DNA of 64,000 bases from contig NZ_KB375281.1 in the NCBI RefSeq assembly GCF_000336555.1, forward strand, positions 3,261,848 to 3,325,847, given 5' to 3'. The notes beneath the pieces were generated by a model. The model saw only the letters and a list, made by a program, of their open reading frames with translations, made no database searches and had not been told where the DNA came from. Of the stretch, positions 1 through 64,000 are shown one piece after another. This DNA comes from Afipia clevelandensis ATCC 49720 (lineage in GTDB: Bacteria; Pseudomonadota; Alphaproteobacteria; Rhizobiales; Xanthobacteraceae). Made by a program: the position numbers and the translations under genes. Each line of letters opens with the position of its first letter. Within the stretch, counting starts at the first letter, position 1.

Positions 1-199
1 CGGCTCTCGGCGGCGCAGGTGCAGCTTTGGGAGGCGCGGGCGGGGCGGCTTTCGGCGGAGCCTTCGGCGCATTCGGATCGGCGGGCGCAGCTTGCGCGAC
101 CACGAATGACGGCAGCGTTTCGGCATGAGCCGGCGCTTGCGCAAGCTGAACGGCTGCGATCGCAGTCGTCGTCAGCAGAAGGAGTCGAATGTTCTTCAT
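1..199 (-). CDS. Secreted Pro/Ala-rich protein, N-terminus only (cut by window edge)
   Basis: The start codon lies at 199-197 and 66 residues are visible before the window ends. Residues 1-26 form a typical Sec signal peptide (MKN, then a Leu/Thr/Ala core, ending AHA before Glu27). From about residue 36 the mature chain is a low-complexity run of Ala, Pro and Lys (units such as APKAPPKAAPP). Envelope proteins of this family of bacteria, including some OmpA-type porins, often start this way, but no functional domain is visible. The identity is therefore open; only export and the disordered linker are supported. Confidence 0.6.
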   Translation of the reverse strand, partial: MKNIRLLLLTTTAIAAVQLAQAPAHAETLPSFVVAQAAPADPNAPKAPPKAAPPAPPKAAPAPPRA

Positions 200-449
200 G
201 AGGCCTCTGGGTGTGAAGAAAAGTAAAACAGCAGGACTGCTGTCGCCCGTCGCAACGAAGTGAATGACGATCAGTGAATAGCGGTTAGGCGGTAATGTGG
301 CGAAGGCAAAACAGAAGGAACTATTTCGTGCTCCAGCACGAATCGGAGCTTGCAGAATGAATGCACGTTAAGACAACGCGCGCAAAGCTGTCATCATATC
401 GACATGCCAGCATGCGCCGTTGCGCTGCACCAACGGAGCGGCAAGCGCT

Positions 450-680
450 CTAGTCCACCGGCGGCGTGCGTGGACCGGGATCGGGAAATTCGTCCGGCTG
501 ATTGGGCGGACGTTCGCGCGGCGTGTCGGGCTCAACAGGATCGTTGAGCGGCGGCGGCACGTCCGGCCGTGGATTGCCCGGCGGGCTTTCCTGCGGCGGC
601 TCCGCCGGATTGCCAGGTGTCGGCGGCGGAATCTCGGGCGGGTCGCGCTGCGGATCGCCCGGAAGCTGCGCGCGCATCAT
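450..680 (-). CDS. Small proline-rich hypothetical protein
   Basis: A 76-residue protein whose ATG at 680-678 overlaps the TGA of the upstream stress gene by four bases (ATGA), which suggests translational coupling. About a third of the residues are proline, with Asp, Glu, Asn and Arg between them (PGDPQRDPPEIPPP, then repeated PP and EPP units). There is no signal peptide, Cys, Trp, Tyr or Phe core except one Phe, so it should be intrinsically disordered. I know similar short Pro-rich proteins from Bradyrhizobium-type genomes but no function for them. The high GC content makes a chance ORF possible; coupling and low-complexity composition argue for a real gene. Confidence 0.6.
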   Translation of the reverse strand: MMRAQLPGDPQRDPPEIPPPTPGNPAEPPQESPPGNPRPDVPPPLNDPVEPDTPRERPPNQPDEFPDPGPRTPPVD

Positions 681-1159
681 CGCATCGCGACCTTTTTGTT
701 GTCGCCGATGTCGGGACGGGAGCCTGTCGCTGCCGCGACAGCCATCTTCACCGAACTGATGATCTTGCCCGGCGTGTCCCAGTATTCGGCTTGCGTCGGA
801 ACGACCTTCAGCAGGCAGATGTTCGGATCGTCCGCCGAGGACCACCACGCCTTCGCCCAAGTGGTCCAGAGCTCTTGGATCTTGGCGCGATCGGTCGAGA
901 CCGAGGCTTCGCCGGTGATCGAAACGTACTTCTGGTCGCTCACATCCGCAAAGGCGAGGCACACCGTCGGGAATTTCCGGATATCGTCGTCCTTGTGATT
1001 CCGGCGGTCGGCGAGAAAATAGAATGCGTTCTCATTGCGCGCCAGATGCGCATGCATCGGCCGCGAATGCGGGTTCTGCCCATCCCAGCTTGCCAGCATG
1101 GCGATGGAAATCTTTTCTGCGAGATCCCACACCCGCGTAACGTTGTCTGCTTCTGCCAT
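677..1159 (-). CDS. Pyridoxamine 5'-phosphate oxidase-like general stress protein
   Basis: 160 residues. The fold is the FMN-binding split barrel of the PPOX superfamily, general-stress type. Diagnostic stretches are the early ISIAMLAS strand, the PMHAH segment, the central VCLAFAD strand and the late AEYWD signature that marks this subgroup. Such proteins bind flavin; the physiological substrate is unknown. ATG 1159 is chosen over the in-frame GTG at 1186 because AGGAG lies just upstream at ideal spacing. A consensus EcfG promoter (1201-1225) precedes it, so expression is probably under the general stress response. The 3' end overlaps the Pro-rich gene by four bases. Confidence 0.88.
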   Translation of the reverse strand: MAEADNVTRVWDLAEKISIAMLASWDGQNPHSRPMHAHLARNENAFYFLADRRNHKDDDIRKFPTVCLAFADVSDQKYVSITGEASVSTDRAKIQELWTTWAKAWWSSADDPNICLLKVVPTQAEYWDTPGKIISSVKMAVAAATGSRPDIGDNKKVAMR

Positions 1160-1200
1160 CTTCTGCTCCTGAAATTCGGGGGACACGATTCAGCCGGAGC

Positions 1201-1225
1201 AACGAACGGCAGGGCGCTATGTTCC
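1201..1225 (-). promoter_or_regulatory. EcfG (general stress sigma factor) promoter
   Basis: On the minus strand GGAAC (1225-1221) is followed after exactly 16 bases by CGTT (1204-1201). This matches the alphaproteobacterial EcfG consensus GGAAC-N16/17-CGTT. It lies 41 bases upstream of the ATG of the PPOX general stress gene, leaving room for a start site near 1194 and a short leader. Motif and gene family agree, which raises confidence; transcription itself is inferred. Confidence 0.75.
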
Positions 1226-1313
1226 GATGTGGCGCGCAAACGCCGCGGGTTCCTTTGAGTTGACAGCAAGGCGGCTGGTCACCGAGATAGCGGAACTGAG
1301 GGAGGATTGTCCG

Positions 1314-1691
1314 ATGCCGCTTGCCTACTGGTGCGTTCTGATCGCAGCGCTGCTGCCCTATGTGCTGGCCAAATATGCCAAGGCGGGGTCGGGGGATGAC
1401 AATCATCATCCGCGTGAAGTTTTGGCGACGCTTGCCCCGCACAAGCGCCGCGCCTATGCCGCTCACCAGAATGCGCTGGAGACGTTTCCGTTCTTTGCGG
1501 TGGCCGTGATCGTCGCGCTGACCATGGGCGCACCGTTCTATGTCGTTAACCTGCTTGCGGCGCTTTACATCGCGCTGCGCATTGCGCATGCGCTGCTGTA
1601 TGTTCTCGACCGGCCGGCGGCGCGGTCGCTGGCATTCGCCGCCGCGATGGCTGTCAATGTCGCGATCTTTGTGCTGCCTGTGTTCAGGTAA
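1314..1691 (+). CDS. MAPEG family membrane protein
   Basis: 125 residues with four hydrophobic helices (starting at about 3, 58, 81 and 104), the size and layout of the membrane-associated eicosanoid/glutathione metabolism family. The loop RRAYAAHQNALETFPFF carries the AHxNxxE motif typical of bacterial MAPEG proteins. ATG 1314 follows GGGAGGA at good spacing; an in-frame ATG at 1227 has no such site. Bacterial members are poorly characterised. The gene diverges from the PPOX stress gene. Confidence 0.88.
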   Translation: MPLAYWCVLIAALLPYVLAKYAKAGSGDDNHHPREVLATLAPHKRRAYAAHQNALETFPFFAVAVIVALTMGAPFYVVNLLAALYIALRIAHALLYVLDRPAARSLAFAAAMAVNVAIFVLPVFR

Positions 1692-1722
1692 AAAGAAATC
1701 AGAAAGATGAATGAACTATCCC

Positions 1723-1832
1723 TCATTGCGAGGAGCCATCAGCGCGTTTACGCGCGTCTTTGACGCACTATCGCGACGAAATAATCCATCTCTCTTTGCT
1801 GAAGATGGATTGCTTCGCTTCGCTCGCAATGA
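1723..1832. repeat. Interspersed repeat, inverted ends TCATTGCGAG / CTCGCAATGA
   Basis: The intergenic space between two convergent genes begins with TCATTGCGAG (1723-1732) and ends with its exact reverse complement (1823-1832). A second copy with the same termini sits at 19080-19150. The interior differs between copies, though both contain GATCC/GGAT and GCTTCG pieces. I read it as a small palindromic repeat family that fills intergenic spaces; it may also act as a terminator. Confidence 0.7.
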
Positions 1833-1838
1833 CGAAAG

Positions 1839-2654
1839 CTATTTCCGCACCAGCAGCGTATTGCTGCGCGTTTTGCCTGCGATGGCATAGCCGAGGCCGG
1901 TCATGTCCTTGATGCAGTCGTGCAGCCAGGCGGCGTGTTCGAGATGCTCGATGGCGACGGCGCGGGGCCAGAGCGATTCCGGCGCCTCGCGGAAGAACGG
2001 CGTCAGCACGCGGTCCTCATAGCCCTCAACGTCGATCTTCAGCGCGTCGATGTGCGTGACGCCGGCATCGCGCAGGATCGTGAGCAGACGATGCGCCGGC
2101 ACCTTGAGGCCGCCGGTTTCGGAGATGTGGCTCGCACCGAGATTATGCCCGTCGGTTTCGATCATCAGTTCGCCTTCGGTGTCACCCGCGGCGGCCCGAA
2201 CGAGTGTGAGGTTGGTCAGCCTCGATGCTGACGCATTGAATGCGAGCCGTGCGTTGCTCACCGGATGCGGTTCGATGGCGACGACGCGGCCGCGCTCGCC
2301 GACATGCTTCGCCAGCGACACCGCATAGGTGCCGACATTGGCGCCGACATCGACGAAGGTGCCGCCCTTTGGCGCATGCTCGCGCAGGAAATCCAGCTCC
2401 GGCAGGTTGTAATCCGGATTGAACAGCGCGCCGCGTTCGGTGCCGCTGGCCAGATGATGCAGCCGGAACGAGGCACCCTGATAGCTGGCGTCGATCGGCC
2501 CGGCGCCGCACAGATGCACAAGGCGTGACAGCCACGGCCGGAACGCGCCGCGCTTGAGACCGGAGCCGTGCGCGGCGGCGATCACCACGCGCTGCAGGGC
2601 ATTGGGGGCATAGGTGCCGAAGGGCTTCTGGTCGTCGCCGGATGCATTGGTCAT
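1839..2654 (-). CDS. FkbM family methyltransferase
   Basis: 271 residues. SAM-binding motif I is VDVGANVGTY (101-110), the acidic end of the next strand is VAIEPHP (125-131), and KIDVEGYE (206-213) is the signature of the FkbM methyltransferase domain. These enzymes usually O-methylate sugars or other small molecules; the acceptor cannot be told from sequence. ATG 2654 is preferred because the residues after it look like a normal N-terminus, but an in-frame GTG at 2723 is possible. It follows a cytochrome c gene on the same strand, with no obvious functional tie. Confidence 0.85.
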   Translation of the reverse strand: MTNASGDDQKPFGTYAPNALQRVVIAAAHGSGLKRGAFRPWLSRLVHLCGAGPIDASYQGASFRLHHLASGTERGALFNPDYNLPELDFLREHAPKGGTFVDVGANVGTYAVSLAKHVGERGRVVAIEPHPVSNARLAFNASASRLTNLTLVRAAAGDTEGELMIETDGHNLGASHISETGGLKVPAHRLLTILRDAGVTHIDALKIDVEGYEDRVLTPFFREAPESLWPRAVAIEHLEHAAWLHDCIKDMTGLGYAIAGKTRSNTLLVRK

Positions 2655-2732
2655 GGGCCTGTCATCGCGCACCTGCGCCGGCGTTTCAAGGCCGGTACGG
2701 CGGGCCAGGTGGCGTTCCGGCACCTGTGAAAG

Positions 2733-3065
2733 CTATTTGAGGCTTTTCAGGAACGACAGCAGATCGTTGATCTGATCGGGCTCGAGGGTGAACATCGGCA
2801 TGGTGGGATGGCCGGTGTCGATGCCCTCGGCAAGCGCCTCGGCCAAGGTGTCGAGCGGATACTTCGTGTGCAGTGTCCGGAACGGCGGTGCGATCGCCAG
2901 CGGACTGGGGCCTTGCCGGTCGATGGAATGACAGCGCGCGCAATTGGCCTGTGCGAAGGAACGGCCGCGCAGCTCGGCGGGCGAGGCGGCCATCGCCGGG
3001 CTTATGGCCTGACTCGCTGTCGTCAGGATGAAAAGGGCAAGGCCTGGAATCAGGGAGATGCGCAT
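2733..3065 (-). CDS. Small periplasmic cytochrome c
   Basis: 110 residues with a signal peptide (MRISLIPG, hydrophobic core, cleavage near AMA-A). The haem c site is CARCH (42-46) and the probable axial Met is in TMPMF (89-92). This is a single-haem class I cytochrome of about 85 mature residues. The C-terminal LEPDQINDLLSFLKSL helix is typical of the family. The partner enzyme is not evident; neighbours are a methyltransferase and a nucleotidyl cyclase. Confidence 0.88.
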   Translation of the reverse strand: MRISLIPGLALFILTTASQAISPAMAASPAELRGRSFAQANCARCHSIDRQGPSPLAIAPPFRTLHTKYPLDTLAEALAEGIDTGHPTMPMFTLEPDQINDLLSFLKSLK

Positions 3066-3142
3066 GACCGCATCCTGCCGTTCCGCCGGCAAAAGGCGTT
3101 GACCTGCATCAACTCCAGCGCGAATCGTGCAGATGCGATTTG

Positions 3143-4396
3143 TCAGCGGTCCCGCAGATACTGCTCGAACGGAGAGGCCGCGTGTCCCTCCGCGCGGATC
3201 GCAGGATCGAGCGTGAACAGATCCTGCGCCCGCCCGATGCCGCGCAGCGCATAGCGCCCGGTCGACACGAAATGCCGCTTTCCCGATGCGCCGAGGCCAT
3301 CGAGGAACGCCGAGGACACCAGAAACTCGCGTTCGACCGACCGGCACATGGATGCAATGCGGCTGACTTCGTTGACCGCGGGGCCGACCACGGTGAAGTC
3401 GAGCCGCTGTTCGCTGCCGATATTGCCGTAGAACACCTCGCCGACATGCAGAGCCACATAGGCGGTGGTCGTGGGGCGGTTCTCCGCCGCGCGCTGCGCG
3501 TTAAGCGCTTCGATATTTTTCCTGAAAAGGTTTTCGGCGCGCAATGCCGCGCGGCGCGCCGCACCCATATCGTCGTCGTTGAAGATGGCGAGCACGCCGT
3601 CGCCGATCAGCTTGAGCACGTCGCCGCCTTCGTCATGAATGGCGTCGATGGCCGCCCCGGCATAGGCGTTGAGAAAGGGAATGAATTCTGCGGGATCAAT
3701 CGTCTCGCCGATGGCGGTCGAGCCGCGCAGGTCGGAAAACCACAGCACGGCGTTGATGCGGTCGGCCACGCCGCGCGAAATGCGTCCGCTCAACACGCGG
3801 TCGGCGGCGTCGCGGCCGAGATAGACATGGCCCAGCGTGCGGGCGATGCGGGCATGGGCGGCGGATTTCACCGCAAGCCCGAGCAGCGGCACGAGATCGC
3901 GCAACGACGCCATCGCGGCGTCGTCGAAGCCGTTATGGCGGCGCATGCACCAGATCGAATAGACGCAGTCCATCTCGCCGATGATGCCGGTGTCGCCGAA
4001 GCGATGGATGAAGGTCGCGAAATGCTTGTGGCCGTCCCCCACGAGCTTGAGTGTCATCTTGAAGCGGTCATCGTCGTGGCCGATGCGCATCTCGTTCTCG
4101 CCGGTCTGCAGCATGGCGTAGAACGGTGAGCGCTGCCAGTTTTCCGCGGCTTCCCCCTCGCTGGTCGAGCCGTATTCAAAGGCGTCGCTCTCGTTCGATT
4201 CGATGTCGCTCCAGCGGAAGCCCTGTCCCTCGAAAACCGGATGCAGCGTGTCGATGAACACGAGGCCGCGCGACAGCTCGAGCCCGGCGACCCGGCTGCG
4301 CTCGCAGAACTCGCGCACAAGTTCGGTTTCCGCGATGCCGGACAGGCCTGCGCCGGCCAGCCAGTTCATGATCTCGAGGCGTGAATTCAGGTCCAT
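3143..4396 (-). CDS. Class III adenylate/guanylate cyclase
   Basis: 417 residues. The C-terminal cyclase homology domain spans about 213-390. Metal-binding aspartates are D222 (FSDLRGST) and D266 (LIGDGVL). K262 and D333 occupy the purine-selecting positions, and this Lys/Asp pair suggests ATP as substrate. N342 and R346 (VVGPAVNEVSR) are the transition-state pair, so the enzyme looks active. The first ~185 residues contain no recognisable transmembrane helix or standard sensor; they may be a GAF-like input module. The product would feed cAMP signalling. No effector gene is adjacent. Confidence 0.88.
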   Translation of the reverse strand: MDLNSRLEIMNWLAGAGLSGIAETELVREFCERSRVAGLELSRGLVFIDTLHPVFEGQGFRWSDIESNESDAFEYGSTSEGEAAENWQRSPFYAMLQTGENEMRIGHDDDRFKMTLKLVGDGHKHFATFIHRFGDTGIIGEMDCVYSIWCMRRHNGFDDAAMASLRDLVPLLGLAVKSAAHARIARTLGHVYLGRDAADRVLSGRISRGVADRINAVLWFSDLRGSTAIGETIDPAEFIPFLNAYAGAAIDAIHDEGGDVLKLIGDGVLAIFNDDDMGAARRAALRAENLFRKNIEALNAQRAAENRPTTTAYVALHVGEVFYGNIGSEQRLDFTVVGPAVNEVSRIASMCRSVEREFLVSSAFLDGLGASGKRHFVSTGRYALRGIGRAQDLFTLDPAIRAEGHAASPFEQYLRDR

Positions 4397-4444
4397 GCGG
4401 ATTCATCGCGCGGGATCGGCCCCGGCGCAATATCCCGAGACACG

Positions 4445-4921
4445 CTATTTCGATTTCCCCGTGGCCTTCGTCCCCTCGATGAGGTTGTTGCGCAGTTTGA
4501 CCACGCTTTTCTGCAGCAGCGCGAATTCCTCGGGGGTGAGCTGCGTTTCCCGCACCAGATTGAGCGGCAAGGCCTTATCACGCACGCGTCGCCCCGCCTC
4601 GGTCAGGCTGATCACCACCTTGCGCTCGTCTTTCGGATCGCGCTGCCGGCGGACGTAGCCCATGGTCTCGAGGTTTTTCAGGATCGGCGTCAGTGTGTTG
4701 GATTCCAGAAACAGTTTCTCGCCGAGACCGCTAACGGTCTGGTTGTCCTCCTCCGAGAGCGCCACGAGGGCGATGTACTGGGTATAGGTCAGCCCGAGTT
4801 CGTCCAGGATTGCCTTGTAAGCCCGCCCGTAGGCCAGATTGGCCGAATAGATCGCGAAACAGAGAAAATTTTCGAGCCGGGGAGCCCCCTTGGAGGATGA
4901 TGTCGGTTTTGCCTTGGTCAT
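4445..4921 (-). CDS. ohrR: OhrR-type MarR family organic-peroxide repressor
   Basis: 158 residues. The reactive cysteine is C21 in LENFLCFAIYSANLAYGR, the N-terminal signature of OhrR. The winged helix follows, with the wing RDPKDERKVVISLTEAG (94-110). Family members leave DNA when this Cys is oxidised by organic hydroperoxides. ATG 4921 is chosen over GTG 4936 because AGGAG sits directly upstream at normal spacing. The gene diverges from ohr across a region with two perfect inverted repeats that are candidate operators. Confidence 0.9.
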   Translation of the reverse strand: MTKAKPTSSSKGAPRLENFLCFAIYSANLAYGRAYKAILDELGLTYTQYIALVALSEEDNQTVSGLGEKLFLESNTLTPILKNLETMGYVRRQRDPKDERKVVISLTEAGRRVRDKALPLNLVRETQLTPEEFALLQKSVVKLRNNLIEGTKATGKSK

Positions 4922-4972
4922 GGCGGCTCCTGTCACACGGGATCGTGATTGTTCGGATCAATATATATCGCA

Positions 4973-4987
4973 TCCGATTAAATCGGA
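4973..4987. promoter_or_regulatory. Candidate OhrR operator 1
   Basis: Perfect inverted repeat TCCGAT-TAA-ATCGGA between the divergent ohrR and ohr genes. A possible ohr -35 box (TTGACT, 4992-4997) begins five bases downstream. Position and symmetry suit a MarR-type dimer; binding is inferred. Confidence 0.5.
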
Positions 4988-5033
4988 AGGGTTGACTTCG
5001 CGGCTGAGCGGCGTAGGTAAGGCGCATTCGATC

Positions 5034-5049
5034 AGATCGGATACGATCT
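5034..5049. promoter_or_regulatory. Candidate OhrR operator 2
   Basis: Perfect inverted repeat AGATCG-GATA-CGATCT, 26 bases upstream of the ohr start codon. It shares the ATCGGA core with the site at 4973-4987. It would lie in the 5' leader or near the transcription start of ohr. Confidence 0.45.
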
Positions 5050-5075
5050 ATCTAGCTGCCAAAAGGACCCGAACC

Positions 5076-5495
5076 ATGATCACGCAGATCGAAAAGGTGC
5101 TCTACACCGCCAAGACCCATACCACCGGCGGCCGCGAAGGCGCGGCGCGCTCCTCCGACGGCCAGCTCGACATCAAGCTGTCGCCTCCGGGCTCGAACCG
5201 GCCCGGCACCAACCCCGAACAGCTCTTCGCAGCCGGCTGGTCGGCCTGCTTCGAGGGCGCGATGGGCCATGCGGCCCGCGCCATGAAGATCAAGCTGCCC
5301 GCCGACCTCGCGGTCGATGCCGAAGTCGATCTCGGCACTGCCGGCAACGAGTTCCTTCTTCAGGCCCGCCTGAACGTCAGCCTGCCCGGACTTGAGCGCG
5401 AGGTGGCCCGCGCCGTGGTGGAGGCAGCCCATCAGACTTGTCCGTACTCCAAGCTCTCGCGCGGAAATATCAACGTCGAGCTGAATCTGGTCTGA
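5076..5495 (+). CDS. ohr: Organic hydroperoxide resistance protein (Ohr/OsmC family)
   Basis: 139 residues, full length for Ohr. The peroxidatic and resolving cysteines are C58 (GWSACFEGA) and C122 (HQTCPYSKLSRGN). The active-site arginine is probably R20 and the glutamate E48 (NPEQLF). Ohr reduces organic hydroperoxides, normally with lipoyl-dependent dithiol recycling. The divergent ohrR and the operator-like repeats support peroxide induction. Confidence 0.93.
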   Translation: MITQIEKVLYTAKTHTTGGREGAARSSDGQLDIKLSPPGSNRPGTNPEQLFAAGWSACFEGAMGHAARAMKIKLPADLAVDAEVDLGTAGNEFLLQARLNVSLPGLEREVARAVVEAAHQTCPYSKLSRGNINVELNLV

Positions 5496-5620
5496 GCCGG
5501 ATTGTCACATCGCGGACGTGACCTGCACGCACTGCCGGCAGGCCACGCCGCGAAGCGACGAAGACATCATCACTTGATCACTTGTTGCATGCATCGGAAT
5601 ACGACTCAAGGAGACCTTCC

Positions 5621-6646
5621 ATGTCCGTTCTCATCAACGCCAACCGCCGCAACTTTCTTCAGGCCGCGGGCAGCGGCATGGCCGCGCTGGCGGCATCGCA
5701 GATTGGATTGATCCAGCCTGCATTTGCGCAGGTCGCTTCGGCATCGGCGCCGATGGGGCCGATCCGGCAAATCAATGCCGGGACATTGAGCGTCGGCTAT
5801 GTTGAAGCCGGTCCCGCCAATGGCCCGGTGGTCATCCTGCTGCACGGCTGGCCCTACGACATTCACAGCTACGCCGAGGTTGCGCCGCTGCTCGTTGCAA
5901 AGGGTTATCGGGTCATCGTTCCGCATCTGCGCGGTTATGGCACCACGACATTCCTGTCCGCCGACACGCCGCGCAATGGCCAGCAGGCGGTGCTTGCGGT
6001 GGACGTTATCAATCTCATGGACGCGCTGAAAATCCAGAAGGCGCTGATCGCCGGTTATGACTGGGGCGCGCGCACCGCCAACATCGTCGCCGCGCTCTGG
6101 CCGGAGCGGGTCAAGGCGATGGTGTCCGTCAGCGGTTACCTGATCGGCAGCCGCGAGGTGAACAAGAAGCCGCTGCCGCCGAAGGCCGAACTGCTCTGGT
6201 GGTATCAATTCTACTTCACCACGGAGCGCGGCCGCCTCGGCTATCAGCAGAACACGCACGAGTTCGCGAAGCTGATCTGGCGTCAGGCGTCGCCGAAATG
6301 GAATTTCAGCGACGACACGTTCGCGCGCAGCGCGAAGTCGCTCGATAATCCCGATCATGTCGCGATCTCGATCCATAACTATCGCTGGCGGCTCGGCCTT
6401 GCGGAAGGCGAAGCGAAATACGACGATCTCGAAAAGCGGCTGGAGCAGGGGCCGGTCATCACCGTGCCGACCATCACCATCGAGGGCGATGCCAACGGGG
6501 CGCCGCATCCGGAGCCTGCATCCTATGCGAAGAAGTTTTCAGGTAAATATCAGCATCGCCTGCTCACCGGCGGCGTCGGTCATAATCCGCCGCAGGAAGT
6601 GCCGAAGGAGTTTGCGCAGGCGGTGATCGACGCGGATACGTTCTGA
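5621..6646 (+). CDS. Tat-exported alpha/beta hydrolase, epoxide hydrolase/dehalogenase type
   Basis: 341 residues. N-terminal twin-arginine signal RRNFLQAAGSGMAALAA (9-25), cleavage near AFA-Q (about 36). Core motifs are HGWPYD (75-80, oxyanion loop) and GYDWGA (145-150), in which D147 replaces the usual Ser nucleophile as in epoxide hydrolases and haloalkane/fluoroacetate dehalogenases. The catalytic His is H321 (GGVGHNPP). ATG 5621 follows AAGGAG at good spacing. A periplasmic location is unusual for this enzyme class. The substrate is unknown, and no regulator is adjacent. Confidence 0.87.
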   Translation: MSVLINANRRNFLQAAGSGMAALAASQIGLIQPAFAQVASASAPMGPIRQINAGTLSVGYVEAGPANGPVVILLHGWPYDIHSYAEVAPLLVAKGYRVIVPHLRGYGTTTFLSADTPRNGQQAVLAVDVINLMDALKIQKALIAGYDWGARTANIVAALWPERVKAMVSVSGYLIGSREVNKKPLPPKAELLWWYQFYFTTERGRLGYQQNTHEFAKLIWRQASPKWNFSDDTFARSAKSLDNPDHVAISIHNYRWRLGLAEGEAKYDDLEKRLEQGPVITVPTITIEGDANGAPHPEPASYAKKFSGKYQHRLLTGGVGHNPPQEVPKEFAQAVIDADTF

Positions 6647-6666
6647 TCGGCGGGACGTGTGAAAGC

Positions 6667-6705
6667 AAAAGAGCCTGCCGATGTCTCGGCAGGCTCTTTT
6701 TGTTT
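6667..6705. terminator. Bidirectional intrinsic terminator
   Basis: Stem GAGCCTGCCGA (6671-6681) pairs perfectly with TCGGCAGGCTC (6686-6696), loop TGTC. It is flanked by AAAA on the left and TTTTT on the right. It serves the convergent hydrolase (+) and sdhB (-) genes. Confidence 0.9.
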
Positions 6706-6724
6706 GAACGCCGATGCGGCGGGA

Positions 6725-7513
6725 TCACACCTGCCGTTCGACCAGCTTCAGCTTGAGGTCGGCGATGGCTTCCGATGGGTTGAGGCCCTTCGGGCAGGCC
6801 TTGGCGCAGTTCATGATGGTGTGGCAGCGATAGAGCCGGAACGGATCCTCGAGATTGTCGAGGCGCTCGCCGGTGGCCTCGTCGCGCGAATCCTTCACCC
6901 AGCGATCGGCGGCAAGCAGCGCGGCCGGGCCGAGGAAGCGATCGGAATTCCACCAGTAGCTCGGGCATGAGGTCGAGCAGCAGGCGCAGAGAATGCACTC
7001 GTAAAGACCGTCGAGCTTGGCGCGGTCTTCCGGCGACTGCCGCCATTCTTTCTGCGGGGTCGCGGTGGTGGTGTGCAGCCACGGCTCGATGGAAGCGTAC
7101 TGCGCGTAGAAGTTGGTGAGGTCGGGCACGAGGTCCTTCACCACCGGCTGATGCGGCAGCGGATTGACCTTGATCGGGCCGGCCTGGACTTCGTCCATGG
7201 CGCGGGTGCAGGCCAGCGTGTTCTGGCCGTCGATGTTCATGGCGCAGGAGCCGCAGACGCCTTCGCGGCAGGAGCGGCGGAAGGTCAGGGTCGGGTCGAT
7301 GTGGTTCTTGATCCAGATCAGGCCGTCGAGAATCATCGGGCCGCAATCGGCGGTATCGACATAATAGGTGTCGATGCTCGGATTCTTCCCGTCGTCCGGA
7401 TTCCAGCGATAGATTTTATACTCGCGCAGATTGTCCGCCGCGGCGCCCGCCGGCTTCGGCCATTCCTTGCCGCCGCCGATGGTGGAATTTTTTGGCAGTG
7501 TGAACTGAACCAT
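6725..7513 (-). CDS. sdhB: Succinate dehydrogenase iron-sulfur subunit
   Basis: 262 residues, normal length for alphaproteobacteria. The [2Fe-2S] cluster ligands are C82, C87, C90 and C102 ([10 protein letters not shown]...C). The C-terminal half has the two cysteine clusters [12 protein letters not shown] and [17 protein letters not shown] that hold the [4Fe-4S] and [3Fe-4S] centres. It passes electrons from the flavoprotein to the quinone site of complex II on the inner face of the inner membrane. It is the last gene of sdhCDAB, 41 bases after sdhA. Confidence 0.97.
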
Positions 7514-7554
7514 GATCTCGAACCTTCGCTCGTTCGCTTAAGTCTGGGCGGCGA

Positions 7555-9393
7555 TCAGTACACGCGCGCCTTGGGCGGGATGTACTCGACGTCGTTGGTC
7601 ATCGTGTAGTTGTGCACCGGGCGGAAATCGATGGTGGTGTTGCCCTTGCTGTCGATCCACGCCAGCGTGTGCTTCATCCAGTTTTTGTCGTCGCGGTCCG
7701 GGAAGTCCTCGCGGGCATGGGCGCCGCGGCTTTCGGTGCGGTTCGCCGCCGAGTCCATCGTCACCACGGCCTGTGTGATCAGGTTGTCGTATTCGAGAGT
7801 CTCGATCAGGTCCGAATTCCACACCAGCGAGCGGTCGGACACGCCGATGTCGCCGATGCCGTCGTGAACCTTGTGGATCAGCTCCTGGCCTTCCTTCAGC
7901 ACGTCGCCGGTGCGGAACACCGCGCAGTTGTTCTGCATCACATGCTGCATGTTCTCGCGCAGCTTCGCGGTCGGCGTGCCGCCCGAAGCGTTGCGGAAAT
8001 GATCGAGGCGGCCGAGCGCGAGGTCCGCCGAGTTCGCCGGCAGGTCGGGCTGCGCGGCATTGGCGGTCAGCTTCTCGGCGCAGCGCAGCGCCGCGGCGCG
8101 GCCGAACACGACAAGGTCGATCAGCGAGTTGGAGCCAAGGCGGTTGGCGCCATGCACCGACACGCAGGCGGCTTCGCCCACCGCCATCAGGCCGGGCACC
8201 ACCGCATTGTCGTCGCCGTTCTTCTTGGTGACGACTTCGCCGTGGTAGTTGGTCGGGATGCCGCCCATGTTGTAATGCACGGTCGGAATCATCGGGATCG
8301 GCTCGCGGGTCACATCGACGCCGGCGAAAATGCGCGCCGACTCCGAAATGCCCGGCAGGCGTTCGTGCAGGATCTTCGGATCGAGGTGGTCGAGATGAAG
8401 ATAGATGTGATCTTTCTTCTTGCCGACGCCGCGGCCTTCGCGGATTTCGATGGTCATCGCGCGCGAGACCACGTCGCGCGAGGCGAGGTCCTTGGCAGAG
8501 GGCGCATAGCGCTCCATGAAGCGCTCGCCTTCGGAGTTGACCAGATAGCCGCCTTCGCCGCGCGCGCCTTCGGTGACAAGGCAGCCCGAACCGTAGATGC
8601 CGGTCGGATGGAACTGGACGAACTCCATGTCCTGCAGCGGCAGGCCCGCGCGCAGCACCATGCCGCCGCCGTCGCCGGTGCAGGTATGCGCTGACGTGCA
8701 CGAGGCGTAGGCGCGGCCGTAGCCGCCGGTGGCGAGGATGGTCATCTGGCCGCGGAAGCGGTGGATGGTGCCATCGTCCATCTTCAGCGCGATCACGCCG
8801 CGGCAGACGCCCTGATCGTCCATGATCAGGTCGATGGCGAAGTATTCGATGAAGAATTCAGCCGAGTGGCGCAGCGCCTGGCCGTACATCGTGTGCAGCA
8901 TGGCGTGACCGGTGCGGTCGGCGGCGGCGCAGGTGCGCTGGGCCTGGCCCTTGCCGTAGTCCATAGTCATGCCGCCGAACGGGCGCTGATAGATCTTGCC
9001 GTCTTCGGTGCGCGAGAACGGCACGCCCCAGTGCTCGAGTTCGTAGACGGCTTCCGGTGCGTGGCGCACCATGTACTCGATCGAGTCCTGATCGCCCAGC
9101 CAGTCCGACCCCTTCACGGTGTCGTACATGTGCCATCGCCAGTCGTCCTTGTGCATGTTGCCGAGCGAGGCGGAGATGCCGCCCTGCGCCGCCACGGTGT
9201 GGGAGCGGGTCGGGAAAACCTTGGTGATGCAGGCGGTGCGCAGGCCCGCTTCCGAGCAGCCGACCGCCGCGCGCAGGCCCGCGCCGCCGGCGCCGACCAC
9301 GATCACGTCGAAGGTGTGGTCTTCAATCGGATAGGCCGCCTTCAGGTCAGCATTGCCGTTCGCGCCGGGCGCGCTCTTGCCGTTCGACGCCAT
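7555..9393 (-). CDS. sdhA: Succinate dehydrogenase flavoprotein subunit
   Basis: 612 residues. The Rossmann dinucleotide motif is GAGGAGLRA (35-43). The covalent FAD histidine is H65 in [10 protein letters not shown]. The substrate and catalytic regions (HPTGIYGSG, then the TEGARGEGG loop) are intact. It oxidises succinate to fumarate in the TCA cycle and, with SdhB, docks on the SdhCD membrane anchor. It starts three bases after the sdhD stop. Confidence 0.97.
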
Positions 9394-9396
9394 CGC

Positions 9397-9798
9397 TTAA
9401 ACTCCCGACGACAGTTTGAAAATTGCGTAGATCGAGGCGATGCCGACAGCAGCGCAGAAGAAGGTGTTGGCGATCACCGCGACCAGCTTCAGCTTCTCGT
9501 CGCTGACGTAATCTTCCAGCACCACCTGCATGCCGATCTTCATGTGCCAGACGCTGGCGATGATGAAGAGGATCATGATGATCGCGATCAGCGGCGAGCC
9601 GAGGATCGCCGCTGCGCCGGCCTGGTTGCGGCCGAGCAGCGACATGATGACGACGATCACCGGCACGATCAGCAGCACCAGCGCAATCGCAGTGACGCGC
9701 TGGCGGATAAAATCGGAGGTGCCGTGATGGGCCGCGCCGAGGCCGCGGACGCGCTTGAGCGCGGTGCGGATGGTCTTCTGGGACTCCTGCGCGCTCAT
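9397..9798 (-). CDS. sdhD: Succinate dehydrogenase membrane anchor subunit
   Basis: 133 residues with three transmembrane helices (about 35-54, 65-88 and 106-128). The early segment HHGTSDFIRQRVTAIAL is typical of alphaproteobacterial SdhD, and the second helix ends in WHMKIGMQVVLEDYV, containing the haem/quinone-region His. The ATG overlaps the sdhC stop codon by four bases (ATGA), so the two anchors are translationally coupled. It binds quinone and haem b together with SdhC. Confidence 0.94.
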   Translation of the reverse strand: MSAQESQKTIRTALKRVRGLGAAHHGTSDFIRQRVTAIALVLLIVPVIVVIMSLLGRNQAGAAAILGSPLIAIIMILFIIASVWHMKIGMQVVLEDYVSDEKLKLVAVIANTFFCAAVGIASIYAIFKLSSGV

Positions 9799-10190
9799 CG
9801 GCCGCCTCCCACAGCAAAGGCGATGATCCAGATCAGCACCGTCGCGGCGATGCCGGCGAGCAGCGCGCCCCATGTCACCGACTCGCGTTCGGTCGGGGTG
9901 AAAGCGTAGCCCATATCCCACAGCAAATGGCGGATGCCGCTGAACAGGTGATGCATCAGCGCCCAGGTGTAACCGAACACGATGACGCGCCCGATCCAGC
10001 TCGACGTGAATCCCTGGATGTTGGCGTAGGCGCCCGGTCCGGAGGCCGTGGCGATCAGCCACCACGCCATCAGCAGCGTGCCGACATAAAGGGCGATGCC
10101 GGTGATGCGGTGGACGATGGACATCGCCATCGTCAGCGTCCAGCGATAGGTCAGAAAGGGCGAAAGCGGGCGGTCGATCCTGGGTGCCAT
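9795..10190 (-). CDS. sdhC: Succinate dehydrogenase cytochrome b556 subunit
   Basis: 131 residues, three transmembrane helices. The family signature SIVHRITG (24-31) opens the first helix and contributes to the quinone site. HHLFSGIRHLLWD (80-92) holds the haem b ligand, most likely H81. It is the first gene of the sdhCDAB operon. The 278-base gap upstream, shared with the divergent TauE gene, must hold the promoter, but I could not single out convincing boxes. Confidence 0.95.
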   Translation of the reverse strand: MAPRIDRPLSPFLTYRWTLTMAMSIVHRITGIALYVGTLLMAWWLIATASGPGAYANIQGFTSSWIGRVIVFGYTWALMHHLFSGIRHLLWDMGYAFTPTERESVTWGALLAGIAATVLIWIIAFAVGGGR

Positions 10191-10468
10191 GCGCGACTTT
10201 AATGGTTTGCGGCGTAAGAACGTGCCGACTTTTTATGCGGGATCGGGTTTATTAGAGCGCTTCTATTTACGGAGAAGGGGATACGAGCGCAACGCAGAAT
10301 TCACTAAGTACTGAATCAAAACCCATTTCTTTGTCCGTCGCTTAGCCCTTCTGGCATACATGTTTTTCGTATACCAATCTCCTCGAAACCGATATCTGAA
10401 GCCGGATTCACTGCACCATCCGGACAGGAATTTGAAATGACAGCGCAACCCGCCCGCCGAGGCCCGGC
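10191..10468. other. Divergent promoter region, sdhC / TauE permease
   Basis: 278 bases that are clearly AT-richer than the surrounding genes between 10191 and 10430. There is no tRNA-like fold and no convincing small gene; a 61-codon minus-strand frame (10263-10448) has no ribosome-binding site or recognisable sequence. It should contain promoters for sdhCDAB and the permease. Confidence 0.5.
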
Positions 10469-11329
10469 ATGATTGCCGGTCTCACCGTCCCGCAACTGCT
10501 TGAACTTGTTGCGCTGCTGTTGTTCACGGGCGCGCTGGCGGGGTTTCTGGCCGGGATTTTCGGGATCGGCGGCGGCGCCGTGCTGGTGCCAGTGCTGTAC
10601 GAATGCTTCCGGATCGCGGGCGTGCCGCTGGAGGTGCGGATGCCGCTGTGCATCGGCACCTCCCTGGCGATCATCATCCCGACCTCGATCCGCTCATGGC
10701 AGGCCCACAACAAGCGTGGGAGTGTCGACATGGCGATCCTCAAAAAGTGGGCGCTCCCGGTGCTGATCGGGGTGATCGCCGGCAGCGTGATCGCGCGCTA
10801 CGCGCCGGAGAAGCTGTTCAAATATGTGTTCGTCGGCGTTGCGTGGTCGGCGGCGGCGCGGCTTCTGTTCGGCAAGGAGCACTGGCGGCTTGGCGATGAG
10901 ATGCCGCAGGGCTTCTTCATGCGCGCCTACGGTTTTTTCATCGGCCTGCTGTCGACGCTGATGGGAATCGGCGGCGGGCTGTTCTCGAATCTGCTGATGA
11001 CCTTTTACGGTCGTCCGATCCATCAGGCGATCGGCACCTCCGCGGGCCTTGCGGTGCTGATCTCGATTCCCGGCGCGCTGGGTTACATCTATGCGGGCTG
11101 GCCGGCGGCGTCGCGCTTTCCGGAGGTCGCCGCGCTGCAATTGCCGTTCGCGATCGGATTCATCTCGATCATCGGCGCGCTGCTGGTGATGCCGACGAGT
11201 TTGCTGGTCGCGCCGCTCGGCGTGAAGGTCGCGCACTTCCTCACCAAGCGGAAACTCGAAATCGCGTTCGGCTGTTATCTGCTGATCGTGAGTTCGCGGT
11301 TCGTGGTGAGTCTTTTGACCGGGTATTGA
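10469..11329 (+). CDS. TauE/SafE family sulfite/anion exporter
   Basis: 286 residues with about eight hydrophobic helices. It shows the internal duplication typical of the family: the paired Gly-rich motifs GIFGIGGGAVLVP (first half) and LMGIGGGLFSN (second half), each preceding a helix-breaking loop. Members export sulfite, sulfoacetate or similar organosulfur anions, or act as uncharacterised permeases. No sulfonate gene is adjacent, so the substrate is open. It diverges from sdhC. Confidence 0.87.
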   Translation: MIAGLTVPQLLELVALLLFTGALAGFLAGIFGIGGGAVLVPVLYECFRIAGVPLEVRMPLCIGTSLAIIIPTSIRSWQAHNKRGSVDMAILKKWALPVLIGVIAGSVIARYAPEKLFKYVFVGVAWSAAARLLFGKEHWRLGDEMPQGFFMRAYGFFIGLLSTLMGIGGGLFSNLLMTFYGRPIHQAIGTSAGLAVLISIPGALGYIYAGWPAASRFPEVAALQLPFAIGFISIIGALLVMPTSLLVAPLGVKVAHFLTKRKLEIAFGCYLLIVSSRFVVSLLTGY

Positions 11330-11342
11330 GGAGGTGAAAGCC

Positions 11343-11708
11343 GTGGCGATGAACAGATGGATTGTGTCGGCGTACTTGTTGGCGCTCGCGGCAACGCCTG
11401 TTGCCGCCTCCGACGTGCGTCTGGAGAGCTATCGCAATCCCAAAAACGAGTCGCTGCGCAACTTCAATCAATTGTATCTGGATGGCGTGAAGGGCGGGTT
11501 GATGGCTTACAATGCGTTTGCAAAAAGCCATGGCGGTCAGTCAGCGTTCTGCATACCCGCCAATCTCGCTTTGACCGTTGAGCAGGCCGAGGAAATCATG
11601 CTGCGCCGGGCCGACAAGACGGCGGCGAAGGGAGATATGCTGGTTTCCATCCTGCTACTGGCAAGTCTGCGGGAAACGTATCCGTGTGACAAGTCAGAGC
11701 CCCGGTAA
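11343..11708 (+). CDS. Small secreted protein resembling the Rap1a/Tai fold
   Basis: 121 residues from GTG 11343 (AGGAGG eight bases upstream; ATG 11349 is an alternative). Residues 1-22 are a signal peptide ending PVAAS. The mature part has the pattern AFCIPANLALTVEQAEEI...LVSILLLASLRETYPC, in which two cysteines bracket a helical segment. This resembles the small periplasmic Rap1a/Tai-type proteins, but the similarity is by pattern only. It starts 13 bases after the TauE gene and is probably co-transcribed. Function unknown. Confidence 0.65.
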   Translation: MAMNRWIVSAYLLALAATPVAASDVRLESYRNPKNESLRNFNQLYLDGVKGGLMAYNAFAKSHGGQSAFCIPANLALTVEQAEEIMLRRADKTAAKGDMLVSILLLASLRETYPCDKSEPR

Positions 11709-11759
11709 GTCCGTGCGTTTTGCGAATTTTCAGAACAAGCTGCCAGCGGGCAGCAGCGG

Positions 11760-13286
11760 TTATTTCCCGTAAATATCCTTGTAGCTGTCCCGCAGCACGT
11801 TCTTCTGCACCTTGCCCATGGTGTTGCGCGGCAGGTCATCCACGAACAGCACGCGCTTGGGCATCTTGAATTTCGCCAGCCGGCCGTCGAGCGCGCGCAG
11901 CACGGCGGCTTCGTCAAGCGGCGTCTTTTTGTCGCCGACCACGACCGCGGTGACGCCTTCGCCGAAATCCGCATGCGGCACGCCGATTACCGCGCTCTCG
12001 ACCACTCCGGGGATGGCGTCGATCTCGTTCTCGACTTCCTTTGGATAGACATTGAAACCGCCGGAGATCACGAGGTCCTTGCCGCGGCCGATGATGTGGA
12101 CATAGCCGCGCGCGTCGATCTTGCCGAGATCGCCGGTGATGAAGAAGCCGTCCTTGCGGAATTCGGACGCGGTCTTCTCCGGCATCCGCCAGTAGCCCTT
12201 GAACACATTCGGGCCCTTGACCTCGATCATGCCGATCTCGTCGCGCTTCAGTTCGTCGCCCGTTTCGGGATCGGTCACGCGCACCTCAACGCCCGGCAGC
12301 GGGAAGCCCACCGCGCCCGGAACGCGATCGCCGTCGTAAGGGTTCGAGGTGTTCATGTTGGTCTCGGTCATGCCGTAGCGCTCGAGCACGGCGTGGCCGG
12401 TGCGCGCGCTCCAGTCGCGATGCGTTTCAGCCAGCAGCGGCGCGGAGCCGGACACGAACAGGCGCATGTGGTTCGTCGAGTCTTTCGACAGGTTCGGCGA
12501 CTGCAACAGCCGTGTGTAGAAGGTCGGCACCCCCATCATCACGGTGGCGCGGCTCATGAGCTTGATCATCAACTCGGGATCGAGCTTCGGCAGGAAGATC
12601 ATCGCCGCGCGCGAGAACAGCGTGACATTGCTCGCCACGAACAGCCCGTGGGTGTGATAGATCGGCAGCGCGTGGATCAGCACGTCGTCCTTTGTGAACC
12701 GCCAGTAGTCGACGAGGCTTTGCGAGTTCGACGCCAGATTGTCGTGGGTCAGCATCGCGCCCTTGGAGCGGCCCGTGGTGCCCGACGTGTAGAGAATGGC
12801 GGCAAGATCGTCGCCCGCGCGCGGCACTGTGGTAAAGTCCGCGCTCGCTTTTGCTGCGGCGTCGGTGAGCGATCCCCTGCCCTCGGTGTCGAGCGTCTCC
12901 ACCTTCGCGCCGGATTTGGCGGCGAGCTTGCCGATGCCGTCCGCCTTGGAGGGATCGCAGACAATCAGCGCCGGCTCGGCGTCGCCGATGAAGTAATCCA
13001 GTTCGTTGAGCGTGTAGGCGGTGTTCAGAGGCAGATAGACCGCGCCCGCGCGCACGGCGGCCAGGTACAGCACCAGCGCTTCGACGGATTTTTCGGTTTG
13101 CGCTGCAACACGGTCGCCCGGCTTGACCCCGCGCGCCACAAGCACGTTCGCAACACGCCCCGATTGCGCGATCAGATCGCCATAGCTGATCCGCGTGCCG
13201 TCGGCCTTCTCGATGGCAAGGCGGCTTGTTTCGGTCAGCCCGTCGAACAGGCGAGAAAACAGGTTGGCGTTCGCGGCGGTGTTCAT
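11760..13286 (-). CDS. matB: Malonyl-CoA synthetase
   Basis: 508 residues. It is an ANL-superfamily acyl-CoA synthetase with YTSGTTGRSKGA (ATP loop), YGMTETN (adenylate site), GDLGKIDARGYVHIIGR (hinge) and RNTMGKVQK with catalytic K492. As I recall the R. palustris MatB sequence, long stretches are near-identical (for example HALPIYHTHGLFVASNVTLF and the Met/Arg-containing malonate pocket), so malonate is the likely substrate: malonate + CoA + ATP to malonyl-CoA. ATG 13286 gives the N-terminus NTAANANLFSRLF. The open frame continues far upstream without coding character. No matA or malonate carrier gene is nearby. It diverges from an SDR gene. Confidence 0.92.
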   Translation of the reverse strand: MNTAANANLFSRLFDGLTETSRLAIEKADGTRISYGDLIAQSGRVANVLVARGVKPGDRVAAQTEKSVEALVLYLAAVRAGAVYLPLNTAYTLNELDYFIGDAEPALIVCDPSKADGIGKLAAKSGAKVETLDTEGRGSLTDAAAKASADFTTVPRAGDDLAAILYTSGTTGRSKGAMLTHDNLASNSQSLVDYWRFTKDDVLIHALPIYHTHGLFVASNVTLFSRAAMIFLPKLDPELMIKLMSRATVMMGVPTFYTRLLQSPNLSKDSTNHMRLFVSGSAPLLAETHRDWSARTGHAVLERYGMTETNMNTSNPYDGDRVPGAVGFPLPGVEVRVTDPETGDELKRDEIGMIEVKGPNVFKGYWRMPEKTASEFRKDGFFITGDLGKIDARGYVHIIGRGKDLVISGGFNVYPKEVENEIDAIPGVVESAVIGVPHADFGEGVTAVVVGDKKTPLDEAAVLRALDGRLAKFKMPKRVLFVDDLPRNTMGKVQKNVLRDSYKDIYGK

Positions 13287-13365
13287 GCAACATTCCATCG
13301 AAAGTCGGATTTTCTGATTTTTGAGTACACCAAAAGCAACACTCGCAGCAACGGAGACAACCGGC

Positions 13366-14121
13366 ATGAGCAATAACAAGAAACGTGTGGCCTGGATCAC
13401 AGGCGGTGGCAGCGGCATCGGCCTCGCTGGCGCCGAGGCGCTGGCAAAGGAAGGATGGACCGTGGTGATCTCGGGCCGCCGCAAGGATGTGCTCGACGAG
13501 GCGGTTGCGAGCATCACAAAGGCTGGCGGCAAGATCGAGGCCATGATGCTGGATGTCTCGAACGCGGCGGATGCCGAGAAGGTCGCCAAGGAGATTGTCG
13601 CGAAGCACGGACGCATTGATCTTCTGGTCAACAGCGCCGGCGTCAATGTGCCGAAGCGGAGCTGGGACGACATCACCACCGAAGGCTGGGACAAGCTGGT
13701 CGATATCAATCTGTCCGGCGTGATGTACTGCATGCGTGCGGTGCTGCCGGCGATGCGCGCGCAGAAGGATGGCTGCATCATCAACGTCGCTTCATGGGCA
13801 GGACGTCATGTCTCGAAGATGACCGGACCGGCCTACACCACCACCAAGCATGCGGTGCTGGCGCTGACCCATTCGTTCAACATGGATGAATTCAAGAACG
13901 GGTTGCGCGCCTGCTGTCTCTCGCCGGGTGAAGTCGCAACGCCGATCCTGAAGCTGCGTCCGGTGCCGCCATCGGCGGAAGACATGGCGAAGATGCTGCA
14001 GCCGGAAGACCTCGGGCGCACCATCGCTTTCGTCGCCAGCATGCCTGCGCATGCGTGCATCAATGAAATTCTGATTTCGCCGACGCACAACCGCAGCTTT
14101 GTGACACCGACGATGTTGTGA
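13366..14121 (+). CDS. Short-chain dehydrogenase/reductase
   Basis: 251 residues, classical SDR. The cofactor motif is TGGGSGIG (12-19), the structural motif NSAG (89-92), and the catalytic residues are S143, Y157 and K161 (YTTTK). The substrate is unknown. The C-terminal tail ISPTHNRSFVTPTML is conserved-looking rather than the usual TVDGG end. ATG 13366 has GGAG upstream. It is divergent from matB across 79 bases, which could mean shared regulation. Confidence 0.88.
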   Translation: MSNNKKRVAWITGGGSGIGLAGAEALAKEGWTVVISGRRKDVLDEAVASITKAGGKIEAMMLDVSNAADAEKVAKEIVAKHGRIDLLVNSAGVNVPKRSWDDITTEGWDKLVDINLSGVMYCMRAVLPAMRAQKDGCIINVASWAGRHVSKMTGPAYTTTKHAVLALTHSFNMDEFKNGLRACCLSPGEVATPILKLRPVPPSAEDMAKMLQPEDLGRTIAFVASMPAHACINEILISPTHNRSFVTPTML

Positions 14122-14127
14122 TCTTTT

Positions 14128-14153
14128 ACCTCTCCCCGCAAACGGGGAGAGGT
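14128..14153. repeat. Inverted repeat / possible terminator after the SDR gene
   Basis: Perfect ten-base arms ACCTCTCCCC and GGGGAGAGGT around GCAAAC. There is no following T-run. A shorter relative (CTCTCCCC...GGGG) lies at 17425-17446, so this looks like a family of intergenic hairpins. Confidence 0.6.
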
Positions 14154-14197
14154 AACGCGTTATGCCCGCGTCATCCGCACGTACAACATCTGTAAAA

Positions 14198-14230
14198 GTT
14201 TCACCCCCCGGAAAATATTTTCCCTGAAAC
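14198..14230. promoter_or_regulatory. Nested palindromes upstream of the first FAS1 gene
   Basis: A perfect 14-base palindrome GGAAAATATTTTCC (14210-14223) sits inside an inverted pair GTTTCA (14198-14203) / TGAAAC (14225-14230). The AAGTTTCAC-C-rich-GG block recurs at 15123-15137 upstream of the second FAS1 gene. A role as operator or ECF-type promoter is inferred. Confidence 0.4.
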
Positions 14231-14349
14231 GCCTCGTCCCGGCATCCGTAGCTCGGATAACGGCGGCGCGGTGGATCCTCCATAAGCCTGCGCTGCCGCC
14301 ATGCCCGGCGGATGTCTGCCGGGAATTCCAATTCACCGGGAGTCCAAAC

Positions 14350-14934
14350 ATGTCCAAGCGTATTGCTCTGTTGTCCGCCGCCGCCATCGGCGCGCTGACC
14401 TTGACCGCCGTCGTGACCGCGCCTGTCCACGCGCAGGACAAGATGGGAAAAAGCGAAATGTCCGGCGAGAAGACCGTGATGGTTGGCGGCGCGCCAATGT
14501 ATCCGTCCAAGAACATTGTTCAGAACGCGGTCAACTCGAAGGATCACACCACGCTGGTGGCAGCGGTGAAGGCCGCGGGTCTTGTCGACACGCTGTCGAG
14601 CAAGGGACCGTTCACCGTGTTCGCTCCGACCAACGCCGCGTTCGGCAAGTTGCCTGCAGGCACCGTCGACAACCTGGTGAAGCCGGAAAACAAGGCCACG
14701 CTGACCAAGATCCTCACCTATCACGTCGTGCCGGGCAAGCTGAATGCAGCCGATCTCAAGGACGGCCAGAAGCTGAAGACCGTGGAAGGCGAAGAACTGA
14801 CCGTGAAGGCTTCCGGCGGCAAGGTCATGATCGTCGATGCAAAGGGCGGCTCCTCGACCGTCACCATCCCAGACGTCAATCAGTCGAATGGCGTGATTCA
14901 CGTCATCGACACCGTGCTGATGCCGAAGTCGTAA
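14350..14934 (+). CDS. Secreted FAS1 (fasciclin) domain protein, copy 1
   Basis: 194 residues. Signal peptide 1-28 (ending VHA-QD), then a short Met/Lys/Ser spacer and one FAS1 domain from about 42 to the end. The conserved H1 motif is [11 protein letters not shown] (88-98) and the H2 region contains [13 protein letters not shown]1 proteins mediate adhesion or bind small ligands outside the cytoplasm; the bacterial role is largely unknown. GGGAG precedes the ATG. About five of six residues of the mature domain match copy 2, and a strong terminator follows. Confidence 0.93.
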
Positions 14935-14969
14935 TCCTCCTCGTATTCTGATTTTTCAGAATGCGGCTG

Positions 14970-15004
14970 GCGAGCCGGGGCAACCCGGCTCGCTTTTTTT
15001 TATC
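14970..15004 (+). terminator. Intrinsic terminator after FAS1 copy 1
   Basis: Stem GCGAGCCGGG (14970-14979) pairs with CCCGGCTCGC (14984-14993), loop GCAA, followed by eight or more T. Confidence 0.95.
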
Positions 15005-15175
15005 GCGCATCGGCATCACGTTTGCGCGAAGCGCCGCGCTTCTGAAACCAAACTTTCGACGGGCCGTAAATGGAGCACGATTGCGCTTCGGCCTTCACAG
15101 CGAGGCAGGTCATTGCGCGTCGAAGTTTCACACCCGGCGACAACGTCGCGGGCTCACCTGTAACGGAGACGATTC

Positions 15176-15742
15176 ATGTCCAGGAAAATTTCATCTCGGA
15201 TTGCACTTCTGTCGGCGGCTGCGTTTGGTGCGCTGATGATCACGGCCACTTCTGTTGCGCCGGTTCAGGCAAAAGAGAAGACCGTGATGGTCGGCGGCGC
15301 CGCGATGTTTCCCTCCAAGAACATCGTCCAAAACGCCGTGAACTCCAAGGACCACACCACGCTGGTTGCCGCAGTGAAGGCAGCGGGCCTCGTCGATACT
15401 CTGTCGAGCCCCGGACCGTTCACCGTGTTTGCGCCGACCAATGCCGCGTTCGGCAAGCTGCCGAAGGGCACGGTTGCAACCCTCGTGAAGCCCGAGAACA
15501 AGGCGACGCTCACGAAGATCCTCACCTATCACGTCGTACCGGGCAAATTCTCCGCGGCCGACCTGACCGACGGCAAGAAGCTGACCACGGTTGAAGGCGA
15601 GCAACTGACCGTGCGGAATGTCGGTGGCAAGGTGTCGATCGTCGACGCCAAGGGCGGAACATCGCGGGTGACCATTCCCAACGTGAACCAGTCCAACGGC
15701 GTGATCCATGTCGTGAATTCGGTCCTGATGCCGGCTTCGTGA
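15176..15742 (+). CDS. Secreted FAS1 (fasciclin) domain protein, copy 2
   Basis: 188 residues. Signal peptide with cleavage near VQA-K (about 32). The mature protein begins almost directly with [15 protein letters not shown], so it lacks the Met/Ser spacer of copy 1. H1 motif [11 protein letters not shown] at 82-92; [10 protein letters not shown] is identical to copy 1. This is a tandem duplication with its own leader and terminator, so the copies can be expressed separately. The downstream cytochrome b and molybdopterin genes are on the same strand. Confidence 0.93.
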   Translation: MSRKISSRIALLSAAAFGALMITATSVAPVQAKEKTVMVGGAAMFPSKNIVQNAVNSKDHTTLVAAVKAAGLVDTLSSPGPFTVFAPTNAAFGKLPKGTVATLVKPENKATLTKILTYHVVPGKFSAADLTDGKKLTTVEGEQLTVRNVGGKVSIVDAKGGTSRVTIPNVNQSNGVIHVVNSVLMPAS

Positions 15743-15782
15743 TCGGCCCGCAGATCGAACGTCCCACGGGATGCGGGGCGAG

Positions 15783-15813
15783 TGCGAGCCGGGGCGACCC
15801 GGCTCGCATTTTT
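15783..15813 (+). terminator. Intrinsic terminator after FAS1 copy 2
   Basis: Stem TGCGAGCCGGG (15783-15793) pairs with CCCGGCTCGCA (15798-15808), loop GCGA, then TTTTT. The core hairpin differs from the one at 14970 by a single loop base. Confidence 0.92.
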
Positions 15814-15932
15814 GTGATAGGGTGCGGCCGGTCACCGCCGGTCTTCGATTGCGAATTTTGGAACGAAGGGCCGTAACACGGAGGAAACTGCCTCCGTATG
15901 GTGTTGGTGACATCGTGAAACCGGAAACGCTC

Positions 15933-16571
15933 ATGTCCAGCATCGCCGCCGATCATTCGCAGCCCGCTGCGCCTGCCGAATCCGGCAAAACAATCCAGCC
16001 GGGCTGGGTCCGCATCGTGCACTGGATCAACGCCGTGGCGATGATCCTGATGATCATGTCGGGCTGGCAGATCTACAACGCCTCACCGCTGTTCGATTTT
16101 CTGACCTTCTCGCATTCGATCACCCTCGGCGGCTGGCTCGGCGGCGCGCTGCAATGGCATTTCGCGGCCATGTGGCTGCTGATGGTCAACGGTCTTGTCT
16201 ATCTCACGCTCGGACTTGTCACCGGACGGTTTCGCAGAAAGCTGCTGCCGATCTCCGCAACCGGCGTGATCGGCGACGCCAGAGCGGCGCTCACCGGGAA
16301 GCTCTCCCACGCCGATCTCTCCGTCTACAATCAGGTGCAGAAGCTGCTCTATGCCGGGATCATCGTGGTCGGGATTCTGATCGTGCTGTCGGGCCTCGCA
16401 ATCTGGAAGCCGGTGCAGCTGCAATGGCTCACCGCGCTGTTCGGCGGCTACGATGTGGCGCGCTATGTTCACTTCTTCTGCATGGCCGCGATCGTTGGCT
16501 TCCTTGTGATCCATGTCGTGCTCGCGCTGCTGGTTCCGAAAAGCCTGCGCGCGATGATTATTGGAAAGTAG
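15933..16571 (+). CDS. Cytochrome b/b6-domain membrane protein
   Basis: 212 residues with four to five transmembrane helices. Candidate haem-ligand histidines are H30 (RIVHWINA), H76 (LQWHFAAMW), H180 and H194 (YVHFFCMAAIVGFLVIH), the arrangement of b561-type and reductase-anchor cytochromes. It probably carries electrons between the quinone pool and the exported molybdopterin protein encoded 61 bases downstream, analogous to MsrQ with MsrP. ATG 15933 has GGAA upstream; an in-frame GTG at 15915 is possible. Confidence 0.88.
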   Translation: MSSIAADHSQPAAPAESGKTIQPGWVRIVHWINAVAMILMIMSGWQIYNASPLFDFLTFSHSITLGGWLGGALQWHFAAMWLLMVNGLVYLTLGLVTGRFRRKLLPISATGVIGDARAALTGKLSHADLSVYNQVQKLLYAGIIVVGILIVLSGLAIWKPVQLQWLTALFGGYDVARYVHFFCMAAIVGFLVIHVVLALLVPKSLRAMIIGK

Positions 16572-16632
16572 CCATGACCCCGAAACGTGGACATCGGTTT
16601 TCGGATCAGGTCATGCCCAAAGGAGACGCATC

Positions 16633-17418
16633 ATGGGACGCATGCGCAAACTTCTGATTCCTGGCGTCGACAAGAACCTGCTGGTCAAGGACGCGCTGAA
16701 AGTGATGCCGGATCTGTCGCGCCGGCGCTTTATCTCGGGCGGCGCCAGCCTCGGCGCGCTGACGCTGCTGACCGGCTGCGATGTCACCGACAGTTTCTCG
16801 GCGGAATCGATGCTGACGCAGATTTCCAAGTTCAACGACGCGGTGCAGGCGAAGTTGTTCAATCCGGATACGCTGGCGCCGACGTTCCCGGAAAGCGCGA
16901 TCACGCGGCCGTTTCCGTTCAATGCCTATTACGCGCTCGACGATGCGCCGACCATCGACGGCAAGGACTGGAAGCTGGAGGTCCGCGGTCTTGTCGAGAA
17001 CAAGAAGTCGTGGACGCTCGATGAGCTTTACCAGTTGCCGCAGGAGAAGCAGATCACGCGGCACATTTGCGTCGAAGGCTGGAGCGCGATCGGAAGCTGG
17101 ACCGGCACGCCGCTGCGCCACTTCCTGCGCCTGATCGGCGCGGACATGCGCGCGAAATATGTCTGGTTCAACTGCGCCGACATGGATGGCTACAATTCAC
17201 CGCTGGACATGCCGACCGCGCTGCATCCGCAGACCCAGATGACCTTCAAATTCGGCGACGAAATCCTGCCGCGCGCTTACGGCTACCCGATGAAAATCCG
17301 GGTGCCGACCAAGCTCGGGTTCAAGAACCCGAAATACGTGGTCTCGCTGGAGGTTACCAACGACTACAAGGGCGGCTACTGGGAAGACCAGGGCTACAAC
17401 TCGTTCAGCGGCAGCTAG
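16633..17418 (+). CDS. Tat-exported sulfite-oxidase-family molybdopterin protein
   Basis: 261 residues. A twin-arginine signal (SRRRFISGG, 29-37) is followed by ALTLLTGC (42-49), a lipobox with C49 at the acceptor position, so it may be a Tat lipoprotein. The molybdopterin domain follows, with the Mo-ligand cysteine probably C146 in ITRHICVEGWSAIGSW. Family members oxidise sulfite or reduce sulfoxides (MsrP/YedY); the reaction here is not determined. ATG 16633 follows AAAGGAG. The paired cytochrome b gene implies a membrane electron link. Confidence 0.88.
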   Translation: MGRMRKLLIPGVDKNLLVKDALKVMPDLSRRRFISGGASLGALTLLTGCDVTDSFSAESMLTQISKFNDAVQAKLFNPDTLAPTFPESAITRPFPFNAYYALDDAPTIDGKDWKLEVRGLVENKKSWTLDELYQLPQEKQITRHICVEGWSAIGSWTGTPLRHFLRLIGADMRAKYVWFNCADMDGYNSPLDMPTALHPQTQMTFKFGDEILPRAYGYPMKIRVPTKLGFKNPKYVVSLEVTNDYKGGYWEDQGYNSFSGS

Positions 17419-17841
17419 CTTTCACCTCTCCCCGTTTTGCGGGGAAAGAATAAGCGGTCCCTCTCTTGCGTTGTCCCGGCAAGCGAAGCGCCAGCCGTGA
17501 CGACTCGGACTGCCGGTTCCCGATCCATGCTTTTGACGCAGTCCTGAATCACCTCTGCCACGAAAGCAGGCAGTTGCCGTACCTGCATACTTTTGCCTCA
17601 ACAATAGTCGATGCCTCACAATTGGCTGACGCAATTGTGAGCAATCTTAATCGGCGTTAACCTTCGCAAAATCAATTACTTACATGTTCCGCGACATCCG
17701 GTCGCCCTGTGCTGTTGTTGCAATGCACACCGGCACGATTCATGCTGTGTTCATCAAAGCAAAGATCTGAATCGGCCGCGTGCAGGGGGGCAATCCCGCT
17801 CGTTTTGGCTTTCGGTCATGCGAAAACGAGAAGGATGAGAC
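17419..17841. other. 423-base intergenic region upstream of the RND efflux genes
   Basis: Contains a C/G hairpin at 17425-17446, a repeat-like GTCCCGGCAAGCG segment at 17473-17485 related to the one at 22462, and the strong inverted repeat at 17615-17641. TTGACG at 17533 could be a -35 box but has no clear -10. I see no tRNA and no supported small gene. Confidence 0.6.
17615..17641. promoter_or_regulatory. Candidate repressor operator for the RND efflux operon
   Basis: Perfect ten-base inverted repeat CTCACAATTG (17615-17624) / CAATTGTGAG (17632-17641) with a seven-base centre, about 200 bases upstream of the adaptor gene. TetR-family regulators of such pumps bind sites of this size. No T-run follows, so a terminator is unlikely. 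Confidence 0.5.
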
Positions 17842-19068
17842 ATGCAAGCGCGCGCCAACGCGATTACGTCCGGGGTCACCTCGATTGCGCTCCTGTTCGG
17901 GGGAGCGGTCCTCTTGTCCGGATGTAACGACCAGAGCGTCGCTTCGGCCCAGCCGCCGGAGCCGCCCGAAGTCAGCACCGTCACCATCAAGGCCGCGCCG
18001 CAGGCCATCGTCCGCGAACTGCCCGGCCGCATCGCGCCGCTGCGCGTGGCGGACGTCCGCCCGCGCGTGTCCGGCATCATTCTGTCGCGCACCTTCGAGC
18101 AGGGCCGCGAGGTCAAGGCCGGCGAGCCGCTGTATCAGATCGACCCGAAGCCGTTTGAAGTCGAATTGCAGGCGGCGGAAGCCGCCATGGCCAAGGCCGA
18201 GGCCGCGCTGCTGCAGGCCTCGCAGCATGCTACCCGCATCGAGACGCTGACCAAGAGCAACGCCGCCTCGCAGGCTTCCAACGAAGTCGCGATCGCCAAC
18301 CTGGCGCAGGCCAAGGCGGACCTTGCGGCGCGCAACGCCGACCTGTCGCGGGCGCGGCTGAATCTCGACTACGCCACCATCAAGGCGCCGATCAACGGCA
18401 TCATCGGCGCCGCGCTGATGAGCGAGGGCGTGCTCGTGGTGCAGAACGAGGCGCAGGCGCTGGCCACCATCCAGCAGATCGATTCCGTTTACGCCGACTT
18501 CACCCAGTCGGTGAACGAACTTAACAAGCTGCGCCGCGATTTCGACCGCGGCGATCTCGACGCCGTGTCGCCGGATGCCGCGAAGGTGCGCCTCGTGCTC
18601 GACGACGGCTCGATCTATCCGCTCGACGGCAAGCTGTTGTTCTCCGACGCCAAGGTCGATGCCGGCACGGGTCAGGTCACCCTGCGCGGCGAATTCAAGA
18701 ATCCGAAGCGCGAACTGTTGCCCGGCATGTTCGTCCGCGTCCAGATCGAGCAGGGCCGCGACCCCGACGCGATTGTCGTTCCGCCGCAGGCGATCCAGCG
18801 CAACTCGTCCGGCGCCAGCGAAGTGTTCGTGGTCAAGGACGACAACCGCATTGTCGCGCAGCCGGTCCGCACCGGCGGCCTGATCGATGGCCAGTGGCTG
18901 ATCACCGACGGCCTGAAGCCCGGCCAGCGCGTGGTGGTCGAAGGGTTCCAGAAGTTCGCCGTCGGCGATGCCGTCAGGGTGAGCGAATGGCGCGTGTCCG
19001 GCGAGACCGGACGGCATCTCGACAAATCGGCGGCGGCCAGCGTCTCCGGACAATCCGAGGTGCGTTAG
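17842..19068 (+). CDS. RND efflux periplasmic adaptor (membrane fusion protein)
   Basis: 408 residues, AcrA/MexA type. It is a lipoprotein: LLSGC places the lipidated Cys at C28. Then come the barrel-sandwich strands (PLRVADVRPRVSGII), a long alpha-hairpin of Ala, Glu and Lys from about 110 to 170, and the returning lipoyl half (LDYATIKAPINGIIG). It links the inner-membrane pump to an outer-membrane channel. The pump gene follows after 185 bases of repeat-containing DNA; no channel gene is adjacent. Confidence 0.94.
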   Translation: MQARANAITSGVTSIALLFGGAVLLSGCNDQSVASAQPPEPPEVSTVTIKAAPQAIVRELPGRIAPLRVADVRPRVSGIILSRTFEQGREVKAGEPLYQIDPKPFEVELQAAEAAMAKAEAALLQASQHATRIETLTKSNAASQASNEVAIANLAQAKADLAARNADLSRARLNLDYATIKAPINGIIGAALMSEGVLVVQNEAQALATIQQIDSVYADFTQSVNELNKLRRDFDRGDLDAVSPDAAKVRLVLDDGSIYPLDGKLLFSDAKVDAGTGQVTLRGEFKNPKRELLPGMFVRVQIEQGRDPDAIVVPPQAIQRNSSGASEVFVVKDDNRIVAQPVRTGGLIDGQWLITDGLKPGQRVVVEGFQKFAVGDAVRVSEWRVSGETGRHLDKSAAASVSGQSEVR

Positions 19069-19079
19069 CGCTTCGGAGG

Positions 19080-19150
19080 TCATTGCGAGCGAAGCGATCC
19101 ATTTCTCAAAAATGGCATGGACCGCTTCGTCGCTGCGATCCTCGCAATGA
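19080..19150. repeat. Interspersed repeat, second copy of the TCATTGCGAG family
   Basis: Starts TCATTGCGAGCG and ends CTCGCAATGA, with an inner inverted pair around TTTCTCAAAAATGG. It lies between the adaptor and pump genes of one efflux operon, where a hairpin could lower downstream expression. Confidence 0.7.
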
Positions 19151-19253
19151 CGAATCTTGTCCCTCTCCCGGTTGGATGAGGTGAAATCAACAAACGTTGA
19201 ACATTTGCGGTGGCTTCGACGCCGCCTGAAAACCAGACCGAGAGAACCGATCC

Positions 19254-22200
19254 ATGCCCGCCTTTTTTATCGACCGCCCGATTTTCGCGTGGGTGGTGGC
19301 GCTGTTTATTTGTCTGCTCGGCCTGATCGCGATTCCGTTTCTGGCGATTGCGCAATATCCGATCATCGCGCCGCCCTCGATCTCGATCTCGACCAGCTAT
19401 CCCGGCTCGTCGCCGGAGGAACTTTATAATTCGACCACGCGCCTGATCGAGGAAGAGCTGAACGGCGCATCCGGCATTCTCAACTTCGAATCCACCTCCG
19501 ACTCGCTCGGCCAGGTCGAAATCATCGCCAACTTCGTGCCCGGCACCGATTCCAATCTCGCGTCGGTGGAAGTGCAGAACCGCATCAAGCGCGTTGAGGC
19601 CCGCCTGCCGCGTCCGGTGATCCAGCAGGGCATTCTGGTGGAAGAAGCCTCCAGCGCGGTGCTGCAGATCATCACGCTGAAATCCACCGACGGCAGTCTC
19701 GACGAAGTCGGCCTCGGCGACTTCATGATCCGCAACGTGCTCGGCGAAATCCGCCGCATTCCCGGCGTCGGCCGCGCCACGCTGTATTCCACCGAGCGCT
19801 CGCTGCGCATCTGGATCGATCCGATCAAGTTGGTCGGCTACAATCTCACCGCCGACGACGTGACCAAGGCGATCAGCGCGCAGAACGCGCAGGTCGCCTC
19901 CGGCAGCGTCGGCGCGGAGCCGAGCCGCAAGGACCAGTCGATCTCCGCGCTGATTTTGGTGAAGGGCCAGCTCACCTCCGCCGACGAGTTCGGCGCCATC
20001 GTGCTGAAGGCCAATCCGGACGGCTCGACCGTCCGCCTGCGCGATGTGGCGCGGATCGAGATCGGCGGCATGGGCTATCAGTTCACCACCCGTCAGGACG
20101 GCAAGGCCATCGCCGGCCTCTCGGTGCTGCTGGCGCCGACCGGCAATGCGCTGGCAACGGCGAGCGCCGTGCAGGCGAAAATGGACGAACTGTCGAAGTT
20201 CTTCCCGGCCAACATCGCCTACGACATTCCCTACAACATCACGCCGGTCGTGAAGGCCTCCATCACCAAGGTGGTGCATACGCTGATCGAAGCAGTGGTG
20301 CTCGTCTTCATCGTGATGTTCCTGTTTTTGCAGAACTTCCGCTACACCCTGATCCCCACCATCGTGGTGCCGATCGCGCTGCTCGGCACCTGCGTCGCGC
20401 TCTACATGTTCGGCTACTCGATCAACATGCTGACGATGTTCGGCATGGTGCTGGCGATCGGCATTCTGGTGGACGACGCCATCGTCGTGGTCGAGAACGT
20501 CGAACGCATCATGTCGGAGGAAGGGCTGTCGCCGAAGGAGGCGACACGCAAGGCGATGTCGCAGATCACCAGCGCCATCATCGGCATCACGCTGGTGCTG
20601 ATCGCGGTGTTCGTGCCGATGGCGTTCTTCCCCGGCTCCGTCGGCATCATCTATCGCCAGTTCTCGGTGACCATCGTGGCGGCGATCTCGTTCTCGGCGC
20701 TGATGGCGCTGTCGCTGACGCCGGCGCTGTGCGCCACTCTGCTCAAGCCGGTGGAGGCCGGACATGCCCACGCCAAGACCGGCGTGTTCGGCTGGTTCAA
20801 CAAGCGGCTTGACCGCACGCGCGACGGCTACAGCCGCGTGGTCGGCTGGTCGATCCAGCGCACCGGTCGCCTGCTGATCCTGTACGCGGTGCTGCTCGGT
20901 GGCCTTGTGTTCGGCTTCTCGCATCTGCCCGGCGGCTTCCTGCCGGTGGACGATCAGGGCTTCATCACCGTGGACGTGCAGACTCCGCCGGAATCCTCGT
21001 TCAACCGCACCGAGGCCGCGGTGCAGAAGGTCGAGCAATATCTGGCGAAACGTTCCGGCATCGAGGACGTGACCTTCCTCACCGGCTTCAGCTTCTTAGG
21101 CCAGGGCCAGAACACCGCGCAGGCCTTCGTCACGCTGAAGGACTGGTCGGAGCGCGGCCCGAACGATTCCGCCGCCGCCATTGTCGCCGACGTCAACAAT
21201 TCGCTGAAGTCGATCAAGGACGCCAAGGTGTCGGCGCTGCAGCCGCCGCCGATCGACAATCTCGGCAATTCGTCCGGCTTCTCCTTCCGCCTGCAGGATC
21301 GCGGGCAGAAGGGTTACACCGCGCTGATGCAGGCCAAGGATCAGTTGCTGGCGGAGGCCAAGCAAAGCCCGGTGCTGCAGAACGTCTACGCCGAAGGCCT
21401 GCCCGAAGCGCCGCAGGTGCAGCTCGTGATCGACCGCGAACAGGCGGCCGCGCAGGGCGTCACCTTCGCCGACATCAACAGCACCATCTCCACCAATCTC
21501 GGCTCGGCCTATGTCAACGACTTCCCCAACCGCGGGCGCATGCAGCGCGTGATCGTGCAGGCCGACAGCGTCGGCCGCATGAATGCGCAGGATATCCTGT
21601 CGTATAATGTGAAGAACGCGCGCGGAAATCTGGTGCCGCTGTCCTCGTTCGCGACCCTGAAATGGATGGTCGGCCCGACCCAGATCGTCGGCTTCAACTA
21701 TTATCCGTCGGTGCGCATCTCCGGCGAGGCCAAGCCCGGCTACACGTCGGGCGACGCGATCGCGGAAATGGAGCGGCTTGCCGCGAAGCTGCCGCGCGGC
21801 TTCGGCTATGACTGGACCGGCCAGTCGCTGCAGGAAAAGCTGTCGGGCTCGCAGGCGCCGTTCCTGCTCGCGCTTTCGGCGCTGATCGTGTTCCTGTGTC
21901 TCGCCGCGCTGTACGAGAGCTGGACCATTCCGATCGCGGTGCTGATGACGGTGCCGCTCGGCATTCTCGGTGCGATGGTTGCTGCGATGTCGCGCGGCCT
22001 GTCCAACGACGTCTATTTCACGGTGGCGCTGATCACGATCATCGGCCTCGCCGCGAAGGACGCGATCCTGATCATCGAGTTCGCCAAGGATCTGCGCGCG
22101 AAAGGCACGCCGCTGATGCAGGCGACGATGGAAGCATGCCAGCTCCGCTTCCGCCCCATCCTGATGACCGGCCTTGCTTTCGTCTGCGGCGTGCTGCCGA

Positions 22201-22442
22201 TGGTGATTGCAAACGGCGCGGGCGCCAAGAGCCAGCAGGCGCTCGGCACCACGGTGATGGGCGGCATGATCGCGGTGGTGGTTCTGGCGCTTCTGATGGT
22301 GCCGGTGTTCTTCGTCGCGGTGACGAAATTCTTCTCGAAGGCCGATCGCGATGGCGAGGCGACGCAGGACAAGCCGCTGCTCCGCGACCGGCTGCTCGGT
22401 CTGTTCCAGCGGAAAGCGCCTGCGCAGACATCGGCGTCGTAA
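19254..22442 (+). CDS. RND multidrug efflux pump, HAE1 family
   Basis: 1062 residues, full length for AcrB/MexB relatives. It starts MPAFFIDRPIFAWVVALFI as in most family members. The proton-relay aspartates are D407 and D408 (GILVDDAIVVVENVER), the same numbers as in AcrB. Two halves of six helices with large periplasmic loops are apparent, and the second-half motif GLAAKDAILIIEFAKDL is intact. It exports hydrophobic compounds with the upstream adaptor. A shared TolC-like channel must be encoded elsewhere. Confidence 0.95.
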   Translation: MPAFFIDRPIFAWVVALFICLLGLIAIPFLAIAQYPIIAPPSISISTSYPGSSPEELYNSTTRLIEEELNGASGILNFESTSDSLGQVEIIANFVPGTDSNLASVEVQNRIKRVEARLPRPVIQQGILVEEASSAVLQIITLKSTDGSLDEVGLGDFMIRNVLGEIRRIPGVGRATLYSTERSLRIWIDPIKLVGYNLTADDVTKAISAQNAQVASGSVGAEPSRKDQSISALILVKGQLTSADEFGAIVLKANPDGSTVRLRDVARIEIGGMGYQFTTRQDGKAIAGLSVLLAPTGNALATASAVQAKMDELSKFFPANIAYDIPYNITPVVKASITKVVHTLIEAVVLVFIVMFLFLQNFRYTLIPTIVVPIALLGTCVALYMFGYSINMLTMFGMVLAIGILVDDAIVVVENVERIMSEEGLSPKEATRKAMSQITSAIIGITLVLIAVFVPMAFFPGSVGIIYRQFSVTIVAAISFSALMALSLTPALCATLLKPVEAGHAHAKTGVFGWFNKRLDRTRDGYSRVVGWSIQRTGRLLILYAVLLGGLVFGFSHLPGGFLPVDDQGFITVDVQTPPESSFNRTEAAVQKVEQYLAKRSGIEDVTFLTGFSFLGQGQNTAQAFVTLKDWSERGPNDSAAAIVADVNNSLKSIKDAKVSALQPPPIDNLGNSSGFSFRLQDRGQKGYTALMQAKDQLLAEAKQSPVLQNVYAEGLPEAPQVQLVIDREQAAAQGVTFADINSTISTNLGSAYVNDFPNRGRMQRVIVQADSVGRMNAQDILSYNVKNARGNLVPLSSFATLKWMVGPTQIVGFNYYPSVRISGEAKPGYTSGDAIAEMERLAAKLPRGFGYDWTGQSLQEKLSGSQAPFLLALSALIVFLCLAALYESWTIPIAVLMTVPLGILGAMVAAMSRGLSNDVYFTVALITIIGLAAKDAILIIEFAKDLRAKGTPLMQATMEACQLRFRPILMTGLAFVCGVLPMVIANGAGAKSQQALGTTVMGGMIAVVVLALLMVPVFFVAVTKFFSKADRDGEATQDKPLLRDRLLGLFQRKAPAQTSAS

Positions 22443-22461
22443 CGCGATTCCTCAGCACGTC

Positions 22462-22490
22462 GTCCCGGCAAGCGTAGCGCTAGCCGGGAC
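22462..22490. repeat. Intergenic inverted repeat GTCCCGGC / GCCGGGAC
   Basis: Eight-base arms at 22462-22469 and 22483-22490 with an inner palindrome TAGCGCTA. A degenerate relative begins at 17473. It lies just past the pump gene. Confidence 0.6.
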
Positions 22491-22523
22491 TCATAACTCT
22501 CCGCGCGTTTTGGTTTTCTCCGG

Positions 22524-22548
22524 CATGCCCGGCATAAAGCCGGGCATG
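22524..22548. terminator. Hairpin between convergent pump and MFS genes
   Basis: CATGCCCGGC (22524-22533) pairs perfectly with GCCGGGCATG (22539-22548), loop ATAAA. There is no T-run, so it may be a repeat element acting as a weak terminator. Confidence 0.5.
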
Positions 22549-22579
22549 ACGAACCCGAGTATCATCAGTGTGGCGATTT

Positions 22580-23758
22580 CTATGGCTTCACCGGCCGCTG
22601 GCACGCGCACAGCACCATGCCGAGGCCGAGAGTCGCGGCAGACAACACGAGTCCATATGACAGGCCGAACAGGTCGGTGACCGCGCCGGTGGCGAACGGG
22701 CCGAGCGTCTGGCCGAGGCCGAAGGTGACCGCCATGATGCCGATGCCCTTGGGCCAGGCGGCGGGCGGATAGTTCAGCCGCACGAAGGCCGTGGTCGAGG
22801 CGACCACCGACAGGAACGAGACGCCGAAGATCGCCGCCGATGCGCCGAGGGTCAGCGGCGACGTTCCCAGCAGCGCGATCAACGTGCCGAGCATGGTCGT
22901 GCCGAGCAGGGTCGCGGTGGCGATGCCGCTGGCGCCCCGCGCGAGCAGCCCGCGCCACAGCCACGGCGCGGCAAACGAGCCGAGACCGATCAAACACCAG
23001 AACAGGCTTTGCGCGATGGCGCTGCCGCCGCCGTCACGCACATAGGCGATCATGAAGGTCATGTAGGCGATGTAGCCCGCGCCGAACATGAAGTAGCCGA
23101 TGAGATAGAGCGCGATGGGCCGCAGCGGAACGCTGATCGCGGCGGCTGTTGGATGGCTTGCCTGCGCCTCGACGCGGTTGAGCATCAGCACCGCGGTCAT
23201 GATGGCGGACAGCAGCGCCAGCGCGCCCCAGACAATCCACCATGAGCCGGGGCCGAAGTATTGCAGCAGGAACGGCGCAGCGAGCCCAGAGACGATCAGG
23301 CCTGTTCCGGGTCCGGTATAGAACAGGCCGAGCAGCAGCGCCGATTGCGCGGGCCGCGATTGCGCCACCCATGCCGCGAGCGCGCCGCCGGCGATGAAGG
23401 TTGCGGCCGAGGCGATGCCTGCGCACAGGCGCGCCAGACTGAGCACGGCGAAGTTGCCCGACATCACGCAGACAGCCAGCGAGAGTGTGCAGGCGATCGC
23501 GCCGATCCATGTTGCTCGGAACGCCCCGACGCGGCGGATGAAGCCAGCCATCACCAGCGCGCCGGCAAGATAGCCGATGGCGTTGACCGTGTTCAGGAAG
23601 CCTGCGGCCGAATAGGACCAGCCGAGGGATTCGCGCATGTCGGGCAGCACGAGCGCATAGGCAAAGCGCGCCATGCCAAGCCCGATGGCCGGCGCCAGCG
23701 AGAGTGTCAGAACGGCCCGGACGGGATGCGCGTCACGCGCGGACGGGGCAGGGGTCAC
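22580..23758 (-). CDS. YbfB/YjiJ family MFS transporter
   Basis: 392 residues from GTG 23758, which has GGAG six bases upstream; the open frame extends further with no better start. Twelve hydrophobic segments. The first helix begins LAPAIGLGMARFAYALVLPDMR, the sequence by which this MFS subfamily is recognised (G-x-x-R-F-x-Y). A Gly-rich central helix GLFYTGPGTGLIVSGL is also characteristic. The substrate is unknown. The gene converges on the RND pump and diverges from leuB. Confidence 0.85.
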   Translation of the reverse strand: MTPAPSARDAHPVRAVLTLSLAPAIGLGMARFAYALVLPDMRESLGWSYSAAGFLNTVNAIGYLAGALVMAGFIRRVGAFRATWIGAIACTLSLAVCVMSGNFAVLSLARLCAGIASAATFIAGGALAAWVAQSRPAQSALLLGLFYTGPGTGLIVSGLAAPFLLQYFGPGSWWIVWGALALLSAIMTAVLMLNRVEAQASHPTAAAISVPLRPIALYLIGYFMFGAGYIAYMTFMIAYVRDGGGSAIAQSLFWCLIGLGSFAAPWLWRGLLARGASGIATATLLGTTMLGTLIALLGTSPLTLGASAAIFGVSFLSVVASTTAFVRLNYPPAAWPKGIGIMAVTFGLGQTLGPFATGAVTDLFGLSYGLVLSAATLGLGMVLCACQRPVKP

Positions 23759-23996
23759 GAAAGGCTCCGGCGGAAGGCCTTCACCATGGCAGTTTCCGCT
23801 GCATTTGACCAATCGGACGCGGGCAATGGTGTCTTGCCAATTCTGCAAGGGCGTTTTAGCAAGTCCGCGCAAATTCCCACGTTTCGTCATGGCCGGGTCT
23901 GCCCCGGCCATCCACGTCTGCTACGACATTTAAGAAAGACGTGGTTGTCCGAGACACGCGCGGGCACGACGAATAACACTGATCGAGGCAATTATC

Positions 23997-25109
23997 ATGG
24001 CATCGCACAAGCTCCTCCTTCTTCCCGGCGACGGCATCGGCACCGAAGTGATGGCGGAGGTGACGCGCGTCATCGACTGGTTCGGCAAGCGCGGGATCGC
24101 GAAATTCGAGACCGAGACCGGTCTGGTCGGTGGCTCGAGCTATGACGCGGACAAGGTTGCGATCACCGACGCCACCATGGCGCTGGCGCAGGCCGCGGAT
24201 GCCGTGATCTTCGGCGCGGTCGGCGGGCCGAAATGGGCGGATGTGCCTTACGACGCGCGTCCCGAAGCGGGCCTGCTGCGCCTGCGCAAGGACATGGCGC
24301 TGTTCGCCAATCTGCGCCCGGCGATCTGCTATCCGGCGCTGGCCGATTCATCGAGCCTCAAGAAGGATGTTGTCGAAGGCCTCGACATCATGATCGTGCG
24401 CGAACTGACTGGCGGCGTGTATTTCGGCGAGCCGAAGACCATCACCGATCTCGGCAACGGCCAGAAGCGCGCGGTCGATACGCAGGTCTACGACACTTAC
24501 GAGATCGAGCGCATCACGCGCGTCGCCTTCGAGCTGGCACGCAAGCGGCGCAACAAGATGACGTCGATGGAAAAGCACAACGTCATGAAGAGCGGCGTGC
24601 TCTGGAAGGAAGTCGTGACGCAGGTTCACGCGCGCGAATACAAGGATGTCGAGCTTGAGCATCAGCTCGCGGATTCCGGCGCGATGCAGCTCGTGCGCTG
24701 GCCCAAGCAGTTCGACGTCATCGTCACCGACAACCTGTTTGGCGACATTCTCTCCGACATCGCCGCGATGCTGACCGGCTCGCTCGGCATGCTGCCGTCG
24801 GCGTCACTCGGCGAGGTCGATCCCAAGACCCAGAAGCGCAAGGCGCTGTACGAGCCGGTGCATGGTTCGGCGCCGGACATTGCAGGCAAGGGTCTGGCCA
24901 ATCCGGTGGCGATGCTCACATCGTTCGGCATGGCGCTGCGTTATTCCTTCGACATGTCGAAGGAAGCGGACCTCATCGACCAGGCCATCGCCGCGACCCT
25001 GGCCAAGGGCCTGCGCACCGGCGACATCAAGTCGGAAGGCTCGACCGTCGTCAGCACATCTCAGATGGGTGAGGCGATTGTGAAGGAACTGGACGCGCTG
25101 ACGCAGTAA
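23997..25109 (+). CDS. leuB: 3-Isopropylmalate dehydrogenase
   Basis: 370 residues. [13 protein letters not shown] opens the protein; the substrate loop follows as [15 protein letters not shown]. The metal/NAD region [28 protein letters not shown] carries the catalytic aspartates, and [18 protein letters not shown] is the adenine-binding loop. It performs the third step of leucine synthesis, NAD-dependent oxidative decarboxylation of 3-isopropylmalate. leuC and leuD are on the opposite strand 6-10 kb away, so the pathway genes are dispersed. Confidence 0.97.
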
Positions 25110-25197
25110 GCGCTCGCTGTCGGGGCGGAATGCGCGTGCCGCGATTCCGCCTTTTTCGGCGAAGTTTGTCACCGTTTCGTCTTATGCAAATCGGCAT

Positions 25198-25227
25198 AAA
25201 AATGCCCGGCTCAGGCCGGGCATTTTT
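25198..25227. terminator. Bidirectional intrinsic terminator after leuB
   Basis: ATGCCCGGC (25202-25210) pairs with GCCGGGCAT (25215-25223), loop TCAG, flanked by AAAA and TTTTT. It separates the convergent leuB and the small secreted protein gene. Confidence 0.92.
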
Positions 25228-25249
25228 CGTGTCAGAGATCTGCTGAAAA

Positions 25250-25627
25250 TCAGTACAGCGGGAACGGGAACGGCGTGCCGGTGTCCCACTGGTCGCCGAG
25301 CGGACGGCGGCTGGTGTAAAGCCGGTCGATCTGCTGGCCATAGGAGTAGCCCGGCGGATAGGCGTAGTCGGTGAACTTGCGTTCACCCGGCAAAACTTCG
25401 GTCCCCGCATCGAGCCAGGAACGGCGGGTCACATAAACGCGGGTACGGCCGCGCTGATAGACGCGGTTTTCGGCCTTGCGCGGAGGGCCGTCATAGGTCG
25501 GGTCATTGGCGACGACACGCCTCCGGGTCTGGGCATCGGCGGCAGTGGTGCCGAGCGCGACCACGGCGACCGCCGCGCCCGCCAGCAGGAGCGCCAGAAC
25601 CTTTGCGCCAGAAGACTTCAAAGCCAT
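25250..25627 (-). CDS. Small secreted hypothetical protein
   Basis: 125 residues from ATG 25627, preceded by GTGAGGATATA. Signal peptide of about 33 residues (hydrophobic LALLLAGAAVAVVALG, cleavage near ADA-Q). The mature part is basic and Tyr/Pro-rich: RVYQRGRTRVYVTRRSWLDAGTEVLPGE, ending in TGTPFPFPLY. The R-x-R-V/I-Y motif followed by a Pro/Gly-rich segment recalls the product at 32471-32797. Such proteins are common in the Bradyrhizobium group and have no assigned function. Confidence 0.75.
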   Translation of the reverse strand: MALKSSGAKVLALLLAGAAVAVVALGTTAADAQTRRRVVANDPTYDGPPRKAENRVYQRGRTRVYVTRRSWLDAGTEVLPGERKFTDYAYPPGYSYGQQIDRLYTSRRPLGDQWDTGTPFPFPLY

Positions 25628-25766
25628 TATATCCTCACGGGAATTCCAATTGCGTCGCACCATACCTGCTCCGAACCGGGGGCCACAAGGACTAAAGGGC
25701 CACACTCGTCCGGCAACTTCCCCGGCCGATCCGGTCCCGGCCCGCGAGCCAGCCGTTTCCGGCGAT

Positions 25767-26501
25767 TCAGAGCCGGCGGGGCGGGCGCGCTGGCCGTGTA
25801 TCGGTGGTTTGTGACACCGGCTCGGCACTGCAACGCGCCGACCGCTTCATCCGTTCCTCGAAGAATCCCTGCGCCGCGGCGGTGGGCAGCACACCCTTCA
25901 GTGTGATCTTGTCGATCATGCAGGCCAAGGTGTGGAAGTTCGGCCGGGCGCCGCTGGATTCGCAGTACCAGCCCTTGAGATAGACGGCGGTGGTCTCGAA
26001 GCGGCTGAGATAGGAGACGCACAGCTTGATCTGGCCATCGGCATTGATCCGGAAACTTGCGGCGCGGACCGGTCCGAACCGGGTCTGCAGATCGTAATAG
26101 GTGGCTGTGCCGATATAGGCCGTGCGCAGCAGCGGCCGCAGGCTGGACATCTCGTATGAGTAATCACGCACCACCGGCGTGTCCGGATTGGACGGCATGT
26201 TGACCACGAGCGTGAAGTCGGTGTCGCGGTCGTGAACCTGGCCGTATTGCAGGATCTCCTGCCAGCCTGCGTTGAAGCGCGCGGAATTCGCGCGTGGTGT
26301 CAGCCGCGCCAGTTCAGGCGCGTTGATCTGGAAAGAGGCCTTGCTGCTCACACTGGAGGGCTGGTCGAAAAAGCTCGTGACCCGCACTACCACGATGCCG
26401 ATCAGCGCGAGGACGATCGTTCCCACGAAATAGAAGGAATAACGTACCGTCTTCCCGGCATAGTTGCCGACAATCGAGAGATGGTTCTGATCGAACGCCA
26501 T
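25767..26501 (-). CDS. Membrane-anchored hypothetical protein, paralog A
   Basis: 244 residues. One transmembrane helix near the N-terminus (about 21-42, YSFYFVGTIVLALIGIVVV); the remainder should be periplasmic. The C-terminal half has a Cys-patterned domain, KLCVSYLSRFETTAVYLKGWYC...C, mirrored in the next gene upstream. AGGAA precedes the ATG. It starts 21 bases after the neighbouring paralog ends, so the two are surely one operon. Function not recognised. The C-terminal tail is basic and disordered (RPARPPRRL). Confidence 0.8.
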   Translation of the reverse strand: MAFDQNHLSIVGNYAGKTVRYSFYFVGTIVLALIGIVVVRVTSFFDQPSSVSSKASFQINAPELARLTPRANSARFNAGWQEILQYGQVHDRDTDFTLVVNMPSNPDTPVVRDYSYEMSSLRPLLRTAYIGTATYYDLQTRFGPVRAASFRINADGQIKLCVSYLSRFETTAVYLKGWYCESSGARPNFHTLACMIDKITLKGVLPTAAAQGFFEERMKRSARCSAEPVSQTTDTRPARPPRRL

Positions 26502-26522
26502 TGCAGTATTCCTGTTACGGTC

Positions 26523-27338
26523 TCAATCGGAGATGAGAGCGCCGCGCAGCGGCGGCGCATCGTTGGATGCAATCCAGTTGTTCGGTGCGATCGGCACGTT
26601 GCAGGTGTCGCGTTTGAGTTCGGCGCGCGCGAACAGTTCGGCCATTTTCGGATCGTTGCCCGCCGAAAGCAGGATCAGCCGGTTCAGGGTGCAGCCGATG
26701 AAGCTGCGCTGGGCGCCGGGCGTATCGGCCTGGCAGGACCACCCGCTGATCCTGACGGCAGGCGATGTGTAGGTTCTGGCGAAGCCGAGGCAGGTCTGCC
26801 TGTCCGGCAGGGCAGCCCCGCTCAAGCGCATCAGGGCGACCGGGCCAAACTTGGTATCGACAAAGCCGGCGGGCTCGATGTCACTGAAGGGCAGTCCCAT
26901 CCGGGCTGCGAGATCCGCGCCGGGCGCGGTGAACGCATCCAGCTCGCCCCCGGGGCGATAGACCTCGATTTCCGCTGTGGGGGCTTCACCGGCGGTGGCG
27001 GCCCAGCGCAGGATGTCCTTGCGGCCACCTTCGGGATGCCGGAGGATTTCATAAGCGTCTGTTCTGTCGGACAAATCCAGCTTGCTGATGGCGAAGGCCG
27101 GATGCGGGCGGCTGGCCGGAACCCAGCCCGGCTGGGTGGGGAGACCGTGATCGCCGGTAGTCGCGGCCACCGGCACCGCCGAGACCAGATCCACCGCGAT
27201 TACAGCCAGCCCGGCGAGGCCGCAGAGATAGGCCAGAATACGCACCGCCACGGCGCTGCATTCGTCGGCAAAGCTGCGCAGGGCCGGATGAATCCCGGAG
27301 GTATTCGGCAAGGGCTGGTCGAGCAGGATCGGGTTCAT
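26523..27338 (-). CDS. Membrane-anchored hypothetical protein, paralog B
   Basis: 271 residues from ATG 27338; an in-frame ATG at 27401 with GGCAGG upstream is the alternative (292 residues). One transmembrane helix at about 31-50. The extracytoplasmic part contains an Asp/Glu/Pro-rich middle section and a C-terminal domain QTCLGFARTYTSPAVRISGWSC...C that matches paralog A in the order C-L/V, F, T/S-x-A-V, G-W-x-C and a later C. Presumably the two form a hetero-complex or respond to the same cue. Function not recognised. Divergent from asd. Confidence 0.78.
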   Translation of the reverse strand: MNPILLDQPLPNTSGIHPALRSFADECSAVAVRILAYLCGLAGLAVIAVDLVSAVPVAATTGDHGLPTQPGWVPASRPHPAFAISKLDLSDRTDAYEILRHPEGGRKDILRWAATAGEAPTAEIEVYRPGGELDAFTAPGADLAARMGLPFSDIEPAGFVDTKFGPVALMRLSGAALPDRQTCLGFARTYTSPAVRISGWSCQADTPGAQRSFIGCTLNRLILLSAGNDPKMAELFARAELKRDTCNVPIAPNNWIASNDAPPLRGALISD

Positions 27339-27537
27339 ATCTGACTCGTCGGACGTTCTGTTCCGCCTTGGAAAACGGGAACGAGCGTCCGCCGTGGTCA
27401 TGACCTGCCACCACTTGACGTCACCTGCCCCCGCAGTTGCTTCTGCGTTGTATTTGGGCCGTTTTTCGCATAGAAGCGCTCCCGCTTCCCTTTCCGCAGG
27501 CTGCGGCGGCGAAGCATTTTTCTTCGGAGAGTCAACG

Positions 27538-28572
27538 ATGGGTTACAAGGTTGCGCTAGTTGGAGCGACCGGCAATGTGGGCCGGGAAATGCTCAACATT
27601 CTGGACGAACGCAGTTTTCCGGCTGACGAGGTGGTGGCCTTGGCCTCCCGCCGCAGCCTCGGCGTCGAAGTGTCCTATGGCGACCGCACCCTGAAATGCA
27701 AAGCGCTCGAACATTACGATTTCAGCGATATCGACATCTGCCTGATGTCGGCTGGCGGAGCCGTGTCCAAGGAATGGTCGCCGAAGATCGCGGCCGCCGG
27801 CGCTGTTGTCATCGACAACTCGTCAACTTGGCGCATGGATCCGGACGTGCCGCTGATCGTACCGGAAGTGAACGCGGATGCCGTCACCGGTTTCCGCAAG
27901 AAGGGCATCATCGCCAACCCGAACTGCTCGACCGCGCAACTCGTCGTTGCGCTGAAGCCGCTGCACGATGCGGCGAAGATCAAGCGCGTCGTCGTCTCGA
28001 CCTATCAGTCGGTGTCGGGCGCCGGCAAGGATGCGATGGACGAACTGTTCTCGCAGACCAAGGCCGTCTACACCAACGACGAGCTCGTCAATAACAAATT
28101 CCCGAAGCGGATCGCCTTCAACGTCATCCCGCAGATCGACGTGTTCATGGAGGACGGGTTCACCAAGGAAGAGTGGAAGATGATGGCGGAGACCAAGAAG
28201 ATTCTTGATCCCAAAATCAAGCTGACCGCGACCTGCGTGCGCGTGCCGGTGTTCGTCGGCCACTCGGAAGCGGTGAACATCGAGTTCGAGAATCCGATTT
28301 CGGCTGACGAGGCACGCAACATCCTGCGCACTGCGCCGGGCTGTCTCGTGATCGACAAGCGCGAGCCGGGCGGCTACGTCACGCCGTACGAATCCGCCGG
28401 CGAGGACGCCACCTACATCAGCCGCATCCGCGAGGACGCGACGGTGGAGAACGGCCTGGTGCTGTGGTGCGTGTCGGACAACCTGCGCAAGGGCGCCGCG
28501 CTGAACGCGGTGCAGATCGCCGAATGCCTCGTTAACCGCAAGCTGCTTCAGCCGAAGCAGAAGGCGGCCTGA
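27538..28572 (+). CDS. asd: Aspartate-semialdehyde dehydrogenase
   Basis: 344 residues. NADP-binding GATGNVGREML (9-19), catalytic C130 in NPNCSTAQ, and the SVSGAGKDAMDEL loop. It makes aspartate-4-semialdehyde, the branch point to lysine/DAP, threonine and methionine. ATG 27538 follows CGGAG at good spacing; the open frame upstream is not coding-like. It stands alone; dapF of the same pathway is at 42.3 kb. Confidence 0.96.
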   Translation: MGYKVALVGATGNVGREMLNILDERSFPADEVVALASRRSLGVEVSYGDRTLKCKALEHYDFSDIDICLMSAGGAVSKEWSPKIAAAGAVVIDNSSTWRMDPDVPLIVPEVNADAVTGFRKKGIIANPNCSTAQLVVALKPLHDAAKIKRVVVSTYQSVSGAGKDAMDELFSQTKAVYTNDELVNNKFPKRIAFNVIPQIDVFMEDGFTKEEWKMMAETKKILDPKIKLTATCVRVPVFVGHSEAVNIEFENPISADEARNILRTAPGCLVIDKREPGGYVTPYESAGEDATYISRIREDATVENGLVLWCVSDNLRKGAALNAVQIAECLVNRKLLQPKQKAA

Positions 28573-28591
28573 TACGGCGGGCCGGTTCGTG

Positions 28592-29173
28592 ATGACCCAA
28601 GAGCCAGATCACCAGCCGGCCCCCGCTTCCTACAAGCCGAATCCCGCGCTCAAACGCGCCGAACTCACCTTTGAAACATTGCTGTTCAACAGCCGCTGGC
28701 TGATGGCGCCGTTCTATCTCGGCCTCGTCATCAGCCTTGTGGTGCTGCTCTACAAGTTTGTTTTGCTGTTGGTGGAGTTCGTGCTCCATGCGCCATCCGC
28801 GAAGGAATCCGACACCATTCTTGGCGTGTTGTCGCTGATCGACGTGTCGCTGACCGGCAATCTCGTTCTGATCGTCGTGTTCTCGGGTTACGAGAATTTC
28901 GTCTCGCGGATTGATCCGCGCGGCCATCCGGACTGGCCGGAATGGATGACCAAGGTCGATTTTGCAGGCCTCAAGCAGAAGCTGCTGGCGTCGATCGTCG
29001 CGATTTCGGCGATCCAGGTGCTGAAAGCCTTCATGAACATCGACGCGACGTTCGATGCGCAGAAGCTGGCCTGGCTGGCCGGCATTCACCTCGTGTTCGT
29101 GGTCTCGACACTGCTGATCGTATGGTCAGACAAGCTCGGCGGTCATGGCAACGACGCCAAGGGCGATCACTAG
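28592..29173 (+). CDS. UPF0114 (YqhA) family membrane protein
   Basis: 193 residues from ATG 28592 (GTG 28589 adjoins it). Four transmembrane segments. The family signature begins E-x-x-L-F-N-S-R-W-L-M-A-P-F-Y-L-G-L, followed by LIDVSLTGNLVLIVVFSGYENFVS, which is highly conserved. The conserved SRIDPRGHPDWPEWM loop is present. No biochemical function is established for the family. It is 19 bases after asd and may be co-transcribed. Confidence 0.9.
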   Translation: MTQEPDHQPAPASYKPNPALKRAELTFETLLFNSRWLMAPFYLGLVISLVVLLYKFVLLLVEFVLHAPSAKESDTILGVLSLIDVSLTGNLVLIVVFSGYENFVSRIDPRGHPDWPEWMTKVDFAGLKQKLLASIVAISAIQVLKAFMNIDATFDAQKLAWLAGIHLVFVVSTLLIVWSDKLGGHGNDAKGDH

Positions 29174-29194
29174 CATCGCCGCCAGCCGCGACAG

Positions 29195-29848
29195 TCAGGA
29201 CGCCAGCGAGCTTTGATAGACGCGGCTGAATTCATTGGTGGTCTGATCCACGATGGAGAGTGAGCCCTCGGCCACGCCGAAATAGGCGCCATGCAGGTGC
29301 AGCTCGCCGCTCTCGACGCGGTTCTTGACGAACGGGAACGTCATCAGGTTTTCGATGCTGCGGAGAATCGCAGCCTTCTCGATCCGGGTCACGAATTGCT
29401 GCATGGTTTCGTGGTCGCGCCGCGCGACGGTTTCGCCCGGCTTGACGAACATCGACATCCATTTACCGATAAAGTCGCCGGGGGACAGCGGCGCGGAGTC
29501 GTCGACAAAGGCGCGGATGCCGCCGCATTGTGCATGCCCCAGCACAACGATGTGTTTGATCTTCAGGACCTGGTTTGCATATTCCAGCGCGGCTGACACA
29601 CCGTGGGCGTTGCCGTCGGGCTGAAACACCGGGACCAGATTGGCGACGTTGCGCACCACGAACAGTTCGCCCGGGCCGGCGTCGAAAATCACTTCCGGCG
29701 AGACGCGGGAATCGCAGCACCCAATCACCATGACTTCGGGGGACTGGCCCTTCTGCGACAGTTCCCGGTAGCGGGATTGTTCGGTCGGCAGGCGCTGGCT
29801 GACAAAGGTCTGATAGCCGGAAAGGAGTTGTTCGGGGAAAGGTGACAT
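29195..29848 (-). CDS. Beta-class carbonic anhydrase
   Basis: 217 residues. Zinc ligands C45 (CCDSRV), H105 and C108 (GHAQCGG), with the D46/R48 dyad. It interconverts CO2 and bicarbonate, probably supplying bicarbonate for carboxylases such as acetyl-CoA carboxylase. Length and motif order are those of plant-type bacterial beta enzymes. It is convergent with the UPF0114 gene, leaving only 21 bases between them. Confidence 0.95.
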   Translation of the reverse strand: MSPFPEQLLSGYQTFVSQRLPTEQSRYRELSQKGQSPEVMVIGCCDSRVSPEVIFDAGPGELFVVRNVANLVPVFQPDGNAHGVSAALEYANQVLKIKHIVVLGHAQCGGIRAFVDDSAPLSPGDFIGKWMSMFVKPGETVARRDHETMQQFVTRIEKAAILRSIENLMTFPFVKNRVESGELHLHGAYFGVAEGSLSIVDQTTNEFSRVYQSSLAS

Positions 29849-29964
29849 GGATAACCTCGCAAGGTGATGGCCGTTGGCTATCGCAGGAAAGGCTTCCGAA
29901 CAAGCCTTTCGGGCGCAGAGGCAAAATGCTACTCAATCTGCTTTCCCCAACGGAAAGCCAAGCC

Positions 29965-30846
29965 ATGATCCGTCCGCGCCGCAGTGTCCTGTTCATGCCG
30001 GGGTCGAACGCACGGGCGCTGGACAAGGCGCGGAACCTGCCCTGCGACGGCGTCATCCTCGACCTCGAAGACTCCGTTGCCCCCGATGCCAAGCCGATGG
30101 CGCGGGACCAGATAGCGCAGGCTGTCGCGGCGGGTGGCTTCGGCAAGCGCGAGATCATCATCCGCGTCAACAATCTGGAGTCGCCCTGGTGGCAGGACGA
30201 TCTGGCCATGGCGGCGGCGGCCAGGCCGGGCGGCATCCTTGTGCCGAAGATTGCACGCCCCGGCGATATCAAGACGCTGGAAGAGCGTCTGCGTGCATTG
30301 AAGGCCGATCCCGGCATCGTGCTGTGGGCGATGATCGAATCCCCGCTTGGCGTGCTCTCGGCGCAGGAAATCGCCGCGACCGCGCGCGAAGGCGACCGCC
30401 GGCTCGGCGGATTCGTGATGGGGCCGAATGACATCGCGCGCGAAACGCGGATGCGCATGCTGCCGGGGCGCACGGCGATGCTGCCGCTGTTCACACATTG
30501 CATCGTCGCCGCGCGGGCGGCGGGGATCGAAATTCTCGATGGTCCCTATAACGACATCGCCGACGTCGCCGGGTTTGCCAAGGAATGCGCGCAGGGCCGC
30601 GACATGGGCTTCGACGGCAAGACGCTGATTCATCCGGGACAGATTGATGCGGCGAACGCGGCCTATACGCCGCCGGCGGACGAGATCGCCCGTGCCCGCA
30701 AGATCATGGGCGTGTTCGATCTTCCGGAAAACGCCAGCAAGGGCGTGGTGCAGCTCGACGGGCAGATGGTCGAGCGGCTGCATGTCGAAATGGCCAAGCG
30801 CACCATTGCGATTGCCGATGCGATTGCGGCGCTGAAGGCGGGATGA
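29965..30846 (+). CDS. CitE-like CoA-ester lyase (HpcH/HpaI family)
   Basis: 293 residues, TIM-barrel aldolase/lyase. The N-terminus RRSVLFMPGSNARALDKA and the metal-binding VILDLEDSVAP are hallmark motifs shared by citrate lyase beta, malyl-CoA lyase and (S)-citramalyl-CoA lyase; a later IESPLGVL motif holds the second metal ligand. The specific CoA ester is not determinable. ATG 29965 has GGAAAG upstream; the frame opens earlier but the residues there are not family-like. It stands alone between carbonic anhydrase and a repeat region. Confidence 0.88.
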   Translation: MIRPRRSVLFMPGSNARALDKARNLPCDGVILDLEDSVAPDAKPMARDQIAQAVAAGGFGKREIIIRVNNLESPWWQDDLAMAAAARPGGILVPKIARPGDIKTLEERLRALKADPGIVLWAMIESPLGVLSAQEIAATAREGDRRLGGFVMGPNDIARETRMRMLPGRTAMLPLFTHCIVAARAAGIEILDGPYNDIADVAGFAKECAQGRDMGFDGKTLIHPGQIDAANAAYTPPADEIARARKIMGVFDLPENASKGVVQLDGQMVERLHVEMAKRTIAIADAIAALKAG

Positions 30847-30877
30847 AGTTAGAAATTTACGCTGGATTTTTCACTCG

Positions 30878-30996
30878 GTCGTCCCCGCGAAGGCGGGGAC
30901 CCATAGCCACCGGCCTTGCCATTTGGTGCGGGGGTCGGCACATCATTCCATAAACTGAATCCAGGGAGTGTGGATCCCCGCCTTCGCGGGGACGAC
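30878..30996. repeat. Pair of inverted palindromic hairpins (REP/BIME-like)
   Basis: GTCGTCCCCGC-GAAG-GCGGGGAC at 30878-30900 and its near-exact inverse at 30973-30996, separated by about 70 bases. Each half also folds alone into a GC stem with a four-base loop. It fills the space between two convergent genes and may terminate both. Confidence 0.8.
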
Positions 30997-31046
30997 ACAG
31001 TCTGGTTGGCAGCGACAGTTTCAAATAGCGAGTAGCGAACGAGCCG

Positions 31047-31652
31047 TTACAGCCACGGACGCTCGGCTTGTTCCTTCGCCTCGAACACGTCGATCGACTT
31101 GCCCTTCTGCATGGTGAGGCCGATGTCGTCGAGGCCGTTCAGCATGCAGTGCTTGCGGAAGGGGTCGATCTCGAACTTGATCGTGCCGCCGTCGGGGCCG
31201 CGGATTTCCTGGCTCTCCAGATCAATGGTCAGCGTGGCGTTGGAGCCGCGGTCGGCGTCGTCGAACAGCTTGTCGAGTTCTTCGTGGCTGACACGGATCG
31301 GCAGAATGCCGTTCTTGAAACAGTTGTTGTAGAAAATGTCGCCGAACGAGGTCGAGATGATGCAGCGGATGCCGAAGTCGCCGAGCGCCCACGGTGCATG
31401 CTCGCGGCTCGAGCCGCAGCCGAAATTGTCACCGGCGACCAGAATCTTGGCCTTGCGATAGGACGGCTTGTTGAGGACGAAATCCGGATTCTCGCTGCCG
31501 TCGTCCTTGTAGCGCTGTTCGGAAAACAGTCCCTTGCCGAGGCCGGTGCGCTTGATGGTCTTGAGATACTGCTTCGGGATGATCATGTCGGTGTCGACAT
31601 TGATGATCTTCAGCGGCGCGGCGACGCCCTCGAGGGTCGTAAACTTGTCCAT
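31047..31652 (-). CDS. leuD: 3-Isopropylmalate dehydratase small subunit
   Basis: 201 residues. Starts [30 protein letters not shown], with the conserved [17 protein letters not shown] loop that contacts substrate in the isomerase. Together with LeuC it isomerises 2- to 3-isopropylmalate. Unlike many bacteria, leuC and leuD are not adjacent: they sit about 1.9 kb apart on the same strand with four small genes between. Confidence 0.97.
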
Positions 31653-31738
31653 GATGTTCCCGTGAACCGGCTACAGTTTGAGGTGTTCTAAATATATCAT
31701 CAGTGCCGTCAAGGCTATGCGCTGAGGGAGGACACATC

Positions 31739-31975
31739 ATGAACGCCATGCGCCGATTGCTGTCCGCGGGGCTGGCTTTGGCGGCCGGTGGCGCGGTTTT
31801 GGCGGCGCCCGGCGAGGCCCGCGCCGGGATGTGGTGCATCCGCGACGTCGGCAGTGACAGGCCGGTCTGCGTGTTTCCCACCGCGCGGGATTGCACGTCG
31901 GCGGCGGTGATCCGTGGCGGCATCTGCGAACGCGAGCCGCTGGCGCCCCGCAAGCCCGAACCCCGTGTCAGGTAA
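31739..31975 (+). CDS. Small secreted Cys protein (DUF3551-like)
   Basis: 78 residues from ATG 31739 after GGGAGGA. Signal peptide of about 29 residues (ARA-G). The mature part has the pattern MWCIRD...PVCVFPTARDCTSA...GGICE, four cysteines in W-C, C-x-F, C and G-x-C positions, resembling DUF3551 proteins that are abundant in Bradyrhizobium. A structural, disulfide-rich envelope role is inferred. Its end overlaps the convergent metallopeptidase gene by eight bases. Confidence 0.72.
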   Translation: MNAMRRLLSAGLALAAGGAVLAAPGEARAGMWCIRDVGSDRPVCVFPTARDCTSAAVIRGGICEREPLAPRKPEPRVR

Positions 31976-32366
31976 CGCTGGCCTCGATGGCCTCCATGTC
32001 GTCGTCGGACAGGCCGAAATGGTGCCCGATCTCATGCACGAGGACATGGGTGATGATGTGGCCCAGCGTCTCGTCGTGCTCGGCCCAGTAGTCGAGGATC
32101 GGGCGCCGGTAGAGCCAGACCATGTTCGGCATCGGCGCGATGTCGCCGCTCGACTGGAACGGCAGGCCGACGCCCTGAAACAGCCCGAGCAGATCGAACT
32201 CGCTTTCCGCCTTCAGTTCCTCAAGCACCTCGTCGGTGGGGAAATCGTCGATCTGGATGATGACGCCTGCGCACAGGTCGCGGAAATGCTTTGGCAGCCG
32301 CGCGAAGGCCTCATGCGCGATGACTTCGATCTCGGCGAGGGTGGGGGATTTCGCGGTGGGCCACAT
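31968..32366 (-). CDS. Metallopeptidase family protein (zincin-like, PF06262 type)
   Basis: 132 residues, cytoplasmic. The zinc motif is HEIGHHFG near residue 111. The family is recognised by an early AHEAFARLPKHF segment, a FPTDEVLEEL middle and the LYRRPILDYW segment before the metal site. Substrates are unknown. The length fits the family. Convergent overlap with the small Cys protein gene. Confidence 0.9.
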   Translation of the reverse strand: MWPTAKSPTLAEIEVIAHEAFARLPKHFRDLCAGVIIQIDDFPTDEVLEELKAESEFDLLGLFQGVGLPFQSSGDIAPMPNMVWLYRRPILDYWAEHDETLGHIITHVLVHEIGHHFGLSDDDMEAIEASVT

Positions 32367-32470
32367 CCGGCCTGTTTAGAGGGCCGGATCGCCTCCGTCG
32401 AGGCGGTTGACGCGCGGGCCTCAATCGGAGACGTTGCCGGTCATCGAGCGACACGACAAACGGACAGCGC

Positions 32471-32797
32471 ATGACGATGCGGGCAGGAGCTTTTACGATT
32501 CTCACGGGCCTTGTTGCGAGCCTGGCCGTTCTGGCTGCGCCGCATGCCGCGCAGGCCGAGTCCGCAAGTCATCAGTCCTCGGGCCAACCGACCACCCGAC
32601 ACGGGCTGACCGCCGAGGAATTCTCCGCGCAAAGCCGCGAGGTGCTTCGCCGCTCCCCGCGCCGGATCCGCATCTATCGCGGCTCGACCTATCCGGGCCC
32701 GAATTCCAAGCGCGTCTGCAACGCGCATTACGAACAGGAATACCGCCCCAGCGGGACGGTGATCGTGCCGCGCATGAACTGCTACTGGAGCGGCTAG
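32471..32797 (+). CDS. Small secreted hypothetical protein
   Basis: 108 residues; ATG 32471, with ATG 32477 a near alternative. Signal peptide of about 29 residues (AQA-E). The mature part is basic, ending VCNAHYEQEYRPSGTVIVPRMNCYWSG with two cysteines likely joined by a disulfide. The RIRIYRGSTYPGP segment resembles RTRVYV of the 25250-25627 product. Function not recognised. Confidence 0.72.
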   Translation: MTMRAGAFTILTGLVASLAVLAAPHAAQAESASHQSSGQPTTRHGLTAEEFSAQSREVLRRSPRRIRIYRGSTYPGPNSKRVCNAHYEQEYRPSGTVIVPRMNCYWSG

Positions 32798-33099
32798 CGG
32801 GCGCACGCCGTGTCATGGTGCGCTTGCGGTCTCCGATTGAGGATCGCGTTCATCAACATGAATATCGGAGGCGCGGGCGGTATTGATTGCCGCAGCCGCG
32901 ATGCCGCGGTTGTGACCGGAATCGGTCCAATCCGCACGTCATGATCTTGCTGCAAATCCTCGGTCATCTTTATTCTGCGCAACGGCTGTGAAGGCCTTGC
33001 TCGTATCGTCTTCGTTAAGGCTAACGACGAACGGGTGAACGGAAGCCCGGGATGCGCGTTATCTTCAACGTGTCGAGCCACGATCGGAGGAGAACTGCA
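32798..33099. other. 302-base intergenic region
   Basis: Upstream region of the Tyr-rich protein gene. A 57-codon minus-strand frame from ATG 32967 to 32794 (MTEDLQQDHDVR...) exists but lacks a ribosome-binding site. No RNA gene or clear promoter boxes were recognised. Confidence 0.45.
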
Positions 33100-33516
33100 A
33101 TGAGAAAGTTTGTGGGAGCCGCGGCGGTCGCTGCCGCTCTTTCATTGGCCGGCTGGATATCGCTTGCGCCCGCGAGCGCAGCGTCGCCCGATGCAACAGT
33201 TTCGCGTGAGGCACGTCCGGCGCACGCCCAGCCGACCGATGTCAGCGCGCGCCGCCGTCACTACCGGCGTTATGGCTATTACCATGGCCCGCGCCATTAC
33301 AGGCGCTACGGCTACTACTATGGGCCTCGCTACTATCGGCCGTATTACCGGCCCTACTATCGTCCTTACCGTCCGTATTACGGCTATGGATACGGCTATC
33401 CCTATTACCGCTCGTACTACCGGCCCGCGTACTACCGGCCCTATCCGTACTATGGATACGGCTATGGCGGTCCGCGCTTCTACGGCCCGGGCTTCAGCTT
33501 TGGTTTCGGCTGGTAA
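33100..33516 (+). CDS. Secreted Tyr/Arg/Pro/Gly-rich repeat protein
   Basis: 138 residues from ATG 33100, which has GGAGGAG upstream. Signal peptide of about 28 residues (ASA-A). From residue 50 the chain is almost entirely Tyr, Arg, Pro and Gly in degenerate units such as RRYGYYHGPRHY and RPYYRPYYRPY, ending GPGFSFGFGW. The aromatic C-terminal end resembles an outer-membrane-directed terminus, but no barrel is visible. Similar proteins recur in Bradyrhizobium; the role is unknown, perhaps envelope cross-linking or polyphenol/metal binding. Confidence 0.78.
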   Translation: MRKFVGAAAVAAALSLAGWISLAPASAASPDATVSREARPAHAQPTDVSARRRHYRRYGYYHGPRHYRRYGYYYGPRYYRPYYRPYYRPYRPYYGYGYGYPYYRSYYRPAYYRPYPYYGYGYGGPRFYGPGFSFGFGW

Positions 33517-33535
33517 CGGTCACACGATTGCAAAA

Positions 33536-33570
33536 ACAAAACAGGCGTTCTTTCGAGCGCCTGTTTTTTG
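33536..33570. terminator. Bidirectional intrinsic terminator
   Basis: AAAACAGGCG (33538-33547) pairs with CGCCTGTTTT (33558-33567) across a ten-base loop, with A- and T-runs on either side. Between convergent genes (Tyr-rich protein and leuC). Confidence 0.85.
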
Positions 33571-33596
33571 TTTGATCGCTATCGAGCGTGTGTCGG

Positions 33597-35009
33597 TCAG
33601 TTCGAGCGCCACTCGCGAATGTCGACAAAGTGTCCGGCAATTGCTGCCGCTGCGGCCATCGCCGGCGACACCAGATGGGTGCGGCCCTTGAAGCCCTGAC
33701 GGCCTTCAAAGTTGCGGTTCGAGGTCGAGGCGCAGCGCTCTTCCGGCGACAGCTTGTCGGGGTTCATCGCAAGGCACATCGAGCAGCCCGGCTCGCGCCA
33801 CTCAAATCCGGCCTTGATGAAAATCTTGTCGAGGCCCTCTGCCTCGGCCTGCTCCTTCACAAGACCCGAACCCGGCACGATCATCGCGTTGACGTTGGCA
33901 TTGACGTGATGACCTGCGACGACCTTCGCAGCGGCGCGCAGGTCCTCGATGCGGCCGTTGGTGCAGGAGCCGATGAAGATGCGGTCGAGCTTGATGTCGG
34001 TGATTTTGGTGCCGGCCTTGAGTCCCATGTAAGCCAGTGCGCGCTCCTTCGACAGGCGCTTGGCTTCGTCCGCGATCTTCTCCGGGTCCGGCACGACGCC
34101 GGTGATGGAGATCACGTCCTCAGGCGAAGTGCCCCAGGTGACGATCGGCGGCAGCTTGGCGGCGTCGAGACGTATCTCGTGATCGAAGTGCGCGCCCTCA
34201 TCGGTGCGCAGCGTGTCCCAGTAACGCATGCCTGAGTCCCATGCCGCACCCGTCGGCGCCATCGGGCGGCCCTTGAGGAATTCATAGGCCTTCTCGTCTG
34301 GCGCGATCAGGCCGGCGCGCGCGCCGCCCTCGATCGACATGTTGCAGACCGTCATGCGGCCTTCCATCGACAGGGAGCGGATTGCATCGCCGGCGTATTC
34401 GAGCACGTAGCCGGTGCCGCCCGCAGTGCCGATCTCGCCGATGATGGCCAGAATGATATCCTTCGCCGTCACGCCGTCCGGCAATTTGCCGTCGACGGTG
34501 GCGCGCATGTTCTTCGCCTTCTTCTGGATCAGCGTTTGCGTCGCGAGCACATGCTCGACCTCGGACGTGCCGATGCCATGCGCCAGCGCGCCGAACGCGC
34601 CGTGCGTCGAGGTGTGGCTGTCGCCGCAAACGATGGTGGTGCCCGGCAGCGTGAAGCCCTGCTCGGGCCCAATCACATGCACAATGCCCTGACGCTTGTC
34701 GTATTCGTTGAAATACTCGACGCCGAACTCACGCGCGTTTTCGGCGAGCGTTGCGATCTGCTCGGCGCTCTCCGGATCAGGATTGGGCTTGGAGCGGTCG
34801 GTGGTCGGCACGTTGTGATCGACGACGGCGAGCGTCTTCTTCGGCGCGCGGACCTTGCGGCCGGAGGTGCGCAGTCCCTCGAAAGCCTGCGGCGAAGTGA
34901 CTTCATGGACAAGATGGCGGTCAATATAGAGCAGGCAGGTGCCGTCGGGTTGCTCGTCCACCAGATGATCGTTCCAGATCTTGTCGTACAGAGTCGTCGC
35001 TTTGGCCAT
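33597..35009 (-). CDS. leuC: 3-Isopropylmalate dehydratase large subunit
   Basis: 470 residues, aconitase family. The [4Fe-4S] ligands are in [10 protein letters not shown] and the GCSMCLAMN segment. Starts [17 protein letters not shown] at ATG 35009, the expected N-terminus; the open frame continues upstream without coding character. It works with LeuD in leucine synthesis. The 5' leader of about 130 bases shares the divergent space with the VOC gene; no leucine-rich leader peptide or T-box is visible. Confidence 0.96.
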
Positions 35010-35102
35010 GTTCTTCGTCCGATTTACCTGCCCGGAGGGGTGTTTGGGGCCTTTGGCCACCACAGGCGGCCTTTTTACTCGCTTAACTTTCAAGGGGAAA
35101 GT

Positions 35103-35132
35103 ATCCTGAGCACATAATAGCCCGCTCAGGAT
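35103..35132 (+). promoter_or_regulatory. Inverted repeat covering the ribosome-binding site of the VOC gene
   Basis: ATCCTGAG (35103-35110) is exactly complementary to CTCAGGAT (35125-35132), loop of 14. The right arm contains AGGA, the likely Shine-Dalgarno of the ATG at 35139. It could hide that site in mRNA or act as a DNA operator. Confidence 0.45.
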
Positions 35133-35138
35133 CGCACA

Positions 35139-35555
35139 ATGACTGCACGCCCGCCGGTTGCGCCGTATCTGACCGTTTCGCCTGCCGCCGGTGCGATAGC
35201 CTTCTACACCGCCGCCTTCGACGCCAAGCAAAAGGCGCTGATGCCCGCCCTCGACGGGCTGCGTATCCTGCACTGTGAACTCGAGATCAATGGCGGCGCG
35301 CTGTTTCTCTCCGATGCGTTTCCGGAATTCGGCACGGCGCGTCCGCCGCTGCCCGGGGAGATGGTCACCATGTCCGTCAGCCTCGAATTCGCCAACGGCG
35401 AGCAGGTCGACGAGATATTCTCGCGCGCGACCAAACTCGGCGCCAAGGGCGAAGTCACACCGACCTATTCGTTCTGGGGCACGCGCACGGCGATCGTGCG
35501 CGATCCGTTCGGCCACCGCTGGATCATGAACGGGCCGGTGGCGCAGCCGAAATAG
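35139..35555 (+). CDS. VOC (glyoxalase/PhnB-like) family protein
   Basis: 138 residues. Two paired beta-alpha-beta units: [22 protein letters not shown] starts the first, and [15 protein letters not shown] ends the second, as in PhnB-type members. The metal-ligand pattern is incomplete to the eye (H at HCELEI, terminal E replaced), so a ligand-binding role is as likely as catalysis. Divergent from leuC. Confidence 0.85.
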
Positions 35556-35566
35556 CGCCCAAGAAA

Positions 35567-35589
35567 AAAGCGCGGATGAACCGCGCTTT
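35567..35589. terminator. Terminator between VOC gene and rplS
   Basis: AAAGCGCGG (35567-35575) pairs with CCGCGCTTT (35581-35589), loop ATGAA. Symmetric A and T ends suit the two convergent genes. Confidence 0.8.
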
Positions 35590-35617
35590 CTCCGAATTTC
35601 AGCCGTGTATCGCGCGA

Positions 35618-36016
35618 TTACTCGCCTGAAGCGGCCTTCAGCGTTTCTTTTTCGCGGTTGTCCTGCTTCTCGACGATGCGCGCCGACTTGCCGCGCAGAC
35701 CGCGCAGATAATACAGCTTGGCGCGACGCACCTTGCCGCGGCGCACGAGTTTGATCGAGTCGATCATCGGCGAGTAGATCGGGAACACGCGCTCCACGCC
35801 TTCGCCGTAGGAAATCTTGCGGACGGTGAAGCTCTCATGGATGCCGCCGCCGTTGCGGCCGATGCAGACGCCTTCATAGGCCTGCACGCGCGAACGCTCG
35901 CCTTCGACAACCTTCACGTTGACGATCACGGTGTCGCCCGGTCCGAAATCCGGAATGGTCTTACCGGCAGACAGTTTCTCGAGCTGCTCCTTGTCGAGCT
36001 CCTGAATGATGTTCAT
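35618..36016 (-). CDS. rplS: Ribosomal protein L19
   Basis: 132 residues; starts [11 protein letters not shown] and contains the conserved [20 protein letters not shown] and [10 protein letters not shown] segments. The short C-terminal extension after ARIVEK (about 15 residues) is common in alphaproteobacteria. Last gene of ffh-rpsP-rimM-trmD-rplS, 102 bases after trmD. Confidence 0.97.
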
Positions 36017-36118
36017 CGCAAAACTCCATCGGCGGCGCGCCCGGAAGGGGCTGCGCGGAAATTCGTATCCAGCATCTGGGCGGATTGGGCGGTCGTATAC
36101 GCCAAAGCCGTCCGGTTG

Positions 36119-36847
36119 TCACCCTTTTGTCGTGTCTTTTCGCGGGTCCGAAACGATGTTTTGGCCAATTTTCGCGGCCCAGAGATCCGGCCGCCGCGCC
36201 CGGGTCAAGGCCTCGGCCTCCGCACGCCGCCAGGCCGCGATCCTGGCATGGTCGCCGGACACCAGCACATCGGGGATGGTCCGGCCCTCAAAGTCCTGCG
36301 GACGGGTATATTGGGGGTATTCTAGTAGTCCATCCGAGAAACTCTCGTCAGCCCCGGAACTTAGCTTCCCCATGACCCCCGGCAGAAGGCGTACGCAGGC
36401 GTCCATCAGGGCCAGGGCGGCGATTTCCCCGCCCGACAGGACATAATCCCCCACGGACACTTCCTCGAGCCCGCGGGCCTCGATAACCCGCTGGTCGACG
36501 CCTTCGAACCGTCCGCAGACGATCAGGGGACCGGGACCCTCGGCGAGTTCCATGACCCGCGGCTGGGTCAGCGGAGCGCCACGGGGGCTCATCAGCAGGC
36601 GCGGGCGCTCGGGGGCGACATTGGCGGCGTCGATGGCTGCCGCGAGCACGTCGGCGCGCAGCACCATGCCGGGGCCGCCGCCCGCCGGGGTGTCGTCGAC
36701 GCTGCGGTGTTTGTCGGTGGCGGCGTTGCGGATGTCGCGCGCCTCTAGCGACCACACGCCGGATGTGAGTGCACGTCCCGCAAGGCTGATGCCGAGCGGA
36801 CCTGGAAACATCTCCGGAAACAGCGTGAGCACGGTGGCGCGCCACAT
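36119..36847 (-). CDS. trmD: tRNA (guanine-N1)-methyltransferase
   Basis: 242 residues. The SPOUT trefoil-knot SAM site spans [13 protein letters not shown] and [20 protein letters not shown]. TrmD methylates G37 of tRNAs reading CNN and GGG-type codons to prevent frameshifts. Conserved early segments [12 protein letters not shown] and [14 protein letters not shown] are intact. It begins 16 bases after rimM. Confidence 0.97.
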
Positions 36848-36863
36848 GGTCGGGTATCCCGGT

Positions 36864-37397
36864 TCAGCTATCGGCGTCTTTCGGAGAATCGCCGTCGATC
36901 TCTTGCGGCCTGACGATCACGACATGGCCGCCCGAAAGATCGACCGTCGGTACGACCTCGTTCGTAAACGGCAGCAACAATGTCGCGCCCTGCAACGGTG
37001 CGATTTCGATAATGTCGCCCGCGCCGAAATTATGGATCGCGAGCACCTTGCCGATCTCGGCGCCCGCGGGGTCGAGCGCGCGCAGCCCGATCAGGTCGGC
37101 GTGGTAGTATTCGCCGTCTTCGGTCTCGGGCAACTTGTCGCGATCAATGTAGAGTTCTAGGCCGTTGATCCGCTCGGCATCTTCGCGGGTCGCAATGCCC
37201 TTGATGACCGCGACCAGATGATCCTTGGCGATCCGGGCGCGTACCACTTCAAACTGGCGCGCGCCATCCTTGGTCGAGAGCGGTCCGTAGTCGATCACCG
37301 ACATCGGATCTTCGGTGAATGGCCACAGCCTCACCTCGCCGCGCACACCGTGCGCGGCGCCGACTTTCGCAACGCAGATGCGCGCCGCTTGGGTCAT
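36864..37397 (-). CDS. rimM: 16S rRNA processing protein RimM
   Basis: 177 residues. The N-terminal barrel begins [23 protein letters not shown]; the C-terminal PRC-barrel contains [14 protein letters not shown] and [21 protein letters not shown]. It binds S19 and helps mature the 30S head. Seven bases separate it from rpsP. The acidic tail GDSPKDADS is not conserved in the family. Confidence 0.95.
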
Positions 37398-37404
37398 TCA
37401 GGCA

Positions 37405-37737
37405 TTAAGCCTTGGCTGCCTCGGCAGCGGCGGCCTTGCGCTCCTTGCGCGGCACGGCCTTCTCCGGATTGTTGCGCGCTTCGCGCTTCTTGACGCCGGC
37501 GGCGTCGAGGAAACGCATCACGCGGTCCGACGGCTGCGCGCCCTTGGCGAGCCAGGCCTTCACCTTCTCCATGTCGAGCTTGAGGCGCAGCTCGTTGTCC
37601 TTCGGCAGCAGAGGGTTGAAGTAGCCGAGGCGCTCGATGAAGCGGCCATCGCGCGGAAAGCGCGAGTCGGCGACGACGACGTGATAGACCGGGCGCTTCT
37701 TGGTGCCTGCGCGCGCGAGGCGGATAACGACTGACAT
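37405..37737 (-). CDS. rpsP: Ribosomal protein S16
   Basis: 110 residues. [26 protein letters not shown] and [11 protein letters not shown] are the family landmarks. The Ala/Lys-rich C-terminal extension after residue 85 is typical of alphaproteobacteria. 45 bases separate it from ffh, so it is likely transcribed with it. Confidence 0.97.
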
Positions 37738-37782
37738 GTATTTCTCCGTTGGTGTGTTTGAATGTCGTGAAAACTGTTTCGG

Positions 37783-39330
37783 CTATTTCTTCTTGCCGAT
37801 CCCCGGAAATCCGCCGAGTCCTGGTTTCCCAAGTCCCGGCAGGGTTGGTTTTCCAAGCCCCGGGAGGCCAGTTCCTGGAAGATTTGGAAAATCTTTCGGC
37901 AGCGATGGTGCACCCTGCGGAATTCCGCCGGGCATCTTCGCCGCGAGTTCTTTCATGGCTTCGGCCGACGGCATACCGCTGCCACCAAAGCCCATCGCCT
38001 GCGCCATGCCCGCGAGCGGGCCGCGCTGTTTGCCCTGAGCCATGGTCTTCATCATGTCGGCCATGTTCCGGTGCATCTTGAGCAGCTTGTTGAGTTCTTC
38101 GACCTTGAGGCCTGCGCCTGCGGCAATGCGCTTCTTGCGGCTGGCCTTGAGAACGTCGGGGTTCTTGCGCTCTTCGCGCGTCATGGAATCGATCAGCGCG
38201 ACCTGACGCTTGACCACCTTGTCGTCGAGATTGGCTGCGGCGATCTGGTTCTTCATCTTGGCGATGCCGGGCATCATGCCGAGCAGGCCGCCAAGGCCGC
38301 CCATGTTCTGCATCTGCTGGAGCTGATCACGCAGATCGACAAGATCGAACTTGCCCTTGCGCATCTTCTCGGCGACGCGCGCGGCCTTTTCGGCGTCGAT
38401 ATGCGCGGCGGCCTTTTCGACCAGGGAGACGACGTCGCCCATGCCGAGAATGCGGCCCGCGATACGCGAGGGATAGAAATCTTCCAGCGCATCGGTTTTT
38501 TCGCCGGTGCCGATCAGCTTGATCGGCTTGCCGGTGACGGCGCGCATCGAGAGCGCGGCGCCGCCGCGGCCGTCGCCGTCGACACGGGTGAGGGCGATAC
38601 CGGTGAGGCCGACGCGCTGATCGAAGGCGCGCGCCAGATTGACCGCGTCCTGACCGGTCAGCGAGTCGGCGACCAGCAGGATTTCGTGCGGTTTCGCAGC
38701 AGCTTTCACCTCCGCCGCTTCCGTCATCATCTCTTCGTCGAGGGTGGTGCGGCCCGCGGTGTCGAGCAGCACGATGTCATAGCCGCCGAGCTTGCCGGCC
38801 TGCAGCGCGCGCTGCGCGATCTGTACGGGCTGCTGGCCTGCGACAATGGGCAGCGTCTCGATGGAGAGATCGCGGCCGAGCACCGCGAGCTGTTCCTGCG
38901 CGGCCGGACGATAGACGTCGAGCGACGCCATCAGAACTTTCTTCTTGTCGCGCTGGGTGAAGCGGCGCGCCAGCTTCGCGGTGGTGGTGGTCTTGCCGGA
39001 GCCCTGCAGGCCGACCATCATGATCGCGACAGGCGCGGGCGCATTGAGGTCGATGAGCTGATCTTCTGAGCCGAGTGTCGCGACCAGTTCGTCGTGAACG
39101 ATCTTCACGACCATCTGGCCCGGCGTCACCGACTTGACCACGGTGGCGCCGATCGCCTGCTCGCGCACCCTGTCGGTGAACGAGCGCACCACTTCGAGCG
39201 CGACATCGGCCTCAAGCAGGGCGCGGCGGATTTCGCGCATGGCGGCATCGACATCGGCTTCGGACAGCGCGCCGCGCCCCGTCAGGCGGTCGAGGATGCC
39301 TCCAAGTCGTTCCGACAGATTGTCGAACAT
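37783..39330 (-). CDS. ffh: Signal recognition particle protein (SRP54)
   Basis: 515 residues from ATG 39330; the frame upstream is not conserved. N-domain MFDNLSERLGGILDRLTG, G-domain P-loop GLQGSGKTTTTAKLA, DTAGR and the TRVDGD GTPase motif, then a Met-rich M domain (MMPGIAKMK, MHRNMADMMKTMAQG). The tail carries an extra Gly/Pro repeat (LPGLGKPTLPGLGKP), longer than in E. coli. It targets nascent membrane proteins to the translocon. The 4.5S RNA gene is not in this window. Confidence 0.97.
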   Translation of the reverse strand: MFDNLSERLGGILDRLTGRGALSEADVDAAMREIRRALLEADVALEVVRSFTDRVREQAIGATVVKSVTPGQMVVKIVHDELVATLGSEDQLIDLNAPAPVAIMMVGLQGSGKTTTTAKLARRFTQRDKKKVLMASLDVYRPAAQEQLAVLGRDLSIETLPIVAGQQPVQIAQRALQAGKLGGYDIVLLDTAGRTTLDEEMMTEAAEVKAAAKPHEILLVADSLTGQDAVNLARAFDQRVGLTGIALTRVDGDGRGGAALSMRAVTGKPIKLIGTGEKTDALEDFYPSRIAGRILGMGDVVSLVEKAAAHIDAEKAARVAEKMRKGKFDLVDLRDQLQQMQNMGGLGGLLGMMPGIAKMKNQIAAANLDDKVVKRQVALIDSMTREERKNPDVLKASRKKRIAAGAGLKVEELNKLLKMHRNMADMMKTMAQGKQRGPLAGMAQAMGFGGSGMPSAEAMKELAAKMPGGIPQGAPSLPKDFPNLPGTGLPGLGKPTLPGLGKPGLGGFPGIGKKK

Positions 39331-39597
39331 CGCGGCCTTACCTGTTGCTCCCGAAGGAGATGAAATTCCAAACACGACTGCGCCCGAGGGCGCATAGCGC
39401 TGTCGGGCGTTGACCTCCGGCATCGGGTGCCGGGCGGCGGGTCGAAAAGAAACTCTTTCCGAGAAGTGCCGGGGTTAAACCCTTCCAGGCCCGAAAAGTC
39501 AAGAAAGGACGGAAAAACGCTGATTCCGGGGCGGGTTGCGCCGGAGGCCGGAGGAACCTAACTGATGCCCACAGGCCGTTTTGGCCGATTGAGGCCC

Positions 39598-40656
39598 ATG
39601 AAAGTCACCCGACGCCGCCTTTTTGGTCTGATTGCCGGCGCTGCCGCCACCGTGGGCCTGCCATCTGTCTGGATTTCCCGCATGAAAACCTATGCCGGCC
39701 CGCCGTCCGATCATTTCGACGGAACCTATTTTTTTGACCCGGACGGGTCACCGCCCAAGAAGCTCTGGGAGGTGCTGCGCTGGCAGATGACCAAGCAGGC
39801 CGCTAAATGGCCGGAATGGGTGCCATCGCCCTATGCCGATACGCCGCCGCCGCAGGTCAACGGCAACAAGGTGCGGTTTTGCTATGTCGGCCACGCAAGC
39901 TGGCTGATCCAGACGGCGGGCCTCAACATCCTGGTCGATCCGGTGTGGTCGGAGCGCGCCTCGCCTGTGGCGTTCGCGGGCCCGAAGCGCGTCAACGATC
40001 CCGGCATTGCCTTCGACAAACTGCCGGCGATCGACGTGGTGCTGGTTTCGCACGGGCATTACGACCATCTCGACGCGCGGACGCTGTCCCGGCTCGCTGC
40101 AAAATTCTCGCCCCGCGTGATTACGCCGCTCGGCAACGATGTGACGATGATGTCGAACGACGCGGCCATTCGCGCCGAAGGTTTCGACTGGCATCATCGT
40201 GTCGAGATCGGCAATGGCGTTGCTGTCACACTCGTGCCGACGCGGCACTGGACCGCGCGCGGCCTGTTCGACCGCAACAAGGCGCTGTGGGCCAGCTTTG
40301 TGTTGGAGACGCCAGCCGGAAAGCTCTATCTCGTCGGCGATTCCGGCTATGGCACCGGCGTCCACTTTCGCCGGGTCCGCGAAGCGCATGGGCCGATTCG
40401 CGCGGCGATCCTGCCCATCGGCGCCTACGAGCCCCGCTGGTTCATGCGCGACCAGCACATGAACCCGGAAGACGCGGTGAAGGCGCTGGCCGATTGCGGA
40501 GCGGAAATGGCACTGGCGCATCATCACGGCACGTTTCAACTCACCGACGAAGCCATCGACGCGCCGGTCAACGATCTGGCAACGGCTCTGGACGCGGCGG
40601 GCGTTGCGCGCGAAAAATTCCTCGCGCTCAAGCCCGGTCAGGTGGTCGAGATTTAG
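39598..40656 (+). CDS. MBL-fold metallohydrolase with Tat signal
   Basis: 352 residues from ATG 39598, which has GAGG upstream. Twin-arginine signal TRRRLFGLIAGAAATVG (4-20). Zinc motif SHGHYDHLD (H152, H154, D156, H157), later GDSGYG and AHHHGTF metal ligands. This is the UlaG/NAPE-PLD-like branch of the family (PF12706). It probably cleaves a phosphodiester or lactone in the periplasm; the substrate is unknown. The signal peptide may remain as a membrane anchor. Convergent with the SIMPL gene four bases away. Confidence 0.88.
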   Translation: MKVTRRRLFGLIAGAAATVGLPSVWISRMKTYAGPPSDHFDGTYFFDPDGSPPKKLWEVLRWQMTKQAAKWPEWVPSPYADTPPPQVNGNKVRFCYVGHASWLIQTAGLNILVDPVWSERASPVAFAGPKRVNDPGIAFDKLPAIDVVLVSHGHYDHLDARTLSRLAAKFSPRVITPLGNDVTMMSNDAAIRAEGFDWHHRVEIGNGVAVTLVPTRHWTARGLFDRNKALWASFVLETPAGKLYLVGDSGYGTGVHFRRVREAHGPIRAAILPIGAYEPRWFMRDQHMNPEDAVKALADCGAEMALAHHHGTFQLTDEAIDAPVNDLATALDAAGVAREKFLALKPGQVVEI

Positions 40657-40660
40657 AAAG

Positions 40661-41356
40661 TTACTTCTGCTTCAACTCGTACGACACGCTGACGGAGACA
40701 CGCAGCGTTTCTTCGCCCTGTGCCACCGGCGCGGATGCAGCCATGGCCCCCGCCATCTTGCGATAGGGCACCGGCCCGGGCGCCGTTTCTTCCGAAATGC
40801 TGACCGGTGCGCCGAGCGTGATGTTGGCGGCCTTCGCATAGATTTCCGCCTTGCGCCGCGCATCGGCCATGGCTTCGGCGCGCGCGTCGTCGAGCAGCTT
40901 CGAGGCCTTCGACACGGCGAAGCTGATGCCGCTGATCTCGTTAGCGCCTGCGCCCACCAGCACGTCGATGGTATCCGCGACCTTGGTGATGTCGCGAATG
41001 GTGACGGTGACGCGGTTGCTGGCGCGGTAACCGGTGATCTGGAACGGCGCGTTGGGATTTCGTCCCGGCACACTCTGCGGCGACAGCGACAGGCGCGAGG
41101 TCTGGATATCCTTCTCGGCGAGGCCGGAATTCTTCAGCGCCTGCAGGACACCCGCCATCGCCTTGTTGTTGGCTTCGGAAGCCTCCCGCGCGGTCTTGGC
41201 CTCGGTGGTCACGCCGCTGTCGATCTGCGCCACATCGGGCGGAACGGAGATCGATGCTTCGCCGGTCACGGACACGGTCGGCTGCAAGGTTTGTGCGGAC
41301 GCGGTTGAAGCCATGGCGGCAATCATGATCGCTGCAAGAGCGGTGCGGGCGCGCAT
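40661..41356 (-). CDS. SIMPL domain (DUF541) periplasmic protein
   Basis: 231 residues with a 21-residue signal peptide (ASTASA-Q). The SIMPL fold is recognised by VSVTGEASISVPPDVAQIDSGV at its start and RAEAMADARRKAEIYAKAANITLG in the helix. Some members protect against oxidative stress; most are unassigned. It precedes the GyrI-like gene in map order but is transcribed after it, 43 bases apart. Confidence 0.9.
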   Translation of the reverse strand: MRARTALAAIMIAAMASTASAQTLQPTVSVTGEASISVPPDVAQIDSGVTTEAKTAREASEANNKAMAGVLQALKNSGLAEKDIQTSRLSLSPQSVPGRNPNAPFQITGYRASNRVTVTIRDITKVADTIDVLVGAGANEISGISFAVSKASKLLDDARAEAMADARRKAEIYAKAANITLGAPVSISEETAPGPVPYRKMAGAMAASAPVAQGEETLRVSVSVSYELKQK

Positions 41357-41399
41357 TGATGAAACTCCAAATTCTGTCGTGTGGGCTTGAGCAGTTATT

Positions 41400-42173
41400 C
41401 TACTTGAGAGGCACGAACACGTTGATGACGAGCTTGTCCTCCGTCGTGGTCAGCGGATCGGTGACATACTCTTCGATGAACGTATCCTTGGCTTCCTGCT
41501 TCTTCTCGTCGAGGTGGTTTGTGATCGCTTCATAGGTGTTGTCCATGTTGTCATATGAGCCGCGATGGACGAACTTCAGGGTCGGACCTTCGGGCGATGT
41601 GCCGATGGTCATTCCGCGCGCGAGGTTTTTCGGCTCCTGATCGACGGGAATTTCGGCCTGATAGGTGAAGCCGGCGTCGTCGGTCGAGGTGTAGACGATC
41701 AGGGACGATCCCGCAGGCTTGATGCCCTGCTTGTCGAGGAAGCCGGACAGGGCTTTCAGCGATCCCACCAGTGTCTCGAAGGCATTGTCCCAGGTCGCGC
41801 TGCCCTTGAGGATCAAGACCTTCTTCGCGGTCAGGGTCTGCTCCTCGCCGAACGGATCGGCGGTCTGCACATTCGGGGACGCTGGCGGCGCGGCGGGTGC
41901 GGGCGCAGCGGGGGTCTCAGCCGCAGAAGCAGGCGGTGGCACGGGAGCCTGTGCCGCCGGTGGCGTCGCCGGAGTTTCCGGAGTGACTGGCGCCGCGGTT
42001 GAGGCCGGAGGTGCGGGTGTTGCCGGTGTTGCAGGAGGCGGAGACGCGGCAGGCGGGGTCTGAACCGGCGTTGTGCCGGGGCCGGTATTCGACCCCATGG
42101 GCATTTTGAACCAGACCGCGGCCGCGATGACCAGCGCCATGGCGACAAGGACGGCAACGCGGCTATTACTCAT
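41400..42173 (-). CDS. Membrane-anchored GyrI-like domain protein
   Basis: 257 residues from ATG 42173 after GGAG. An N-terminal transmembrane helix (5-22) is followed by a Pro/Ala/Thr linker (about 30-105) and a C-terminal GyrI-like/effector-binding domain ([19 protein letters not shown], then [19 protein letters not shown]). The soluble form of this domain binds small hydrophobic ligands in AraC/MerR-type regulators. Here it faces the periplasm, so a sensor or ligand-carrier role is inferred. Confidence 0.82.
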
Positions 42174-42332
42174 TCGGTGGGTCTCCGGAGGCGGGCGCGG
42201 GGGATATTTCAGCAAACGCAAGCTACCACGAACGCCGCGAACTTGGACCACCGGCATGCGGTCCAAACGCGGCAATCGCGAGGCAGCGGCGCTCTGGTCA
42301 AGTGGCTTTGCATTCGCCATATAGCAGGGATC

Positions 42333-43205
42333 ATGAGCACGCTCGCCAACCATAGCTTCGCCAAGATGAACGGAATCGGAAACGAGATCGTCGTTCTCGA
42401 CCTGCGCGATTCGGCCGCAACCGTCACGCCTGGCGAGGCGCGCGCGATTGCCGCGCCGGCGGGCGTCCCGTACGACCAGTTGATGGTGCTGCATCCGCCG
42501 CGGGTGCAGGGCACCAGCGCCTTCATCCAGATTTACAACAATGACGGCTCCGAAGCTGCGGCCTGCGGCAACGGGATGCGCTGCGTGGCGCGGCAGGTGT
42601 TCGAGGAAACCGGCAAGAGCGCGCTGACCTTTGAGACGCGGGCCGGTCTTTTGAACTGCTGGCAGGGGCCCTCGCCCGGGCTTTATACCGTCGACATGGG
42701 CGCGCCGAAGTTCGGCTGGAAGGACATCCCGCTGGCGGAGGAATTCCGCGACACCCGCTACATCGAATTGCAGATCGGGCCAATCGACGCGCCGATCCTG
42801 CATTCGCCGTCGGTCGTCAGCATGGGCAACCCGCACGCGATTTTCTGGGTCGACGATATCCACGCCTACGATCTCGAGAAGTTCGGGCCGCTGCTGGAGA
42901 ATCACCCGATCTTCCCCGAGCGCGCCAACATCACGCTCGCCCATGTGGTGGATCGCGAGCACATCGTCATGCGTACCTGGGAGCGCGGCGCGGGCCTCAC
43001 CAGGGCCTGCGGTTCGGCGGCCTGCGCCACCGCTGTGGCAGCGGCGCGGCTGAAGCGGACCGAGCGCACCGTGCACATGACGCTGCCCGGCGGCGATCTC
43101 ACCATCGAATGGCGCGCCGAGGACGATCATGTCCTGATGACCGGCCCGGCCGCGTTCGAGTTTGAAGGCCGTTTCGATCCGGCGCTGTTCAATCACGTGG
43201 CCTGA
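42333..43205 (+). CDS. dapF: Diaminopimelate epimerase
   Basis: 290 residues. The catalytic cysteines are C78 (AACGNGMRC) and C226 ([11 protein letters not shown]). It converts LL- to meso-diaminopimelate for lysine and peptidoglycan. [17 protein letters not shown] is the usual start. ATG 42333 has AGGGA upstream; the open frame before it is non-coding. The mtaB start follows one base after its stop, so they are co-transcribed. Confidence 0.96.
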
Positions 43206-43206
43206 C

Positions 43207-44457
43207 ATGGCCGTCGATGTCATCACCTTCGGTTGCCGGCTGAACAGCTTCGAGTCGGACGTGATCCGGCGCGAGGCGGAGGGCGCCGGACTTCAGGACA
43301 CCATCGTCGTCAACACCTGTGCCGTCACCAACGAAGCCGTGGCGCAGGCGCGTCAGACCATCCGCAAGCTGCGCCGGGAGCGGCCCGGCGCACGCATTGT
43401 GGTCACCGGCTGCGCGGCGCAGACCCAGACCGACATGTTTGCGCAGATGAGCGAAGTCGATCGCGTGCTCGGCAACGACGACAAGATGCGCAGCGATGCA
43501 TGGCGCAGCACCCGCCTCGCTTTTGATGATGCCGGCGAGAAAATTTCCGTCTCGGATATCATGGCTGTCACCGAGATGGCGCCGCATCTCGCCGCGGGTT
43601 TCCAGAGCGGGCTGCCGCGTGTGTTCGTGCAGGTGCAGAACGGCTGCGATCATCGCTGCACCTTCTGCATCATCCCCTATGGCCGGGGCAATTCGCGCTC
43701 GGTGGCGATGGGTGCCGTGGTCGATCAGGTGCGTGCGCTGACCGAAGCCGGCCATGCCGAGATCGTGCTGACCGGCGTCGATCTCACAAGCTACGGCGGC
43801 GATTTGCCTGGCGCGCCGACGCTGGGAATGCTGACAAAGCAAATTCTCAAGCATGTGCCCGAGCTGAGACGCTTGCGGATTTCTTCGATTGATTCGATCG
43901 AGGCGGATCGCGATTTACTCGATGTCATCGCGACCGATGAGCGGCTGATGCCGCATCTGCATCTGTCGCTGCAGGCGGGCGACGACATGATTCTCAAGCG
44001 TATGAAGCGGCGGCATTCGCGCGCCGATGCCATTGCGTTCTGCAACCAGGTGCGGCGGCTGCGGCCGGATATCGCATTCGGCGCCGATATCATCGCGGGA
44101 TTCCCGACCGAAACCGAGGACATGTTCGCGCGCTCGCAGGCTCTCGTCGACGACTGCGATCTGACATTCCTGCATGTGTTCCCGTATTCCGCGCGCCCCG
44201 GCACGCCCGCTGCACGGATGCCGCAGGTCGATGGCCGCGTCATCAAGGATCGCGCGCGGCGGTTGCGTGCAAACGGTCAGGCCGCGCTGCAAAGGCGGCT
44301 GTCGTCGGATGCGGGAACGACGCGGAGCGTGCTGATCGAAAGCGCGACGCAGGGACGCACCGAACATTTTGTTCCGGTTGCTGTCGCGGGCGGCATTCCT
44401 GGTGCCGTGCATGCTTTGCAAATGACCGGCCATGATGGTGAGCGCTTGCTCACATAA
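43207..44457 (+). CDS. mtaB: tRNA (t6A37) methylthiotransferase MtaB
   Basis: 416 residues, radical-SAM methylthiotransferase. UPF0004 cluster cysteines C10, C38 and C69; the radical-SAM triad is in NGCDHRCTFCIIPYGRGNSRS, whose GRGNSRS ending marks MtaB rather than MiaB or RimO. It adds the 2-methylthio group to t6A37 of ANN-decoding tRNAs. A TRAM-like domain closes the protein. Functionally it follows TsaE, encoded at 61-62.7 kb. Confidence 0.94.
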   Translation: MAVDVITFGCRLNSFESDVIRREAEGAGLQDTIVVNTCAVTNEAVAQARQTIRKLRRERPGARIVVTGCAAQTQTDMFAQMSEVDRVLGNDDKMRSDAWRSTRLAFDDAGEKISVSDIMAVTEMAPHLAAGFQSGLPRVFVQVQNGCDHRCTFCIIPYGRGNSRSVAMGAVVDQVRALTEAGHAEIVLTGVDLTSYGGDLPGAPTLGMLTKQILKHVPELRRLRISSIDSIEADRDLLDVIATDERLMPHLHLSLQAGDDMILKRMKRRHSRADAIAFCNQVRRLRPDIAFGADIIAGFPTETEDMFARSQALVDDCDLTFLHVFPYSARPGTPAARMPQVDGRVIKDRARRLRANGQAALQRRLSSDAGTTRSVLIESATQGRTEHFVPVAVAGGIPGAVHALQMTGHDGERLLT

Positions 44458-44623
44458 GAATGCCTGTCAGCGGACGTTTTTCTGTTGTCTTCAATTTGCA
44501 TCGCAGTTGATGTAATGAGGTAAGCATGTCTCAAGGCTGCATTCGCAAAAGCGCGGGATAACTTTCCTGCCAGCCGCCTTCGTGGTTTCTGCAAGACCAA
44601 ATTCGGCCCGAGGAGAAAATTTC

Positions 44624-45604
44624 ATGTCGCTCGATTCCGATGTGATCGTTGATCGCCGCCGCATTCGCCGCAAGTTGACCTTCTGGCGTGTGGTTGCCGC
44701 GCTGGGTGTGATCGCCGCCGTTGTTGCGGTCGGCGTGCTAGCATCGCCGTCAGCGCGCACCGCCATTACGGGATCGAACGCGATTGCGCGGGTGAAGATC
44801 GACGGCCTGATCCGGAGCGATCAGGCCCGGGTCGAGGCGCTGGAGCGGCTTGAAAAGTCCTCGGCTGCCGCCGTGATCGTTCACATCAATTCACCGGGCG
44901 GCACGACGGCGGGCTCCGAGCAGCTCTTCGACGCGCTCACGCGCCTCAAGGCCAAGAAGCCGATGGTGGTTGTGGTCGAAGGTCTCGCCGCATCGGGCGG
45001 ATATATCGCGGCGCTGGCGTCGGACCAGATCATCGCGCAGCAGACATCGCTGGTGGGTTCGATCGGTGTGCTGTTCCAGATTCCGAACGTGTCCGACCTG
45101 CTCAAGACTGTCGGCGTCAAGGTCGAGGAAGTCAAATCATCGCCGCTTAAGGCCGCGCCGAACGGCTATGAGCCCACCAGTCCCGAGGCACGCGCCGCGC
45201 TCGACTCGCTGGTGAAGGATTCCTATGCCTGGTTTCGCGGGCTGGTGAAGGATCGCCGCGGCATGGACGACGCGACATTGCAGACCGTGGCGGATGGCCG
45301 GGTCTTCACAGGCCGTCAGGCGGTGGGCCTCAAGCTGATCGACCAGTTGGGTGACGAGAAAACCGCCGTGGCGTGGCTTGTCGCGCAAAAGAAGGTCGGT
45401 GCCGACACGCCGGTGCGGGATTTCAAGCTCGCTCCGCGCTTCGGGGACATGACCTTCCTGCGGGCAAGCGCGTCTGTCGCGCTCGATGCGATCGGTCTGG
45501 GAGCGCTTGCAAGGCAGATCGAAAGGTCCGGCGTCACGCAGGCGGTCGACCGGCTGGGATTGGATGGCATGCTCGCGCTCTGGCAACCGTCGCCTGCAAA
45601 TTGA
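44624..45604 (+). CDS. sppA: Signal peptide peptidase SppA
   Basis: 326 residues, short (36K) type. One N-terminal transmembrane helix (about 20-40). The Ser/Lys dyad is S124 (GLAASGGYIA) and K176 (KSSPLKAAPNGYEP), 52 residues apart as in the short SppA family. The oxyanion and substrate loop HINSPGGTTAGSEQ is present. It degrades leftover signal peptides in the membrane. GAGGAG precedes ATG 44624. ihfB follows. Confidence 0.95.
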   Translation: MSLDSDVIVDRRRIRRKLTFWRVVAALGVIAAVVAVGVLASPSARTAITGSNAIARVKIDGLIRSDQARVEALERLEKSSAAAVIVHINSPGGTTAGSEQLFDALTRLKAKKPMVVVVEGLAASGGYIAALASDQIIAQQTSLVGSIGVLFQIPNVSDLLKTVGVKVEEVKSSPLKAAPNGYEPTSPEARAALDSLVKDSYAWFRGLVKDRRGMDDATLQTVADGRVFTGRQAVGLKLIDQLGDEKTAVAWLVAQKKVGADTPVRDFKLAPRFGDMTFLRASASVALDAIGLGALARQIERSGVTQAVDRLGLDGMLALWQPSPAN

Positions 45605-45774
45605 GCACGATGAATCCGGTTTCAGCGGTGCTTCACCGCATTGCGGTGAAGCGACCAACAATGGATTCCGGCGTTTGTCACGCGAATTAGCCTTGTCTCA
45701 CGAGGAATTAGCGACTTGACAGTTCAAGGCTTTTTCAAGGAAATGTTAGTCGCACGTCACGGGCCCAGCACTCA

Positions 45775-46083
45775 ATGATCAAATCCGAACTCGTTCAGCG
45801 CATCGCCGAGCATAACCCGCATCTCTATCAGCGGGACGTCGAGAACATCGTGAACGCCATTCTCGACGAAATCGTTGCAGCGCTCGCACGCGGGGATCGC
45901 GTGGAACTCCGCGGTTTTGGCGCGTTTTCGGTGAAGCACCGGCCAGCGCGCGCGGGCCGCAATCCGCGCACCGGCGAGCACGTTCCCGTCGAGCAGAAGA
46001 GCGTGCCGTTCTTCAAGACGGGTAAGGAAATGCGCGAGCGGCTGAATCGCGAAGATGGCGCGGATACCGCAGCCGCGACCTGA
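45775..46083 (+). CDS. ihfB: Integration host factor subunit beta
   Basis: 102 residues. [18 protein letters not shown] and the DNA-arm segment [23 protein letters not shown], with the wedge Pro in GRNPRTG, identify IHF-beta. It bends DNA with IHF-alpha (encoded elsewhere). A TTGACA at 45716-45721 could be its -35, but the -10 at 17 bases (GGAAAT) is poor. A tail of Asp/Ala-rich residues is extra relative to E. coli. Confidence 0.96.
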
Positions 46084-46194
46084 TCCGGCCGCTGTCGCCA
46101 TTCCAGCCGTGCTGTGGATTTGCCGCGCGCTTTGTGAAGCAGACAGCAACCGGGCCATCGCCTTCGCAATGAAAACAGGTCGCGAGGACGCACC

Positions 46195-46596
46195 ATGCTC
46201 CGCAAGATTTTCAACGCCCTGGTGATCCTGCCGCTGGCGATCCTGTTCGTGGTCTTCGCGGTTGCGAACCGCCATATCGTGACCCTGTCGTTCGACCCGT
46301 TCAATTCCAGCGATCCGGCGCTCGGGGTCTCGCTGCCGCTGTTTGTGGTCATCATCGCGGTCGCCATGTTCGGCGTGGTCGCCGGCGGCGTGGCCACCTG
46401 GTTCGGCCAGCGCCACTGGCGCCGCGCGGCCCGCCAGCAGGAGGCGGATGCGCGTCATGCCCGCGCCGAGCTGGCCGAATTGCGTGAGCAGACCCGGCTC
46501 GCCGCACGGCCCGAGGGGCAGGTTCCGGCGCTGATGCCCGGCCTGACCCCGCAATATCCGGCCATCGGGCGAGACAAGCACGGCGCGGCGTTGTAG
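46195..46596 (+). CDS. LapA (DUF1049) family membrane protein
   Basis: 133 residues with two transmembrane helices (about 7-23 and 47-70) separated by FAVANRHIVTLSFDPF, the family signature. A cytoplasmic coiled-coil tail (RRAARQQEADARHARAELAELREQ) follows. In E. coli the LapA/LapB pair controls LpxC stability; alphaproteobacterial homologues between ihfB and trpF are conserved in position, but their role is not proven. Confidence 0.9.
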   Translation: MLRKIFNALVILPLAILFVVFAVANRHIVTLSFDPFNSSDPALGVSLPLFVVIIAVAMFGVVAGGVATWFGQRHWRRAARQQEADARHARAELAELREQTRLAARPEGQVPALMPGLTPQYPAIGRDKHGAAL

Positions 46597-46668
46597 AACC
46601 CGCCCCGTCACCCCAAACCCACGGCCTGAGACGCAAGCGCCGGCCCGTGGCGGAGCACGCCAGAGACG

Positions 46669-47349
46669 ATGTCGTTCGCAGTCAAAATTTGCGGCCTGTC
46701 CACGCGCGAGACCCTCGAGGTCGCGCTGGATGCGGGTGCCGACATGGTGGGCTTCGTGTTCTTCGAGGCCTCGCCCCGCCATGTGTCGCTGGGCGCTGCC
46801 CGCGACCTCGGACGGCAGGTGAAGGGCCGCGCGCTGAAAGTGGCGCTGACGGTCAATGCCGATGACGCCACGCTGGAAAATTGCATCGAGGCACTGCAGC
46901 CGGGATTGCTGCAGCTTCATGGCGACGAGAGCGTGGCGCGGATACGCGACATCAGGCAGAAGTTCGGCTTGCCGGTGATGAAGGCGCTGCCGGTCGCGAC
47001 CGCGGACGATCTGACGGGTCTTCCGGGATATGCCGCCGTCGCCGACCGCATCCTGTTCGATGCACGCGCGCCGAAGGATGCGACCCGCCCCGGCGGCCTC
47101 GGTGTGCCGTTCGACTGGCATCTGCTTGAGAACATCAGGCTGACGATCCCCTTTATGGTGGGCGGCGGACTGAATCCCGGCAATGTCGCCGAGGCGATCC
47201 GCGTCACCCGCACCGGCGGCGTCGATGTCTCGTCCGGAGTCGAGAGCGCGCCGGGCGTGAAAGATCCCGACATGATCCGCGCTTTCATTCGCGCCGCGCG
47301 CGAGGCCGACGATGCGATGACCCCTTCCAAGATTGCGAGCAGCGTATGA
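46669..47349 (+). CDS. trpF: Phosphoribosylanthranilate isomerase
   Basis: 226 residues, TIM barrel. [16 protein letters not shown] holds the catalytic Cys, and [16 protein letters not shown] the phosphate-binding end. It catalyses the third committed step of tryptophan synthesis. Its last codons overlap the trpB start by four bases (ATGA), giving coupling. Confidence 0.97.
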
Positions 47350-48563
47350 ACTTGCCCCTCCCCAATTCCTTCCGGTCCGGCCCCGACGAGCGCGGGCATT
47401 TCGGCATCTTCGGCGGACGTTATGTCGCCGAAACCCTGATGCCGCTGATCCTCGATCTGGAAAAGGCGTATGCCGACGCCAAGGCCGATCCGGCGTTTCA
47501 GAAGGAGATGAACGGCTACCTGAAGGATTATGTCGGCCGGCCGTCGCCACTGTATTTCGCCGAACGCCTTACGGAGCATCTCGGCGGCGCGAAGATTTAT
47601 TTCAAGCGCGAAGAGCTGAATCACACCGGCTCGCACAAGGTGAACAATGTGCTCGGCCAGATCATGGTCGCGCGGCGCATGGGCAAAAAGCGCATCATCG
47701 CGGAAACCGGCGCAGGCCAGCATGGCGTCGCCACCGCGACGCTGTGCGCGCGCTTCGGCCTTGAATGCATCGTCTATATGGGCGCGGTCGACGTCGAGCG
47801 GCAGCAGCCGAACGTGATCCGCATGGAAATGTTAGGTGCGAAGGTTGTGCCGGTGCAGTCCGGTTCGCGCACGCTGAAGGACGCGATGAACGATGCCTTG
47901 AGAGATTGGGTCACCAATGTCGCCGACACGTTCTATTGCATTGGCACCGTCGCAGGGCCGCATCCTTATCCGATGATGGTGCGCGATTTCCAGTCGATCA
48001 TCGGCACCGAGACGCGCGTGCAGATGATGGAGGCCGAAGGCCGCCTGCCGGATTCGCTGGTTGCCTGTATTGGCGGCGGCTCCAACGCGATGGGACTGTT
48101 CCATCCGTTCCTCGATGATCCGAGCGTTGAGATTTTCGGCGTCGAAGCCGCAGGCCACGGCCTCACCAATCTGCATGCGGCATCGATTGCCGGCGGACGG
48201 CCCGGCGTGCTGCATGGCAATCGCACGTATCTGCTGATGGACGACGACGGCCAGATCCAGGACGCGCATTCGATTTCGGCGGGTCTCGATTATCCCGGCA
48301 TCGGCCCCGAACATTCCTGGCTGCACGAAACCGGCCGCGTGACCTATCTCTCGGCGACCGACGAGGAGGCGCTGGCCGCATTCCAGTTGCTGTCGCGGCT
48401 TGAAGGCATCATTCCCGCGCTGGAGCCGGCGCATGCCATCGCCAAGGTGCTGGAGCTCGCGCCAAAGCGGCCGAAGGATCATCTGATGGTGGTCAATCTC
48501 TCGGGCCGCGGCGACAAGGACGTGCCTCAGGTCGGCGATATTCTGAAGGACAAAAAGAAGTGA
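47346..48563 (+). CDS. trpB: Tryptophan synthase beta chain
   Basis: 405 residues. PLP lysine in [15 protein letters not shown], phosphate-binding [10 protein letters not shown]. It joins indole and serine. The N-terminal [17 protein letters not shown] is standard. Four-base overlap with both trpF and trpA. Confidence 0.98.
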
Positions 48564-49396
48564 CCACGCGCATCGACACACGTTTCGCTGAACTCAAGCA
48601 GGAAGGCCGCGCGGCGTTCGTCACCTTCGTGATGTGCGGCGACCCGGATCTCGCCACCTCGCTCGAGATCATCAAGGCGCTGCCGCAGGCGGGCGCGGAC
48701 ATCATTGAGCTGGGCATGCCGTTCACCGATCCGATGGCGGACGGCCCCGCGGTTCAGGCCGCGGGCTTGCGTGCGCTGAAGGCCGGCACCACGCTGAAGA
48801 AGACATTGCAGGTGGTGCGCGATTTTCGCGCGGGCGATAACGCCACGCCGATCGTGCTGATGGGTTATTACAATCCGATCTACATCTACGGCGTCGACAA
48901 GTTCCTCGCCGATGCGAAGGCTGCTGGCGTCGACGGCCTGATCATCGTCGATCTGCCGCCGGAAGAAGATACCGAGCTTTGCATTCCGGCGATGAGGGCC
49001 GGATTGAACTTCATCCGCCTCGCGACACCGACCACCGATGACAAGCGCCTGCCTGCCGTGCTCGCGAACACATCGGGCTTTGTCTATTACGTCTCGATCA
49101 CCGGCATCACCGGCTCTGCAAGCGCCGATACCGCGCAGGTGGCGGAGGCGGTGGCACGGATCAAGCGCCATACCGGATTGCCGGTCTGCGTCGGCTTCGG
49201 CATCCGCACCCCGGAGGCCGCGCGCGGCATCGCACAGGCGGCGAACGGCGCCGTCGTCGGCTCCGCGCTGATTGATGTGCTCCGCGCATCGCTCGACTCC
49301 GAAGGCCGTGCCACGGCAAAGACGGTTCCCGCGGTGGCCGATCTTGCATCGGCACTGGCGCAAGGCGTTCGCGGCGCGAAACAGGCGGCGGAATAG
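48560..49396 (+). CDS. trpA: Tryptophan synthase alpha chain
   Basis: 278 residues from GTG, overlapping the trpB stop (GTGA). Catalytic Glu in [16 protein letters not shown] and Asp in [11 protein letters not shown]; phosphate loop VGFGIRTPE. It cleaves indole-3-glycerol phosphate and channels indole to TrpB. The GTG start may set its rate relative to trpB. Confidence 0.97.
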
Positions 49397-49486
49397 CCTC
49401 CAGTCAACAGCGATATTTGGGCGAAGCCGGGTTGCCCGGCTCGGTCCAGACGTCCATATATTCTTTCCACCGAGGCGGAGCCCGTC

Positions 49487-50404
49487 ATGAACTGGTTGAC
49501 CAACGTTGTCCGGCCGAAGATTCGCAGCATTCTCAAGCGCGAAACGCCGGAGAATCTCTGGATCAAGTGTCCGGATTCCGGGCAGCTCGTGTTCTACAAG
49601 GATGTCGAGCAGAACCAGTTCGTCATTCCCGGCTCGAACTATCACATGCGCATGGGCGCGACCGCGCGACTCAAGTCGATCTTCGACAACGAAACCTGGT
49701 ACGACGTCGCGCTGCCCGAAGTGACCGCCGATCCGCTGAAATTCCGCGACGAGCGCAAATATGTCGACCGCATCAGGGATGCACGGGCCAAGACCGGCAT
49801 GAACGATGCCGTGAAGGTCGGCTACGGCAAGCTCGAAGGCAACCCCGTCGTGGTCGCGGTGCAGGACTTCGATTTCATGGGCGGTTCGCTCGGCATGGCG
49901 GCAGGTGAAGCCGTGGTGAAGGGCCTTGAACTTGCGGTCGAGAAGAAGTCGCCTTTCATCATTTTTGCAGCGTCCGGTGGCGCGCGGATGCAGGAGGGCA
50001 TTCTCTCGCTGATGCAGATGCCGCGCACGACCGTGGCGATCCAGATGCTGCGCGAAGTGCAGCAGCCTTACATCGTGGTGCTGACCAATCCGACCACCGG
50101 CGGCGTCACCGCATCGTATGCGATGCTGGGCGATGTGCAGATCGCCGAGCCCGGCGCGCTGATCGGTTTTGCCGGCGCGCGCGTGATCGAACAGACCATC
50201 CGTGAAAAGCTGCCGGAAGGCTTCCAGCGTGCCGAGTATCTGAAGGAACACGGCATGGTGGACATGGTCGTGCATCGCCATGATTTGCGTTCGACGCTGG
50301 CGCGGCTTTGCCGGTTGCTGACCAAGGCGCCGGCCGCGGAAGGTTTCACCGCTGCCGCGGCGCCGTTGCCGCCCGACACGCCCGCGGTCGCGTCTCCGGC
50401 GTGA
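49487..50404 (+). CDS. accD: Acetyl-CoA carboxylase carboxyltransferase subunit beta
   Basis: 305 residues. The carboxyltransferase core is intact: [38 protein letters not shown] and the [12 protein letters not shown] segment. The N-terminal Cys4 zinc finger of E. coli AccD is not: only the first Cys remains ([10 protein letters not shown]) and the second pair is replaced by VIPGSNYH. I recall the same change in other alphaproteobacterial AccD proteins. It transfers carboxyl from biotin to acetyl-CoA. folC starts on its last base. Confidence 0.96.
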
Positions 50405-51756
50405 TGTCACCAGCGGCACAACCGTCCCAAAATCCGTCGACGTCCTACGACGACATTCTGGCGCGTCTCGCTTCGTTGCATCCCAAGCGGATCGATCTCA
50501 CGCTGGATCGGATGTGGCGCATCCTCGAGCGGCTGGATCATCCGGAGCGCCGCATTCCGCCGGTCATTCACGTTGCCGGGACCAACGGCAAGGGTTCGAC
50601 AGTGGCGTTCCTCCGCGCCATTCTGGAGGCGGCGGGCCTGCGCGTTCACACCTATACCTCGCCGCATCTGGTGCGTTTCAACGAACGCTTTCGTCTCGGC
50701 AAGGTCGGCGGCGGCATACTGGTAAGCGATGCGCAGTTGCGCGATGCGCTCGATCATTGCGAGCGCGTCAACGATGGCGAGCCGATCACGATTTTCGAGA
50801 TCGAGACGGCTGCGGCGTTTCATCTGTTCGCCGAGCATCCGGCGGATATCGTGTTGCTGGAGGTCGGTCTTGGCGGGCGGCTGGACGCAACCAATGTGAT
50901 CGAAGCGCCGGTCGCGAGCGTGATCACCTCGATCGGCATGGATCACATCGAGTTTCTCGGCGATACGCTGGCGAAGATCGCGGCGGAGAAGGCGGGCATC
51001 ATCAAGAAAGGCGTGCCGGTGGTCTGCGCCGCGCAGCCGCCGGAGGCGGACGCTGCTATCGAACAGGCGGCGAAGCGCCTGCGTGCCCCGCTGCACGCCG
51101 CGACCCAGGACTGGCATGTCAATGTCGAGCGCGGGCGGCTGGTTTACTCTGACGAGCGCGGCCTGCTCGATCTCTCAGCGCCGCGCCTGTTCGGTCGTCA
51201 TCAGTTCGACAATGCCGGACTTGCAATTGCAGCGCTGCGCGCCATCGGTTCCCTGAAGCTGGAGCCATCCGCTTTCGAGCAGGGCATTGCGCGGGCCGAA
51301 TGGCCTGCGCGGATGCAGCGGCTGACGTCGGGTGTGCTGGTTGCCTCGGCGCCACGCGATGCCGAAATCTGGCTCGATGGCGGGCATAATCCGGACGGCG
51401 GCCGCGTGATTGCCGCCGCGCTTGGTGATCTGGAAGAGCGTGTATCGCGTCCGCTGGTGGTGATTGCGGGCATGATGGGCAATAAGGATGCCGTCGGCTT
51501 TCTCGCCAATTTCGCCGGGCTGACTCGGCATATCATCGCGGTGAAGATTCCAGATCAGGACAATGCCATGGAGCCGGACGTGCTGGCAGATGCCGCGCGC
51601 CAACTCGGCATGCGGGTGGAGATCGCGGCAAGTGTCGAGGCCGCGCTCAACTCGGTGGCCCGGCTCGCCTATGAGGTGCCGCCGCGCATTCTCGTCACCG
51701 GCTCGCTTTATCTCGCCGGGCATGTGCTGGCGGAGAACGGCACGCCGCCGCAATAA
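50404..51756 (+). CDS. folC: Folylpolyglutamate/dihydrofolate synthase
   Basis: 450 residues from ATG 50404, sharing one base with the accD stop. ATP loop HVAGTNGKGSTVAFL, the YTSPHLVRFNERF motif and LEVGLGGRLDATNVI are signatures. It adds glutamate to dihydropteroate and folates. GGHNPDGGR in the C-terminal domain binds the glutamate substrate. 14 bases separate it from the phosphoesterase gene. Confidence 0.96.
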   Translation: MSPAAQPSQNPSTSYDDILARLASLHPKRIDLTLDRMWRILERLDHPERRIPPVIHVAGTNGKGSTVAFLRAILEAAGLRVHTYTSPHLVRFNERFRLGKVGGGILVSDAQLRDALDHCERVNDGEPITIFEIETAAAFHLFAEHPADIVLLEVGLGGRLDATNVIEAPVASVITSIGMDHIEFLGDTLAKIAAEKAGIIKKGVPVVCAAQPPEADAAIEQAAKRLRAPLHAATQDWHVNVERGRLVYSDERGLLDLSAPRLFGRHQFDNAGLAIAALRAIGSLKLEPSAFEQGIARAEWPARMQRLTSGVLVASAPRDAEIWLDGGHNPDGGRVIAAALGDLEERVSRPLVVIAGMMGNKDAVGFLANFAGLTRHIIAVKIPDQDNAMEPDVLADAARQLGMRVEIAASVEAALNSVARLAYEVPPRILVTGSLYLAGHVLAENGTPPQ

Positions 51757-51770
51757 CCGGAAAGCCCAGA

Positions 51771-52511
51771 ATGCGCTTCGCTGCCATCGCGGATGTCCAC
51801 GGCAACTTCCTCGCTCTTGAGGCCGTCCTCGCCGATATCCGCGCGCAAGGGGTCGACAGCATTGTCAATCTTGGCGACATGGCGAGCGGCCCGCTCGACG
51901 GGCGGCGCACCATGGACAGGCTGATGGCGCTGGATGCCATTCATGTCCTGGGAAATCACGATCGCTATCTGATCGAGAAAAAGCCGGAGGATATGGGGTC
52001 GTGGGATCGCCCCGTTCACGCACAACTCGATGCCCGGCATCTCGACTGGCTGCGCGCTGTTCCGTCGACGCGCGTCTTCGAGGATGAAGTCTATCTCTGC
52101 CACGCGACGCCATCCGATGACGAAACCTACTGGCTCGAAATCGTCCGGCCCGACGGCGCGGTTGGCATGGCGGCCATCGCTGATATCGAGAAGGCCGCGG
52201 CAGGCATTCCCCAGTCGCTGGTCCTGTGCGGGCATACGCATATCGCGCGGGCGGTGCGGCTTCGCGACGGGCGCATGATTGTCAATCCCGGCAGCGTGGG
52301 CTCGCCGGGCTATCGCGACATCGTGCCGTTCCGCCATAGCATGGAGGCGGGCTCACCCGATGCGCGCTATGCCATTCTCGAGCAGCGGAGCGGAGAGTGG
52401 CATGTGACGTTCCGCCATGTGCCTTACGATCACGAGTCGATGGCAGCGCTGGCGCGGCAGAACGGTCACCCCGATCTGGCGCATGCGCTGGCCACCGGCT
52501 GGATCCGGTAG
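51771..52511 (+). CDS. Calcineurin-like metallophosphoesterase
   Basis: 246 residues. Metal motifs IADVHGN (D8, H10), NLGDM, LGNHDR and CGHTHIA are in the order of YfcE-type phosphodiesterases. The middle insert ETYWLEIVRPDG is not in the minimal family. The substrate is unknown. It is the last gene of the trp-accD-folC run and is convergent with trxA. Confidence 0.9.
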   Translation: MRFAAIADVHGNFLALEAVLADIRAQGVDSIVNLGDMASGPLDGRRTMDRLMALDAIHVLGNHDRYLIEKKPEDMGSWDRPVHAQLDARHLDWLRAVPSTRVFEDEVYLCHATPSDDETYWLEIVRPDGAVGMAAIADIEKAAAGIPQSLVLCGHTHIARAVRLRDGRMIVNPGSVGSPGYRDIVPFRHSMEAGSPDARYAILEQRSGEWHVTFRHVPYDHESMAALARQNGHPDLAHALATGWIR

Positions 52512-52529
52512 CGCCGGCGCAAACAAAAA

Positions 52530-52554
52530 CGGCCTGCTTGCGCAGGCCGCTTGT
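52530..52554. terminator. Hairpin between phosphoesterase gene and trxA
   Basis: CGGCCTGC (52530-52537) pairs with GCAGGCCG (52542-52549), loop TTGC; AAAAA precedes it on the left, so it is stronger for the minus-strand transcript (trxA). Confidence 0.7.
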
Positions 52555-52576
52555 CAAATCTCAAACTGAAAAACGA

Positions 52577-52897
52577 TCAGACCGCAGCCGTGATCCACTG
52601 CTGCAGCTTGGCTTTCGGCGCTGCGCCGACCTGGCGGGAAGCCATTTCGCCGCCCTTGAAGATCATCAGGGTCGGAATCGACATCACGCCATATTTCGAG
52701 GCCGTCTTCGGGCTCTCGTCGACATTCAGCTTCACGATCTTGACCTTGTCGCCCATGGCGCCGGCGATTTCGTCGAGAGCAGGCGCGATCATGCGGCACG
52801 GGCCGCACCATTCCGCCCAGAAATCCACCACGACCGGCCCGTTCGCGTTCAGCACTTCCTTGTCGAAATCGGCGTCAGAAACCTTACCCACACTCAT
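52577..52897 (-). CDS. trxA: Thioredoxin
   Basis: 106 residues. Active site WCGPC (30-34) and cis-Pro in [10 protein letters not shown]. It is the general cytoplasmic disulfide reductant. As in many alphaproteobacteria it follows addA; here the gap is 208 bases, so it may have its own promoter. Confidence 0.97.
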
Positions 52898-53105
52898 GTT
52901 GTTTTGCCTCGTTGGATGGAAGGCGCATCGCTCTTGGGAGAATCGCGCGCCGGAAACGTAGGAAGAACCTAGGAATGCACCCCTGTCCGGTCAAGGCCGG
53001 TCACCGGGACGTGTTCCCTTGCCGGGCCATCGGATCCGAGCGGAAAAATTCGCCAATTCAAGGGATTAACCCCGCTTTGGCGGCGGCTGAAGGCCGGTCG
53101 GGGCC

Positions 53106-56100
53106 TCAGGACACCAGCGATTGCAGCTCTGCGTCCAGCGCGGAGGCCGGGATTTCCATCAGCGCAGCCGTTTCTGTCCACAGGAGCAGGCAGCGCACAT
53201 CGTGGCCCGGATAGAGCCGCCGCAGCACATCGCGATAGAGCGCAAGCTGGCGCACATAGGCCTGCGGCGCATCGGCGACCGCGGCGGGCGGCGCATGATT
53301 GGTTTTGTAGTCGACAATCAGCACCTCGTTCGGCGTCACCACCAGCCGGTCGATCTGACCCGACACCAGCGCGGGCGGGCGTCCGGCCCGTGGCACACGT
53401 CCCGCAACCGAAACCTCCGCGCGGCTGCCTTGCCCGAACACCGGTGCGAAGGCGGGCGTCTCGATCAGCGCGATGACTTGCCGCGCCAGTGCGATGCATT
53501 CCTCTTCGGAGAACAGCGGTTCGGCGTTGCGCCGCAGGAAATCGAGCGCAGCCTTCTCGCGCCGCTCGCCTGCGACATCGGGGAGCGATTGCAGCAGCCG
53601 ATGGATCAGCGTTCCGCGCTTAAGGGCGCGCTTGCGCGCGGCGCGCGTTTCGTCGGTGATAATGCGATGGCCTTCGCCTTCGCCCGGCGATGAGTCCGAC
53701 GGCCGCAGCAGGATGTCGGCGGGGCCTTCCTTCGGCGCAGGTGTCCTGAGCCAGCCGGGGAATTGTTGGAGGGCCAGCATCTCCTGAACCGGCGCAGCAC
53801 TTTCTCCTTGCGGTTCGACGTCCTGCGGGCGCGCGTAGCGCTTCACGGGGCCGAAGCCCGTTGCGATGATCTCGCATTGCAATCCTGATTCCGGGTCTGC
53901 GAGCCCTTTCTGGATGAGGTCGTACCAGGAGAGCTTGCGCACCGCGCGCATGTTGCCGGGAAGCACGCCGCCGACAATCAGGCGATCGGCGGCGCGTGTC
54001 ATCGCGACGTATAGCAGCCGGCGATACTCATCTTCGGTATCGTTCTTCATCGCGTCGCGGGCCGTCGCGACCATGGGCAGATCGAACGCCTTCTTGCCGG
54101 CCCAGAGCACAATGGCCGGTGCATGTGGCGCGGCATTTCCCTGCGCCTGCAGGCGAATGAGATTCGTCCGCTGGGTGTCGGCCGGCGAGGTTGTCGTATC
54201 GACAACGAATACAACCGGCGCTTCAAGGCCCTTTGAGCCGTGTACCGTCATCACGCGGACTTCGTCGCGCGCGATTTCCATGTCGCGCTTGACCTCGGTA
54301 TCGGCCGCGCGCAGCCATGCCATGAAGCCTTGAAGGGAGGCCGGCCCTTTGCGCTCGTAAGTCAGCGCCAGTTCGAGAAATTCGTCGAGCGCGTCATCGG
54401 CCTCCGGCCCGAGCCGCGCGAGAATACGTGCGCGTCCGCGGTCAGCGCCCAGCAGCCAGGCGTAGAAGGAGAACGGCGTTTCCTGTGCGAACCGTTGTTC
54501 GTATCGCTTCAGCCGGTCCAGCGCAGTTGCGATTTTTTCGTCGGTTGCGGCATGCGCCGCGAGCGCATCGCGGAGCGATCCCGCGCGGTCAGGCGCGAGC
54601 GAGAGCAGGTGGTCATCGTCGAGACCGAACAGCGGACTCTTCAGTGCGACCGCCAGCGCAAGATCGTCGCGCGGCAGCAGCAGCGCATCAGCGAGATTCA
54701 TCAGGTCGATGACCGCAATGTGTTCGGTCAGCTTGAGGCGGTCAGCGCCTGCAACAGGAATGCCGGCATGCTTCAGCGCCTGGATGATCGCGTCGAACGC
54801 GCGGCCCCGGCGCCGCACCAGCACCAGCAAATCGCCGTAGCGTAGCGGGCGGCGTTTGTCGCGGGGGCCGGTCAAGGTGCGCGCGGCAATCAGCGATCGA
54901 ATTTCCGTCTGTACTCGCCGGGCCAGGCGCACTTCGGGACTTGTCTCCGCGATGTGGTCGAATGCCGCGCTCCAGCCCTCGATATCCTCTTGTGTATCGG
55001 GAACTTCAATCTCCCACAGGTCGATCTGGGCCGGGGCCGCATCCTGCAGCGCCATGTGCGGCGGCATGCCGTCGAGATCGGTCGTGACACTCTTGTAGAT
55101 TCCGGAGTCTTTGAAGGTGCTGGTGACGGCCTGCAGCACGCCTTCACCGGAGCGGAACGAATAGGTGAACGACACTGGATCGAAACGCAGCCCGGCAGCT
55201 TCGAACCGTTCCTTGATATCCCGTCGGCGATGATCGAATTCGCGTGGCATGGCGCCCTGAAACGAGAAGATCGACTGCTTCTCGTCGCCGACCGCGAATA
55301 TCGTTCGCTTGACGCCGTCACGCGCGCCCGCGCCGGTGGTGAATTCCGCCGTCAAGCAGTCGATGATGTCCCATTGCCGCGGGCTGGTGTCCTGCGCCTC
55401 GTCGATCAGGACGTGATCGATGCCGCGATCGAGCTTGAAATGCACCCAGCCGGACGACACGCTGGTCAACATTTCGTAAGTCTTGTCAATCAGGTCATCG
55501 TAATCGAGCAGGCCGCGTTCCTGTTTCTCGCGACGATAGTTGTTGGCTGCGGCAGTCGCGATCACGAACAGGGCAAGCGCCCGGTCGCGCGCCCGGGTGG
55601 CGCGAAGCCGGGCGATTAGCGGCGCAACGCGGTCGCGCTCGTTCCTTGCCAGCGTCATCAGAGCGGGAAAATCGTCCCTGAGACCCTTGCTGAGAAGGTA
55701 GCGGTCTTCCTTGGCGGCGCCGTCGTCCTTCAAGAAGAACTCGGCATAGTCGTCGACTGCGTCCGGCCAGCCGCTCTGCATTGCTGCGGACAAGCGCGCG
55801 GCCTGGGCGTTGTCGATGTTGTTTCCCGTTTCCATCAGGCGTGCGATGAGCGCTCCGCAATCTTCTAGCGAGAGAGAATGGCGTGAAATCTCCGCAACAA
55901 GCGCGTCAGAGGCGTCGGCCTCACCGATCCCGAGTGCTTGCGAAAGGGCGGCATGCGCTCGCTCCCGCGTTTTGACGGTATCGGACCATTTGACGAAATG
56001 ATCGCGGCTCAGGCAGGCCTCGCGCACCACGTCCTTGAAGGTCACGTCGGCGGCGGCGGACATGGCGATATTCAACGCCCAGCCCGCATCGCTCTCGGGT

Positions 56101-56624
56101 GATTGAGCCGCTTCGAGGAGCACCGCCAGGTTGGCGCGCTCCATCATCTCGTTCTGATCGCGGTCATCAAGCACCGAGAATCGCGCAGGCACATTTGCTT
56201 CGAATGGAAATTGCTGCAGCAGTCGGGTGCAGAGCGCGTGAATGGTCTGCACCTTTAGTCCGCCGGGTGTCTCAAGCGCACTCGCAAACAGCTTTCGTGC
56301 CCGCAGGCGCGTCTGCGCTGTCGCCGCCGGTGCGCCGACAGCGCGGATTGCCTCATCCAGCTCGCGCTCAGGCAGTGTCACCCAGCGACCCAGCGTCTCG
56401 AACACGCGCTGCGCCATGTTGGCGGCCGCCGCCTTCGTGAAGGTAATGCAGAGAATTCTCTCGGGGGGCACGCCGTTCAGCAACAGCCGTATGACACGAT
56501 TGACCAGAACATGCGTCTTGCCGGATCCGGCATTGGCGGCGACGAAAGCGGAGACATCCGGATTCGATGCTCGCGCCTGAGCATCGCGCACGGCATCGGG
56601 GATGTTCTTGCGCGGAGAACTCAT
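53106..56624 (-). CDS. addA: Double-strand-break repair helicase/nuclease AddA
   Basis: 1172 residues from ATG 56624, overlapping the addB stop by four bases (ATGA). UvrD-type helicase: Walker A ANAGSGKT (30-37), Walker B VLIDEAQDTSPRQWDI, motif VMTVHGSKGLEAPVVF. The C-terminal RecB-like nuclease has SGQIDRLVV and LIVDYKTNHAPP, so it is catalytically intact. With AddB it resects double-strand ends for RecA. Confidence 0.96.
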   Translation of the reverse strand: MSSPRKNIPDAVRDAQARASNPDVSAFVAANAGSGKTHVLVNRVIRLLLNGVPPERILCITFTKAAAANMAQRVFETLGRWVTLPERELDEAIRAVGAPAATAQTRLRARKLFASALETPGGLKVQTIHALCTRLLQQFPFEANVPARFSVLDDRDQNEMMERANLAVLLEAAQSPESDAGWALNIAMSAAADVTFKDVVREACLSRDHFVKWSDTVKTRERAHAALSQALGIGEADASDALVAEISRHSLSLEDCGALIARLMETGNNIDNAQAARLSAAMQSGWPDAVDDYAEFFLKDDGAAKEDRYLLSKGLRDDFPALMTLARNERDRVAPLIARLRATRARDRALALFVIATAAANNYRREKQERGLLDYDDLIDKTYEMLTSVSSGWVHFKLDRGIDHVLIDEAQDTSPRQWDIIDCLTAEFTTGAGARDGVKRTIFAVGDEKQSIFSFQGAMPREFDHRRRDIKERFEAAGLRFDPVSFTYSFRSGEGVLQAVTSTFKDSGIYKSVTTDLDGMPPHMALQDAAPAQIDLWEIEVPDTQEDIEGWSAAFDHIAETSPEVRLARRVQTEIRSLIAARTLTGPRDKRRPLRYGDLLVLVRRRGRAFDAIIQALKHAGIPVAGADRLKLTEHIAVIDLMNLADALLLPRDDLALAVALKSPLFGLDDDHLLSLAPDRAGSLRDALAAHAATDEKIATALDRLKRYEQRFAQETPFSFYAWLLGADRGRARILARLGPEADDALDEFLELALTYERKGPASLQGFMAWLRAADTEVKRDMEIARDEVRVMTVHGSKGLEAPVVFVVDTTTSPADTQRTNLIRLQAQGNAAPHAPAIVLWAGKKAFDLPMVATARDAMKNDTEDEYRRLLYVAMTRAADRLIVGGVLPGNMRAVRKLSWYDLIQKGLADPESGLQCEIIATGFGPVKRYARPQDVEPQGESAAPVQEMLALQQFPGWLRTPAPKEGPADILLRPSDSSPGEGEGHRIITDETRAARKRALKRGTLIHRLLQSLPDVAGERREKAALDFLRRNAEPLFSEEECIALARQVIALIETPAFAPVFGQGSRAEVSVAGRVPRAGRPPALVSGQIDRLVVTPNEVLIVDYKTNHAPPAAVADAPQAYVRQLALYRDVLRRLYPGHDVRCLLLWTETAALMEIPASALDAELQSLVS

Positions 56625-59600
56625 TCCTCGTCCTCTCCGGTTCCGCCTGCGGACCACTCCTTGATGCGGGCAAGATCGTCGTACTTGCCGTAGCGGTTCT
56701 CCCACATCGGGAGAACGACCGAGAGATAAGGTGTCTCCCCTCGGTCGAACTTGCGGATCAGGCCCTCCAGTTTTTGAAATGCTTCATCAGCGGCCTGATC
56801 GGGCAACTGCGGCGGATCGCTTCTATTGACCTTCAGTTCAAGTACCGTTGCCTTGCCGGGCGGATTGTTGCCGCTAAGCCGGACATAAACGAGTTCATCA
56901 ACGGAAGAGGCCGCGGGAATGGCAGCAAAGCCGCCGCGCCGGAGGATCGCCGCTTCCAGAGTGAGTTGCGGCGAGAGGCCAAGGCGGACCTGTTTGGCGC
57001 TGGGCGGCTGGCCGGTCTTGTAGTCAAGGATCGCGTAGCCGCCGCCGAGGCGCTTCTCAATGCGGTCGGCGCGCGCCGAGAGGCTGAAGGCGCGTCCATT
57101 GCCCAGGGGGATCGAAATCTCGCCGCGAATTTCGGCGTCGACGCGCGCAACATCCACCCGCCGCCTTGCTTCCCATCCTGCGAACCAGTCGGCGATGCGC
57201 AGAAATCGCGGCCACCACAAGGCGCGCGCCTCCGGGCGCTCCATCAGCGGCGCAAAATGCGTGGCGCCGATTTCGCGCAGGGCGCTGGCGACATCGCCGG
57301 GCAGGGCATCCGCGAACCGCGTGGTGAATTCGCCGAGCGCCTCGTGAATGGCCGATCCCCGGTCCGCCGCCGTCAACGGCATGTCGACGGGATCGAGCGG
57401 CGTCAGCCGCAAAATGCGTTTTGCGTAGATCGTGTAGGGATCGCGAAGCCAGTCCTCGATTTCGGTCACTGACATGACCAGAGGACGAAGCCCGACATCC
57501 GGCTTCGGCTCCGGCCGCGCGACCGGCGCGACACTCGACGGGCGATCGAGTTCATCGGCATAACGGACATAGGTATCGCCGCGCGCTTTGATGTCCGCCC
57601 AGAGTTCCTTTCCCACGACGGCTTCCATACGGTGCAGAAAGCGCGAGGCCACCGCAGGGGCGCCGCCGACCTTCGCCGCGCGTGAGAGGATGACTTCTTT
57701 CGTGCCGAGCAACTGCGCAAAGTCGTGCGCGGACAGGCCGATGCGCCGTTCCGGCAGATCGAGGCCGAGCTGGTGGCGCATCGGGCGGCTCAACCACGGA
57801 TCGACCCGGGGCGCCGGCGGCCAGACGCCTTCCACAAGCCCGCCGAGGATCACGCGGTTGCATTCGGTCAGGCGCGCTTCGAGCGGGCCATAGATGCGAA
57901 GCGAGGCCGCCGATTGCGGACGGCGCACGATGCGATCGCCGAACGCGGTCTGGAACACCTCGGGATAATCGCCGAGTGTGAGCGTCAGGCCGCTCGGTGG
58001 CGGCTTGCGGTCCTCAGCCGAGGATTCTCCGGTCTGGAACAGGTCATCGAACGCTTTCGACAGCGCGCCGCCATCGGAATCCTCAAATGCGCGAAGAACA
58101 CCCTTGTCATCCGCGCTCAGATTCCGCAGCACCTCGTGATGGCACGCGGCAAACGCCATCAGGTCATGCGGTTTTCCGGGCCGCAAGTCTTCCAGCGGTT
58201 TGAGTGCGGTTGTCAGACCGGCGATGAGGGCGCCCACGCCATCTAGCACAATGTCATCGAGCTGCGCGCGCGGCTCGGAATAGTGGATCGTGGATGGCTC
58301 CCTGCGCCGGAGCTTTCCGAGTTCGTCGCGGAAGCGCGCAAAGTCACGCGCAAGGCCTTCGCTGCCGGGCGCCGGGCGCGGTCCGCGCATCAGGGCAAGT
58401 TCGAGGTCGCCAATGGCTTTGGTCAAAGCGCCTTGTGCACGGCCCAGCCGGAACAGCGGATGCTTGAGGAGCGCCAGCAGCACCGGCGGCGCCAGTTCGT
58501 CCGCAACAGCCTGTGCCGTTAGCCGCGCAAAGATGCCGGCCGGGGTGTCCATCAGGGAATCGCCGCCGGAGTCGTCGAAGGCGAGATTCCATCGGCCCAG
58601 TGAAGCCATGACGCGGCGTGCGAGCGCACGATCCGGCGTGACCAGCGCCGCCGTGAGATTCCGTTCACGCGCCTCGCGCATGGCCGTGGCGATGGCGAGC
58701 GCTTCCATCTCGGGATTGGCGGCTTCGATCAGGGTAAGGTTTTCGGTGGCGGAGGCGATGCGCTGCGTGATCGCCTTGTCGGAGAGTTGCGTATGCCATT
58801 TTTCGCTCGACGTCGCGGGGCGCATTGTCTCGGACATCAGCACCTCGCGGCCATAGGAAGCCGGTGCGGCGAGTTGTTCGACATCACGCCGCTTGATGCC
58901 CAATCTCTCCAGCAAGCCATGAAGCGCAAATTGCGGATGGCTCCAGGCGGCGGGTGTCGCGACAAGATCCCCGGCAGCGACCGTGCCGCCGATCTGGTCC
59001 CAAGCCGCTTGATCGAGATCGTTGTCGAGGCCGGGCAACACCACAGCGCCCTGAGGCAACTGCGCAATCGCATGCAGGAATTTTGCGGTGGCGGGCATCG
59101 AGCCGGTCGAGCCTGCCGCGATCACCGGGCCTTTCTGGTTGGCCTTGAGCCGGCTCGCTTCCATTGCGATCAGGAGGTCGCGCCGGGCCGCCGGTTCGAT
59201 GCGGTCGATCTGCGCCAGATGCTCCGGCCAGGTTTCCTTCGCGATTTTCAGGAAGGCCAGCGTGTGCTGCCAGTAGATGTCGAGCTCGTCCGGCACGATG
59301 GTGTCCAGCGCATCCCAGCCGACCCCGCGTGTGACCATGTCGTCCATTAGCCGCGCAAGGTCGCCCGCCAGCGCAAGCGTCGATGCGGGGCTTCCGACCA
59401 CAAGAGACGCGGGCTGCCGTTTGGCCCAGGCGGCAACCAGCCGCGCCAGTGTCAGTCTTCGCGCGAGGTCATCCAGTTTCGGCGGCAGCAGGGATGCCTC
59501 GGAGCCGCCGAGTTGGCCATCGTCGGAGAATTCCAGTTCATCCTCGTCGACGCTGCCGAGTGCGACAATGCGCGGAAGGACCACGGCATCGCTTTGCAAC

Positions 59601-59782
59601 ACGTCGAGGAACACCTCGCGCGCCAGCCGGCCCGCGCGCCGGGTCGGCAGATAGAGCGTGGCGTCGGCCAGCCGTTCAGGATTTGCGCGCGCGTCGAATC
59701 CTGCGACCAGCCTGCCATCGACAAGCGCCGAAATCACCGTGTGAAGGAACGGTGCAGAGGATGGGACATTGAAAACGTGCAT
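56621..59782 (-). CDS. addB: Double-strand-break repair protein AddB
   Basis: 1053 residues, alphaproteobacterial type. The C-terminal nuclease has RGSAIHEALGEF and GGYAILDYKTGQPPSAKQ. No N-terminal Walker A is visible, and the whole chain has only two cysteines (AACHHE and LTECNR), so it cannot carry the four-Cys iron-sulfur cluster of Bacillus AddB. It still would cut the second strand during resection. A start at ATG 59782 follows GGATCC; murU is 56 bases upstream. Confidence 0.95.
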   Translation of the reverse strand: MHVFNVPSSAPFLHTVISALVDGRLVAGFDARANPERLADATLYLPTRRAGRLAREVFLDVLQSDAVVLPRIVALGSVDEDELEFSDDGQLGGSEASLLPPKLDDLARRLTLARLVAAWAKRQPASLVVGSPASTLALAGDLARLMDDMVTRGVGWDALDTIVPDELDIYWQHTLAFLKIAKETWPEHLAQIDRIEPAARRDLLIAMEASRLKANQKGPVIAAGSTGSMPATAKFLHAIAQLPQGAVVLPGLDNDLDQAAWDQIGGTVAAGDLVATPAAWSHPQFALHGLLERLGIKRRDVEQLAAPASYGREVLMSETMRPATSSEKWHTQLSDKAITQRIASATENLTLIEAANPEMEALAIATAMREARERNLTAALVTPDRALARRVMASLGRWNLAFDDSGGDSLMDTPAGIFARLTAQAVADELAPPVLLALLKHPLFRLGRAQGALTKAIGDLELALMRGPRPAPGSEGLARDFARFRDELGKLRRREPSTIHYSEPRAQLDDIVLDGVGALIAGLTTALKPLEDLRPGKPHDLMAFAACHHEVLRNLSADDKGVLRAFEDSDGGALSKAFDDLFQTGESSAEDRKPPPSGLTLTLGDYPEVFQTAFGDRIVRRPQSAASLRIYGPLEARLTECNRVILGGLVEGVWPPAPRVDPWLSRPMRHQLGLDLPERRIGLSAHDFAQLLGTKEVILSRAAKVGGAPAVASRFLHRMEAVVGKELWADIKARGDTYVRYADELDRPSSVAPVARPEPKPDVGLRPLVMSVTEIEDWLRDPYTIYAKRILRLTPLDPVDMPLTAADRGSAIHEALGEFTTRFADALPGDVASALREIGATHFAPLMERPEARALWWPRFLRIADWFAGWEARRRVDVARVDAEIRGEISIPLGNGRAFSLSARADRIEKRLGGGYAILDYKTGQPPSAKQVRLGLSPQLTLEAAILRRGGFAAIPAASSVDELVYVRLSGNNPPGKATVLELKVNRSDPPQLPDQAADEAFQKLEGLIRKFDRGETPYLSVVLPMWENRYGKYDDLARIKEWSAGGTGEDEE

Positions 59783-59838
59783 GCAGGATCCGATTCGGGA
59801 TCGGCATCATGGCACGGGCGGATTGGGGGAGGGAGTCT

Positions 59839-60561
59839 TTACGCCACGCTGGCGAGCAGGGCTTCTTCCGCGGCCCCGACCGCATCCGGCGTGCCGACAT
59901 GCATCCAGGTGCCGTCGAGCCGCAATCCGAACAGACGTTCCTGCTCGTTGGCGGCGTCGAACATTTTCGTCAGGGAGAATTCGCCGGCCGGCGCATTGCT
60001 GAAAACCGCGGGCGAGATGATCGCCGCGCCGGCATAGACGAACGGCACCACCTGATGCTCCTTGCGCTTGCGCAAGGCGCCGTCGGTCAGCATCGCATAG
60101 TCACCCGCGCCGGAATAGCCGATGCTGTTCGCCGTCGGCGCCATCAGCAGCAGGATGTCCATTCGCGCCGGATCGAAGGCGTCGGCAAGACGCAGCAGAT
60201 TGGGATGAACGCTGTCGATCCACATCGTGTCCGCGTTGAGGTGATAGAACGGCGCGTCGCCGAGCAGCGGCAGGGCTTTCACCACTCCGCCACCGGTGCC
60301 GAGCACCATGTCGCGTTCGTCGGAGATAATGACGCGCGGGGAGGTGCGGTCCTTGACGTGCTGGATGATCTGATCGGGAAGATAATGCACATTCACCACG
60401 GCGGTGGTGACGTTGGCCTCGGCGAGCCGGTCGAGGACGTGATCGAGCAGCGGCTTGCCTGCGACCGGCACCATGGGCTTCGGCATCTTGTCGGTCAGCG
60501 GCCGCATGCGCGTGCCGAGGCCGGCGGCGAGAACCATGGCGGAAGCGGGATGGACGGGCAT
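59839..60561 (-). CDS. murU: N-acetylmuramate-1-phosphate uridylyltransferase (MurU-type)
   Basis: 240 residues, sugar-nucleotide transferase fold. AMVLAAGLGTRMRPLTDKMPKPMVPVAGKPLL is the nucleotide-binding start; LNADTMW holds the metal Asp. Its short length and location next to the AmgK-type kinase identify it as MurU, which converts MurNAc-1-P to UDP-MurNAc in peptidoglycan recycling, bypassing MurA. A generic mannose/glucose-1-P transferase is the alternative, less likely here. Confidence 0.88.
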   Translation of the reverse strand: MPVHPASAMVLAAGLGTRMRPLTDKMPKPMVPVAGKPLLDHVLDRLAEANVTTAVVNVHYLPDQIIQHVKDRTSPRVIISDERDMVLGTGGGVVKALPLLGDAPFYHLNADTMWIDSVHPNLLRLADAFDPARMDILLLMAPTANSIGYSGAGDYAMLTDGALRKRKEHQVVPFVYAGAAIISPAVFSNAPAGEFSLTKMFDAANEQERLFGLRLDGTWMHVGTPDAVGAAEEALLASVA

Positions 60562-60731
60562 TTATGTCTGTCTCAACGGCGGTCGGCGGCGCGCCGAGGC
60601 GCGTTCGCGGCAACTCATGAGTGCCGAGTATAGCATCCGAATCGGCGCGGCGCGCCGTGCGGATCAGGCTGTAATGACACTTTGTGACGGCGGTGCGACT
60701 TCGGGGCCGGCTGCGGTCCGATGGCGCGCCG

Positions 60732-61049
60732 TCAGACTTCGATCATCTGCGAGCCGCTGGGGCGGCGGGCGGATTTCTTCTTCTCAGGCTTGAGGAAGCC
60801 TGCACCGATCTGTTCGCCATTGACCCAGGAAAGTTCGCAGCGGCGATAGGCAAGACCGGTCGACGACAGCAGCAGAAAAAATTCCTTCAGATTCAGGCCC
60901 TCGACCGATCCTTCCACGGTGAGCTTCGCGCCGGTCTCGGAAATATCCTCGACCAGGCAGTTCCGGCGCCATGTTCCGTCGATCCCCATCAGGTGAGCCG
61001 CAAAACCACGCTCGAAAACCACGCGATCGCCTGCACGCCGTTCGGCCAT
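60732..61049 (-). CDS. PilZ domain protein
   Basis: 105 residues from ATG 61049. It begins ERRAGDRVVFER (an RxxxR-type motif) and continues with CLVEDISETGAKLTVEG, matching the D/NxSxxG element of c-di-GMP-binding PilZ domains. It has no other domain. It sits between tsaE-amgK and murU on the same strand (130 and 170 bases either side). Whether it binds c-di-GMP depends on the Arg spacing, which looks acceptable. Confidence 0.87.
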   Translation of the reverse strand: MAERRAGDRVVFERGFAAHLMGIDGTWRRNCLVEDISETGAKLTVEGSVEGLNLKEFFLLLSSTGLAYRRCELSWVNGEQIGAGFLKPEKKKSARRPSGSQMIEV

Positions 61050-61179
61050 AAACCCGTACTCCGCTCGAGGGTGCTGTGATCCGCGAGGCCGGAGCCGCGC
61101 GGCACAGTCGTCGGAACCCAAAATACGGGCGCGCTGGCTAACAACCGGTAAAAACAACCGGTCAAATGGCGGCTTCGGT

Positions 61180-62703
61180 TCAGGCCGCGGGGGGCGGGAC
61201 GTGGGTCATGCACCACTCGCGGAAAATTTCCAGCGAGGGATGTGCGAGCGCCCGGTTCAGGTAGGTCCAGACCCGGGGCTGGTGCCGCAGATATTGCGGC
61301 TTTCCGTCGCGCCGGTTGAGGCGGGCGAAGGTGCCGAGCAGCCGCGTGTTCCGCTGCGCCGACATGATCGCGTATTGCCGGGCGAAGGCTGCGGTATCGA
61401 AGGCGGGATCTGCCGTTTTGCGCAGTTTCACATAGCGGGTGAGCATCGTGAGCTCGACGCTTTCGGGAACGTCGATCCGGGCATCCTGCAGCAGCGAGAC
61501 CAGGTCGTAGGCGGCAGGCCCCATCACCGCGTCCTGAAAATCGAGCAGGCCGACGCGCTGAATGTCCTTCCGATGCGCCAGCCAGATCAGGTTCGGCGAA
61601 TGAAAATCGCGCAGCGTCCAGGTCTTCGATGCATCCGCGAGTTTGGCGAACAGGTCGCTCCAGATCAGCAGGAAATCCGCCTGCATGTTGCTGGTCAGCG
61701 TCACGCCCTTGTCGGGCAGATACCATTCCGGCATCAGCCCGACCTCGATCATCATGGCGTTGTCGTCGAACGGCGGCACGGTGTAATCGCGATGCGGCGC
61801 GAACGGCAGCACGTCCGGCAATTGTTCTTGATGGAGTTCCGCCAGCATGTCCACCGCCGCCTGATAGCGCTCGGCGATCGGCTTCGGCGGATCGCCGGTG
61901 ATGAAGGTGTCGCGGCCAAAATCCTCGGTAATGAGAAAACCTTCATCGAGGTCGGCATGATGTATCGCGGGCGCCGAATAGCCGCGCTCGCGCAGGCCGT
62001 TGGCAATCGCGACGAACGGTCTGACGTCTTCCGCGAGATGGACTGCCTCGCTGTAGGATTTTCCGTCATAGAGCGCCGGTCCATCGGGACGGCGCGGCGA
62101 GTTCATCAGGATGGTGGTCTGATCGTTCTTCGTCAGCCGTGCGTAGGAGCGCGTCGATGCGTCGCCCGGCATGCGTTGACGCTTCGCATCGAGGGTACCC
62201 GACAACTCGAGAAAGCGGCGCAGCGCCGCGAGCCGTTCGACCTTGGCTTTGAGTTTGCCGTAGCCGGTGATCTCGGCCGCGCGCGCGCCGGTGCCGAGCG
62301 ACGGGCGATGACTGAGCGCGATGTCGATGCGGTCCGGCGGCAACATGTCAGGTGCGCGTTCCGGCCATTCGATCAGCGCCACGGTGCCGTCCGGCAGCGG
62401 TGACAGCCCAATCTCTTCCAGCTCGTCCGGATCGGCGATCCGATAGAGATCGGCATGCAGCAGCGGGAACGACGGCAGGTCGTAGGTCTGCGCCAGCGTA
62501 AAGGTCGGGCTTGGCACTTCCAGGTCGTCATCCTGCGCGAGATAGCGGATCAACGCGCGGGCGGCGGCGGTCTTGCCCGCTCCGAGATCGCCGGACAGGG
62601 TGATGACATCGCCTGCACTGAGCAGCAGTGCGAGATCGGCCATCAGATGACCGGTGGCGGCCTCGTTGGCCAGCGCCGTGTGGAATGTCGCGGGATCGCT
62701 CAT
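61180..62703 (-). CDS. tsaE-amgK: TsaE-AmgK fusion: tRNA t6A ATPase / amino-sugar anomeric kinase
   Basis: 507 residues, two enzymes in one chain. Residues 1-145 are TsaE: Walker A GDLGAGKT (38-45), PSPTFTL, and the IEWPERA signature (111-117). Residues 150-507 are an aminoglycoside-phosphotransferase-like kinase with catalytic RDFHSPN (D366, N371) and metal motif LDFQD (D388), the pattern of AmgK, which phosphorylates MurNAc/GlcNAc at the anomeric carbon. MurU downstream completes the recycling pair. Its start overlaps the divL stop by four bases (ATGA). Confidence 0.92.
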   Translation of the reverse strand: MSDPATFHTALANEAATGHLMADLALLLSAGDVITLSGDLGAGKTAAARALIRYLAQDDDLEVPSPTFTLAQTYDLPSFPLLHADLYRIADPDELEEIGLSPLPDGTVALIEWPERAPDMLPPDRIDIALSHRPSLGTGARAAEITGYGKLKAKVERLAALRRFLELSGTLDAKRQRMPGDASTRSYARLTKNDQTTILMNSPRRPDGPALYDGKSYSEAVHLAEDVRPFVAIANGLRERGYSAPAIHHADLDEGFLITEDFGRDTFITGDPPKPIAERYQAAVDMLAELHQEQLPDVLPFAPHRDYTVPPFDDNAMMIEVGLMPEWYLPDKGVTLTSNMQADFLLIWSDLFAKLADASKTWTLRDFHSPNLIWLAHRKDIQRVGLLDFQDAVMGPAAYDLVSLLQDARIDVPESVELTMLTRYVKLRKTADPAFDTAAFARQYAIMSAQRNTRLLGTFARLNRRDGKPQYLRHQPRVWTYLNRALAHPSLEIFREWCMTHVPPPAA

Positions 62704-64000
62704 TCAGCGGCGTTGCGGAAGGTCTGGTCGGCGGGGAATTCGCATGTCACCGTCGTGCCCTTGCCGACGACGGAGTCGACATAGACCTTGCCGCCGTGCA
62801 GTTCGACGAAGGAGCGCACCAGCGACAGGCCGAGACCCGCGCCGCGATGGCGCGACCCGTTGGCATGGCTCTCGAACCAGTCGAACACCTTGTCCTTGAC
62901 CTCTTCCGGAATGCCGGGGCCGGTGTCGGATACGGAAAACACGACGCTGGCATTGCTGCGGCGGGCGCGGAGCACGACGGTGCTGTTCGGCGGCGAGAAG
63001 CCGACCGCATTCGCCAGAAGATTGTAGAGGACCTGTACGATGCGGCGTTCGTCGGCGACGAAATCGCCAATGGCGGGATCAATCTGGACGTCGAGCCGGA
63101 TGTTCTCGCGGGCAAGACGGTCCTGAATGCCGGCGGTCGCCTCCTCGACGGTCTTGCGCAAATCGACCGGTCCGAGATTGAGCTTCATCGCGCCCGCATC
63201 AATGGTGGCGAGATCGAGGATGTTGTTGCTGATGGCGAGCAGCGCGTCGGTCGAGGTGGTGATGTAGCTGAGATACTCGCTTTGCTTCGCGGTCATCGGC
63301 CCGGTGGACGGATCGCCGAGGAAATGCGCGAAGCCGATGATCGAGGTCAGCGGCGCGCGCAACTCGTAGGACATGTGATGCACGAAGTCGATCTTCATCT
63401 GATCGGCGGTTTCGAGCGCTTCGTTGCGCTCGCGCAAGGCGCGCTCGACATTCACGGTATCGGTGACATCCTGGAAGGTCAGCATGGTCGCGCCGTCGGG
63501 CAGCGGCATGGTGGTGCAGTCCAGGACGCTGCCGTCCTTGCGTTCGAGCCGCAGCGGGACCGGGGAGCGATTGTCGATGCCGGTGATGGCGCCGCGCAGG
63601 GTCTGCCATGTGGTGTCGTCGTCGAACAGTGGACGGCACCATTGCTCGATGGCTTCGACATGCGGCTGCTGCGCCAGTTGTTCGGTTGAAAGTTTCCACA
63701 TCCGCGCGAACGGCGGATTGAACAATTGGGCGCGGCCGTTGCTGCCGAACACGGCGACGGCTTCGGCGAGGTTGTCGAGCGTCTCGCGCTGGACGCGGAT
63801 CAGGCCGTCATTCTGCCGTGCGAGCTTGAGGCTTTCGGTGACGTCGTCGAAGAGGTAGGTGACGCCGCCTTCCGGATTGGGCGTGGTGACGACACTAAGC
63901 GCGCGTCCGTCCGGAAGGTACCAGGTGTCTTTCGCAGGCTCGATGGCGCGGTAGGCTTCGAACAGCTTGTTCTTCCAGGCGCGGAAATCGGTCTGTTCGG
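62700..64000 (-). CDS. divL: DivL-like PAS sensor pseudo-histidine kinase, C-terminal part (5' cut by window edge)
   Basis: 432 residues are visible; the frame is open to position 64000. Two PAS-like segments (TWYLPDGRALSVVTTP, then LDNLAEAVAVFGSNGRAQLFN) precede a dimerisation helix and an ATPase domain (N box NLLANAVGFSPP, DTGPGIP, GAGLGLSL). The H-box reads HHMSYELRAPLT, with Tyr (codon 63368-63366) at the normal phospho-His position. This Tyr is the hallmark of Caulobacter DivL, which controls CckA and thus CtrA. The N-terminal membrane and first PAS parts are outside the window. Confidence 0.88.
   Translation of the reverse strand, partial: EQTDFRAWKNKLFEAYRAIEPAKDTWYLPDGRALSVVTTPNPEGGVTYLFDDVTESLKLARQNDGLIRVQRETLDNLAEAVAVFGSNGRAQLFNPPFARMWKLSTEQLAQQPHVEAIEQWCRPLFDDDTTWQTLRGAITGIDNRSPVPLRLERKDGSVLDCTTMPLPDGATMLTFQDVTDTVNVERALRERNEALETADQMKIDFVHHMSYELRAPLTSIIGFAHFLGDPSTGPMTAKQSEYLSYITTSTDALLAISNNILDLATIDAGAMKLNLGPVDLRKTVEEATAGIQDRLARENIRLDVQIDPAIGDFVADERRIVQVLYNLLANAVGFSPPNSTVVLRARRSNASVVFSVSDTGPGIPEEVKDKVFDWFESHANGSRHRGAGLGLSLVRSFVELHGGKVYVDSVVGKGTTVTCEFPADQTFRNAAE

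Follow-up and report, generated by a model that had tools for sequence, protein, structure and literature searches.

DivL of Caulobacter crescentus carries a tyrosine, Tyr550, at the phospho-acceptor position of its H-box. In the account of Childers et al. 2014 (PMC4211667), this protein has neither kinase nor phosphatase activity and binds DivK~P via a docking surface of the DHp domain; its essential role requires neither the CA domain nor phosphorylation of the DHp domain, and an ATP analogue is bound weakly. Mutants at R553, T557, Y562 and H579 are reported there to lose DivK~P binding, the A601L mutant grows poorly, and the Y550H mutant gained DivK~P-stimulated autokinase activity and harmed division. 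The same source describes Tyr550 as conserved throughout alphaproteobacterial DivL, the exception being Magnetospirillum magneticum with Ala. CckA is reported to be activated by DivL unless DivK~P is bound (PMC9430884, PMC7200025), and co-loss of DivK and the kinase part of DivL has been described by Brilli et al. (PMC2877005) and, in Rhodobacterales, in PMC9430884.

DivL has also been studied in Sinorhizobium meliloti (PMC11500502). For Brucella, co-transcription of divL, tsaE, a nucleotidyltransferase gene, addB, addA and trx, within an operon of 16 genes whose synteny is conserved, has been reported on the basis of RT-PCR (PMC9491525); this was the sole literature match naming both DivL and TsaE in the search that we made.

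Here we describe the divL gene of Afipia clevelandensis ATCC 49720, whose 4.4 Mb genome is a single contig. The window, that is, the whole stretch of DNA that was analysed, comprises 64,000 nucleotides (NZ_KB375281.1, positions 3,261,848 to 3,325,847) and contains on its minus strand the C-terminal 432 codons and the stop codon of the gene (62700..63998), the rest lying outside the window. The full frame has 838 codons (L009:6548-9064:-).

Domain structure of the Afipia protein

The H-box of the Afipia protein reads FVHHMSYELRAPLTSI. The sequence-only reading had placed a TAC codon, with Tyr in place of His, at 63368-63366 of the minus strand, and this codon is confirmed (63366..63368, read from the sequence). 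It encodes Tyr617 at the position of the phospho-accepting His, the residue by which the H-box of a canonical histidine kinase is recognized. Among the 21 HisKA domains of the genome, 20 have His, and Tyr is found in the divL product only. The Glu adjoining Tyr617 is retained.

The HisKA (DHp) domain (residues 608-675; 63192..63395, minus strand) scores 52.8 bits vs a Pfam cut-off of 26.9, and is followed by a Pfam HATPase_c (CA) domain (residues 722-830; 62727..63053, minus strand). Retrieval of the upstream sequence, proposed earlier as a way to see the full PAS array, recovered the 838-codon gene with Pfam hits to a PAS fold (residues 233-294) and PAS_7 (352-464) ahead of the DHp/CA core, as well as a weaker PAS-like hit, PAS_4 (480-588; 63453..63779, minus strand), no stretch of which passes alone. 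A hydrophobic stretch at approximately residues 59-80 was noticed, judged by eye only. The layout expected of DivL, a membrane anchor with multiple PAS domains, is present in the Afipia protein, with the anchor identified by eye only.

The ATPase boxes had been read as intact, and this is correct for the G1 box (SDTGPGIP, 62907..62930), the G2 box (GAGLGLSLV, 62817..62843) and both Asn of the N-box (NLLANAVGFS, 62994..63023), but not for the N-box position that is Lys in 16 of the 17 control kinases, where the Afipia protein has Gly. The coordinates of the three boxes, the CA domain and PAS_4, all on the minus strand, were obtained by arithmetic.

Relationship to Caulobacter DivL

Among 177,635 distinct PDB sequences, the best phmmer match was Caulobacter DivL 4q20 (E 7.4e-38, 133 bits; the runner-up had 112), with SYELRAPLT of Afipia aligned opposite SYELRTPLT of Caulobacter. 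An AlphaFold2 model of residues 590-838 (input, the window protein and 14 relatives; mean pLDDT 76) likewise had 4q20 at the top by E-value among 350,542 PDB chains (Foldseek), although the fold match discriminates little, as the TM-scores of ordinary kinases reach 0.73 vs 0.70 for 4q20. When the Caulobacter DivL core was searched against the 21 HisKA kinases of the Afipia genome, Afipia DivL came first with 132.0 bits vs 102.5, and it remained first with the Tyr masked (128.7 bits vs 101.4); none of the other 20 kinases outscores it. No second DivL was found in the genome at E 1e-40 (3 of the 32 first-look candidates scored). In NCBIfam, the 25 matches listed of 82 include no DivL-named entry, and all 25 are below their own cut-offs. 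The closest named relatives of the gene, among the best 80 of 128 found, are from Afipia, with protein identity of at most 95%.

The Afipia protein is thus similar to C. crescentus DivL (4q20, PMC4211667) in the Tyr of the H-box, the PAS array, the DHp/CA core and the intact G1 and G2 boxes, whereas the identity of the cores is low (36% over the model). R553 and T557 of Caulobacter DivL correspond to R620 and T624 (numbering by counting), and the position of A601 is also Ala in Afipia. The differences include Y562 and H579, replaced by Phe and Tyr, respectively, as read off the 4q20 alignment, and the Lys position of the N-box, which is Arg in Caulobacter and Gly in Afipia.

The Caulobacter-type partners DivK, CckA, ChpT and CtrA are likewise encoded in the Afipia genome. 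A lack of CckA or CtrA, or His in the closest homologues, had been named as arguments against DivL; in fact, both proteins are above the NCBIfam equivalog cut-offs (CckA, 1285.8 vs 1000; CtrA, 422.7 vs 350), and Tyr is present in all 80 named relatives read (the best 80 of 128). ChpT (269.1 vs 240) and PleD (725.1 vs 474) are above their NCBIfam cut-offs as well. The DivK candidate, a receiver protein encoded next to the PleD gene, was called by its best structure match (DivK 1m5t, E 2.2e-55) rather than by an NCBIfam cut-off. The genome also encodes a kinase resembling PdhS, which scores below its NCBIfam cut-off.

Thus, because sequence, fold, the reciprocal best match and the complete CckA-ChpT-CtrA/DivK set all point in the same direction, the assignment to DivL stands, and the gene is the Afipia orthologue of divL, with the residue, the domains, the partners and the Tyr of close relatives in place. 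We are highly confident that its product is a membrane-anchored multi-PAS pseudo-histidine-kinase sensing DivK~P and stimulating CckA, where the lack of kinase activity, the sensing and the control of CckA would be shared with Caulobacter DivL, from which they are taken.

Conservation of the tyrosine

All 80 named relatives that were read have Tyr; these are the best of 128 retrieved by patterns that excluded the H-box. A sequencing or frame artefact behind Tyr617 was considered and ruled out, since all these relatives agree. In the order-level sample, all 29 H-boxes have Tyr; they represent only the top-scoring genomes among 239 that gave a match, a selection biased to close relatives. Searches of plasmid records with two His-bearing DivL queries gave 9 and 7 records, of which five were examined, with three further Sinorhizobium records and one of Methanohalobium left out. 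All four full-length matches, in S. meliloti, Rhizobium, Shinella and Sphingomonas records, have Tyr, and the Tistrella plasmid record contains a partial kinase match with His.

For a class-wide sample, a DivL-like match at E 1e-40 was found in 174 of 289 genomes, and 149 of these, all but the 25 for which no position was listed, were taken with one match each (three candidates were scored per genome; an additional match in G053 was not counted). Two loci without the kinase core and one (L235) falling short of the H-box were left out, yielding 146 matches. Tyr is present in 126 of them, including the window gene, His in seven, Phe in four and Thr in three, while Val, Arg, Ser, Gly, Gln and a TAG stop occur once each; these are best matches rather than individually proven orthologues, and some of the low scorers may be other kinases. 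As a control, 15 next-best kinases were taken from genomes of this kind, and all 15 have His.

The sequence-only reading had treated Tyr as the signature of DivL. This agrees with the 80 named relatives, but across the class Tyr is found in 126 of 146 matches, with His, Phe and other residues in the rest; since some orthologues carry these residues, Tyr is not strictly diagnostic. Judged from these matches, Tyr at the phospho-acceptor position of DivL is less universal than the statement given in PMC4211667.

DivL proteins with histidine

In GTDB family f35, His was found in all 23 genomes with a match (25 searched). In family f79, His is present in 12 of 18 (g81, 2 of 2; g154, 10 of 10), and Tyr in the remaining 6. 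A paralogue check covered 15 genomes. Seven of these were the class-sample genomes with His, for which 65 of 88 (G078), 65 of 73 (G171), 65 of 68 (G033) or, in the other four, all first-look candidates were scored. The His-bearing proteins of these seven reach 338-488 bits, and in each genome the runner-up does not exceed 168 bits. The possibility that the His-bearing matches are mere paralogues was therefore rejected, one match being far above the rest in each genome. The tsaE and amgK genes are located downstream in five of the seven His loci; they were not seen within 1.5 kb at L116 and within 3.45 kb at L195.

In a tree of the core rooted by kinases (151 of 194 DivL rows, 10 of 15 decoys and 7 of the 20 other Afipia kinases, with near-duplicates, partial rows and the stop-bearing row omitted), the His rows fall inside Tyr-bearing DivL, with SH-aLRT 93 between DivL and the kinases; one ordinary histidine kinase with a very long branch falls inside the DivL side. 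In a better resolved tree without an outgroup, built from 60 hand-picked rows, f35 and f79 form a clade together with a single Tyr genome from family f3 (99/95), and the His protein of G203 belongs to another clade, where its sisters have Tyr. By the AU test, one common His clade was rejected neither for f35, g81 and g154 (p 0.19) nor for g81 and g154 (p 0.40). Our literature search, of partial coverage, returned no report of a His-bearing DivL.

The nine positions of the N, G1 and G2 boxes were scored on the alignment of the rooted tree, which includes 10 of 23 proteins from f35 and 6 of 10 from g154. The full set of nine is present in every one of the 12 His rows from f35 and g81 and in 16 of 17 control kinases; the same is true of 59 of 120 Tyr rows, or 90 of 120 if Lys is disregarded. 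The His row of G203 keeps eight. None of the six g154 His rows is complete, with one or two of the nine positions kept, and an ATP site destroyed in this way would fit a phosphotransfer or phosphatase module. Hence, judging by sequence, natural DivL varies at the phospho-acceptor position, entire lineages have His in all members examined, and some of these proteins look catalytically complete.

DivK was found in 6 of 6 f35 and 10 of 10 f79 genomes searched (the top match in the 73% complete genome G536 reaches only 54% identity), and in all eight genomes searched among those of the 12 box-examined f35 and g81 rows, with a weak match in one incomplete genome. DivK was absent at E 1e-20 from all six genomes searched whose DivL match has Thr, Gly, Gln or Arg, which agrees with the co-loss described in PMC2877005 and PMC9430884. 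It was likewise absent at this threshold from two Tyr genomes (G004 and G272), matches only at 44% in G203 (His) and 41% in G126 (Phe), and is present in G162 and G242 though their DivL matches have no readable kinase core. Thus, co-loss of DivK and the kinase part of DivL is not a clean rule. ChpT was found in 23 of 24 genomes searched, including 8 of f35 and 12 of f79.

Gene neighbourhood

The genes given with coordinates below are on the minus strand of the window. The stop codon TGA of divL and the start codon ATG of tsaE::amgK overlap in an ATGA (62700..62703). tsaE::amgK is a single open frame (61180..62703) with a TsaE domain, above its NCBIfam cut-off, and an AmgK/APH domain, below its cut-off. 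The sequence-only reading had described divL as fused by the overlap to this gene; the overlap at 62703-62700 is there, but it does not create a fused protein, and only the tsaE and amgK domains are fused. Downstream are a small ORF, PilZ-like by eye only (60732..61049), murU, encoding a MurNAc-1-phosphate uridylyltransferase-like protein by its best NCBIfam match, which is below the cut-off (59839..60561), an addB-like gene (PDDEXK_1; 56621..59782), an addA-like gene (UvrD helicase and PDDEXK_1; 53106..56705) and a trxA-like thioredoxin gene (52577..52897). Upstream of divL, dut-like and coaBC-like genes were named by eye from the sequence.

The bvrRS operon of Brucella abortus is reported to contain divL, tsaE, the nucleotidyltransferase gene, addB, addA and trx in the same order as in Afipia (PMC9491525). 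However, its bvrRS-PTS-ahcY part is missing directly upstream of Afipia divL, and Afipia has an extra small ORF between amgK and murU, whereas in Brucella a predicted protein is encoded between addA and trx. In the S. meliloti and Rhizobium records, DivL has SYELRSPLT and its gene is followed by tsaE and a nucleotidyltransferase gene, as in Afipia, but the gene upstream is ahcY instead of the dut-like and coaBC-like ones (by eye). According to its annotation, the S. meliloti record has 9 bases between divL and tsaE, which overlap in Afipia.

Among the 80 named loci, tsaE was located in 77, and the ATGA overlap is present in all of these except L088 (76 of 77); at the other three, tsaE was not seen in the fetched stretch. 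The order tsaE-amgK-small ORF-murU-addB was recovered in 70 of the 80 loci; six have only its first part, one lacks the small ORF alone, and three yielded none of it. Class-wide, 108 loci offer 3.3 kb or more of downstream sequence, and tsaE is next to divL at 34 of them, lies within 3.5 kb at 27 and was undetected at 47; this count omits, from the 149 loci, 30 with short flanks, nine with less than 3.3 kb downstream and two without the core. Where tsaE is at least 0.9 kb away, the longest intervening frame is reductase-like (by eye) and on the opposite strand in 16 of 25 loci.

divL and tsaE::amgK are likely to be in one transcript, as had been suggested from the overlap; this idea is plausible, and largely published, because the overlap is conserved and the Brucella genes are reported to be co-transcribed by RT-PCR (PMC9491525). 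The downstream genes are probably co-transcribed with divL as an old alphaproteobacterial gene block; the series divL-tsaE/amgK-murU-addB-addA-trxA is conserved in relatives.

Discussion

The Afipia protein has the parts for a mechanism of the Caulobacter type, and by analogy would work in the same way. Most likely, it does not phosphorylate itself. The DHp/CA core would act as a receiver-docking module sensing DivK~P, and DivL would stimulate CckA, which through ChpT would set CtrA~P.

HisKA and HATPase_c domains are generic, and the listed NCBIfam matches are other kinases, all below cut-off, so one could imagine an ordinary sensor kinase, not DivL, that has recently lost its His. We give this next to no credence. 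Against it are the Tyr shared by all 80 named loci read (relatives over the full length or nearly so, the best of 128) and by 126 of 146 class-wide best matches, the reciprocal best match with Caulobacter DivL, and the tsaE neighbour that Afipia divL has in common with the genes of Sinorhizobium, Rhizobium and Sphingomonas. It is also very improbable that DivL is a true tyrosine autokinase, in which the ATP site would phosphorylate Tyr617 and the latter would carry the signal. The title of 4q20 does name Caulobacter DivL a tyrosine kinase, and Afipia DivL retains G1, G2, both N-box Asn and the Glu next to Tyr617. However, Caulobacter DivL is reported to have no autokinase activity, to bind an ATP analogue weakly and not to need a phosphorylated DHp domain (PMC4211667); in some other genomes the best match has a residue that cannot accept a phosphate, Phe in 4 of 146 and Val in 1 of 146; and Gly at the Lys position of the N-box speaks against autokinase activity in Afipia.

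The sequence-only reading had further proposed that cell-cycle control is tied to peptidoglycan recycling and tRNA modification, but as a regulatory link this tie is an inference. In its strong form, in which the overlap of divL and tsaE::amgK would be a dedicated link coupling CtrA control to peptidoglycan recycling, not an inherited block, the proposal seems unlikely to us. It is favoured by the overlap itself, conserved in all but one of the 77 named loci with tsaE, and by a report that peptidoglycan recycling is important for division of Caulobacter (PMC13046382). Against it, the neighbourhood is loose class-wide (tsaE is adjacent in 34 of 108 loci and undetected in 47 of 108), the block includes housekeeping genes such as addAB and trxA, and no coupling mechanism is evident from the sequence.

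The window gene is thus a normal DivL of an already known kind; it adds an Afipia-like genome with the complete DivL-CckA-CtrA circuit, with no departure from it. Beyond Afipia, we find it possible, if somewhat short of probable, that DivL is not a pseudokinase everywhere: the His-bearing DivL of f35 and g81 may be a working DivK kinase/phosphatase with His regained from Tyr-bearing ancestors. The natural series would then comprise a Tyr sensor, a revived kinase, an ATP-free phosphotransferase (g154) and a kinase-less remnant. Natural His-bearing DivL proteins are evolution's counterpart of the Caulobacter Y550H mutant, and they make testable both the reversibility of the pseudokinase state and what the circuit needs in order to tolerate it.

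Variation at the DivL phospho-acceptor site

The DivL-like best matches at a number of the examined loci (L116, L188, L195, L197, L200, L221, L222, L358 and L364-L391) have His at the phospho-acceptor site, including those of all examined members of the GTDB family f35 and, within family f79, of the genera g81 and g154, as well as that of one further genome, G203. In some of these (L221, L222, L364, L367, L369, L371) the H-box is retained, and just one or two of the nine N, G1 and G2 positions are left; these proteins could possibly be phosphotransfer or phosphatase modules operating without ATP. The site is occupied by Phe in four DivLs (L092, L107, L118, L161), two of which, L092 and L107, belong to the order of the window, Rhizobiales; the Phe-bearing DivLs are a natural equivalent of Y550F. 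In locus L119 (draft genome G260), an in-frame TAG falls precisely on the Tyr codon of the H-box, probably an assembly or point error.

Gene neighborhood of divL

The genes ahcY-divL-tsaE-phosphotransferase-nucleotidyltransferase are expected to be chromosomal; in Sphingomonas parapaucimobilis (L393) they are located on an 880 kb record labelled as a plasmid.

In the window, the amgK-murU interval contains a small ORF (60732-61049, minus strand), and a small ORF follows amgK in 75 of the 80 named loci (the best 80 of 128 relatives). Judging by eye, it looks PilZ-like, with RRxxDR and DxSxxG-like motifs; the Pfam search with this ORF yielded no matches at E 1e-3. A c-di-GMP reader at this site of the divL block would, if true, be of interest.
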